Shown: positions 1-32,755 of the stretch, one piece after another
Numbering within the stretch: the first letter of the stretch is position 1
How the letters are laid out: every line of letters starts with the position of its first letter
From: a virus
DNA: 32,755 bases
Virus record (IMG/VR): IMGVR_UViG_3300046163_000105
Span: 1 to 32,755 of that record
Reading direction: 5' to 3' (one strand)
Notes under the pieces: model-generated
What the model was told of the DNA's origin: nothing
Databases searched by the model: none
Seen by the model: the letters and a program-made list of their open reading frames with translations, nothing else
Program-made: the position numbers and the translations under genes

Positions 1-2327
1 TCACGGTGACGCCCGCGCCAGTGCCGCTGCCCTGGCCATAGTCGCGGCCTCGCGGCGGTTCAGCACCCGTTCTCCACGTTGCAGGATTGTCGGAACCTCG
101 TCGGGGCGAAGACCCGCCCAGGAGCCAACCGGCCCCACGGTACCGCCGTTGTGCATACGCGGCGCCCCGGCGAAGGCCATCGCAGGCACCGAACGGCTAT
201 GTCCGGACAGTCCCACAATACCACCCGCATGCGAGACGGCCGCTGCGACGGAGCCGCCTCCAAAGATGCCAGAAAGCGCAGACGCGATGGGCCCCAGCAC
301 TGCGCGCTTGAAGGACAGGACCGCGAGGTCTGCCAGGATCGAGCGCACGAGGCCCTTGAAGTCGAACTTGCCGGTCTCAACGAAGCTTCGGAACGCACTT
401 TCCGCGCCGCTGAACGCGCCGGTCAAGGTTTCGCCGAGGCCTTTACCCCAGTTCAGCGCATCCGTGGCATAAGCCTGAAGGATTCCGACACTGCACGCCA
501 CCCGGTGACGATCCGTTCGCCAGCACTCCCGGCTGCACCACCAGCTCGGCCCATGGCAGCCGACAGACGATCTGCAGAGGCCGTGGCCTCATCCAGCGCC
601 GCTGCGCCTTCGTCACCCGTGCCCGCAACGGCATCGCGGAGCGCACCCCAAGAGGTGAGTGACGCCGTCGCGCCACTCGCAAGATCGGTCTCAGCCTGAC
701 GGTAGGTGTTCGCAGCGGCCAGCGCCTCGGCGGCGATCGCGTCAAGGCCAAGTTCAGGGGCTGTAAGCGGGCTATCCTCAAAAGCCCGGCGGAACGCATC
801 CGCAGCGGTGCTCCCTGCATCAGCTGAAGCCCCCGCGAAAGGATTTTCGATATCGCCAAGGCTGATCTCACCGATCTTCGCCGAAGGTGGTCTCGATGCC
901 CACAGCCGCCAGCGCATCACGAATGCGCCCGTGAACGGCGTCAATCCTGCGGATTGCGCCGTTCAGCATGGCCTCGATCCCGTCGAGCATGCGGTTGGCG
1001 GCCGAGAAGACGAGATCGCCAATCACGGCTGGCAAACGCGACCAGATCTCGCGGACAGCCAGTAGCGCGCCCTCGAAAGTGTTGGCGGTAGTATTGCCAA
1101 AGCGACCACGCTCTCGATGGCCCCGGCCATACCAGACGCGGCATCGGCTTTCAGGTCATAGAACATGGCGGTAGCCGCAGCCCCGGCGCTTGATGCCCCC
1201 ATCTTGATCCGGCCCCAAACCTCGACCGCAACGTCTTTCAAGAGGCCCATAGCCTCGCCGAAGCCCCCTGCCCCAGAGGCAAGACGCGTGAACCAATAGA
1301 CCAACTCGCCTGCGCCAACGATCAGAGCACCGATGCCGGTGCGGATGAGCGCACCTTTCAGGACAACAAGCGTGGTGGCGAGGCCTCGGACCGAGAGTGC
1401 CGCGGCAGCCATCGCGGTCGCCCAGCGACCAGCGAGGAAACTGGCGAAGGTGCTCGCATAGATCGCCAGCCGGTCAAGGTTGGCCAGCACAGCATCAAAG
1501 GCCCGGCTGATCGGGCTGGTGCTGGACGCAATGGCGACAAACGCATTAGCCACTGCCTCCAGCGACGGGGCGAGCGCCACGGCAATCCGGTTGCGCACCC
1601 CGGTGAAGACCTGCCCGATGTTGACCAGCGCGAGTTCTGAGCGGCGCATGGCGGCGATGGCATCTGCGTCGAGCACCGCGCCAAGCGCCTGCGCCTGCGC
1701 GCCAAGCCGGGTCATCTCTGCCCCGCCGTTTTGCAGCAGCGGGATAAGTCGTGTCGTGTCCGAGGCCATGGCCTCAAGATAGAAGGTCATCTCCTGTTGG
1801 CTGACACCGGCGCGCTCCAGGCTGTCGACATAGAGTTGCAGCGCTTCGGGCCCCGAAAGTCGGGCGAACTGATCGGCGGTCACCCCCACCCTTGGCGCGA
1901 TGTTCTCGAAGAAATCCGCCATCGGCCCGCCGCCCGTCTGCAGGAAATCCCCCACCCGGTCATTCACGTCCTTCAGAATATCGGCGAGCTTCTCTTGCTC
2001 GATCCCCACCGTGGCGGAGGCCGCCGACCAGCGCTGGAACAGCTCCGGTGCCGCATTTGCAACTTGTGACAGCTGATCAATCTCATTGGCGGCGATGATC
2101 GTCGAGCGGGTCATTGCAACAACAGCACCGGCCAAGGCAGCCGCAGCAGCTGTCGCGGCAATCTTGGCGCGGCGCGCAAAAGCCGCCATGCGCGCATTGG
2201 CTTGATCCAGCTCCCGACTCAGACGCCCCATACCGCGTGACCCAGCCGCACCGACACCTTCCAGCTCGGCGCGCACTTGTCGGCCGCCGGTCGCAGAGAG
2301 CCGGACAGAGACACGTTTTTCAGCCAT
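1..2327 (-). pseudogene. Tail tape measure protein, broken by three frameshifts
   Basis: The reading starts at 2327 (MAEKRVSVRL) behind a GAGGT ribosome site and ends at a TGA at positions 1-3, so the whole gene is present. The N-terminal part is Ala-rich and helical with hydrophobic stretches (about residues 55-75 and 290-360). The C-terminus has the Gly-rich segment and 'GERVLNRREA' end that I know from lambda-type tape measure proteins. This protein sets tail length and occupies the tail lumen. Three one-base indels break it: a missing base in the short A-run at about 1099-1101, an extra base at about 875-885, and a missing base at about 478-485. Joining the pieces gives a continuous protein of roughly 775 residues. 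Family assignment is firm; whether the breaks are biological or sequencing errors is open. The divergent higBA pair begins just upstream. Confidence 0.85.
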
Positions 2328-2343
2328 TTTGACCTCTTGATTT

Positions 2344-2364
2344 ATGTATCACGTAATGATACAT
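2344..2364. promoter_or_regulatory. Palindromic operator of the higBA module
   Basis: A perfect 8-bp inverted repeat, ATGTATCA-cgtaa-TGATACAT, lies between the divergent tape measure start and higB. HigA antitoxins repress their own promoters through palindromes of this kind, so autoregulation is the natural reading. Because the palindrome covers an upstream in-frame ATG (2344), I place the higB start further downstream. Confidence 0.6.
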
Positions 2365-2370
2365 TTGCGT

Positions 2371-2652
2371 ATGATCATAAGTACGCGTGGAAAGCTTGCC
2401 GCAGGAGCGGTCCAGGACCGCTTTGGCAAAGGCTTTCCAGCCGATATTGTGAAACGCACTCGCGCAATGCTTTCGGCACTCGATGCCGCGGTCGTGCTTG
2501 AAGATTTAAGGTTTCCGCCAGGCAATCATCTTGAAGCCTTGAGCGGGGATCGCTTAGGACACCATTCGGTGCGCATCAACGGACAATGGCGCATTTGTTT
2601 TATCTGGACCGATCAAGGACCTGCAGAGGTTGAGATCGTGGACTATCACTAG
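2371..2652 (+). CDS. higB: HigB-type toxin of a RelE/ParE-superfamily toxin-antitoxin pair
   Basis: A 93-residue protein if started at the ATG at 2371; an upstream ATG at 2344 sits inside the operator palindrome. The C-terminal half carries the HigB signature: 'PPGNHLEAL', then 'GHHSVRINGQWRICF', then a final 'EIVDYH'. HigB toxins are ribosome-dependent mRNA interferases; the conserved Arg and terminal His fall in the expected places. The antitoxin gene follows 11 bp downstream, toxin first, as is usual for hig loci. The pair lies on the + strand inside the minus-strand tail operon, between the tape measure and gpT-like genes. The reading frame is intact, unlike the phage genes around it. Confidence 0.9.
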   Translation: MIISTRGKLAAGAVQDRFGKGFPADIVKRTRAMLSALDAAVVLEDLRFPPGNHLEALSGDRLGHHSVRINGQWRICFIWTDQGPAEVEIVDYH

Positions 2653-2663
2653 GAGGGCCTGAC

Positions 2664-2954
2664 ATGAGTCTGATTACCAATCCATCCCACCCAGGCGAAG
2701 TTCTGGCTGAGCTCTACCTGACCCCACTCGATATGAGCGCAATCACGCTTGCCGCAAAACTTGGCGTGCCGCGCACCCGGATTGAGCGCCTTGTCAAAGG
2801 CCAGACCACCATCACGGTTGACACCGCGATGCGCTTGGCGCGCTTTTTTTCGACGACGCCGGAGTATTGGATGAACCTCCAGCGCGCTTGGGATCTGGCG
2901 CGTGCGCGCGAGACCATCGATGTCTCAGGCATCAAACCCCTCAAGGCCGCTTGA
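2664..2954 (+). CDS. higA: HigA-type antitoxin (XRE-family HTH)
   Basis: A 96-residue protein with a strong AGGAGG ribosome site just upstream. It begins 'NPSHPGEVLAE' and contains an XRE helix-turn-helix at about residues 25-60. The ending 'FSTTPEYWMNLQRAWDL' is characteristic of HigA antitoxins. It should neutralise HigB and repress the promoter at 2344-2364. Its 3' end overlaps the 3' end of the converging gpT-like gene by about 30 bp. This suggests the cassette landed at, or slightly inside, the end of that phage gene and gave it a new C-terminus. Confidence 0.92.
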   Translation: MSLITNPSHPGEVLAELYLTPLDMSAITLAAKLGVPRTRIERLVKGQTTITVDTAMRLARFFSTTPEYWMNLQRAWDLARARETIDVSGIKPLKAA

Positions 2955-3245
2955 ACTCGACTGCTCGCTCAACTTTCGAACCATCACCGCCTCAATGGGC
3001 GGCAAAAGCTCTGCTATGATCAGAGGCGAAAGTCCGAGAGCTGCCCCAAGTTGCAGCGCTGCACCCATATCCCAGCCAAGGACAGCGCCACCGCTCATAC
3101 CACCAGCAACGCGTATCTGACCCCCAAGCCGCTGAACAAGATCCCAGACCTGCCAGCCCTCGAGTGTTAGCGGTTTGTGAAGGCTGCGTGGGCAGTCTGC
3201 GCAGACAGGACGCTCTCCTCGTAGAGCATGCCGCGCAATAGTCAC
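2925..3245 (-). CDS. Tail assembly protein, gpT-like partner
   Basis: From the GTG at 3245 this gives 106 residues, in the same frame as the upstream gpG-like gene and separated from it only by a TGA and 30 bases of open frame. It contains 'CADCP' near the N-terminus and 'GLSPLIIAELLPPIEA' near the C-terminus. Position between the gpG-like gene and the tape measure gene is the classic place for lambda gpG/gpT chaperones, which hold the tape measure before tube assembly. The last residues overlap higA in antisense and may not be original. It could be made by readthrough or by reinitiation at GTG, or the TGA may be a nonsense mutation. Confidence 0.6.
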   Translation of the reverse strand: MTIARHALRGERPVCADCPRSLHKPLTLEGWQVWDLVQRLGGQIRVAGGMSGGAVLGWDMGAALQLGAALGLSPLIIAELLPPIEAVMVRKLSEQSSSSGLEGFDA

Positions 3246-3278
3246 CGCCCCCGCCGAACTCCCAGTCGGCGAGAGCGG

Positions 3279-3641
3279 TCAGACGTTTTTTTCCGCGTCA
3301 AGTATCAGCGCGCCTGCGATGTATGTGGTCTGGAACGCCTCAAAGATTGGCCAGAGTTCCAAGAGCGCGTCGATCCCCTCAGGCGTCAGTGGCATAGGTT
3401 TTCCGTCTTCATCGCCCACGCCTTCCCAGTCTTTCACGACAATACGCGCGACCGCTTTGGCCACGATACGGGCGAGATCATCATTGGATACGCTGATGCC
3501 TGCATCCGCCGCTGCACTCATAAGCGCCGGATCACTGCGCGCGGCCAGCATAATGGCGGTGGTCAGCGGCTCTACCAGCAGGCGTACGCCGTGACCAAGA
3601 TCGAGCCATTGTGGCTCAGTAGACAGGTTCAATCGTAGCAT
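3279..3641 (-). CDS. Tail assembly chaperone, gpG-like
   Basis: A 120-residue protein starting 'MLRLNLSTEPQWLDLGHGV', a type I know from the slot between tail tube and tape measure in Rhodobacteraceae prophages. By position it is the counterpart of lambda gpG, a chaperone that binds the tape measure. It ends at a TGA just after an in-phase A AAA AAC run. Beyond the stop, the same frame stays open and leads directly into the gpT-like gene. Confidence 0.65.
   Translation of the reverse strand: MLRLNLSTEPQWLDLGHGVRLLVEPLTTAIMLAARSDPALMSAAADAGISVSNDDLARIVAKAVARIVVKDWEGVGDEDGKPMPLTPEGIDALLELWPIFEAFQTTYIAGALILDAEKNV
3285..3291 (-). other. Candidate slippery heptamer A AAA AAC at the gpG-like 3' end
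   Basis: On the minus strand the gpG-like gene ends GCG GAA AAA AAC GTC TGA. The heptamer A-AAA-AAC is in the correct phase for -1 slippage and lies one codon before the stop. Lambda and many other tailed phages make a gpG-gpT fusion by slippage at this position. However, the -1 frame here does not enter the gpT-like frame, which is frame 0, so simple -1 slippage would not give the expected fusion. Confidence 0.3.
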
Positions 3642-3663
3642 CAGTACTCCTCGCGGTCATTTG

Positions 3664-4582
3664 TCAGTGTGACGGTGCACATTCGGCCCACCGCCGGATC
3701 ACTGCAGCCTGCCAGTCAAAAGTGGCCTGCACGCCTTGTGGCCCCGAGATCTCGATCCGTGGGCGTGGAAGGTAAACAGCGTGCGCGGTAACAGTAAGGC
3801 TCTCGCCCGTCGGTAGCATATATGAGAACTCGAGCTCGCACGCCTCGCCATTGATCGCCTGCGTTACCAGGGTCTGATCGGCAAAGCGGACGACAACATT
3901 ACCTGTCAGGGCAGCAATCGACGGATCCGCGCCATCGATCTTGCCATCGGCCCGGATCGTCTCGATCCGATCAAGATTATTGGAATAGGTCAGATCGGCA
4001 GAGACAACGTTGCCGATATTTGCCCCGTTCCGCGTGATCGCTCCGTTGAAATGCCCGAAGCGTTTCAGAGCGATATTGGCGGACGTTCCCGCTGCCGTAG
4101 TCGTGGCGATCGTTTCACCCTGCGCCACAATGCTGGTCGTGGCCGTCAGCAGCCCAGAGCGCGCCATCTGCCAGTTCAGGCTATCGACCATACAGCCGGA
4201 ATACATCGCATAGCGCGGCACCTCTGGCATGCCGGTCTCGACCGAGAAGGATGGAAGCGCCCAATTTCCGGACCGGAACTCGTGCGTGTATGGCGCCTCC
4301 GCGCCGGTGGTCGTGGGTGCCCCAAATACAGCCTTCAGCCAGAAGCCAAAGGCCTCAACATCAATCGGGATCACCACATTGCCATCCGCTGTCACCGCAT
4401 CTTTGATTGGCGCCTGCGGATCGCGGCCATAGCCCAAAAGCTCTGAAGTTTGCAGGGGTTGCTCGGCCCCGAGCGATGTACTGGCGAAGGGCATCTTGGT
4501 GTAGCCGCCTCGCAGGCGGCGTGCCATAAGTCGTCTCAAACGCAAACGCCATCTGCGCCCGCGCCCCTTGGGCTCGTGCCAT
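3664..4582 (-). pseudogene. Phage tail tube protein with one frameshift
   Basis: Translation starts at 4582 (MARAQGARAQMAFAF) and the frame is lost near 4509-4513. Removing one base restores 'TTYGTPPAGGYTKMPF' and joins the start to the long frame ending at 3664. The joined product is about 305 residues and resembles the tail tube (major tail) proteins of siphoviruses, a beta-rich protein that polymerises into the tail tube. Order next to the tail terminator and gpG-like genes fits. The bactofilin gene begins 90 bp upstream on the opposite strand, so this gene is separated from its original upstream neighbour. Confidence 0.8.
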
Positions 4583-4671
4583 AAACTGTCCTTTCTGCGG
4601 ATGTGACCTTCAACGCAATTGTCTTGACGTTTTGTGATTTATTGATTGTCTTAAGCTTGGGGGAATAATCC

Positions 4672-5127
4672 ATGTCTATTTTTGCAAAACAAAATGAAGC
4701 CAACAAACCTAAAACACTGGAAGTGATTGACGATGACCCATTAGGTAAACCGTCAAGACCACCACTACCGGGTGAGACGCCCGCTCCTGCGCGAGATAGG
4801 CGTCAAAAATCTGTTGTGCAATCAGACCTTGTGATCACAGGCAACCTAACCACAGCGGGTATTCTTGAGTTTTGCGGTCAAATCACCGGTGATCTCAGTG
4901 CCGATACTCTCTTTATAACTGAAGACGGGCACATAAACGGCAAAGTCAGCACAAAGCACATCACAGTCAGCGGCACTCTCACCGGTAACTTGGTGGCTGA
5001 GGATGCAACGTTTAAAAGCAAAAGTGCAACCAAAGCAGACATCCAATGCGAACGTGTTTCTGTTGAAGCAGGCGCCATTATTGATGGCCATATGACGTGC
5101 AAGCCGAAACGCTCCACCCAAGATTAA
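4672..5127 (+). CDS. Bactofilin (polymer-forming cytoskeletal protein)
   Basis: A 151-residue protein with a start behind a G-rich ribosome site. The first 45 residues are polar, charged and Pro-rich; residues about 50-143 form the bactofilin beta-helix, seen as short repeated units such as 'SDLVITGNLTTAG', 'CGQITGDLSA', 'DGHINGKVSTKHI' and 'SGTLTGNLVAEDA'. Length and architecture match the family (DUF583). Bactofilins self-assemble into filaments that scaffold cell-wall enzymes and other proteins at the membrane. The gene lies on the + strand between the tail tube and tail terminator genes. It is noticeably more AT-rich than the flanking phage genes and has an intact frame. I know of no described role for a bactofilin in a phage; host modification during lysogeny is one inference. 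Confidence 0.92.
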   Translation: MSIFAKQNEANKPKTLEVIDDDPLGKPSRPPLPGETPAPARDRRQKSVVQSDLVITGNLTTAGILEFCGQITGDLSADTLFITEDGHINGKVSTKHITVSGTLTGNLVAEDATFKSKSATKADIQCERVSVEAGAIIDGHMTCKPKRSTQD

Positions 5128-5173
5128 AGAAGTCATCGCATTATAATAAATTTCTGCTAGGTTTGACTGGCTA

Positions 5174-5269
5174 ATGCTTGGGGGCAAGGAGCAGAGATCT
5201 AAACCATTGGGACTTGATTTTAAAAAACCAAAAGGCAGAAAGAGTAGCCTAAACCGTCAATGTTCATGA
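5174..5269 (+). CDS. Possible small basic ORF upstream of a membrane peptide
   Basis: A 31-residue reading frame, very rich in Lys, Arg and Ser ('KKPKGRKSS'). It follows the bactofilin gene by 46 bp and overlaps the next tiny ORF. A one-base shift at its end would fuse this basic stretch to the hydrophobic helix that follows, giving a plausible small membrane protein of about 55 residues with a positive cytoplasmic tail. No strong ribosome site is visible. I do not recognise it, and it may not be translated. Confidence 0.25.
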   Translation: MLGGKEQRSKPLGLDFKKPKGRKSSLNRQCS

Positions 5270-5340
5270 TCCTGGTTATCGTGGCTCTCGCCCTACTGGT
5301 TTTTGTCTTAAATCTCCTGAGCAGCTATATCCCAGTTTAA
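5260..5340 (+). CDS. Possible 26-residue single-helix membrane peptide
   Basis: The frame encodes 'MFMILVIVALALLVFVLNLL' followed by 'SSYIPV', an almost pure transmembrane helix. A second Met codon at 5266 overlaps the stop of the preceding basic ORF as ATGA, an arrangement typical of translational coupling. Small membrane peptides of this sort occur in phages as holin-like or inhibitor proteins, but nothing here identifies a function. It lies between the bactofilin and tail terminator genes, in the same AT-richer insert. Confidence 0.35.
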   Translation: MFMILVIVALALLVFVLNLLSSYIPV

Positions 5341-5345
5341 AGCAC

Positions 5346-5375
5346 ATCATGAGGTTGACGTCAGTTTCTCATGAT
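5346..5375. repeat. Inverted repeat downstream of the small membrane ORF
   Basis: Eight-base arms ATCATGAG and CTCATGAT, separated by 14 bases, begin six bases after the stop of the membrane peptide. The hairpin could end the bactofilin cassette transcript, but no T-run follows, so it is not a standard intrinsic terminator. Confidence 0.3.
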
Positions 5376-5422
5376 AGCGGCTACTCTTAAAAGCAGCTGG
5401 TGCAGGACCTTCAAAAACAGTC

Positions 5423-5862
5423 TCACTCCAAACTATTCGCCACAGTACTATTTGCCACAGTATAGTGAAGAATAACGATCACGATGGCGGCTTTTAAACT
5501 GGCGCCGCCCTCAACTGGAAGATCGACCGGCTCAGGCGCTTCAGGCTCGATCCAGTCACAAAGCCCTCCAAGAGTTCGATCCACCGCAATCACGGCCCCG
5601 ATTTGTCCGACTATAGCGTCAAGGAGAGCGTTTCGATCAGTCGTTGATTGCACGATCACCTCGAGTTCGGCCTGATGTTGAAGTGATAGGTCAACGGAGA
5701 CAAGGTCACACTTGGCTCTCCTGGATTTCCATCGCGCAGGATCATGAGCCCCGCCGGCGGAATGCGTTCCGGCAGAACTTCTCCGCGTAAAACAGCCACA
5801 TGCGGGATCGTGCTAAGCAGATCCGTCAAAGCGCTTAGGATGGTTTCGCGGGTGGTGGGCAT
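5423..5862 (-). pseudogene. Tail terminator / minor tail U-like protein, one frameshift
   Basis: Translation starts at 5862 (MPTTRETILSAL). The frame is lost near 5679-5684, where adding one base restores 'YHFQHQAELEVIVQS' and joins to the frame ending at 5423; the product is about 146 residues. The central 'PPAGLMILRDG' and 'GLCDWIEPEAPEPVDLPVEG' segments are typical of a conserved protein located between the head-tail joining and tail tube genes of Rhodobacteraceae prophages. It is often mislabelled acyl-CoA transferase. By position it caps the tail tube before head joining. The end of the gene contains a 15-bp tandem duplication. It is flanked on both sides by opposite-strand cargo genes. 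Confidence 0.7.
5433..5462. repeat. 15-bp tandem repeat at the 3' end of the tail terminator gene
   Basis: Two adjacent copies of CTATTYGCCACAGTA (5433-5447 and 5448-5462) differ at one base. They encode the repeated 'TVANSTVANS' at the C-terminus and sit at the edge of the bactofilin insert. It may be a slippage duplication or a trace of the insertion event. Confidence 0.6.
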
Positions 5863-5939
5863 TGAGTTCTTCCCAAGGGATGGCTATGTCAATGAGCATA
5901 CTGGCGGAGGTAATCGCTCCCGTTATAGGAGGACTGAGC

Positions 5940-6185
5940 ATGAATACATCTGGAGTAACCGTTCGCGAAATTGTGGCGCAAAAATTTGATCTCAACGTGA
6001 ATGAACTCTCGCATGAGACGTCTTTCATTCAAGATCTCGGCGCGAACAGCCTTGATAAAATTGAGCTGGTCATGCGTTTAGAAGAGGCGTTTGAGCTTGA
6101 AATTAAAGATGCAGAGTCTGAGGAAATCATAACTGTTGGTGACGCAGAGGCATTTGTTCAAAGAGCCTTGAGCGCTAAACGCTAA
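5940..6185 (+). CDS. acpP-like: Acyl carrier protein
   Basis: An 81-residue acidic protein with an ideal AGGAGG ribosome site seven bases before the ATG at 5940; in-frame ATGs further upstream lack such a site. The motif 'DLGANSLDKIELVMRLEE' holds Ser37, the expected site for 4'-phosphopantetheine. The helices before and after ('VREIVAQKF', 'FELEIKDAE') match AcpP-type carriers of fatty-acid synthesis. Cellular ACPs carry acyl chains as thioesters for lipid synthesis and also bind enzymes such as acyltransferases. The gene is on the + strand between the tail terminator and DUF6441 genes, and its 3' end overlaps the DUF6441 stop by 11 bp. Its frame is intact and its base composition is nearer to the bactofilin gene than to its phage neighbours. 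Confidence 0.93.
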   Translation: MNTSGVTVREIVAQKFDLNVNELSHETSFIQDLGANSLDKIELVMRLEEAFELEIKDAESEEIITVGDAEAFVQRALSAKR

Positions 6186-6807
6186 ACCTTTCGAGCCAGT
6201 TCGCCACGATCAGCCCAGGTACCGCTGCCTGCACCCGATCAGCATCCCGCGCCAGATTGAGCCGCTTCGCTAGTTTCACCTGCGGCACCAAAAGAAAGAT
6301 CGGAACTGTACTTCGTCCACGACCCGATTTTGAGCGAGACGCCACGCCCAGTCCGCGATTGTTGAGCCGGCCATCTGCCACCAGCAAGCTTGGACCGCTC
6401 CGCCGATAGACAAACCGCAACCGCAGACCCCGCCGCCGCTCCCATTCGCCTGGGGTCAGCGCCTTGCCGCGCGCGCCCTTACCGGCTGCCGGCGTTGGGA
6501 TAGCAAGCCAGAACCCGTCCTTTGAGCGGATCAATGGTCCGGTGTCGTGGGCCCCGATGATTTGGGGTGCATTCGACCAGACCAGAGCTGCGGCCTTCAA
6601 ACTTTCCCCGGTTTTCGGATAGGTTTGGCTCCGGATCGAATTCGACAATCGCCGACCGAGGCCAGCTTGAGTGATCTGCCCGCGCCATGCGGTTTTCAGG
6701 TCCGTGCCCGCTGCACGCATCGCAGTGCTGACAGCCTTTTCCCCGGCTTTCACCTCGTCTGCCATCACGGCAATGAGGTCGGGTTTGATATCAAGGCCAA
6801 GTTTCAT
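6175..6807 (-). CDS. DUF6441 phage virion-assembly protein
   Basis: A 210-residue basic protein with 'FWLAIPTPAAGKG', 'GEWERRRGLRLRFVYRR' and 'VPIFLLVPQVKL', the conserved blocks of the DUF6441 family found in lambda-like prophages of alphaproteobacteria. By position, after the head-tail joining gene and before the tail terminator, it probably acts like lambda gpZ, a minor tail protein that helps head-tail connection; that role is inference. Its start overlaps the end of the preceding gene by four bases. The frame is intact. Confidence 0.75.
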   Translation of the reverse strand: MKLGLDIKPDLIAVMADEVKAGEKAVSTAMRAAGTDLKTAWRGQITQAGLGRRLSNSIRSQTYPKTGESLKAAALVWSNAPQIIGAHDTGPLIRSKDGFWLAIPTPAAGKGARGKALTPGEWERRRGLRLRFVYRRSGPSLLVADGRLNNRGLGVASRSKSGRGRSTVPIFLLVPQVKLAKRLNLARDADRVQAAVPGLIVANWLERFSV

Positions 6808-7115
6808 GCTGGGGTAAGCTCAATGGTCCAGACCAACCGCTCCCGGTCGCGTTGCGGCTCGCCCTGGATCAGGAAGGTTTCCTCGCCGATCAGGATCTGT
6901 TCCTGCGGCAGAGGGGCTGGAATATCCGCCACCCGGACATCGATCCGGGTGGTGTCTGAGAGAAGCCGAGCCGCGCCAAAGTCAGTGAGTTCATCCGGCC
7001 GCCGCAGGATGCCACGAGCACAGGTGAATTGCCCCTCAACATCACGGTGCCAAATTTCAACCGAGAGATTGGCATCCCTAAACAAAACACCAAGCGCATC
7101 AGCGAATGCTGTCAT
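6804..7115 (-). CDS. Head-tail joining protein
   Basis: A 103-residue protein when started at the ATG at 7115, which overlaps the capsid stop as TGATG; a longer upstream frame is not needed. It begins 'MTAFADALGVLFRDANLSV' and ends in a beta-rich segment with 'LIQGEPQRDRERLVWTIEL'. Size and position after the major capsid gene match lambda FII-type connectors, which cap the head vertex where the tail binds. Similarity is to short, poorly conserved proteins, so function rests mainly on gene order. Confidence 0.7.
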   Translation of the reverse strand: MTAFADALGVLFRDANLSVEIWHRDVEGQFTCARGILRRPDELTDFGAARLLSDTTRIDVRVADIPAPLPQEQILIGEETFLIQGEPQRDRERLVWTIELTPA

Positions 7116-8128
7116 CAGGTGCGCTTGGCCGAGCGCAGCACCTGTGGCCGGGTGCAAATCGGGAGTGGATTGCTCTCGATCTCCAGACGCACCCACTCAT
7201 CCCGCTCCCGATCCGGAATCATACGGGCATAAAGCGGCAAGCCGATCGTATTGACTGTCTCAAAGGTGTCAGCCGGGGCGAAGTAGATCTCGAATAGGCC
7301 CTCGATCCCCTGTGGATAGAAAAACGCTTTGTCAGTTGGCACCCCAATGGTCGAGGTGCCACCATAACGGCGGAAGGTGATGCCGCCAAAGGTAAACTCA
7401 TCCACCGCCCTGCCCCGCAACTCATTCGCAGCAGCCGTGTTGAGATAGGTCTCCCGGATCTCCTTATGCGCCACGAGATCCGCAAAGAACGCCGAGCCAC
7501 ACTCCGCCCGCAGTTGCACAGGCCCGACCGCAAGCCCGCCCAAGCTATCCTCAACACTTTCAATTAAAGCTTGGCAACGTTTGCGCAGCGCCCCAGAAGC
7601 TGGCGACTGATTGTCGAGATCAAAATCGATCTCCGCCACAGGCGTGATCCCAAATTCATTCGCGAAATTGATTACCACCGAGCCATCACGAGGATCTTTA
7701 ACCAAGCCCTGAATACCGTTGAGAAGATGATACTCAAACGTTGCCTCTGCATCAGTGCGCAGGCGTCGCATGCGGCGTGCGATCTCGGCTTGGGCCTGCT
7801 GTGTCACGCTCTCAGAGCCAAACTCGCGAATACCTTGGATCTCGGATGCCCAAAGTACATCTTGCTTTTTGAACTGACGACACACGAAGGCCCGCACCTG
7901 CCGGCTTTCCGGCATCTGCTGATCATAGCCTCCGCCCCGTTCCGAAAACGGGATGAGCGACAAAGTGCCATCACGACTTTCAATCACGACCGTACGGGTG
8001 CGTACGCCGCGTTCTGCGAACAAATCGGAGCCAGAAAGAGTGGCAGGCTTGAAGGGAATGTTTTCGAGGGCGCGGGTGAGTTCTATGACGGAGAAGGCAT
8101 CGCCTTCAAAGATATCCATGGTGGCCAT
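7115..8128 (-). CDS. Major capsid protein, lambda gpE family
   Basis: A 337-residue protein, close to the 341 of lambda gpE, with an AGGAGG ribosome site seven bases before its ATG. It contains 'ELTRALENIPFKPATLSG' near the N-terminus, a central 'QQAQAEIARRMRRLRTDAE' helix and 'GLPLYARMIPDRERDEW' near the end, typical of the phage capsid E family. It forms the icosahedral shell. It follows the ClpP-type protease and decoration genes as in lambda. The frame is intact, a contrast with the decoration and portal genes just upstream. Confidence 0.93.
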   Translation of the reverse strand: MATMDIFEGDAFSVIELTRALENIPFKPATLSGSDLFAERGVRTRTVVIESRDGTLSLIPFSERGGGYDQQMPESRQVRAFVCRQFKKQDVLWASEIQGIREFGSESVTQQAQAEIARRMRRLRTDAEATFEYHLLNGIQGLVKDPRDGSVVINFANEFGITPVAEIDFDLDNQSPASGALRKRCQALIESVEDSLGGLAVGPVQLRAECGSAFFADLVAHKEIRETYLNTAAANELRGRAVDEFTFGGITFRRYGGTSTIGVPTDKAFFYPQGIEGLFEIYFAPADTFETVNTIGLPLYARMIPDRERDEWVRLEIESNPLPICTRPQVLRSAKRT

Positions 8129-8167
8129 AAGCCAGCCTCCTTAATTTTATAGGTTGGGGGCTACGCC

Positions 8168-8540
8168 TCAGCGCAGAATAATGCCAATTGAGGCGAGTGC
8201 CGTGGTGGCGGTAGTAATCTGGGCCTCGGTTGCACCATCGGGCCAAACAAGGTCTTGACGATTGACGATGGCAGGACCCCGGAGAAGTATAACTGCGGAC
8301 GCATCAGCTGCGCTCGCATCCACAGAGTCCCACAGGATGCCAGAAGCGTTCTGACTGCCGTTGGACGCGCCAGGTGCAAAGCTTGTGTATTTCCCGCCGG
8401 TGGTAATTCTTCCAAGCACCGTGCCAGGCCTCAAGCTTACCTGCGCCAGAGGCGATGGTCACGGTTTCGCGGGTGTAATCACGCAGCACTTCCCAGACGA
8501 GAAAGCCGCCTGTGTGTTTTCCTTCTGTGAGCATCGTCAT
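8168..8540 (-). pseudogene. Head decoration protein (lambda gpD type), one frameshift
   Basis: The start at 8540 gives 'MTMLTEGKHTGGFLVWEV'. Near 8430 one extra G breaks the frame; removing it joins 'ASGAGKLE' to 'PGTVLGRITTGGKYTSF' and the protein runs to 8168, about 123 residues. The sequence matches gpD-type proteins, trimers that stabilise the expanded capsid. Position between the protease and the major capsid gene is as in lambda. Confidence 0.8.
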
Positions 8541-8637
8541 GAACGCTTATCCTTTTTGGCGAAATGTACGGGCGATGACCTCGCCCCAGGGATTGGTTGG
8601 CACCGCATGCCCGGGTTGGGCATGGGCGGCGGTGATG

Positions 8638-9657
8638 TCAGGAGGTGGCGTCGGCCTTGACTGCCAGAAGTCGATGGCGGACCTCGTCGAGGCCCACGTC
8701 TTCCTCTAGGAAACGACCTGCCATCTGCGGCTGGCCCGCAAGGCGGCAAAGATCGATCACAGCGCGGGCATGAGACATCGCCTCAGCGCGGATCGCCCCA
8801 GCGTCGAGTGGTGCGTCGGGTGGTGCGTTGGCGGCTGCAGCGCAGTTCTCTGCCGCACGCGATTGGGCGTTTCCGGCTTGAAGACCCTCATCCTGCACAC
8901 TTGTACACGTAGGATCGGCGGTTGTTGCCACCGGATCAACGTTCCCGGCGGGAACCTTGGTCGCGGGATCAGATGCGATTGGCGCAGCGTCATTGCCTGC
9001 CACACCGTTATCGTCTCCAACGATTTCCCTGGCTGTGGTTGCGGGGTCAGGCGCGATGGCCTCAACTGCCTCAACCAGTTCAGGCGGGACGTTACGGAAC
9101 CGCCCGATATCAAAGCTGGCGGCAATCCGCACCGGCTCTGCCATGCGCGTGGCCAGCCCCGCCTCCAACGCATCTTTTGCGTCAAACCATGTCTCCGCCG
9201 ACAGCAATGCCGCGATTTCATCTTCGGGTTTGCCCGATTTGGCAGCATAGCCCCGTGTCATGCTCGCTGCGATTTTGTCCAACGTGCCGGCCATGTCGCG
9301 CATGTCTGCGGCCGTGCCCATGACAACGCCAGACGGGTCGTGGATCATCAGGAAGGCGTTTTCCGGCATGACGATCTCGTCGCCCGCCATGGCGATATAG
9401 CTCGCAGCCGAAGCTGCAATCCCATCGATCCAGACAGTGATTTCACCCGCATGCCGCTTCAGGGCGTTATAGATTGCAACCGCATCAAAGACTGAGCCTC
9501 CAGGGCTGTTCAGCCGCAAATCGATCGGTGCATCATCCGGCAGCGCGCCCAGCTCGGCCAGAAACCCTTTGGCAGAAACGCCGTAGGCGCCGATTTCGTC
9601 ATAGATCAGCACTTCCGCGCCCGTTGCCCGGGCACGGATCGTGTACCAACTGTTCAT
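8638..9657 (-). CDS. ClpP-type head maturation protease / scaffold
   Basis: Starting at 9657 (MNSWYTIRARATG), four bases after the portal stop and behind AGGAG, the protein has 339 residues. The protease domain (about 1-190) shows 'RLNSPGGSVFDAVAIYNAL', the Ser motif 'GIAASAASYIAMAG' and the His motif 'MIHDPSG', as in ClpP-related phage proteases. The C-terminal part (about 200-339) is Ala/Pro-rich and probably the scaffold domain. It would cleave scaffold and itself during prohead maturation. Just after the stop, a shifted frame continues 'DITAAHAQPGHAVPTNPW' to a stop about 95 bp on. This looks like a lost natural C-terminus, so there may be another one-base indel near 8638. Confidence 0.85.
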   Translation of the reverse strand: MNSWYTIRARATGAEVLIYDEIGAYGVSAKGFLAELGALPDDAPIDLRLNSPGGSVFDAVAIYNALKRHAGEITVWIDGIAASAASYIAMAGDEIVMPENAFLMIHDPSGVVMGTAADMRDMAGTLDKIAASMTRGYAAKSGKPEDEIAALLSAETWFDAKDALEAGLATRMAEPVRIAASFDIGRFRNVPPELVEAVEAIAPDPATTAREIVGDDNGVAGNDAAPIASDPATKVPAGNVDPVATTADPTCTSVQDEGLQAGNAQSRAAENCAAAANAPPDAPLDAGAIRAEAMSHARAVIDLCRLAGQPQMAGRFLEEDVGLDEVRHRLLAVKADATS

Positions 9658-9661
9658 GGTG

Positions 9662-11162
9662 TCACTCCTGTTTGGATTGAGCGGCGGACTCGTCGCCTTT
9701 GTCATCTGGTTCCGGCGTCTGGCTCGGTGTTGCCCGCGCACCTTGCGTCTCACCTGGGCTGGTGCGGTACACGAGCCCCAACTGCTTTGTCCGCGCAGCA
9801 TCGGCCGCGTTTTCACGGTCGACCTCCTCGACATCATAGCCCGTGGCCTCGACCACCTTGCGTCTTGAGGTGATGCCCGCCTCCATCGCCAGCACCTGCG
9901 CCTGAATGTCTTTCAAGGGATCGACCCAATCCCACCGGGGCGGGATCCACTGTACCCTGCGCGCAGCCGCGGGGTCAGGCAGATTAAGCCGACCCACCAA
10001 TTGTGCTGTATCCAGCCAGCGTCGCCAAATCGGTCGGCAGAGCTGATGCGCAATCACCCCGTGCTGCAACTGTTGCACGCGCCGGCGGAACTCAACCAGT
10101 TCTGCCCTCAGGCTGGAATAGTTCGCCTGCCGCACATCACCGGTCACAAGGTGGTAGGGCAGCCCCAGCGAGGCAGACACCGCAAGCAGCGTGCGATATT
10201 GAAACGCCTCATAGCCACCACCAACATCAGCAGGGCTCGAGAACTTCACATCCTCGCCCGGCAGCAGAACCTGCATGGTGCCGGGCTCAAGGCTGGCCAT
10301 GGCTGCGCCATCAAGATCTGCCTCTCCCTCGCCCATCATCGGATCTTCCGGCGCTGTCTTGGTGATGAAGCCGGCAAACATTGCTGCTGTCTTTTTGCGA
10401 TCTAGTTCGGCGTCATCATACTGATCAAGCAGGAACAACCGCACCATCGCAGGGCGCAACATGGGGCAAGCCACGGATCTGACCCGCATCAATGGGGCGG
10501 TAGATGTGTAGAACATCTTCGGCTGGCACGCGCACGGTTTCTGGTATCGCGACGCAGTGATCCGTGCTGTCGCCAGGATGACGCCTGCGGAAATGATAAG
10601 CCACCCGCCGACCGATTAGGTCAAACTCGATCCCGCAGCGGATGCGGTTCCCGTTTGAGGCCGTCTCGGTCTTCTCAAAGGGCAGCATTTCCGATTGCAG
10701 CAACTGCATCTGCAGCGGCACCAACAAGCCGTCCTCGGCCCGGCGGGGCCGCATCCGCACAAAACACTCGCCTGCGACGAACATCTCGCGCGCCACCATC
10801 GCCTGCAGACCATAAAAATCCGTCAGCCCGTCGGCATCCGCCTCATCGGTCCAAGCAAGCCAAAGCCGCTGGACCTCATCACGTAATGCTGCATCCTCAA
10901 TCAGTGAGGACGGCTTAATTCCATCCCCCACCATGTTGGATGCAAAGGCCTCGCAGGCATTCGCAGCATAGCCGTTCGTCACCACCAGTTCACGCGAGCG
11001 GGCCAGCAACTTTGGCCCACCCGATGCCACCAACGCATTGATGTTTTCAAGCGGTGGGTTCCAGCCCCGCAGCCGGCGTTTTGACATCGCCCCTTCAAGA
11101 CGCGCACGCATCGCTTTGGGGCCGCCCGGCTTGGGGCGACGGAACGTGTCCAGTAACCCCAT
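9662..11162 (-). pseudogene. Portal protein (lambda gpB family), one frameshift
   Basis: Start at 11162 (MGLLDTFRRPKPGG). The N-terminal 230 residues carry 'NAACEAFASNMVGDG'-like portal sequence and 'ADGLTDFYGLQAMVAREMF'. The frame is lost near 10452-10458, where one extra C follows 'GLPHVAP'. Removing it continues 'AMVRLFLLDQYDDAELDRKK' through 'GLPYHLVTGDVRQANYSSLRA' to the stop at 9662, giving about 499 residues. The portal forms the dodecameric DNA gateway and binds TerL. Gene order gpW-portal-protease matches lambda. Confidence 0.88.
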
Positions 11163-11165
11163 GTG

Positions 11166-11381
11166 TTAAAGCCCTTTAGATGTGGAAATACGCACCTGCC
11201 GTACGACCCGCCGTCCTTCGAGTGTGGCTATTTCGCGATCCAACCCTTCAATGGCGCGGTCGATTTCAGCCACGCTGCGGTAATCCACGGTTTTGCCGTC
11301 ATAGCTGACCCGCGCGACGCCGGAGGAACGTTGGACTGCGAGCGCCTCGCGGCGGGTGCGAAGTTCAGAAATTGTGGCCAT
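11166..11381 (-). CDS. gpW-type head-tail joining protein
   Basis: A 71-residue protein starting 'MATISELRTRREALAVQRSS', with 'VSYDGKTVDYRSVAEIDRAI' in the middle. Length, helix-hairpin-helix pattern and position between TerL and portal match lambda gpW (68 residues), which joins the portal-filled head to the next connector. It starts four bases after the TerL stop and ends four bases before the portal start. The frame is intact. Confidence 0.85.
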   Translation of the reverse strand: MATISELRTRREALAVQRSSGVARVSYDGKTVDYRSVAEIDRAIEGLDREIATLEGRRVVRQVRISTSKGL

Positions 11382-11384
11382 TTA

Positions 11385-14300
11385 TCACCCCATGTAAGTC
11401 GACCGCATTGTCCGCCTCCGCGCAGACGGGCGCGGCGATGATTTCACAGCCACGTCACCCGCTGGCCCGCTAGTTTCGACCGCGAGCTGTCGCTCCAACT
11501 CGGCCCACCGCGCTTCCGACCAGCGGTCCGCACCGGCAATCCAAGCAGCTGCGCGCGCATATACCCGGCAATCCAGCGCCTCATTGCGCTCACGCAGCTT
11601 TTGCCATTCGAGCTTTGCAAATCCGCGCTTGTTCTTAACGGTGACCAGCTGCTCAGCCGTCAGCTGCTTGAGCCATTCACTGTCGGCCCAATTTGGCAGA
11701 TGCACTGTTCCCGCTGGAAACGAAGATCCCGCGGTGATTTCCTCTGGCGTCGGCCGATCCTGGCGCAGGAAACGATAGGTTTCCGCTTTGAAGGTCGAGG
11801 TTGCCACCGACCAGAGCCGCGCACCGCGCCGCAGCCGCTTGCCGCCAATCGTGGCATCCACAAAGGTTGGTCCCGTCACCGGGCTTGCGCGGTTGAACCC
11901 CTCAAGTCCCTTGACCGGTGCGACCTGTCCAAACCCCATCTGCCGCGCCCAGCCGTAGACCGCGCTGGTCTCATAGCCTGTATCGATCGCCAGTTTTGCA
12001 ATGCTCAGGTGCTGGCCGCTGGCGTGTTGCCAAGTCTGCCCCAAAAGCTCGGAGAGTTTCTGCCAGCATGCCGAAGCTCCGGGACCACCCTCAATAACAA
12101 CATGATCGATGAGCCAACTTTGCAGCCCCCTACCCCAGGCCCAGACATCAACCTCAATCCGGTCCTTTTGAACATCCGCGCCTGCTGTCAGAAACAACCC
12201 ATCGGCCGGCACAGTGCCGGGTGTCCACTCTTCCTTCTGCCCCTGCAGGCGTTGCCAGTCGGGTGCCTCACCACTTTCCATCCAGGTCTCACCCAGCGAT
12301 GTGTTGATGAAGGTCTTCATCATATCATCACCGCCAGCCCGCGCCGACAGGTAGGTTTTGACCATCGCAGCCAATCGAACCCAAGGCGAATAAAGCTCGT
12401 TAAGATGGAACCCGGCTGTGCCCGCAAAGGGCTGCTCAGCAACCCAGTGCCCCTTTGACACTGCCGCCCAGCGGACCTCGTCGCGCCAAGCTGCATCGCA
12501 GTCAACGCAGTGATACCGTGCAGTGTCCGGCTTGTGGCCGCCATCCTCGCCCTTGTCCCATTTGACCTGTGGCCAGATCAGGATTTGATCATACCCACAG
12601 TCGGGACATGGCACCCAGAAACGGCGCTGATCACTTTCCTCAAACGCCGTCTCGATCCGGCTCGCGCCCTTGTTCGTCGGCGTTGAGACCAGCACGATCT
12701 TGCGGTTCCAGAACGTCACGGTGCGCTTTCTTGCAAGGTTGACCGGATCGCCCTCGGCCCCCGCGCTGAACGGGTAGCGATCGACCTCATCACAAAGCAG
12801 CAACCGGATCGGACGACTTGCCAGACCAGAAGGTGCGTTGGCACCGACAATGGTCAGGTGGCCACCCGGAAACCGTTTGTGCAGGATCTTGTTGTTGCCA
12901 TCCCGCGATTTGGGGTCGGCAATCTTGTCCCGCAAACAAGGCGTATCTCGCGCCATCGGCGAGAAGCGGTCCTTCGACCAGGTTTCAGCATCGCGCTCTG
13001 TCGGCATCACCACCATGATCGGTGCCGGGTCCTGGTCGACGTGGTAGCCGACGGCGTTATTGACCATCTCCGTGTTATGCGTTGGGATCATGGTGCGTCC
13101 GGCCAGATACAGCCTGTTGGGGCTATCTACCTGGATGCAGCGCACAGGGACGCTATCGACCGGCTCGACAGCGACAATACGGCGCCGCTTGGTTTCCGTT
13201 GTCCGTCGTCCCGTGCGTGAGACCTGGCGCGCGCGCTTCCTTGCCAGTCGGAACACCGGCGTGTCGTCATAGATCATGAAGGAAAACCGGGTCGCGGGGT
13301 TTCCAAGACGCCGTTCGCCATCGATCACCACCGTCGGATGCTTGTCGACGGCGGTGAACTTAATGCCCAAGGAGGCAAGAAGCTCGCCGAAGCCCTCGGC
13401 CAGACGCAGATGAACCGTGATGAACTCGCAGCGACCGCATTCAGCGATATAGCCGTCCGTGTCCATCAGCCCCTGAAGGAGAGCCAAGCGCTGATCTATC
13501 GACACGCGAAGGTAGGCCGGCGGTATGTGTTTACCGGTTTCTGGCGTCTTTCGATCCTTGGCCAGCCCCATCTCCCGCAAGCGCAGGCTGAACGGCTTTC
13601 CGTCTTCCAGAACTGGATCAACGGGAAGGCCGTGCTTCCACTGCATTGAAAACTGCCGCCCACATTCCGCGCATTGCCCATTCCCATGGCGCCCCAGCAC
13701 ATCCATGTCATGGCCGCGGCGACACATATTGTCGGGCCAAGGCAGTATCGGCTTCAGCGTCAGGATGTGCGGCACCCGTTTGTCCTTCGACTTGACCTCA
13801 ACCTCCATGCCGCAGGCGCGTAGGTGATCGGCGATTTCAAGATCATCCTGATGGCAGGTGATCTGTGAGCCGTAGCTGTGGCCGTCCCCAAGCCAGACGC
13901 CCAAGGCGTAAGGCGGGATCGGCAATGCCTGTTCGGGCAGTTGAAGCGGCGCAGCCACCGGGATAGCGTATCGGTTCCGTTTCGTCCTCCCGTAGTAGTG
14001 CGCTGTCTCAGCAATCTCCTTCGTCGTCAGGACCGCCCGGTGGATCATCATGAAACAGGTCCCTCAACGCGTCCTGCGCGCGTACTGGTGTGTCGCTGTC
14101 GACCGCCCAGAGGTGATCGGCATCCGCGACGATCGAACTACCGTCCGAAAACCGTACCCGGTAGCAGCGCCGGTTGCGCATCACATCCGTCGCGCCCGTG
14201 ACACGGCAAGGCGCGCCAGTTTCGTCAAAAAGAATGTCGCCGACCTGCACGTCGGCCATCGTGGTCCACCCCGTGGGCGTCGCCAGCGGCGTATCGAGTG

Positions 14301-14544
14301 CCAACGCCTTACCCACCTGTGAACTGGACATGATCACGACAGTTTCTGTCGCCGCGTCCGAGACTGCCTCCATGATCCCGCGCTGGTATTCGGCGCGGCT
14401 TGTCCGCCATTGGCCAGGCTCGGCACTGGCCTCAGAACTCAGCCGCCGGTTCTGGTCCGCCCAATCGCTGATCGTTAGGTCCGGCGGTGGTTTCAGAACC
14501 GCTAGTGCCCTTGCCACCGTCCGTTTCAGGATCGCTGAGCCCAT
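11385..14544 (-). pseudogene. Terminase large subunit (lambda gpA family) carrying an intein, frameshifted
   Basis: The likely start is the ATG at 14544 (MGSAILKRTVARALA), inside the end of the small-subunit gene. The Walker A motif 'SSSQVGK' at 14325-14308 is interrupted directly after its Lys by an intein (14307-13074); the motif resumes 'TEMVNNAVGY'. After splicing, TerL would be about 640 residues, with Walker B 'LLLCDEVDRYP', two CxxC pairs of a zinc ribbon ('CPDCGY', 'CVDCDA') and a nuclease domain beginning near 'TAGADVQKDRIEVDVW'. It packages DNA and cuts it at cos or pac sites. An extra base near 14046-14050, within the intein, puts the N- and C-terminal halves in different frames, so no full-length precursor is made without correction or slippage. 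Confidence 0.9.
13074..14307 (-). other. Class 3-like intein with LAGLIDADG endonuclease in TerL Walker A
   Basis: The intein begins with Ala ('ALALDTPLATPTGWTTM') instead of Cys or Ser and ends 'MIPTHN', followed by Thr. The block B segment ends 'ADHLW', supplying the Trp; block F reads 'VRCIQVDS', supplying the Cys; block G reads 'PTHN', supplying the Thr two before the terminal Asn. This Trp-Cys-Thr set with a non-nucleophilic first residue is the published signature of class 3 inteins, in which the block F Cys starts splicing. Two LAGLIDADG motifs are visible, 'YALGVWLGDGHSYGS' and 'LALLQGLMDTDGYI', with a Cys/His segment between them. Removing one T near 14048 gives a 411-residue intein; as sequenced it is split. 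Confidence 0.9.
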
Positions 14545-15028
14545 CAATGTCAGGGTCGGTTTTAAATTCAATGTCTGGCTCTGCGAGATCATCAAGCACC
14601 TCGCGAATGGCGGCACGAATAAGGTTACGGGTATCTCCGACTGTGGATTGCTCAAATACCTGTGGAGCCAGCCGGTCAGGCAGCGCCAACAGACGGGTTC
14701 TCAAAAGCGCCAGTACGGCGATCCAAGCCGCTTCAACCTGGTCGGCTGCAATCAGAGATCGGCGCTTTTCTTTCGCTTCCATTTCCGCAAGGTCGGCGCG
14801 GGCCCGGATAAAGCGCGCCCGTTCGGCGGCATAGTCGGGCGCACCCGCCTGCGCCTTCAGCGCCTGATCTCGCAGGTAGCGCACATATCCACGCACCGAC
14901 CCGATCAGATCATACTGACCGCGCTCCGCCTTCGGGATCACCCCCTCCCGGCTCAGCTGCTGAACCCTGCGCTCCGACAGATCAAGCAGCTTTGCGATCA
15001 CACCGATGGATTGGGTGGCTGCTGACAT
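14432..15028 (-). CDS. Terminase small subunit
   Basis: A 198-residue protein starting 'MSAATQSIGVIAKLLDLSER'. An N-terminal winged-helix region (about 8-50: 'RVQQLSREGVIPK', 'YDLIGSVRGYVRYLRD') fits the Nu1-type DNA-binding domain that recognises the packaging site. A charged coiled-coil-like helix follows ('ARADLAEMEAKEKRRS'). The acidic, low-complexity C-terminus would contact TerL. It is the first gene of the late operon; its end overlaps the TerL start by about 113 bp. An AGGAT ribosome site lies eight bases before the ATG. Confidence 0.88.
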   Translation of the reverse strand: MSAATQSIGVIAKLLDLSERRVQQLSREGVIPKAERGQYDLIGSVRGYVRYLRDQALKAQAGAPDYAAERARFIRARADLAEMEAKEKRRSLIAADQVEAAWIAVLALLRTRLLALPDRLAPQVFEQSTVGDTRNLIRAAIREVLDDLAEPDIEFKTDPDIDGLSDPETDGGKGTSGSETTAGPNDQRLGGPEPAAEF

Positions 15029-15071
15029 AAAGTGATCCTACAGGTTTGAAATGAGCCATGTTATTGCTGCG

Positions 15072-15077
15072 ATTATA
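15072..15077 (-). promoter_or_regulatory. Candidate -10 element of the late operon promoter
   Basis: A perfect TATAAT occurs on the minus strand 44 bp upstream of the terminase small subunit start, in the 114-bp gap between the two divergent transcription units. No good -35 hexamer lies 16-18 bp upstream, so the promoter may need an activator, as phage late promoters often do. Confidence 0.4.
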
Positions 15078-15142
15078 GTGGATAGAGCGCCCCAGTAGAG
15101 CGAAGCTGATTGCATCAATCAACGCAGCTAGGAGCCGCCAAT

Positions 15143-15412
15143 TTGCCCCACCTCAACCCGCAACAAACGCACCGCCATCAGCTCCGCACCGCAAAGGAGC
15201 AACGCAACCACGACGCAGCGCTTGCCGCCTTCCTCGGCAAAAAGGCCGAGATCGACGAGATGCTCGCCCGCTTGGCACACCTCAGCGACAACCATTTCAA
15301 CAGCCATCCCGACGAGATCAACTGGGGCGACGTCGGCACTCTCGAGCACTATGCCAGCCTGCTTAAAAACATCACGGACAGCGCCTTTAAGGAAGGCGAG
15401 CATGCAGTGTAA
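15143..15412 (+). CDS. Small conserved phage protein, unknown function
   Basis: From a TTG at 15143, eight bases after an AGGAG site, the protein has 89 residues; a further upstream TTG in the same frame lacks this site. It has a basic N-terminus ('RTAKEQRNHDAALAAFLGKK') and a conserved-looking 'INWGDVGTLEHYASLLKNI' near the end. I have seen proteins of this type next to terminase genes in Rhodobacteraceae prophages, with no function known. It is predicted soluble and helical. It is divergent from the terminase operon and followed by a DUF3489 gene on the same strand. Confidence 0.65.
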   Translation: MPHLNPQQTHRHQLRTAKEQRNHDAALAAFLGKKAEIDEMLARLAHLSDNHFNSHPDEINWGDVGTLEHYASLLKNITDSAFKEGEHAV

Positions 15413-15436
15413 TCAGCCACATAATCCGAAGATATC

Positions 15437-15751
15437 ATGATGACGACCGCTGCAAGCCCCCGACAAACCAAGCTACAGACAATTATCGATATGCTGCTCA
15501 GAGACGAAGGTGCCACAATTCCCGAGATTGCCGCAGCTACCCAATGGCGAGCACACACCGTTCGCGGTGCGCTATCAGGTGCGCTTAAAAAACGGCATGG
15601 CCTCAAGATCACATCACAACTCGATGCGATCCGCGGCCGCATCTACAGGCTGCCAGACACTGAGATAATGTTCAAAACCACAAGGGCTGCCCACTACACC
15701 TATGCCAATGGCCTGCTCGTCCTCGGCCGTACCGAAACACTTAATGTGTGA
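15437..15751 (+). CDS. DUF3489-domain small DNA-binding-like protein
   Basis: A 104-residue protein. Residues about 8-72 form the DUF3489 domain: 'RQTKLQTIIDMLLRDEGATI', then 'ATQWRAHTVRGALSGALKK', then 'GRIYRLP'. The family has a winged-helix look and is common in alphaproteobacterial genomes and prophages; its function is unknown, with a regulatory role likely by fold. The start at 15437 or the next Met codon is uncertain because there is no strong ribosome site. An intrinsic terminator at 15899-15925 closes the unit. The 150 bp between this gene and the terminator hold only hairpins and no convincing ORF. Confidence 0.8.
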   Translation: MMTTAASPRQTKLQTIIDMLLRDEGATIPEIAAATQWRAHTVRGALSGALKKRHGLKITSQLDAIRGRIYRLPDTEIMFKTTRAAHYTYANGLLVLGRTETLNV

Positions 15752-15857
15752 CTTCTCAGTAACTCAGCTACCTTTAAGCCCAGCCCTTTCTTGTAGAATC
15801 CTGCGGCATGCCAATGATTGTTGGCGAGGATTCGCCTGTATGAAACCTCAACTGCTC

Positions 15858-15883
15858 AAAGTGGTGCACCCCCGCGCCACTTT
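15858..15883. repeat. Hairpin upstream of the terminator
   Basis: Ten-base arms AAAGTGGTGC and GCGCCACTTT, with one mismatched pair and a six-base C-rich loop. It lies 15 bp before the intrinsic terminator, in the gap between convergent genes. Its role is unknown. Confidence 0.4.
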
Positions 15884-15898
15884 AAGCTGCCTCAGACT

Positions 15899-15925
15899 GG
15901 GCCAGCCTTGTGCTGGCCCTTTTTT
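15899..15925 (+). terminator. Intrinsic terminator of the DUF3489 unit
   Basis: Eight-base perfect stem GGGCCAGC / GCTGGCCC with a five-base loop, followed directly by TTTTTT. It ends rightward transcription from 15143-15751. The T-run overlaps the stop codon of the converging minus-strand gene. Confidence 0.9.
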
Positions 15926-16277
15926 ATTTGCCCTCTTTGAGAGCTGCCGTGATCTGTGCACGCGTAATACCAAATTGCCGGGACAACGCAGCAGGCTTCA
16001 CACCTGCTTGGATAGACGACCGGATCAAGCCGATCTGTGATTGGGTCAACTGTGACAGGATCGGATCTGGCACGCTTTTGCTTTGCGGCTTGGCTTTCTC
16101 CTTGGGCGCCGTAAGACCGCGTCTGTCCAACTCGGTCGCCAATGCCTCTGCGAGACGCATAATGTCATGCTCAGGTAGATGCTGCAGCGAAGCCGCAAGA
16201 TTTTGCGGCAGCACCGTTTTTGGCACCTCGCCTCCATCAGAGGAGCGGTGCGTGTTAAGATCCTGTTGACGACTCAT
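15924..16277 (-). CDS. Small HTH protein, unknown function
   Basis: Started at 16277 (MSRQQDLNTH) the protein has 117 residues. Its last 35 residues, 'IRSSIQAGVKPAALSRQFG' followed by 'ITRAQITAALKEG', form a helix-turn-helix like the DNA-binding end of Hin-type invertases, but no catalytic domain is present. The middle is polar and charged. It may regulate the early operon or bind phage DNA. Its start lies inside the end of the DUF7220 gene, so it is the last cistron of the methyltransferase operon. Confidence 0.6.
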   Translation of the reverse strand: MSRQQDLNTHRSSDGGEVPKTVLPQNLAASLQHLPEHDIMRLAEALATELDRRGLTAPKEKAKPQSKSVPDPILSQLTQSQIGLIRSSIQAGVKPAALSRQFGITRAQITAALKEGK

Positions 16278-16515
16278 ACATAGAAGTATCGCGCCCTGAC
16301 AATCTTTTGCCAAGACGCTCAAACAAGCGTCGCAGCAGATATCCCCGAGCCAAAGATACGCCGACAAATGCCAAGCCGATCGTCAAATGATCACTCAAGA
16401 CGGCGTCGATGCCAAACAATGGGAACACGACGATTTGCGTCACCACGGCGAGAATATATCCAACAAAAACGTTGGTAATCGCTTCAATCAGCGACATGAG
16501 GCGAGACTGTTTCAT
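16255..16515 (-). CDS. DUF7220-like small membrane protein
   Basis: An 86-residue protein starting 'MKQSRLMSLIEAITNVFVGY'. Two hydrophobic segments (about 14-33 and 43-58) predict membrane insertion, and the C-terminus has 'ARGYLLRRLFERLGKR'. The pattern matches the DUF7220 proteins that are common in alphaproteobacterial phages; no function is known. The start overlaps the stop of the nuclease gene by four bases (ATGA), and the end overlaps the next gene. Confidence 0.7.
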   Translation of the reverse strand: MKQSRLMSLIEAITNVFVGYILAVVTQIVVFPLFGIDAVLSDHLTIGLAFVGVSLARGYLLRRLFERLGKRLSGRDTSMYESSTGS

Positions 16516-17036
16516 GTCTCAAAACCCAAGCGGTTCAGCGCATGACGAAAACTCGCTTCCTGAAACTCCCGGTTCATGCTGCCATTTTGGAGGTAACGTT
16601 CACCGGGTACGCGCAGGGCAATGGTTTGATTGGAGCAATCAATGACCGGCAGGTAGGCGATTGCCTGCCTATCGAGTGCGACAAGGGCATAAAGGTCGAA
16701 CGCATTCTCTGGATACCGACGCCGCCCACCTTTGCCAGCGCGTCGAAGCTGGAACAAATACCCGGGCGTGACCCTTGTCTTCGGATCATGGTTTTTCGGC
16801 TTCCGGGTTGATTTGACCTGCACGCGCAAAAGCGTTCCGTCAATATCCACTAGAATGTCATATGGTAGACCCTGATCGCTCAAAAACGCCCTATAGCCGC
16901 TCATGATGAGGTCGGCGCACACCAAGTGCTCGGCGGCCTTGCCAACCTCCAGATCATGACTGCATTCGACATCTGGCCTGTCAAATTCGGTGTCGGGCAG
17001 ATCAAATCCCAGGTGTTCAAACAGCGATTGCTGCAT
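16512..17036 (-). CDS. PD-(D/E)XK nuclease-fold protein
   Basis: A 174-residue protein with a GGAGGG ribosome site. The core is 'GKAAEHLVCADLIMSGYRAF' (helix with Glu36), 'GLPYDILVDI' (Asp60) and 'RVQVKST' (Gln73, Lys75). That is the PD-(D/E)XK nuclease pattern in the variant seen in group I intron-associated and related endonucleases. It may cut DNA in recombination, or act with the methyltransferase whose gene overlaps its start by 20 bp. The overlap implies coupled translation and suggests a restriction-modification-like pair, but no specificity domain is visible. A structural or resolvase role is an alternative. Confidence 0.7.
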   Translation of the reverse strand: MQQSLFEHLGFDLPDTEFDRPDVECSHDLEVGKAAEHLVCADLIMSGYRAFLSDQGLPYDILVDIDGTLLRVQVKSTRKPKNHDPKTRVTPGYLFQLRRAGKGGRRRYPENAFDLYALVALDRQAIAYLPVIDCSNQTIALRVPGERYLQNGSMNREFQEASFRHALNRLGFET

Positions 17037-18273
17037 GGCCTACCCTCCGGTTCTGCGCGACGGCCTCGAAGCTCTGCCCCGTTTCCAGCAATTGTGTCTC
17101 TCGGCCGGTAAACTCTTGCCAACGGCGAACGATGACATCGACATATTTCGGATCGAGTTCGATCAACGACGCGTGGCGCCCCGTCTTTTCCGCAGCGATC
17201 AGCGTCGTGCCGCTGCCGCCAAAAGGGTCGAACACAAGATCGCCCTTACGGCTGGAGTTCCGGATGGCGCGTTCGACCAGCGCCACCGGCTTCATGGTGG
17301 GGTGCAGATCATTCTTTGATGGCCGCTGAATGTTCCAGACATCGCCCTGGTCCCGATCGCCACACCAGTGGCGTTTCACGCCCTCAGGCCAGCCATAGAG
17401 GATCGGCTCGTATTGCCGCTGATAATCAGCGCGGCCCAGTGTGAAGCGGTCCTTCGCCCAGATGATGAAGGTCGACCAGTGACCGCCTGCGGACTTGAAT
17501 GCCGCCTGCAGCGTCTGCAACTCGCTGGACGACATGCAAATGTAAACGGCGCCGTCGGTGTGCGCGTTGATCAGCACGCAGGCGTCGTAGAGAAACTGCC
17601 CGAATGCATCGCCTAAGGCATCGTTCTTGATACGACGGCCCTTGCCCGCTTTCTCAGCCCCAACGCCACCAGCATAATCAACGTTATAGGGTGGATCGCA
17701 AAAACAGAGATCTGCCTTCACGCCCCCGAGTATTTTTTCGTAATCTGTCGCAACCGTGCTGTCACCGCAAAGCAATCGATGATTGCCGAGCAGCCAAAGA
17801 TCGCCGGGACGGCTGATCGGGTCCTCAGGCGTCTCGGGAATTTCGTCCTCACCCTCCTGCGGGCCGGTGCCGTCATCAAGGCTGTTCATCAGCGCGTTCA
17901 ATTCATCATCAGTAAAACCTGTCAGCCCGAGATTAAAATCCGCCTCCAGCAAATCCGCCAGTTCGAGGTTCAGCAAGTCCTTGTCCCACTCGGCGTTCTC
18001 GCTTGAGCGGTTGTCCATGATCCGGAAGGCGCGGGCTTGGGCCTCGGTCAAACCCTTGGCCACATGCACCGGCGCAGTCTTAAGACCGAGTTTGCGCGCT
18101 GCTTCGAGCCGGGTGTGACCGGCCAGAACCACCATCGCCTCGTCGACGACGATGGGCTGTCGCCAGCCAAACTCCTGGATCGAGGCTGCCACCGTGGCGA
18201 TAGCCTGCGCGTTGTTACGCGGGTTGCGCGCATAGGGAATGATCTGCTCAAGCGGCAGGTCTAAAACGTCCAT
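17017..18273 (-). CDS. ParB-N domain / DNA methyltransferase fusion
   Basis: Started at 18273 (MDVLDLPLEQIIPYARNPRN) behind AAGGACA, the protein has 418 residues. Residues about 1-125 are a ParB/Srx-like domain with 'VVLAGHTRLEAARKLG'. Residues about 155-395 are an N6-adenine or N4-cytosine methyltransferase with 'DPPYNVDY' (193-200) and the SAM-binding motif 'FDPFGGSGTT' (348-357). Such fusions are common in prophages and methylate phage or host DNA, often to evade restriction or regulate genes; the target cannot be read from sequence. It leads an operon with the PD-(D/E)XK gene. A cluster of repeats lies directly upstream. Confidence 0.93.
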   Translation of the reverse strand: MDVLDLPLEQIIPYARNPRNNAQAIATVAASIQEFGWRQPIVVDEAMVVLAGHTRLEAARKLGLKTAPVHVAKGLTEAQARAFRIMDNRSSENAEWDKDLLNLELADLLEADFNLGLTGFTDDELNALMNSLDDGTGPQEGEDEIPETPEDPISRPGDLWLLGNHRLLCGDSTVATDYEKILGGVKADLCFCDPPYNVDYAGGVGAEKAGKGRRIKNDALGDAFGQFLYDACVLINAHTDGAVYICMSSSELQTLQAAFKSAGGHWSTFIIWAKDRFTLGRADYQRQYEPILYGWPEGVKRHWCGDRDQGDVWNIQRPSKNDLHPTMKPVALVERAIRNSSRKGDLVFDPFGGSGTTLIAAEKTGRHASLIELDPKYVDVIVRRWQEFTGRETQLLETGQSFEAVAQNRRVGHAAIAV

Positions 18274-18295
18274 GGGAATGTCCTTGGAAAGGTGC

Positions 18296-18421
18296 CGAAA
18301 CGAAACGGGTTCGGGCCGCGAAACGAAATGGGGTCCGAGGGCCATTTCGTTTCAGGCGTGGTTTGTCAGGCCCTTAGGCCCTTGTTTCTTTGGGTTTGCG
18401 TGCAAAGCGAAACGAAACGGG
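18296..18421. repeat. Four-copy 12-14 bp repeat cluster upstream of the methyltransferase
   Basis: CGAAACGAAACGGG occurs at 18296-18309 and 18408-18421, and as CGAAACGAAATGGG at 18319-18332. An inverted copy, CCATTTCGTTTC at 18342-18353, pairs with the second copy as a 12-bp perfect stem with a 10-bp loop. The cluster begins 22 bp upstream of the methyltransferase start. Rest of the gap (18422-18744) is AT-richer and holds no convincing gene. Confidence 0.75.
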
Positions 18422-18712
18422 TGTTTTTGAGGGCGTCACTGGGAAAGCGTTGCACCAAGCCCCCCCATATACAGTTACAAACAGAAGGGACCCGTTCAAT
18501 TTCAATAGGTTACGTGTCTCACAAAATCGACCAGAGACAGTTTTTTTTGGAAAACCGGTCACCATTTGCACCTCCATAAACCCATCCAAACAGACCCGGT
18601 TCTCTCAGCCACACGACCCTCATCTTACAAATCTTTTAGCCTCTCGATCGACATCTGTCACGGCTTACAATGTCTCACCGAAAAGTGTCTCGCGCGCATG
18701 AGAGGGGTTGAC

Positions 18713-18738
18713 AGGGCGGCGGAACTTTCTGCCGCCCT
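18713..18738. terminator. Hairpin downstream of the DUF6362 gene
   Basis: Perfect eight-base arms AGGGCGGC and GCCGCCCT around a ten-base loop, six bases after the DUF6362 stop on the minus strand. There is no T-run on the exit side, so it may slow or protect transcripts without fully ending them. Confidence 0.4.
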
Positions 18739-18744
18739 AATCAC

Positions 18745-19170
18745 TCAAGCGGTACGCTGAATAACATAATCCATCGACCGCTTGCGCGGCACAGTTCGGC
18801 CGTTCAAGCGCCAAACAACCACGGCAAGCCCATACTCGTGCCGCCGACTGGCCGTGGCCCGGCTGACACCATGCGCCCAGCAGATCCCCTTCCAGGCCTT
18901 GCGGTTGGCGCGGGCCCAGAGGATCTCACCGATGTCCTTATCCACCCACCGCAGCCAGAGCATGGCCTCATCGGCCTGCGTAATCATCCGTGGTGAGGGC
19001 AGTGGCTTTTTCATCCGCTGCTCCTGCCCAACTTGATCGGCGAAGGTCGAGACATATTCCGGCCAGGCGCTGACATAGCCCTGCGGGCGCACAGGCGGCA
19101 TGGACCGCATTACGTCCGCCGCGAGGTCCAAGCGGTCGGCCACCATTGCCCGCGTCCATTCATCGGCCAT
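18745..19170 (-). CDS. DUF6362 phage protein
   Basis: Started at 19170 (MADEWTRAMVADRLDLAADV) the protein has 141 residues. The C-terminal half contains 'LWARANRKAWKGICWAHGVS' then 'RATASRRHEYGLAVVVWRLN', which reads as a helix-turn-helix and is the DUF6362 signature in alphaproteobacterial prophages. A DNA-binding or regulatory role is plausible, but function is unknown. It overlaps the end of the upstream small gene by 11 bp and is followed by a hairpin and the repeat-rich gap. Confidence 0.8.
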   Translation of the reverse strand: MADEWTRAMVADRLDLAADVMRSMPPVRPQGYVSAWPEYVSTFADQVGQEQRMKKPLPSPRMITQADEAMLWLRWVDKDIGEILWARANRKAWKGICWAHGVSRATASRRHEYGLAVVVWRLNGRTVPRKRSMDYVIQRTA

Positions 19171-19372
19171 GACGTACCTCCCTGCCCTGCGGGCGTTTGC
19201 CATAGAGTTTCGTTCCCAGCTGTTCGACCAATTCGCGCTCGGGCCAGGTCAGCCGGTGGTCCTCCACGCTCACAGCCAGCACGCCTTGGTCGTACCAGCC
19301 GTCGCGCTTGACCCGGTCAGGGTCACGGCGATGACCACCGTAGCCGCGAGGTGTAAACCGCATGCCACTCAT
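19160..19372 (-). CDS. Small phage protein, unknown function
   Basis: A 70-residue basic protein starting 'MSGMRFTPRGYGGHRRDPDR', then 'WPERELVEQLGTKLYGKRP'. I do not recognise a named family, though similar proteins occur beside RuvC-like genes in related prophages. Its start overlaps the resolvase stop by four bases (ATGA), so it is translated in the same operon. No membrane segment or metal motif is visible. Confidence 0.6.
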   Translation of the reverse strand: MSGMRFTPRGYGGHRRDPDRVKRDGWYDQGVLAVSVEDHRLTWPERELVEQLGTKLYGKRPQGREVRHGR

Positions 19373-19854
19373 GCCACACCCCCCTTCGTCTCTAGCGCCC
19401 AGAGCAGGATCGCGATGGCGTCCGCCTCGTTGTCATCTGCAGGGTTGAAGCCGCGCTGGCGGGCAGCGTCGATCATAGCCTGCTTGGGCGCGTTGCCCTT
19501 GCCAGATGCGTGTTTTTTGATGGTTCCCACCGGGACACCTTGGTACGGCACCCCGCGCAACTCACCCCAGCTGGTTAGAACGGCTAGGAGGCCCCCAAAG
19601 ACATGGGCTGCATCTGTGCCTGCGTGACGACGGACTTCTTCGTAATAGATCGCTCTATCGGACCGCTAAGTCGGTCCAGCTCTGTCAGCCAGTTGGTGAA
19701 GCGCAGATAGCGCATGCCACCCCCATCATAGCGGCTGGGCTTAAAGCTGACAGTGCCACTGGTGATCAGGCCGTCAAAGTCGCGAATGGCCCAGCCGGTG
19801 GTGGTCCCAGATCGAGGGCAAGATGGTGCGGTGTGTGTGTGTGGATTGGGTCAT
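19369..19854 (-). pseudogene. RuvC-like Holliday junction resolvase, at least three frameshifts
   Basis: The start at 19854 (MTQSTHTHRTIL) follows AGGAGG. One missing base at about 19816-19821 and another at about 19806-19808 hide the motif 'ALDLGTTTGWAIRDFDG'; a third near 19649-19652 hides 'IYYEEVRRHAG'. The intact tail 'VPVGTIKKHASGKGNAPKQ' ends with 'NEADAIAILLWAL'. Corrected, it is a RuvC-like RNase H-fold protein of about 162 residues with the expected acidic residues in each block. Such phage resolvases cut branched DNA before packaging. As sequenced it cannot be active. Confidence 0.8.
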
Positions 19855-19866
19855 GCAGACCTCCTC

Positions 19867-20253
19867 TTCGGTTTGGCGAGCGAGGCGAGAGGACTGGCCG
19901 GTGAAGGCTACGTTCTCGCCAGGCCCCGAAGGGTGATCTGGTCAGGTCAGGTGCGGGGCGAACGGGCCGCCCAGCGAATTATTCTTTGGCTTCAAGGGAG
20001 CTCTTGAAAGAAGTTTCGCCCCTAAGTCGTTGATATCCATGTATAATATATAATCTTTCAATTATTATATATTTCAATAGGGTACTCTCTCTCCTATTCT
20101 TAATCGCGCGCGCATACACGCGATGGGATATAGGTGTCCTCTTGAAAGATTGAAGGACGTGAAGGAATCAGGTTTTCCATATTACTTTCAGATGTTATGC
20201 ATCATCACGTTCCTTCTGAATGAGCTTCTGCGCTTTGAAAGAATCTCGCCAGG
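19867..20253. other. AT-rich gene-free interval between primase and resolvase genes
   Basis: This 387-bp gap has no convincing gene. It includes a stretch far richer in A+T than its surroundings (about 20030-20100), with a perfect ten-base inverted repeat AATATATAAT / ATTATATATT at 20045-20073. The 11-mer CTCTTGAAAGA occurs at 20001-20011 and 20139-20149, with a near copy at 20233-20242. Location beside the primase-polymerase makes a replication origin or leader control region plausible. Confidence 0.45.
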
Positions 20254-22533
20254 TCACCTGCCAATCTGGCCATCCGGTAGACCATGGCTTGCCTTGGTCG
20301 ATGAGCCGCGCATGCCGGTAGTGATGTCCCCACTTTCGATCAGTGTCTCCAGAATCTCATTTCGGTCGCGGGATTTCAACCATTGTGATGCGCGGGTGAT
20401 CTCGGACTTGGTGATCCCCTTCGCGCCAGCATTTCGAATGATTTCTTTGAGCCGTTTAAGATGAGCCTCAACCTCGGTATCGGCCACATGACGCTCGACC
20501 GCAGCCATGGTCCGCTGCGCAAAATACCGCACAAAATCAATGGCCCAATCCGCTGCCGTGAGGTCGATTTCAGGACGCGCTGGATCACGGCCTACTGCGA
20601 CGATTAATGCCAGTTTCAATGCGTTTTCGCCGATACGCGCTAGGATCGCTGTACATGCCGTTCCCGCTGCTGCGCGTAACTCCCCTGTCAACTCGAGACT
20701 GAGCGCCTTGAACCGTGCGCGAGCCTCCTCAGTCATCGGCACGATCATCGGCGTCACGGTGGTGTTCTGGTCCGCGGTTTTGCCTATCAGATTGCCCTTC
20801 TGGAGCAAGCCGCCTGCGGCCACGCACTGCAGGTCCCGGATCAGTGCCGTTGGGGCCTGCCGAATACCAACAGCGATGTTCTCGTCCGGGTAATCCTCAT
20901 CACTCGGCAGGATTAGAAAGCGGGCCAGCGAGCCATCGACGACGTTTGCGCCCTGCAATGCGCCCCAGAAGTGCAAAGGCGTCGTAGTGCCATAGACACT
21001 CAAGCAGGGTTGATTGATATCCCGCCGCTCGTTTGTGCCATCACGGTTGGCATATTCCGCACCAAGGAAAATACCGCCCGCGGCCGTGTAAAGCTCGGTC
21101 ATGTTGTCGAGGATTTCGGTGATGTGGCGCGGACTGCGCCGCCGGTCGGCCGCCGCCGCCAAGAACATGCCAAACTCATCGATCTGGAACAGGATCGCAG
21201 GCTGGCGGTGCAGCGCGGTCAGAAGCCCCGCGCCAGAGGCGATCTTGTTGCCACCGAGATGATGGGCCAGCCCCGCCTCAAAGAAGACCTCGTTGATGAT
21301 CTCGCGGGCGTGGTTCTTGCCTGATCCGCTATCTGCAATGCCCACAACATAAAGGTTCGAGCGCAGGTTGCTCTCCGTCCGATACTGCCGACCCATCAAT
21401 GCGCCGATCGCGCAGAGGCTGGCTCCGAGTGACAACAACGGCTGAGGACGCCGGGCTGTCGACAGCATGTAATCGGTCAAATCACCCACTAATCCATCCG
21501 GTATGGCCAGCGTGAATGTCGAGGTGGCCGAAGGTTCCTCATGAACCTCGGAATGCCCTCCCAGCTTCGACAAGAGATCCGCCGCAGGATGCTGTTCATC
21601 GCGGGCCGTCGATCCATCAAAGCGCAGTGATGCATCAGGTTGCCAGCCGCGCTCCATGGCGAGGTGGTAGATCGTGCCGGCGCCAATGCGATCGGGTTTG
21701 AAGCTGGCCCAGGCCTTCATTGTGGTGCTGGGCACGTCCTTGGCCGCCTGCGCTGACCAGCCAGCAAAGATATCGCCCCCAGCCTCACCAAGCGCCCCCT
21801 TCAGCGCCATGCCAATCCGCACCCAGCTGTCATAATCCAACTCTGCATTTGGCAGACATTTCAGCGCAGTCTCAATGGCTGGCAATGTCCCCATTTGGCT
21901 GTGGGCCTGCAGGTGCTCCGTGGCAGGTGATCCTGTCGCAAGGCCACGTTGCCGCAGATGTTCGGGCAACAATGCGTAGGCCTCATCCAGAAAGGCGCGC
22001 GCCATCTCTGCGGTGATTTCAGGCAGCTCCGTGATATCGAGATCAGCCAGCCCTTCCTCTGGCCAGGCATAGGGCGCGCCCGTGTCCGGGTGGTTGGCGT
22101 AGGCCACGAACTGCTGACCCAGACAAAGCACCTCCAGCGGATGACGTTTGATGCCCCGGAAAGGGGTTTCTGTGCGATAAATCAGCATCCGTTTTGGCGC
22201 CTTACCGATGCGCAGTGCGGGCGTATCCCCCAAACGTTCACGCGCCAATTGCTCAATGTGGAGCGCCAGTTCCGCATCCTCAACCACATCAATATCGACA
22301 GCTGCAACCGTGCCGCCAACAAGACCGATGCCACACTCTGGCCAAGTCGACCATGTCGTCACCTCAACCTCCGTGGTTGGGCGTTCGGTGTGCCGGTTCC
22401 ACTCGGGGTAGTCTGCCCATACTCCACGCTTAAACTGGCCAGGCTTTTTGGTGCCCGGACCGATTGGCAGGATGCCATAGCCATTGGTGACCAGCCGAGC
22501 GCCGAAGCGCGCCATATACGATGTATTAACCAT
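20254..22533 (-). CDS. Primase-polymerase with C-terminal DUF3987 ATPase-like domain
   Basis: Started at 22533 (MVNTSYMARFGARLVTNGYG), whose ATG overlaps the previous stop as TGATG, the protein has 759 residues. Residues about 1-185 are a bifunctional primase/polymerase (AEP type) domain, with 'VAAVDIDVV' holding catalytic acids. A PriCT-like region follows ('DYDSWVRIGMALKGALG'). The remainder resembles DUF3987 helicase-like domains, with a P-loop-like 'VGIADSGSGKNHAREI' and 'FQIDEFGMFL'. It would prime phage replication and possibly unwind DNA. The frame is intact over 2.3 kb. An AT-rich gap lies immediately downstream. Confidence 0.88.
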   Translation of the reverse strand: MVNTSYMARFGARLVTNGYGILPIGPGTKKPGQFKRGVWADYPEWNRHTERPTTEVEVTTWSTWPECGIGLVGGTVAAVDIDVVEDAELALHIEQLARERLGDTPALRIGKAPKRMLIYRTETPFRGIKRHPLEVLCLGQQFVAYANHPDTGAPYAWPEEGLADLDITELPEITAEMARAFLDEAYALLPEHLRQRGLATGSPATEHLQAHSQMGTLPAIETALKCLPNAELDYDSWVRIGMALKGALGEAGGDIFAGWSAQAAKDVPSTTMKAWASFKPDRIGAGTIYHLAMERGWQPDASLRFDGSTARDEQHPAADLLSKLGGHSEVHEEPSATSTFTLAIPDGLVGDLTDYMLSTARRPQPLLSLGASLCAIGALMGRQYRTESNLRSNLYVVGIADSGSGKNHAREIINEVFFEAGLAHHLGGNKIASGAGLLTALHRQPAILFQIDEFGMFLAAAADRRRSPRHITEILDNMTELYTAAGGIFLGAEYANRDGTNERRDINQPCLSVYGTTTPLHFWGALQGANVVDGSLARFLILPSDEDYPDENIAVGIRQAPTALIRDLQCVAAGGLLQKGNLIGKTADQNTTVTPMIVPMTEEARARFKALSLELTGELRAAAGTACTAILARIGENALKLALIVAVGRDPARPEIDLTAADWAIDFVRYFAQRTMAAVERHVADTEVEAHLKRLKEIIRNAGAKGITKSEITRASQWLKSRDRNEILETLIESGDITTGMRGSSTKASHGLPDGQIGR

Positions 22534-22919
22534 CAAAGGGGCACCTCCGGTGTCATAGCGTCGAGCCGAGTGCGGTCTTGTCCCACCAGCGCGCGCAGTT
22601 GATCGCAATATCCGGTAATGACCGCATCAAGGAAGCGATCCCACTCAGTCTCAGTCAGGGTGGCGAGATCCGATTTGCCGATACTCTCGAGGTATTCGCC
22701 ACCATATTGGCCGCCAACGCTCATGGCCTGCATTTCATTTGGGGTGGGATCGATCATGCCTGTCCTCCTGTGACAGATGTCCTGGCAGATGCGAGAACAG
22801 AAGTGTTTGCGGCTTTGGTCCCGCCGCTTGTCCGAGACGGTGAATATCGGGTTGAACCAACCAAACCCGCGAGGTTCCCGGTGGCAGACGGCGCAGAGGC
22901 CGGAGTTGAAGTGGCGCAT
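22533..22919 (-). CDS. DUF6511 zinc-finger-like protein
   Basis: A 128-residue protein starting 'MRHFNSGLCAVCHREPRGFG'. Cys residues at 'CAVC' and 'CSRICQDIC' suggest a bound zinc ion. The middle reads 'GMIDPTPNEMQAMSVGGQYG', characteristic of the DUF6511 family in alphaproteobacterial phages. Its role is unknown; the neighbours suggest DNA replication or recombination. The first 165 bp overlap the end of the helicase gene and the stop overlaps the primase start. Confidence 0.75.
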   Translation of the reverse strand: MRHFNSGLCAVCHREPRGFGWFNPIFTVSDKRRDQSRKHFCSRICQDICHRRTGMIDPTPNEMQAMSVGGQYGGEYLESIGKSDLATLTETEWDRFLDAVITGYCDQLRALVGQDRTRLDAMTPEVPL

Positions 22920-24490
22920 GGATCAAACCTGTAGCCGGAGATTTCAAGAAAGCGGCCAGACGGGTGTACCGAGATCGCGATTGGCCGGGTCAGTTTCCCC
23001 GCCTGCGCAATGGCATCGTCGACCGTGCGTGGCATCGGGCAGCCCGGCGCACGCTTTTGCCACCACTCGAGCGCCTTCTGGCGCGCATAGCCCTGATGCT
23101 CGACACAGACCCATTCGTTGTAGGACTTGAGCCCGCAGCTATAGGTGACCTTCATTGAGGGGCGCCCGCCGCGCTTGTCATGACGGCTGTAGGACACACC
23201 ATGGACCGGCAGCCATTGGACTTTTGGCGACAAAACCGGAAGCGTGGCCGCTGTGGGGGCGATTTTCACCTCACGGGGTGGGAAGACGTAGCCGCAATCA
23301 GGGCATTCCGTCGCCGAGAGCGCCATGATGCTGTCGCACTCGGGGCAGACCTTTGTGGGTGCCTCGCCACCCCCGCCATCGCCTGGGCGTTTCGGGCGAA
23401 CCAGATCGATCGGCCCGTGGCGGCGGACATTGCCCGCAAAATCCAGAACCAGGCAGTTTTCCTTGTCCGGAGCCAAGCGCGTGCCGCGACCGACCATTTG
23501 GACATAAAGCCCTGCGGATTTGGTCGGGCGCAGCAGCGCGATGAGATCGACGGCCGGCGCGTTGAACCCGGTCGTCAGCACCCCCATCGAGGCCAGTGCG
23601 CGGATTTCACCGCGCTTGAAGGCCGCGATGATGGCATCGCGCTCCTCCTTTGGCGTATCCCCGAAGATCGTGCAGCACGTGATACCTTGACGCGCGAACT
23701 CTTCGGCCACATGGCGTGCGTGATCCACACCTGAGCAGAACGCCAGCCAGGATTTGCGGTCTTTTCCATGGGTGATGATCTCGGTAACAGCCGCACGCGT
23801 CGTCGCGTCCTGATCGACTGCGGCTGCCAGATCACGGGCAATGAAGTCCCCTGCACGTGTACCAACCTTCGAGACGTCGAGCCGCGTATTGGGCTGTTTC
23901 GACACCAGTGGGCTGAGATATCCTGCGTCAATGAGATCACGCACCGGCGCCTCATAGGCAATGTCAGTGAAGAGTGCGTCCTTGCCCTCATGCAGCATGC
24001 CGCTGCCCGTTCGGAACGGCGTGGCGGTGAGGCCAATCACCTTCAGCGCAGGATTGATCGCCTGCAGCGCGTCCAGAAAGCGCCTGTACATCGTGCTGGA
24101 ATTGCCCGGGATCAGATGGGCCTCATCAATCAACACCAGATCGGTGTGGCCGATTTCATGAGCGCGGCGATGGATGGATTGGATGCCTGCAAATAAAACA
24201 CGGGCCTGCGCCTCGCGCTTGCCCAAGCCCGCCGAATAGATGCCGGCAGGTGCCTCAGGCCAAAGTCCGATCATCTCAGCATGGTTCTGGGCGATCAACT
24301 CGCGCACATGGGTCACGATCAGGATGCGCTGATCCGGCCACGCCTTCAACACCCCTTCAATAAAGGACGCCATGACGAGCGACTTGCCGCCGGCTGTTGG
24401 AATGACAACGCAACAGTTGCCGGAATTTTCCTCGTAATACTTGTAGATCGCGGCAATAGCAGCCTCTTGGTATGGGCGCAGGGTCAGCAT
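22754..24490 (-). CDS. DEAH-box SF2 helicase
   Basis: A 578-residue protein. Motif I is 'PTAGGKS' (31-37), motif II 'DEAH' (122-125), motif III 'GLTATPF', and motif VI 'QMVGRGTRLAP'. A four-Cys zinc motif ('CPECD', 'CPDCGY') follows the helicase core. It should unwind or remodel DNA during phage replication. The last 50 or so residues are Ser/Thr/Ala-rich and run through the start of the DUF6511 gene in another frame. A natural end may be 'EISGYRF'; one missing T near 22930 would explain the extension. Confidence 0.9.
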   Translation of the reverse strand: MLTLRPYQEAAIAAIYKYYEENSGNCCVVIPTAGGKSLVMASFIEGVLKAWPDQRILIVTHVRELIAQNHAEMIGLWPEAPAGIYSAGLGKREAQARVLFAGIQSIHRRAHEIGHTDLVLIDEAHLIPGNSSTMYRRFLDALQAINPALKVIGLTATPFRTGSGMLHEGKDALFTDIAYEAPVRDLIDAGYLSPLVSKQPNTRLDVSKVGTRAGDFIARDLAAAVDQDATTRAAVTEIITHGKDRKSWLAFCSGVDHARHVAEEFARQGITCCTIFGDTPKEERDAIIAAFKRGEIRALASMGVLTTGFNAPAVDLIALLRPTKSAGLYVQMVGRGTRLAPDKENCLVLDFAGNVRRHGPIDLVRPKRPGDGGGGEAPTKVCPECDSIMALSATECPDCGYVFPPREVKIAPTAATLPVLSPKVQWLPVHGVSYSRHDKRGGRPSMKVTYSCGLKSYNEWVCVEHQGYARQKALEWWQKRAPGCPMPRTVDDAIAQAGKLTRPIAISVHPSGRFLEISGYRFDPCATSTPASAPSATGNLAGLVGSTRYSPSRTSGGTKAANTSVLASARTSVTGGQA

Positions 24491-25431
24491 GGCGCGGCCT
24501 CCGTGACACGGGCGTCATTTGACCAAGAGGAGCCATCAGCCATGCGGTAGGTGACGATATCCTCCACCGCATCGATGACCTCACCCGGCACGAGATCGGG
24601 GATGAAGAGATGTCTGCTGCAGGCGGCCCGCTGCTCGGGTGGAGCCAGCATCCGGTCGTGGCGGGCGCAGTGCCAACCGCCAACGACTGCAGTGGAATGC
24701 AGACAGGAACGACAGGTCACAGCGGCAGCGCCACCCTCATGACAGGCAGCGTGGTGATCGCAAAAACGACATTCAAACCAAGCCGAATCTTCGCTGATCC
24801 GCGCTGGTGGGTGTTGGGCGAAGATAACCCGGCCAGCCTTTTCCAGAAGGCGCTCTGCCATCGCAGGATCGGCCTCAACCCGTTCGATATGCAGCGCGTC
24901 CGTGTTCTTGCAGACCGCCATGTAAAGTGCCCGAGTGATACCGGTCAGGTGCATGTAGATCTGCATCTGCGCGACATGCTGCGGCTTGGACAGCACGACG
25001 CCCTTGGCGGTCAGCTCAGTGAAGCTCTTGACTCCATGGGTCTTGAACTCGAGCACATGCCAGGTTTTCGGGGCCTCGAGCAAATCGAGGGCGACGCCAT
25101 CCAGCGAGCCGCCAAAATGACCGCCATGGGCCTCCACGCGGATTTGCCGTCCTGTTTCGGGGTCTAGTTCCAAAACAGTGGCCCCTGTGGCGCGCAGGTT
25201 GCGAACCATACGGTCCTCTTCCAGCTGGCCGGTCTCAAACAGACGCAGCAGGCGGCCGGAAAAGCGTGACGGCGTCACCCAGCGGAAATCATACCAGAGC
25301 GCGCGTGCGCAAGATTTACCGATGATGGATGCCCCGAGATGGTCACGGAAACCATCGCCCTGGCGGGCCTCATAATCGGCGTAGATCGCCGTCAGCGTTG
25401 GCGTGGGTGGTGCGGGAAGATCAGCCATCAC
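24484..25431 (-). CDS. RecB/Cas4-type PD-(D/E)XK exonuclease with Cys-rich tail
   Basis: A 315-residue protein. The nuclease core shows 'GGSLDGVALDL' (Asp), 'WHVLEFKTHG' (Glu-x-Lys) and 'QHVAQMQIYMHLTG' (QxxxY), the order seen in RecB and Cas4 nucleases. Two Cys clusters follow, 'CRFCDHHAACH' and 'CRSCLHS...CARH', which could bind Fe-S or zinc. Next to a Sak4-like recombinase and DUF669 protein it likely resects DNA ends for phage recombination. No CRISPR array or cas1/cas2 is near, so a Cas4 role is unlikely. The end overlaps the helicase start by seven bases. Confidence 0.85.
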   Translation of the reverse strand: MMADLPAPPTPTLTAIYADYEARQGDGFRDHLGASIIGKSCARALWYDFRWVTPSRFSGRLLRLFETGQLEEDRMVRNLRATGATVLELDPETGRQIRVEAHGGHFGGSLDGVALDLLEAPKTWHVLEFKTHGVKSFTELTAKGVVLSKPQHVAQMQIYMHLTGITRALYMAVCKNTDALHIERVEADPAMAERLLEKAGRVIFAQHPPARISEDSAWFECRFCDHHAACHEGGAAAVTCRSCLHSTAVVGGWHCARHDRMLAPPEQRAACSRHLFIPDLVPGEVIDAVEDIVTYRMADGSSWSNDARVTEAAPC

Positions 25432-25790
25432 AATCCCTCCCGTTCGCTGCGGGCTTGGGCCTCAGCCAGAATGCCGCTCCAAGTGTCCGGGTCATGGCGC
25501 TCGCGCAGGACGCCAATCAGAGCATCTTTCAGCTTTTCACGGCGACGACGGCCGGTGCCTTTGGCAAGCAATTCTGCCCGTTCACGGCACAGGTGGCGCA
25601 GCGCGCTGCGCGCCCGGTGAAACCAGTCAGGGTCGATGGGCTTTTGCCCCCGTTGGCGCGCCAGATCAGCAGTCGCAATCTGCGTGCGGATCTTGGCAAT
25701 ATCGTCGTCGAGTGCGATCAACCGGCGCTGGTCATCAGGCAAGCCGGAGCTGGTCACGGCCCGAGGGGCCGCGTTATGCAGGTCAGTCAT
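25428..25790 (-). CDS. Small helical phage protein, unknown function
   Basis: A 120-residue charged protein rich in Arg, Asp and Glu, mostly helical, with possible coiled coil around 'RRLIALDDDIAKIRTQIATA'. I recognise no domain. It overlaps the start of the exonuclease gene by four bases, which implies translational coupling, so a role in phage recombination or as a nuclease partner is possible. It has no signal peptide or membrane segment. Confidence 0.6.
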   Translation of the reverse strand: MTDLHNAAPRAVTSSGLPDDQRRLIALDDDIAKIRTQIATADLARQRGQKPIDPDWFHRARSALRHLCRERAELLAKGTGRRRREKLKDALIGVLRERHDPDTWSGILAEAQARSEREGL

Positions 25791-25855
25791 GGGAATATCC
25801 TCAGATGGCGTTGGACGCTGCCCCGTCAGTCAGGGATGCGGAGCAGCGCGATTGA

Positions 25856-26359
25856 TCAACCATTCTTGTTCCAGGGCGCGGAGGCCATCTTGGGCGGCGC
25901 GGAAGCGGCCTGCGATGAGGGCGGTGCTGCTGGGGTTGCCGCAGCGGCCGCGGCGCCCCCACCTTCAGGCGGCAAATAAGCAATGGCATTGCTCTCGCCG
26001 TAGCCGTTCTTCGGCGGCTTGATCTTTACCTGGATCGTCATCGGGATCAGGTGCAGCTCCTCGCTGTCGCTGACATGCATCCGGCACGTCGCATGGCAGA
26101 TGGCCGACAGCGTCCGCTGTGCAATCTCGACCGTGGTGGGGTTCGTGTTCACCAGGTTCAGCTGATCAAAGATCTTCCGCCCTTTATGCTGGCCGTCCAA
26201 AATATCCAGCATCAGCCAGAGAAACTGCCCCATACCGTTGCGGGTCACGCGCATTTCACTCTCGACGATCTGGGCGCTGTATTTGCCTGCGGGCAGCAGC
26301 TCATAGGGGGTGGTGGGTTCAACGCTGGTGGCGTCAAAGGACGTATCAAAACGTGCCAT
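25856..26359 (-). CDS. DUF669 protein, likely single-stranded-DNA-binding partner
   Basis: A 167-residue protein. Residues about 15-125 form the DUF669 domain ('YELLPAGKYSAQIVESEMRV', 'LWLMLDILDGQHKGRKIFD'), a beta-rich fold found in many phages next to recombinases. The last 40 residues are Ala/Pro-rich and end 'APWNKNG', like the flexible tail of SSB proteins. Adjacent to the Sak4-like gene, it probably binds single-stranded DNA and loads or assists that annealase. The frame is intact. Confidence 0.8.
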   Translation of the reverse strand: MARFDTSFDATSVEPTTPYELLPAGKYSAQIVESEMRVTRNGMGQFLWLMLDILDGQHKGRKIFDQLNLVNTNPTTVEIAQRTLSAICHATCRMHVSDSEELHLIPMTIQVKIKPPKNGYGESNAIAYLPPEGGGAAAAAATPAAPPSSQAASAPPKMASAPWNKNG

Positions 26360-26380
26360 GGTTATATCCTTTCAAGGCAA

Positions 26381-27127
26381 TCATTGGGATTGGGGCATGG
26401 CTGCGAGGAACTCTGACCACGAAAGCGGCAGGTTGTCCGGCAGGCCGTAACGGTTTTTGGCAAGGAAGGCGGGACGCTCTTCGGTGTGCATCACGCGCGC
26501 ACCGGACCCGAGCGCGCGGGTCACCTTCTTGTTGAAGCCGACATCGGATTTGGCGACCGAGATCTGGTAATTGGCAAAAAGAACCACATCCGAATGCTCC
26601 TGCAGCAGTGCCGAGGCCCGGGTCTGCAATTTGATCACATACCGATCGTAGGGTTCGTGTTCGGGGCTGTCGAAGCGCTTGATATCGGTATGTGCAATCT
26701 GGATGGCGACCATGCCTTTGCGGTCCCGCAGTGCGTTCAGCTTATCGAGATATTCACGCCAAATGGTCAGCGCTTCGGCATAACCCTTGCCAAAGCCCGG
26801 GGTTTCGATCGACTGCCAGCCATTGCGTTTGCAGGCCTCAGCCCAGATCAGCGGCTCGAGCCAGTCAACACTGTCAACGACGACCGTGCCGTAATCGTGA
26901 TCTTCCTCCAGCAAGGCGTCGAGCGCTTGTGCAACTTCGGCATAACTCGTCGCCAACGGAAAATGCGGGACCTGCAGTTTGCCAAGACCATCCTCGGTCA
27001 TGATGAACACTGGCGCGCCCGCGTCAGCGGCAAAGGTCGATTTACCCACCCCAGCCACGCCATGGATCAGGATACGCGGTGGTTGGAGCACCGAACTGGT
27101 GCGCAGAGATGCAAGAGAAATGGCCAT
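26381..27127 (-). CDS. Sak4-like RecA-fold ATPase (single-strand annealing recombinase)
   Basis: A 248-residue protein. Walker A is 'GVAGVGKST' (23-31) and Walker B 'TVVVDSVDWL' (81-90), within an AAA_24 / Sak4-type ATPase domain. 'GMVAIQIAHTDIKRFD' and 'VVLFANYQISV' are consistent with the core beta-strands of the RecA fold. Phage Sak4 proteins anneal single strands and support recombination, usually with an SSB-like partner; here the DUF669 gene follows 21 bp downstream. Its start coincides with the stop of the upstream gene. Confidence 0.85.
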   Translation of the reverse strand: MAISLASLRTSSVLQPPRILIHGVAGVGKSTFAADAGAPVFIMTEDGLGKLQVPHFPLATSYAEVAQALDALLEEDHDYGTVVVDSVDWLEPLIWAEACKRNGWQSIETPGFGKGYAEALTIWREYLDKLNALRDRKGMVAIQIAHTDIKRFDSPEHEPYDRYVIKLQTRASALLQEHSDVVLFANYQISVAKSDVGFNKKVTRALGSGARVMHTEERPAFLAKNRYGLPDNLPLSWSEFLAAMPQSQ

Positions 27128-27618
27128 CAGCGTACCTCCTCCCTGCCTGAAACCAGCCTAAGCCTTAGCGTCCCCACCTTCACGGTGCGCGCGGGCTCAA
27201 ACCCCTTGCGCCAGGCCTCCGGCAGAGCGCCATACTTGCGCTCCGAAACAGTCTGCTTGGTGTCGATAAACTCGGCCGGGTTCTCGCCGCTGTCAGCAAT
27301 GTTCTGGGCAATCTGTGCGAGCTTCTCCTGGTCCCACTCGACGCGCTTGGGCAGGTCTGCCACCACAGTGTAATCGCCATCGACCAGCCGCACAGTGCCG
27401 GTATCCTTGCCGCAGCCCCTGCGGGCCTCCTCAGCACGGGTGGCATAACGTACTTCGAGAGCGGCGCCAAACCGCGTGTTGGCCGCTTTCAGCTGTTTAT
27501 TGGCATGATCAAGCTCGCCTTGAAGGGCGACCAGCAGGTCTACCGGCATCTGCGACAGTTCGCCGGTGGACATGTTGAGCATGTCGTCCACGCTCGGGGT
27601 GTTATTGGGATAAGTCAT
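27127..27618 (-). CDS. Phage protein of unknown function in the recombination operon
   Basis: A 163-residue protein. The N-terminus has 'NMSTGELSQMPVDLLVALQG' followed by a likely helix 'ELDHANKQLKAANTRF'. The middle 'DGDYTVVADLPKRVEWDQEK' and the end 'TVSERKYGALPEAWRKGFEP' look conserved; I have seen similar genes upstream of Sak4-like ATPases in alphaproteobacterial prophages, with no assigned function. Its stop overlaps the Sak4-like start by one base. The frame is intact and no membrane segment is present. Confidence 0.7.
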   Translation of the reverse strand: MTYPNNTPSVDDMLNMSTGELSQMPVDLLVALQGELDHANKQLKAANTRFGAALEVRYATRAEEARRGCGKDTGTVRLVDGDYTVVADLPKRVEWDQEKLAQIAQNIADSGENPAEFIDTKQTVSERKYGALPEAWRKGFEPARTVKVGTLRLRLVSGREEVR

Positions 27619-27642
27619 GGTTTCTCCTTTTCGGGGTATAGG

Positions 27643-27972
27643 TCAAGCGGCTGAAGCAAGTTGCTTCACAGCGGCAGAGGGGACAGCGCAGTTGTGCGGC
27701 CGAACGATGGCGACATAGGCAAAGCGATCCGGTCCAAGGCGTTCTTGGACAAGGTGGATGCGGCCAAGCTCACAAAGGCGAAATGCTACACTGGCAGTCG
27801 CGCGGAGGTCTTCAAGATCGGGTTTCCTCAGAGTGGAAACGTTCGAGGTCATATCAACAGCCAGAAAGCCGTCGTGATAAACCAGCCGTGCACCAGGCGC
27901 CGCCGTATCCACCCAGGCCATCAGTTTGAATTCCGAAACCTTGGGCGCATTGCCTACGAAACGGGTCGTCAT
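27643..27972 (-). CDS. Small phage protein, unknown function
   Basis: A 109-residue protein when started at 27972 (MTTRFVGNAPKVSEFKLMAW), where the ATG overlaps the preceding HTH stop as ATGA. It has mixed alpha/beta predicted content and no recognisable domain. It is the second cistron of the early operon, so an early regulatory or replication-support role is possible but not shown. Confidence 0.6.
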   Translation of the reverse strand: MTTRFVGNAPKVSEFKLMAWVDTAAPGARLVYHDGFLAVDMTSNVSTLRKPDLEDLRATASVAFRLCELGRIHLVQERLGPDRFAYVAIVRPHNCAVPSAAVKQLASAA

Positions 27973-28193
27973 GCGGCGCACCGAACGGCACTCAAATGAT
28001 GAGTAGCGCTGCTGGCTTGTGTATTCGTGACTTCAAAGTCGATGATATCTGTCAGGCGATAGCGTACGTGCCGACCAATCCGGACGAACTGCGGTCCACG
28101 ACCTTCGGTGCGCCAACGTTCCAAAGTGCGCGGCGCAATGTTCCAGCGCCGAGACAGGAGCTTTGTGCTCAATAGAGAGTTTTCTTGGTTCAT
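27969..28193 (-). CDS. Excisionase-like helix-turn-helix protein
   Basis: Started at 28193 (MNQENSLLSTKLLSRRWNIA) behind GAGGAC, the protein has 74 residues. 'LSRRWNIAPRTLERWRTEGR' followed by 'GPQFVRIGRHVRYRLTDI' is the winged HTH of the AlpA/excisionase group. As first gene of the leftward early operon it probably directs recombination towards excision or regulates early transcription. A serine recombinase is the integrase here, so a recombination directionality role would need testing. Confidence 0.75.
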   Translation of the reverse strand: MNQENSLLSTKLLSRRWNIAPRTLERWRTEGRGPQFVRIGRHVRYRLTDIIDFEVTNTQASSATHHLSAVRCAA

Positions 28194-28234
28194 AGCGGTC
28201 CTCATCACGTTGATGAGAACACCTTGCCAAAGCC

Positions 28235-28331
28235 TTGGGTTGGAGGTCGTGGCACGAATGGTCGGTAGCTAAAATTAATTTTTGTAGGAAAATCAATGCC
28301 CGATTAATTTTCGGTCGGAGCTCCAACCCAA
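28235..28331. promoter_or_regulatory. Repeat-rich region upstream of the early operon
   Basis: Arms TTGGGTTGGAG (28235-28245) and CTCCAACCCAA (28321-28331) form a perfect 11-bp inverted repeat with 75 bp between. Inside are a 12-bp palindrome AAAATTAATTTT (28271-28282), a second ATTAATTTT (28303-28311) and two GGTCGG copies. The leftward early promoter should lie here; I could not identify its hexamers with confidence. Confidence 0.45.
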
Positions 28332-28424
28332 TACCAACCAACCACCAACCATGCGCCGACCGAACACCGACCAAATGGGACGATGCGCCGGTCCACAAAA
28401 TCGAATCTCTATCACATCAGACAC

Positions 28425-28447
28425 AAAAAAGCCCGCTCGCAGCGGGC
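28425..28447 (-). terminator. Intrinsic terminator of the gene opposite the repressor
   Basis: On the minus strand, GCCCGCT-GCG-AGCGGGC is followed by TTTTTT. It lies 23 bp after the stop of the 28471-29142 gene and separates that unit from the early operon. Confidence 0.92.
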
Positions 28448-28470
28448 CTGTTCAGCATGGAGATTAGATG

Positions 28471-29142
28471 TCAGGTGCCGACGCGCATTGTCACCACCAA
28501 GGAGGGCTCCAGCATGTAATACCCCCTACGCCCCGACACAGGATGAATAATGTCTCGCCACCCTTTTCGGCTAGAAAACAAATAGCTGAGCTTCAACGAG
28601 GCCGAACCTGCCGCCGTTAAGATTTGGGCGCCACGCTGCTCCGGGTCACCCGTGATGGAACAGATGAACAAATAGTTCAAAGCACGCGCCTGCATATCTG
28701 TAAAAAAATAATGCCGCCCATTAAGGTCAAACGACAAAAACCGATCATAATCATTAGCATGTGGAGCGTCGGCAGCCATAATTATCGCCTCAAAATGCTC
28801 GCGTTCAGCGGCGCGCACAAGAAGTGCGTCTCGATAAACCACCCAATCTCTATTGCCCTCGAATGTTGCTACCTTACCACCATCTTTGACAAAAGACGAA
28901 ACAGAACAGGCCTGCTTTCGCAACACGCGCATCGCATCACGCCGCTCCAGATCCACGATGCCCTCAAAATCCAGGTTGGGACGACCAGGCCGATCCTTTC
29001 GATCGGCAACCACAAAGGATCCATAAACACGGACCGAGAGGGCAAGCTGGCCCGTTTCTACTACATAGCCCAGCTCAGATCCGGAGATGCCCCAATCCAC
29101 CAGAACCTCTTGTAGGGTAAAATACTCGCGTGGAATCAACAT
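28471..29142 (-). CDS. Unrecognised gene divergent from the repressor
   Basis: From the ATG at 29142, eight bases after GAGGGGG, the protein has 223 residues; an upstream ATG at 29163 lacks a good site. It starts 'MLIPREYFTLQEVLVDWGIS', which looks like a helix-turn-helix. Residues about 110-185 ('FEAIIMAADAPHANDYDRFL', 'FTDMQARALNYLF') are helical and the end contains 'LSYLFSSRKGWRDIIHPVSG'. I recognise no family. Its own promoter region and terminator make it an independent unit beside the lysogeny switch, so it may be a regulator or a gene expressed in the lysogen. Confidence 0.75.
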   Translation of the reverse strand: MLIPREYFTLQEVLVDWGISGSELGYVVETGQLALSVRVYGSFVVADRKDRPGRPNLDFEGIVDLERRDAMRVLRKQACSVSSFVKDGGKVATFEGNRDWVVYRDALLVRAAEREHFEAIIMAADAPHANDYDRFLSFDLNGRHYFFTDMQARALNYLFICSITGDPEQRGAQILTAAGSASLKLSYLFSSRKGWRDIIHPVSGRRGYYMLEPSLVVTMRVGT

Positions 29143-29173
29143 TGGCAGCCCCCTCTTGTTCATGGATTGTTCT

Positions 29174-29209
29174 TATCTATTTGACTGTCCTATTTCAACA
29201 TAATAGATA
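29174..29209. promoter_or_regulatory. Inverted repeat and promoter-like sites between repressor and divergent gene
   Basis: Perfect eight-base arms TATCTATT and AATAGATA lie 20 bp apart in the AT-rich divergent gap. TTGACT at 29181-29186 with a weak TAGATA 17 bp on could drive the repressor gene; the opposite strand has a TTGAAA-type -35. Repressor binding here is likely but inferred. Confidence 0.5.
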
Positions 29210-29242
29210 TCCAAATTAGTCCACAACCGACTGGGGATAACC

Positions 29243-29917
29243 ATGATCGTCACGAACATTGCACAGCGATTGAAAGCACGTGCCTTCCAACTCGACATGA
29301 CCCCCGCGGCCGTTGCAGAGGCCTCAGGCCTCAACCGTTCCTTTATTTACGACATCATCCGCGGCAAATCTGTGCGGCCGAGCCGTTCCAAGCTGCAGAA
29401 GGTTGCGGATGTCTTGAAGGTCGATGTTGAATGGCTGATCGACGGAGATGGAACGATAGAGGGCGATGCACCCAAGATCTATTCCCCCGACACAACCTTC
29501 GTCGGCATCTCCGGTGTCAAGGCAAAGGCCTCAGCGGGTGGTGGTACGGTCATCCATTCAGAGGATGAGCAAGCCAGTAAACTCTATCATTTCCGGCTAT
29601 CCTGGATTGAAGACGAACTTGAGGCAAACCCAAAACATCTGAGGATCTTGCGCGTTACTGGGGACAGCATGGTCCCCACACTGAATGATGGCGATACGAT
29701 CCTGGTCGATATGAGCCGGAAGTCTCCCTATCCGCCAGGTCTGTTCGTATTGCACGACGGCATGGGACTGATGGCCAAACGGATCGAGCATATACCTTCC
29801 AGTGAACCACCCCGTATCCGTGTCACCTCAGACAACCCGAATTATTCGCCCTATGAATGTCTTCTTGACGAGGTCAATATCGTTGGCCGGATTAGGTGGT
29901 ACGGCAGAGTGGTTTAA
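29243..29917 (+). CDS. CI-type prophage repressor with S24 autoprotease domain
   Basis: A 224-residue protein. Residues about 5-65 are an XRE helix-turn-helix ('TPAAVAEASGLNRSFIYDII'). The C-terminal half is a LexA/S24 peptidase: Ser142 in 'GDSMVPTL' and Lys179 in 'GLMAKRIEH' form the catalytic pair, and Ala98-Gly99 in 'ASAGG' is the likely self-cleavage site. It should keep the prophage silent and be cleaved with RecA help after DNA damage. The frame is intact, so the lysogeny switch looks functional. Downstream, AACCGACA repeats at 29945 precede the recombinase cassette. Confidence 0.95.
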   Translation: MIVTNIAQRLKARAFQLDMTPAAVAEASGLNRSFIYDIIRGKSVRPSRSKLQKVADVLKVDVEWLIDGDGTIEGDAPKIYSPDTTFVGISGVKAKASAGGGTVIHSEDEQASKLYHFRLSWIEDELEANPKHLRILRVTGDSMVPTLNDGDTILVDMSRKSPYPPGLFVLHDGMGLMAKRIEHIPSSEPPRIRVTSDNPNYSPYECLLDEVNIVGRIRWYGRVV

Positions 29918-29944
29918 TACACGTTCACGTCAGAGGACGTCACA

Positions 29945-29962
29945 AACCGACATTAACCGACA
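29945..29962. repeat. Short direct repeats downstream of the repressor
   Basis: AACCGACA occurs twice with ten-base spacing (29945-29952 and 29955-29962), one helical turn apart. The related string AACCGAC also precedes the repressor start, and ACCGACC/GGTCGG variants lie in the early control region. Possible protein-binding half-sites. Confidence 0.35.
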
Positions 29963-30030
29963 ACATACTGTTTTTACTTGTCAATACGCACTGAACGTAT
30001 CCTTTTTGGCCCAAGTCAAAGAGGTCAATT

Positions 30031-30258
30031 ATGAACAATTCATCAAAAAACTGCGGCGCGGGCCCCAACCCCCTGCACCCTGACCGCATGACGGCGCATG
30101 AACGCCGCACCGAGCTATATGGCCTGCTGGCCAAGGCCGTTGTGCGCCTTAAAGAGCGCGATCGCGACCATCTATCCCAGAATACTGGAGACTGTTCGCT
30201 ACACTTCCCTCGCAAACAGAGCGGTACTGCGACTCCAACTCAGAGGAGATTTGCATGA
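30031..30258 (+). CDS. Small protein preceding DUF2924
   Basis: A 75-residue protein behind AAGAGGT. The central 'DRMTAHERRTELYGLLAKAV' is the conserved part of a short protein that regularly precedes DUF2924 and recombinase genes in alphaproteobacteria. The last 25 residues look unlike this family and run to an ATGA overlap with the next gene. Its role in recombination is unknown. Confidence 0.7.
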   Translation: MNNSSKNCGAGPNPLHPDRMTAHERRTELYGLLAKAVVRLKERDRDHLSQNTGDCSLHFPRKQSGTATPTQRRFA

Positions 30259-30710
30259 CCACACACGAACCCATCCTGACGCGCTTGGCCGCCCTGAAAG
30301 CCATGTCTGTCAATGAGCTAAAGGCTGAATGGCAGGCGCTGTTTAACGCCCCTGCCCCAAACAATAGCCACAGGTTTTTAGAAAGCCGTTTGGCTTACCG
30401 GATCCAAGAGCTGACCTATGGTGGCCCGGACAAGCAGACACGCCGCATGCTGGACCTGCTGGCCGACGAAGTCGAAGGCACGCTGACGCGCAAGGCCCAG
30501 ATTGCAGATCCGCGTAACCCGGTGGTCGGGACCAAGCTCATCCGCGAATGGGATGGCGTTGCCCATACGGTGACTGTGCTGAAAGACGGCTTCGATTGGA
30601 GAGGACAGCGCTACAAGTCGCTGTCGGCTGTCGCCCGCGCCATCACCGGAACGCGCTGGAACGGCTACCGCTTCTTTGGACTGCGTGAGCGGAAGCGAGG
30701 TGAGGCATGA
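30255..30710 (+). CDS. DUF2924 protein
   Basis: A 151-residue protein. 'LKAEWQALFNAPAPN', 'LAYRIQELTYGG' and 'GTKLIREWDGVAHTVTVLKD', then 'GFDWRGQRYKSLSAVARAIT' and 'GTRWNGYRFFGL', are the family signature. DUF2924 proteins nearly always sit directly upstream of a large serine recombinase, and here the stop overlaps the recombinase start by four bases. A helper role in DNA binding or directionality has been assumed but not shown. Confidence 0.92.
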   Translation: MTTHEPILTRLAALKAMSVNELKAEWQALFNAPAPNNSHRFLESRLAYRIQELTYGGPDKQTRRMLDLLADEVEGTLTRKAQIADPRNPVVGTKLIREWDGVAHTVTVLKDGFDWRGQRYKSLSAVARAITGTRWNGYRFFGLRERKRGEA

Positions 30711-32134
30711 CGGACGTTCCGACAAAACCCACCCGCCGCCTGCGTTGCGCCATCTACACCCGCAAATCGAGTGAGGAAGGCCTCGAGCAGGAGTTCAACT
30801 CGCTCCATGCCCAGCGGGAGGCCTGCGAGGCCTATATCGCGAGCCAACGCTCCGAAGGCTGGGTCTTGGTGCGCGATCAATATGACGATGGCGGCATCTC
30901 CGGCGGAACACTGGAGCGCCCTGCCCTGCAGCAACTGCTTGTTGATATCGAGGACGGCTTGGTCGACGTCGTTGTCGTTTACAAAATCGACCGTCTCAGC
31001 CGTTCGCTTATGGACTTTTCCAAACTGGTCGAGGTGTTCGATCGCAACGGCGTGACCTTTGTCTCCGTAACGCAATCGTTCAACACAACCACATCCATGG
31101 GCCGCTTGACGCTGAATATCCTACTCAGCTTCGCACAGTTCGAGCGAGATGTCACCGCAGAGCGTATTCGCGACAAGGTGAAGGCCTCCCGCATGAAGGG
31201 TATGTGGATGGGCGGCTATGTGCCCCTCGGTTATGATGTCGTCGACCGTAAGTTGGTGGTGAACGAAGAAGAAGCCGCCAAGGTCCGCATGGTGTTTGAA
31301 CGTTTTGTGGCAATAGGATCCGCGACTGTTCTGGCCCGCGAGTTGCGCAGCGAGGGGTTCCGCAACAAGCAAGGCACGCTGATCGATAAGGGCTACCTCT
31401 ATCGCCTGCTTAACAATCGCGTCTATCGCGGCGAGGCTGTCCATAAAGGCAAATCCTATCCCGGTGAGCATGAAGCCATCATCGACCCTCGACTTTGGGA
31501 ACAGGTGCATGACATCATGAGTGAAAGCCCCCGCAAGCGGGCGAACAACAGCCGAACGCAAACGCCTGCACTTCTGAAGGGGTTACTGTTCACTGCCACC
31601 GGCGCAGCCATGACGCCATCCAGCACCAAGAAGGGCACGCGCCGGTATCGCTACTACGTGTCCATGGACCTTCTGAAAAACCGCGAAACGCCTAACGATG
31701 GTAACCCGAGGCGTTTGCCGGCCGAAACAGCCGAGGCCGCCGTCATTACCGAGATCCGCCGCGTTCTGCAAACCCCCGAAACCACAGCACAGGTCATAGC
31801 CGTGCTGGATCGTATGGATATCCCTGAGGCGGAGGCCATTGCCGCCCTGCAGCACTTCCCCAAGCTTTGGGATCAGCTTTTTCCAGGCGAGCAGGCCCGC
31901 ATCATTCAGCTTCTTGTCAGACGCGTCGCAGTGACTGCTGAAGGACTCGTCATCGACATTCGTACAGACGGCATCGCAGGCGTCATGCGGGAGATGATGA
32001 CCCCACGCCAGCTTGAGGCTGCGAATAATGGCCGCGCCCGACACCATCCAGGTTTTCGTCCCCCTCAAGGTGCGGAAGAAAAACGGGCGGCCCAAAATCT
32101 TGCCACCCGCCGATTACCTGCCCAGCGAGGATAA
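30707..32134 (+). CDS. Large serine recombinase (prophage integrase)
   Basis: A 475-residue protein. The catalytic domain (about 10-160) begins 'RCAIYTRKSSEEGLEQEF', with Ser21 the likely nucleophile, and contains 'YDDGGISGGTLERPALQQLL' and 'KIDRLSRSLMDF'. A recombinase domain (about 170-280) shows 'VPLGYDVVDRKLVVN'. A zinc-ribbon/coiled-coil region follows; the expected zinc-ribbon Cys residues are not seen. It would integrate and excise the prophage between att sites. The last 35 residues are basic and low-complexity and overlap the next gene in another frame. They may be original or result from a lost stop. Confidence 0.95.
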   Translation: MTDVPTKPTRRLRCAIYTRKSSEEGLEQEFNSLHAQREACEAYIASQRSEGWVLVRDQYDDGGISGGTLERPALQQLLVDIEDGLVDVVVVYKIDRLSRSLMDFSKLVEVFDRNGVTFVSVTQSFNTTTSMGRLTLNILLSFAQFERDVTAERIRDKVKASRMKGMWMGGYVPLGYDVVDRKLVVNEEEAAKVRMVFERFVAIGSATVLARELRSEGFRNKQGTLIDKGYLYRLLNNRVYRGEAVHKGKSYPGEHEAIIDPRLWEQVHDIMSESPRKRANNSRTQTPALLKGLLFTATGAAMTPSSTKKGTRRYRYYVSMDLLKNRETPNDGNPRRLPAETAEAAVITEIRRVLQTPETTAQVIAVLDRMDIPEAEAIAALQHFPKLWDQLFPGEQARIIQLLVRRVAVTAEGLVIDIRTDGIAGVMREMMTPRQLEAANNGRARHHPGFRPPQGAEEKRAAQNLATRRLPAQRG

Positions 32135-32417
32135 CACCCAAGATCCGCACATCTTGCGTGCCATCGGCCGCGCATGGTCCTGGCGGCGGCGGATGGAAGC
32201 CGGAGAGTTCGGCACAGTGCGTGATCTGGCAATCGCCGTGAACCTCGCAGAGCGGCATGTCAGCAGGCAGCTGCGGTTGGCATATCTCGCGCCTGAGGTG
32301 CTGAAACGGCTGGCATTTGGGCGAGAGGTCCCGGCCGTGACCGTGATGCAGCTGTCAGAGTGCGCGGGATTGCCGTGGGCGGATCAGGCTGGCGTGGTGT
32401 TTGGGGCACCTAATTAA
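32028..32417 (+). CDS. Recombinase-associated HTH-like protein
   Basis: Started at 32028 (MAAPDTIQVFVPLKVRKKNG) the protein has 129 residues and overlaps the recombinase end by 107 bp. It carries 'RAWSWRRRMEAGEFGTVRDL' then 'AIAVNLAERHVSRQLRLAYL', a helix-turn-helix. Proteins with this pattern often follow serine recombinases of this type, so it may help position the integrase or control direction. It is the last prophage gene before the chromosome. Confidence 0.8.
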   Translation: MAAPDTIQVFVPLKVRKKNGRPKILPPADYLPSEDNTQDPHILRAIGRAWSWRRRMEAGEFGTVRDLAIAVNLAERHVSRQLRLAYLAPEVLKRLAFGREVPAVTVMQLSECAGLPWADQAGVVFGAPN

Positions 32418-32569
32418 CGCAAACGGCCCAAAGACGCCAGCCAAGCAGGCCCGGCACTCACCTGCGACTTCCACCAGAGCGGCCATTCGCCCAAAGTGTG
32501 GAAATTTTGAGTGTTGGGGCTCCATAAGACCTTGTTGTTGCTTTCTTTTTCGGAAGAATACCAATGGGA
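32418..32569. other. Right prophage-chromosome junction region
   Basis: This 152-bp gap separates the last recombinase-associated gene from the end of a chromosomal RND transporter gene. The attachment site should lie here or just inside the transporter end. I see no obvious inverted repeat or tRNA; the left attachment site is outside the window, so the core cannot be defined. Confidence 0.4.
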
Positions 32570-32755
32570 TCAGTGCTTTTCCGGGTCACTCGTGTTGGCC
32601 TGCTTCCTAGGCCTTATATCCTCGAGCGCTGCGTAGAATGCAGGCAAAACCAGCAGGATCAGAACGGTCGCGGCCAAAAGCCCGAAGACAACCGAGATCA
32701 CCAGTGGTTTGAGCGTCTGGGCCTGGGTCGAGGTTTCCAGCAGCAAGGGCGCCAT
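32570..32755 (-). CDS. RND efflux transporter, C-terminal end (partial)
   Basis: The last 61 residues of a protein that begins beyond the window. 'LKPLVISVVFGLLAATVLIL' followed by 'LVLPAFYAALEDI' is the final transmembrane helix and exit of AcrB/CusA/MexF-type RND pumps. These inner-membrane proteins export drugs, metals or lipids using the proton gradient. The polar tail ends 'TSDPEKH'. The gene appears complete at its 3' end, so the prophage probably sits just downstream of it and does not disrupt it. Confidence 0.88.
   Translation of the reverse strand: MAPLLLETSTQAQTLKPLVISVVFGLLAATVLILLVLPAFYAALEDIRPRKQANTSDPEKH

Follow-up and report, generated by a model that had tools for sequence, protein, structure and literature searches.

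A bactofilin gene kept at one antisense position among the tail genes of temperate phages of marine Rhodobacterales

Introduction

Bactofilins are membrane-bound proteins of the bacterial cytoskeleton. Among the systems described so far, one of those closest to the locus analysed here is BacA, the bactofilin of Caulobacter and the Rhodobacterales, whose binding to the membrane depends on the N-terminal peptide MFSKQAKS and whose polymers are abolished by the substitution F130R (PMC12448750). The phage bactofilins of the present study, found in an IMG/VR virus record of 32,755 bases (the whole stretch analysed, termed the window) and in its relatives, share with BacA a beta-helix core, a hydrophobic residue at the polymer interface and, in several phage lineages, an MFSK-like N-terminus. 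They differ from it in sequence, with approximately 22-23% identity to the host proteins aligned, in a shorter tail, in the residue at the position of F130 and in the absence of an adjoining M23 peptidase gene. Moreover, the lineage of the window falls outside the host group in the tree and is encoded in a tail operon.

A second point of comparison is provided by the morons of temperate phages. As with these, the gene is inserted between genes that adjoin each other in relatives, lies antisense, appears to have its own -35 element, varies in presence and often differs in base composition. Unlike known morons, the cargo here is a cytoskeletal scaffold, no intrinsic terminator was found in the window by a scan covering the simple type (a stem followed by a run of T), and the position appears to have been filled with bactofilins at least twice. 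With regard to the phage itself, Rhodobacter capsulatus RcOceanus and the RcC cluster possess a homologous tail tube (58%) and a matching head-tail gene order; in RcOceanus, an isolated relative, the position is empty, with gene 12 ending 14 nt before gene 13. Prophages of the Rhodobacteraceae have been surveyed, with acpP described as prophage cargo, as also observed at a neighbouring position in the window; the main text of that survey contains no mention of a bactofilin (PMC8224337). Virus-encoded bactofilins are reported from the Imitevirales giant viruses, which are viruses of eukaryotes with an unrelated genome context (PMC12192438). This is the sole virus report found in the open, published literature searched, which yielded no phage-encoded bactofilin; an earlier note on this DNA, made from the sequence alone, likewise knew of none with a described phage role.

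Results

The bactofilin gene and its surroundings

The genes around the bactofilin lie on the minus strand and encode a GpA-type terminase, a portal, a ClpP-like protease, a Phage_cap_E capsid protein, a DUF6441 protein, a tail terminator, a Phage_tube_2 tail tube and a tape measure. The bactofilin gene (4672-5127, plus strand) is antisense at the junction of the tail terminator and tail tube genes, hereafter slot B, a placement given in the earlier note and borne out by the ORFs of the window and their Pfam matches. On one side is the tail tube gene (3664-4582, minus strand; PF18906, E 2.5e-52), the frame of which is broken here and intact in a 313-aa homologue in the sister contig L002. The other flank is the tail terminator gene (5423-5862, minus strand), broken into ORFs at 5423-5659 and 5656-5862, with an intact homologue of 141 aa in the same contig. 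Compared with its sister contigs, where these frames are open, the record has single-nucleotide indels that disrupt the genes for the tail tube, tail terminator, portal, tape measure and protease as well as a small ORF downstream of the bactofilin, a feature missed by the earlier note that may reflect either sequencing error or prophage decay. Despite these indels in the late genes, the frames of the bactofilin and of an acyl carrier protein (ACP) are intact. Elsewhere in the record, the terminase ORF (11385-14655, minus strand) is split beside its Walker A motif by what resembles an intein containing a LAGLIDADG domain, with junctions ...SSSQVGK / HNTEMVNN... and two overlapping frames, and towards the end of the record lies a serine-recombinase-like gene (30707-32134, plus strand), likely an integrase.

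The bactofilin gene encodes 151 aa from an ATG start with no internal stop, arranged as an N-terminal arm beginning MSIFAKQ, a beta-helix core at approximately residues 47-141 and a tail of 12 residues. The Pfam profile PF04519 (Bactofilin) matches with E 1.6e-18, residues 47-141 corresponding to profile positions 1-97 of 98, and the score of 67.2 bits compares with a curated cut-off of 27.9. In the AlphaFold2 model the core has a pLDDT of approximately 90 and matches Caulobacter BacA (2N3D, TMt 0.91) and the Thermus bactofilin (6RIB, TMt 0.89) with an rmsd of 1.5-1.6. A profile search of the PDB using phage and host copies also recovered BacA (2N3D, E 7.6e-28) and the Thermus protein (6RIA, E 4.4e-16). 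The identification made in the earlier note therefore agrees well with both profile and predicted fold. Among viral resources, a BFVD fold search gave no match below E 0.001, two slot bactofilins had no match in an annotated phage collection, and three slot copies representing the main lineages had no convincing match in PHROGs. The GC content of the gene is 0.48 compared with approximately 0.6 in neighbouring phage genes, so that the AT-richer composition previously read as a sign of a moron is real, but as a sign it is weakened, the phage copies ranging from 46% to 66% GC according to lineage.

Occupation of slot B in related phages

Four other contigs (L002-L005) have the same arrangement of bactofilin and ACP, with bactofilin protein identity of 94-97%. 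The wider sample was drawn from the tail tube, and consisted of the best 80 of its IMG/VR relatives, which number at least 598, together with 80 loci from GTDB genomes, mostly Rhodobacterales. Both flanks were present in 151 loci, which formed 119 clusters at 95% DNA identity; slot B was counted as empty where the gap was no more than 130 nt. On this basis it is empty in 82 clusters, occupied by a bactofilin in 15 and by other cargo in 22, which indicates that the bactofilin is not needed for the virion and rules out its use as a marker of the whole phage family, being missing in most relatives. The sample contained 24 bactofilin loci. All 23 with both flanks are in slot B and antisense, the remaining one being L005, which starts inside the bactofilin gene and lacks the tube side.

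Searches that started from the bactofilin, using queries of other lineages, returned about 34 viral loci, a few of them on contigs already in the former sample. Every one adjoins the terminator and/or tube genes of this family, including a divergent soil-type clade (L226-L244), and these scans of viral contigs found this family and this junction only. At least seven divergent lineages of slot B bactofilins are now known, and the isolated strain Thalassobacter stenotrophicus CECT 5294 has the same junction. The bactofilin is thus kept repeatedly at one fixed spot among the tail genes, facing the opposite way, in temperate phages of marine Rhodobacterales; the earlier note had proposed a search of prophage sets for bactofilins flanked by tail genes, and such loci exist in viral contigs and GTDB genomes alike. 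An assembly chimera or host contamination is ruled out: the junction recurs in dozens of contigs obtained independently and in the isolate, and a search of viral contigs with a host-type BacA gave no relative.

Other cargo in slot B comprises a 68-aa hydrophobic protein, an SNase, a SASA esterase in sense orientation and an IS110 element. The hydrophobic protein (MFETVFTIIIGLAALFFVLWIYILLPAGMATKRGRSAFGW...) occurs in L028 (5688-5891), L034, L051, L053, L102, L103 and L118; it matches PHROG 9201, of unknown function, and no Pfam family.

Selection and origin

Pairwise Nei-Gojobori estimates of dN/dS within the window lineage are 0.11-0.36, apart from one pair at 0.50 with few changes. Values of 0.11-0.17 were obtained in lineage D where dS was measurable, and in the remaining comparisons synonymous sites were saturated. 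Phage bactofilins are therefore under purifying selection in separate lineages, and the intact frame reported in the earlier note is that of a selected gene.

The host genomes retain their own chromosomal BacA, with an M23 peptidase gene, recognised by its sequence ends and not by a profile search, adjoining in all three host loci read; there is none beside the slot bactofilin of the window. A comparison with host bactofilins by phylogeny, also suggested previously, places the Rhodobacterales BacAs apart from the window lineage, with no nesting of phage copies inside the host group, and this tree together with the low identity rules out a recent capture of the BacA of the resident host. With respect to the slot copies themselves, a single origin of all of them including L217, the second prophage of a Yoonia MAG, is rejected (AU p 0.0004, for a group named after the tree was seen), while a single origin without L217 is not (AU p 0.15). 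The rejection supports the view that bactofilins entered slot B, in one and the same orientation, on two or more occasions, with L217 as a separate capture, within a tree whose deep branches are weak, several of whose rows are long-branched and in which the placement of the soil clade is uncertain.

Expression signals

A putative -35 element, CTTGAC, is located at 4623-4628 (plus strand), 49 nt upstream of the bactofilin ATG, with no convincing -10 element in the window. CTTGAC is the usual -35 sequence of Alphaproteobacteria. In all but one of 14 divergent slot copies the exact hexamer precedes the start by 49-63 nt. It is absent in L217 and, in a further reading of upstream regions that left aside L222, L248, L252 and L253, in the soil clade. 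The chance occurrence of the hexamer is approximately 0.02 per copy; a binomial value overstates the case since the copies are related, although synonymous sites between lineages are saturated. Judging from the conserved hexamer and the antisense orientation, transcription of the bactofilin is probably independent of that of the tail operon. The view of the gene as a retained moron, put forward in the earlier note, consequently stands as regards an intact, selected cargo gene at a junction that is mostly empty and a conserved -35 hexamer, and is less secure as regards expression, for which neither a clear -10 element nor a terminator was seen in the window.

Membrane anchor, polymer interface and a small membrane protein

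The position equivalent to F130 of BacA is I137 in the window protein and I, V or M in all slot copies aligned, compared with F in the host BacAs. The N-termini are more varied. Lineage C begins MFSKSK or MFNKSK, the MSIFAKQ of the window lineage is only similar to the MFSKKKK-like peptide that targets bactofilins to the membrane, some copies of lineage D have no MFSK-type start, and several phage copies begin MADYK, MADLK or MTSSA. C-terminal tails are 8-20 residues long in phage copies versus 23-27 in host BacA.

Downstream of the bactofilin, window-type and C-type loci contain an ORF of 36-50 codons with an MGLxFKK start followed by a hydrophobic stretch that, by eye, resembles a transmembrane segment. 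In the window it is located at 5207-5340 (plus strand), begins MGLDFKK and has one predicted transmembrane segment; its frame is interrupted here and open in sister contigs. Copies from two bactofilin lineages share the MGLxFKK N-terminus without variation, and such a protein could plausibly be a membrane partner of the bactofilin polymer. Acquisition from the host is disfavoured, no clear chromosomal homologue being present in 12 host genomes.

Cargo at neighbouring positions and on other mobile elements

The second antisense cargo gene of the window, missed by the earlier note, encodes the ACP of 81 aa (5940-6185, plus strand; PF00550, E 2.7e-9; PHROG 5934, E 5.4e-17, moron category). It has a ribosome-binding site, AGGAGG, retains the serine in GANSLD and occupies slot A, between the tail terminator gene and the DUF6441 minor tail gene (6175-6807, minus strand; PF20039, E 8.6e-49). 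Slot A cargo is more varied than that of slot B and includes tRNA-Met/Leu/Ser clusters, ACP, GNAT and EamA proteins, cation efflux and chromate transporters, a kinase and a RES-domain protein. ACPs approximately 62% identical to that of the window are present in L063/L090 and L089, with another ACP in L024; antisense clusters of tRNA-Ser(TGA), tRNA-Leu(TAA) and tRNA-Met(CAT) are present in L010, L016, L030, L043, L063 and L089. PADLOC assigned no defence function to slot cargo beyond two matches, one to the slot A kinase of L118 and one to a cold-shock domain. Between the tape measure and chaperone genes the window has an antisense HigB/HigA-like toxin-antitoxin pair (2344-2954, plus strand), in whose place L002-L004 hold an AbrB-like/PIN (VapBC-like) pair, which makes this junction a third cargo slot.

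Related bactofilins also occur outside this phage family. In L209 and L210, from the Marivita S4E-24 MAG, bactofilins resembling the phage group lie beside a DUF6538 tyrosine integrase and a DUF5906/VapE-like gene, and may thus travel on another mobile element too. An orphan single-domain bactofilin, approximately 32% identical to the window protein, is located near an ISNCY transposase on plasmid pB of Cereibacter sphaeroides 2.4.1 (L258), and other Rhodobacterales plasmids carry similar proteins at approximately 30% identity; plasmid copies were outside the tree.

Discussion

The reading we consider reasonably probable is that the bactofilin is a moron-like gene of lysogenic conversion in a fixed slot, whose product would form a membrane-attached polymer acting on the host envelope. 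Its distribution and antisense orientation argue against a role in the virion, and the genes in slot A are of a kind usual in conversion (tRNAs, ACP, transporters, a kinase, a RES-domain protein). Counting against the conversion reading are the several copies with no MFSK-type anchor, the soil clade lacking CTTGAC, and the window having neither a clear -10 element nor an intrinsic terminator. In the process envisaged, the gene would be transcribed from its own promoter in the lysogen at a time when the tail genes are not expressed. The short-tailed core would subsequently assemble, like BacA, into a nucleotide-independent filament, held on the inner membrane by the N-terminal peptide or, in some lineages, by the tiny membrane partner. 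This polymer might then bind envelope enzymes of the host and reposition or sequester them, changing the wall or surface of the lysogen; an effect of this kind is drawn by analogy with cellular bactofilins only. BacA heads the list of proteins by abundance in the inner-membrane fraction of Ruegeria pomeroyi (PMC9938194), and the target compartment would thus be rich in such a polymer. The I, V or M of phage copies in place of the F of host BacA suggests that the phage protein would build its own polymer and not join host filaments. The fuller proposal, in which a second, phage-owned polymer apart from BacA is fixed to the membrane by its N-terminus or the MGLxFKK protein and re-sites host envelope synthesis, is put forward tentatively.

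A rather unlikely alternative is that the phage protein inhibits host BacA by capping its filaments or co-assembling with them, poisoning them and so changing how the wall grows or a surface feature that depends on BacA. The presence of BacA in the hosts, its abundance in the Ruegeria membrane (PMC9938194) and the shorter tails of the phage copies would all suit an inhibitor, but the different interface residue and the low identity argue against mixed filaments, and a poison would be costly for the lysogen. Superinfection exclusion, also raised in the earlier note, appears improbable. A membrane polymer could block the entry of DNA from related phages, since membrane association and expression in the lysogen are both predicted, and in some relatives slot B holds the 68-aa hydrophobic protein instead; however, this protein lacks a Pfam match, and strict exclusion within the family is made less likely by bactofilin prophages that reside with sister prophages of the same family, with two tail loci in T. 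stenotrophicus CECT 5294, five in a Marivita MAG in which strains may be mixed, and at least three in IMG genome 2910546652. Although its place among tail genes might suggest a lytic-phase role with late expression, for example as a platform for assembly or lysis, this is very improbable for a gene that is antisense to the late operon and missing in most close relatives with approximately 90% identical tail tubes. A neutral passenger retained by chance would fit a slot that is usually empty but is scarcely credible given the purifying selection seen in separate lineages (dN/dS well below 1), the conserved -35 hexamer and recurrence at a single slot across seven lineages or more, a separate capture among them.

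Conclusions

Phages carry tubulin- and actin-like proteins of their own, and the present results suggest that the phages of this family provide their hosts with a phage-encoded scaffold. The prophage family is widespread, and it keeps, and has apparently re-acquired, a bactofilin at one slot. As minimal natural bactofilins, consisting of a core with short arms and a possible micro-protein partner, the slot copies lend themselves to testing client recruitment, and the bactofilin-prophage system is testable in named isolates. If the conversion reading is true, lysogenic conversion would act on envelope scaffolding in an abundant group of marine bacteria.

Follow-up and report, generated by a model that had tools for sequence, protein, structure and literature searches.

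The closest described counterparts of the locus analyzed here are type II restriction–modification (R-M) systems, with which it shares a small PD-(D/E)XK nuclease gene adjoining and overlapping an amino-methyltransferase (MTase) gene, and an MTase that can occur alone while the nuclease rarely does. It differs from them in that the nuclease is I-Ssp6803I-like and that its core is conserved beside several MTase classes. Among type II restriction endonucleases, a conserved nuclease core with a changing class of MTase is unusual. The homing endonuclease I-Ssp6803I (PDB 2ost, PDDEXK_5) has its fold and aligned core in common with our nuclease; however, no intron or intein was found around the latter, and its family is mostly flanked by MTases.

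Several named phages carry parts of the arrangement. The MTases of Acidithiobacillus phage AcaML1 (62% identity) and Wolbachia phage WO (50% identity) belong to the same phrog_498 ParB_N-N6_N4 family, but their records contain no nuclease match and none is annotated beside the MTase. In Klebsiella phage KO-TP1 (gp37–gp39) a PDDEXK_5 gene overlaps a DNA MTase gene, although there the nuclease comes first and two DNA MTases follow; for L104, a close relative of KO-TP1, the E. coli matches to its first MTase are annotated as MT-A70. A preprint lists 80 PDDEXK_5 genes among the homing endonucleases of huge phages, and the words methyltransferase and restriction are absent from its main text (PMC12363816). 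The accessible portions of an R-M review (PMC12707154) and of PMC8989522 describe no such nuclease–MTase pair, and no paper describing PDDEXK_5 nuclease–MTase pairing was found in the part of the open-access literature covered; print outside it may differ. What is new here is the family-wide pairing of the PDDEXK_5 nuclease with MTases, which we regard, with slightly better than even confidence, as an R-M-like cassette of a new variety.

The stretch of DNA analyzed (the window; 32,755 nucleotides) is a virus record with genes for portal, capsid and GpA terminase; it also encodes an S24-type repressor and a serine recombinase, which mark the phage as temperate. The − strand is transcribed in the order DUF6362, MTase, nuclease, DUF7220, an ORF with a weak helix-turn-helix (HTH) match and terminase genes, with the MTase/nuclease operon situated between prim-pol and terminase genes. 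The features are as follows:

19369-19850, − strand: RuvC-like resolvase gene (in more than one frame in the window record, open in relatives; context)
18745-19203, − strand: DUF6362 protein, upstream neighbor (domain match; context only)
17017-18273, − strand: ParB_N/N6_N4 MTase, 418 aa (Pfam, phrog_498)
17043-17048, − strand: GGAGGG within the MTase gene, candidate ribosome-binding site for the nuclease (putative role)
17017-17036, − strand: 20-bp overlap of the MTase 3' end and the nuclease 5' end (ORF coordinates)
16512-17036, − strand: PDDEXK_5 nuclease of I-Ssp6803I type, 174 aa (Pfam, structure comparison)
16255-16515, − strand: DUF7220 small protein (domain match)

The 20-bp overlap of MTase stop and nuclease start had been reported in a first-pass annotation of this DNA, with which our coordinates and strand agree; the two genes are read in different frames across it. 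The GGAGGG lies 6 bases upstream of the nuclease ATG, and there is a 4-bp overlap between the nuclease stop and the ATG of DUF7220. Upstream of the MTase start at 18273 an ATG at 18345 is likewise open, and relatives align from 18273. The broken frame of the RuvC-like gene is either a real lesion or an assembly error.

Elsewhere in the window, the GpA terminase gene (11385-14655, − strand) contains an intein-like insert that extends across two ORFs, 14008-14655 and 11385-14051, which differ in frame and overlap by 44 bp; LAGLIDADG_3 is in the second. 'Intein' is here a reading of the sequence, with no profile match. Because this two-ORF layout is repeated in L002, L003 and L138 (80–100% identity), the insert looks like a conserved split intein or a programmed frameshift. 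Terminase matches in L001, L005, L006, L007, L015 and L119 skip it.

The window MTase matched Pfam N6_N4_Mtase (E = 1.6e-27) and ParB_N (E = 1.5e-7), phrog_498 over near-full length (6.6e-160) and the PADLOC type II MTase model (3.6e-155). Its motifs, both intact, run in the order DPPY then FDPFGGSGTT, which we take to be that of the beta class, and we assume from the DPPY that the enzyme is probably an N6-adenine MTase.

The window nuclease matched Pfam PDDEXK_5 (E = 9.6e-8), as did 43 of 43 rows of our family alignment (A8), a set that differs from the 43 nuclease clusters described below and includes five rows from the window's cluster. G32, E36, D60 and Q73 are found in all 43 rows and K75 in 42. 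Q73 replaces the second acidic residue, and Q73-V-K75 aligns with the QVK of I-Ssp6803I, with the same Q aligned in 2ost. An AlphaFold2 model built from the 43 family sequences (mean pLDDT 81.0, pTM 0.75) had I-Ssp6803I as its closest PDB structure (Foldseek E = 2.1e-8; VIA Z 15.7, rmsd 2.6, 138 residues), followed in VIA by a SPARDA nuclease (10.1), the Hjc resolvase (10.0) and Eco15I (8.9); restriction endonucleases such as Eco15I, HinP1I and PvuII rank lower among the matches. VIA-align returned no family closer than I-Ssp6803I, though one might be missing from its set. By alignment and model, the window nuclease is an I-Ssp6803I-type PD-(D/E)XK enzyme whose E-D-Q core is invariant.

The window nuclease matched two PHROGs, both of unknown function. 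Across the 43 aligned nucleases, matches at E 1e-5 were to two PHROGs of unknown function and, in single cases, to regulators; no PHROG of named nuclease function was among them. PADLOC gave a weak homing-endonuclease match only, and NCBIfam no family for the window nuclease. HTH-like inserts occur in the C-terminal half of some family members and may help these to recognize DNA. Selection was estimated for both genes in 18 relatives, of which 11 had dS of 0.45–0.97 and gave dN/dS of 0.05–0.09 for the nuclease and 0.05–0.17 for the MTase, the other seven being too close (L001–L003), too far (L024, L025 and L044) or interrupted (L013, 0.10). From these values, the nuclease is a constrained gene under strong purifying selection.

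The arrangement recurs in close relatives: the MTase lies immediately upstream and runs into the nuclease in 13 of 15 viral relatives (L001–L013) and in six of seven cellular loci. Of the remainder, L014 starts within the nuclease, L015 has a C-terminal nuclease piece only, with no MTase match in the preceding 248 bases, and the cellular locus L027 starts inside the nuclease. Among cellular relatives, those with names belong to Defluviimonas, Marivita, Seohaeicola and a Rhodobacteraceae bacterium; the isolates Seohaeicola saemankumensis DP4N-5 and Defluviimonas nitratireducens MCCC 1A06955 carry the locus. In genomes sampled around G001, the source genome of L024 and itself counted, the nuclease was found in 1 of 398 phylum, 2 of 385 class and 2 of 295 family genomes, that is, in 0, 1 and 1 genomes besides it.

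Some relatives have further peculiarities. L013 combines an open MTase frame with an interrupted nuclease frame; its nuclease gene (6001-6675) contains an insert of ~165 bp, with inverted repeats seen by eye, that closes the frame early. L024 (4739-7528) and L025 contain an overlapping trio of ParB-type MTase, nuclease and C5 MTase, in that order, and the L024 trio sits in a 244-kb Seohaeicola contig.

To describe the nuclease family as a whole, viral and cellular contigs, phage records and genomes were scanned with the nuclease, so that loci were never chosen for their MTase genes; the distant scan covered the best 80 of 119 relatives. This yielded 92 loci with a nuclease ORF, falling into 43 clusters (single linkage, 80% identity). 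A contig found twice was entered once, which removed L032, L034, L036–L043 and the window's own second copy, L016; L015, for which no nuclease ORF was called, lies outside the 92.

A DNA MTase adjoins the nuclease in 36 of the 43 clusters, which hold 85 of the 92 loci; it is on the same strand in 35 clusters and on the opposite strand in one more (L084, scored as paired on that basis). Within the 36, the scoring of L083 as paired is based on a DPPY motif in an ORF that the contig end truncates, and that of L049 on a custom MT-A70 model. By Pfam, the next-downstream ORF is N6_N4_Mtase in 18 of 39 cases and MT-A70 in 9 of 39, and the next-upstream ORF is N6_N4_Mtase in 7 of 40; these tallies name no members, and MTases were assigned to loci by custom HMMs and motifs. 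Among control ORFs at offsets 2–4, at least 4 of 144 had an MTase domain (N6_N4, n = 2; C5, n = 2) among the matches listed, a tally that rests on 25 of 92 families and may miss a few single MTase matches. The difference between 27 of 39 downstream ORFs and 4 of 144 control ORFs, again among the matches listed, had a Fisher p of 6e-19. The MTase is downstream of the nuclease in most clusters and upstream in the window's clade. Where it is downstream, the frames overlap in 27 of 29 cases, genes being called as longest ORFs, and overlaps above ~30 bp (for example, L050 and L067) may reflect the choice of start. Physical linkage of nuclease and DNA MTase genes is therefore present across independent lineages, the opposite of what the first-pass annotation had named as its refuting case, a nuclease widely found without the methylase.

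The nuclease is mostly kept with an MTase, the exceptions being L064, L082 and, in part, L089. No adjacent MTase was recognized in the clusters L064, L089, L018, L033 and L035. A ParB_N-type ORF without an MTase domain lies directly upstream of the nuclease in L071 (674-1132) and L082 (3911-4447). The whole records of L064 (54 kb) and L082 (18 kb) gave no N6_N4, C5 or Dam match; L089 has a C5 fragment only, outside the nuclease's neighbors, and the C5 MTase of the named Bacillus phage L018 lies far from the nuclease. A search of the nuclease-only records for MT-A70 gave no match, but neither did its positive controls. L064, L082, L089 and L018 may be fragments or users of another MTase; L064 is nested among paired nucleases on the tree, as if its MTase had been lost without harm.

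The converse does not hold for the MTase. The first-pass annotation had described prophage methylases of this type as usually orphans, and among the best 80 of 598 relatives of the window MTase in viral contigs, 70 indeed lacked the nuclease in the available flanks (up to 3 kb, some shortened by contig ends). Eight of the 10 nuclease-bearing contigs were already in the nuclease scan; the new ones, L144 and L146, have a nuclease (49% identical) after an MTase of 61–62% identity. In phage records, 266 matched the window MTase (E ≤1e-40) and 2 the nuclease (E ≤1e-3). The nuclease–MTase DNA of L104 was matched by 37 of 5,426 E. coli genomes, in the MTase part only among the matches listed (30 of 37) and with 80% cover of the query in none of the 37; the L104 nuclease had no match in plasmids.

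Gene order after the MTase was compared in 16 of the 80 loci. The nuclease of the window and of its close relatives sits directly between MTase and DUF7220, and in 7 of the 16 loci DUF7220 directly follows the MTase with no nuclease (L119, L138, L121, L126, L127, L131 and L132), including MTases with 91% (L119), 87% (L138) and 80% (L121) identity to that of the window. Other ORFs found after the MTase are a YoeB-type toxin by Pfam (L122; a closely similar ORF in L125), a C5 MTase (L128; a similar ORF in L129), a VanZ-like ORF (L124) and a Bro-N ORF (L137). From these gene orders, we read the position after the MTase as an accessory slot in the relatives. A YoeB toxin ORF and, by eye, a YefM-like antitoxin ORF lie near the MTase in L122 (4223-4842), L125 and L126.

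Partner exchange was followed on a tree of 40 nucleases (L013, L018, L033 and L035 left out, L144 added). Its 36 MTase-bearing rows imply at least four changes among three classes (N6/N4, MT-A70 and ParB-fused), and its 35 rows with a same-strand MTase, upstream in 6, imply three changes of side; the pairing has therefore been re-made several times. Counted over all seven partner labels, with 'no MTase', 'ParB_N only' and 'opposite strand' among them, the tree needs 10 changes; the minimum possible is 6, and shuffling of the labels gave a mean of 19.1, with 0 of 200 shuffles reaching a count this low. As judged from these sequences, MTase class is mostly inherited within nuclease clades and has several times been exchanged with adjacency kept, and the nuclease core is 30–45% identical across changes of class. 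Adjacency that survives such exchanges suggests that nuclease and MTase cooperate, or that the nuclease is tolerated mainly beside an MTase, and is otherwise hard to explain.

An R-M system predicts a nuclease that needs its MTase and an MTase that does not need the nuclease. The observed asymmetry, with the nuclease mostly beside an MTase while 70 of 80 MTases lack the nuclease, strengthens this idea and makes an R-M-like pair the best reading. The catalytic motifs relevant to R-M are intact in both proteins (E36/D60/Q73/K75 in the nuclease; DPPY and FDPFGGSGTT in the MTase). On balance, we somewhat favor the view that MTase and nuclease form a compact, phage-carried R-M-like cassette. In such a cassette the MTase would mark phage and lysogen DNA, probably as an N6-adenine MTase; the nuclease, probably translated by coupling from within the end of the MTase gene, would cut DNA lacking that mark and would be blocked by methylation. 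The presumed benefit is that the lysogen or infected cell excludes competing DNA or other phages. The compact R-M arrangement proposed in the first-pass annotation is thus strengthened as an R-M-like pair by linkage and asymmetry, but some contigs hold the nuclease alone, and the R-M claim is not firm because of these records without a recognized MTase.

Conservation of the nuclease core while the MTase class changes also suggests a more specific form of the R-M-like reading, which we consider rather improbable: the nuclease family could be a plug-in restriction subunit that works with any resident DNA MTase beside it (ParB-fused, small N6/N4, MT-A70 and perhaps C5), the partner giving specificity or safety. 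Such a class would stand apart from classical type II pairs, whose two enzymes have one motif in common.

Among the other explanations, we consider it unlikely that the nuclease acts as a free-standing homing endonuclease, spreading its own cassette and either carrying the neighboring MTase along or landing at MTase genes. Its closest structure and the only solved family member, I-Ssp6803I, is a homing endonuclease, stand-alone PDDEXK_5 genes are classed as such in the part of the preprint available (PMC12363816), and close relatives differ in whether the slot is filled, as homing would have it. However, the MTase partners are of three broad classes and may be upstream or downstream of the nuclease, so no single conserved target gene is apparent, and no RNA family was found in the window at Rfam gathering scores, so it contains no known self-splicing intron.

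We also think it unlikely that the nuclease is a structure-specific replication or packaging enzyme of the Holliday-junction resolvase type, placed with the MTase in a DNA-metabolism operon. The location between prim-pol and terminase genes would suit such a role, as would the archaeal Hjc resolvases in the second tier of structural matches (Z about 10). Yet this role looks filled. Measured from stop to stop, the RuvC-like ORF has at least 158 codons and is open in all of the nuclease-bearing relatives examined (12 of 12), which speaks against a vacancy for a resolvase; it is likewise open in nuclease-less relatives (7 examined, 2 cut by contig ends). Moreover, the nuclease is optional within the same phage group, and a general operon would leave unexplained why MTases occur at +1/−1 and few at ±2 to 4. 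Finally, an orphan MTase and an unrelated nuclease as mere chance neighbors would fit the rarity of the nuclease in the wider MTase family (10 of the best 80 of 598) but are barely credible given 36 of 43 paired clusters with re-pairing, and are contradicted by the offset control among the matches listed.

If the R-M-like reading is true, many phages would be equipped with restriction systems of their own, based on a nuclease family with a homing endonuclease as its only solved member. Phage 'orphan' MTases beside such a nuclease would then be halves of defense or competition systems, and the family could be used to ask how a single nuclease scaffold adjusts to different methylation partners.
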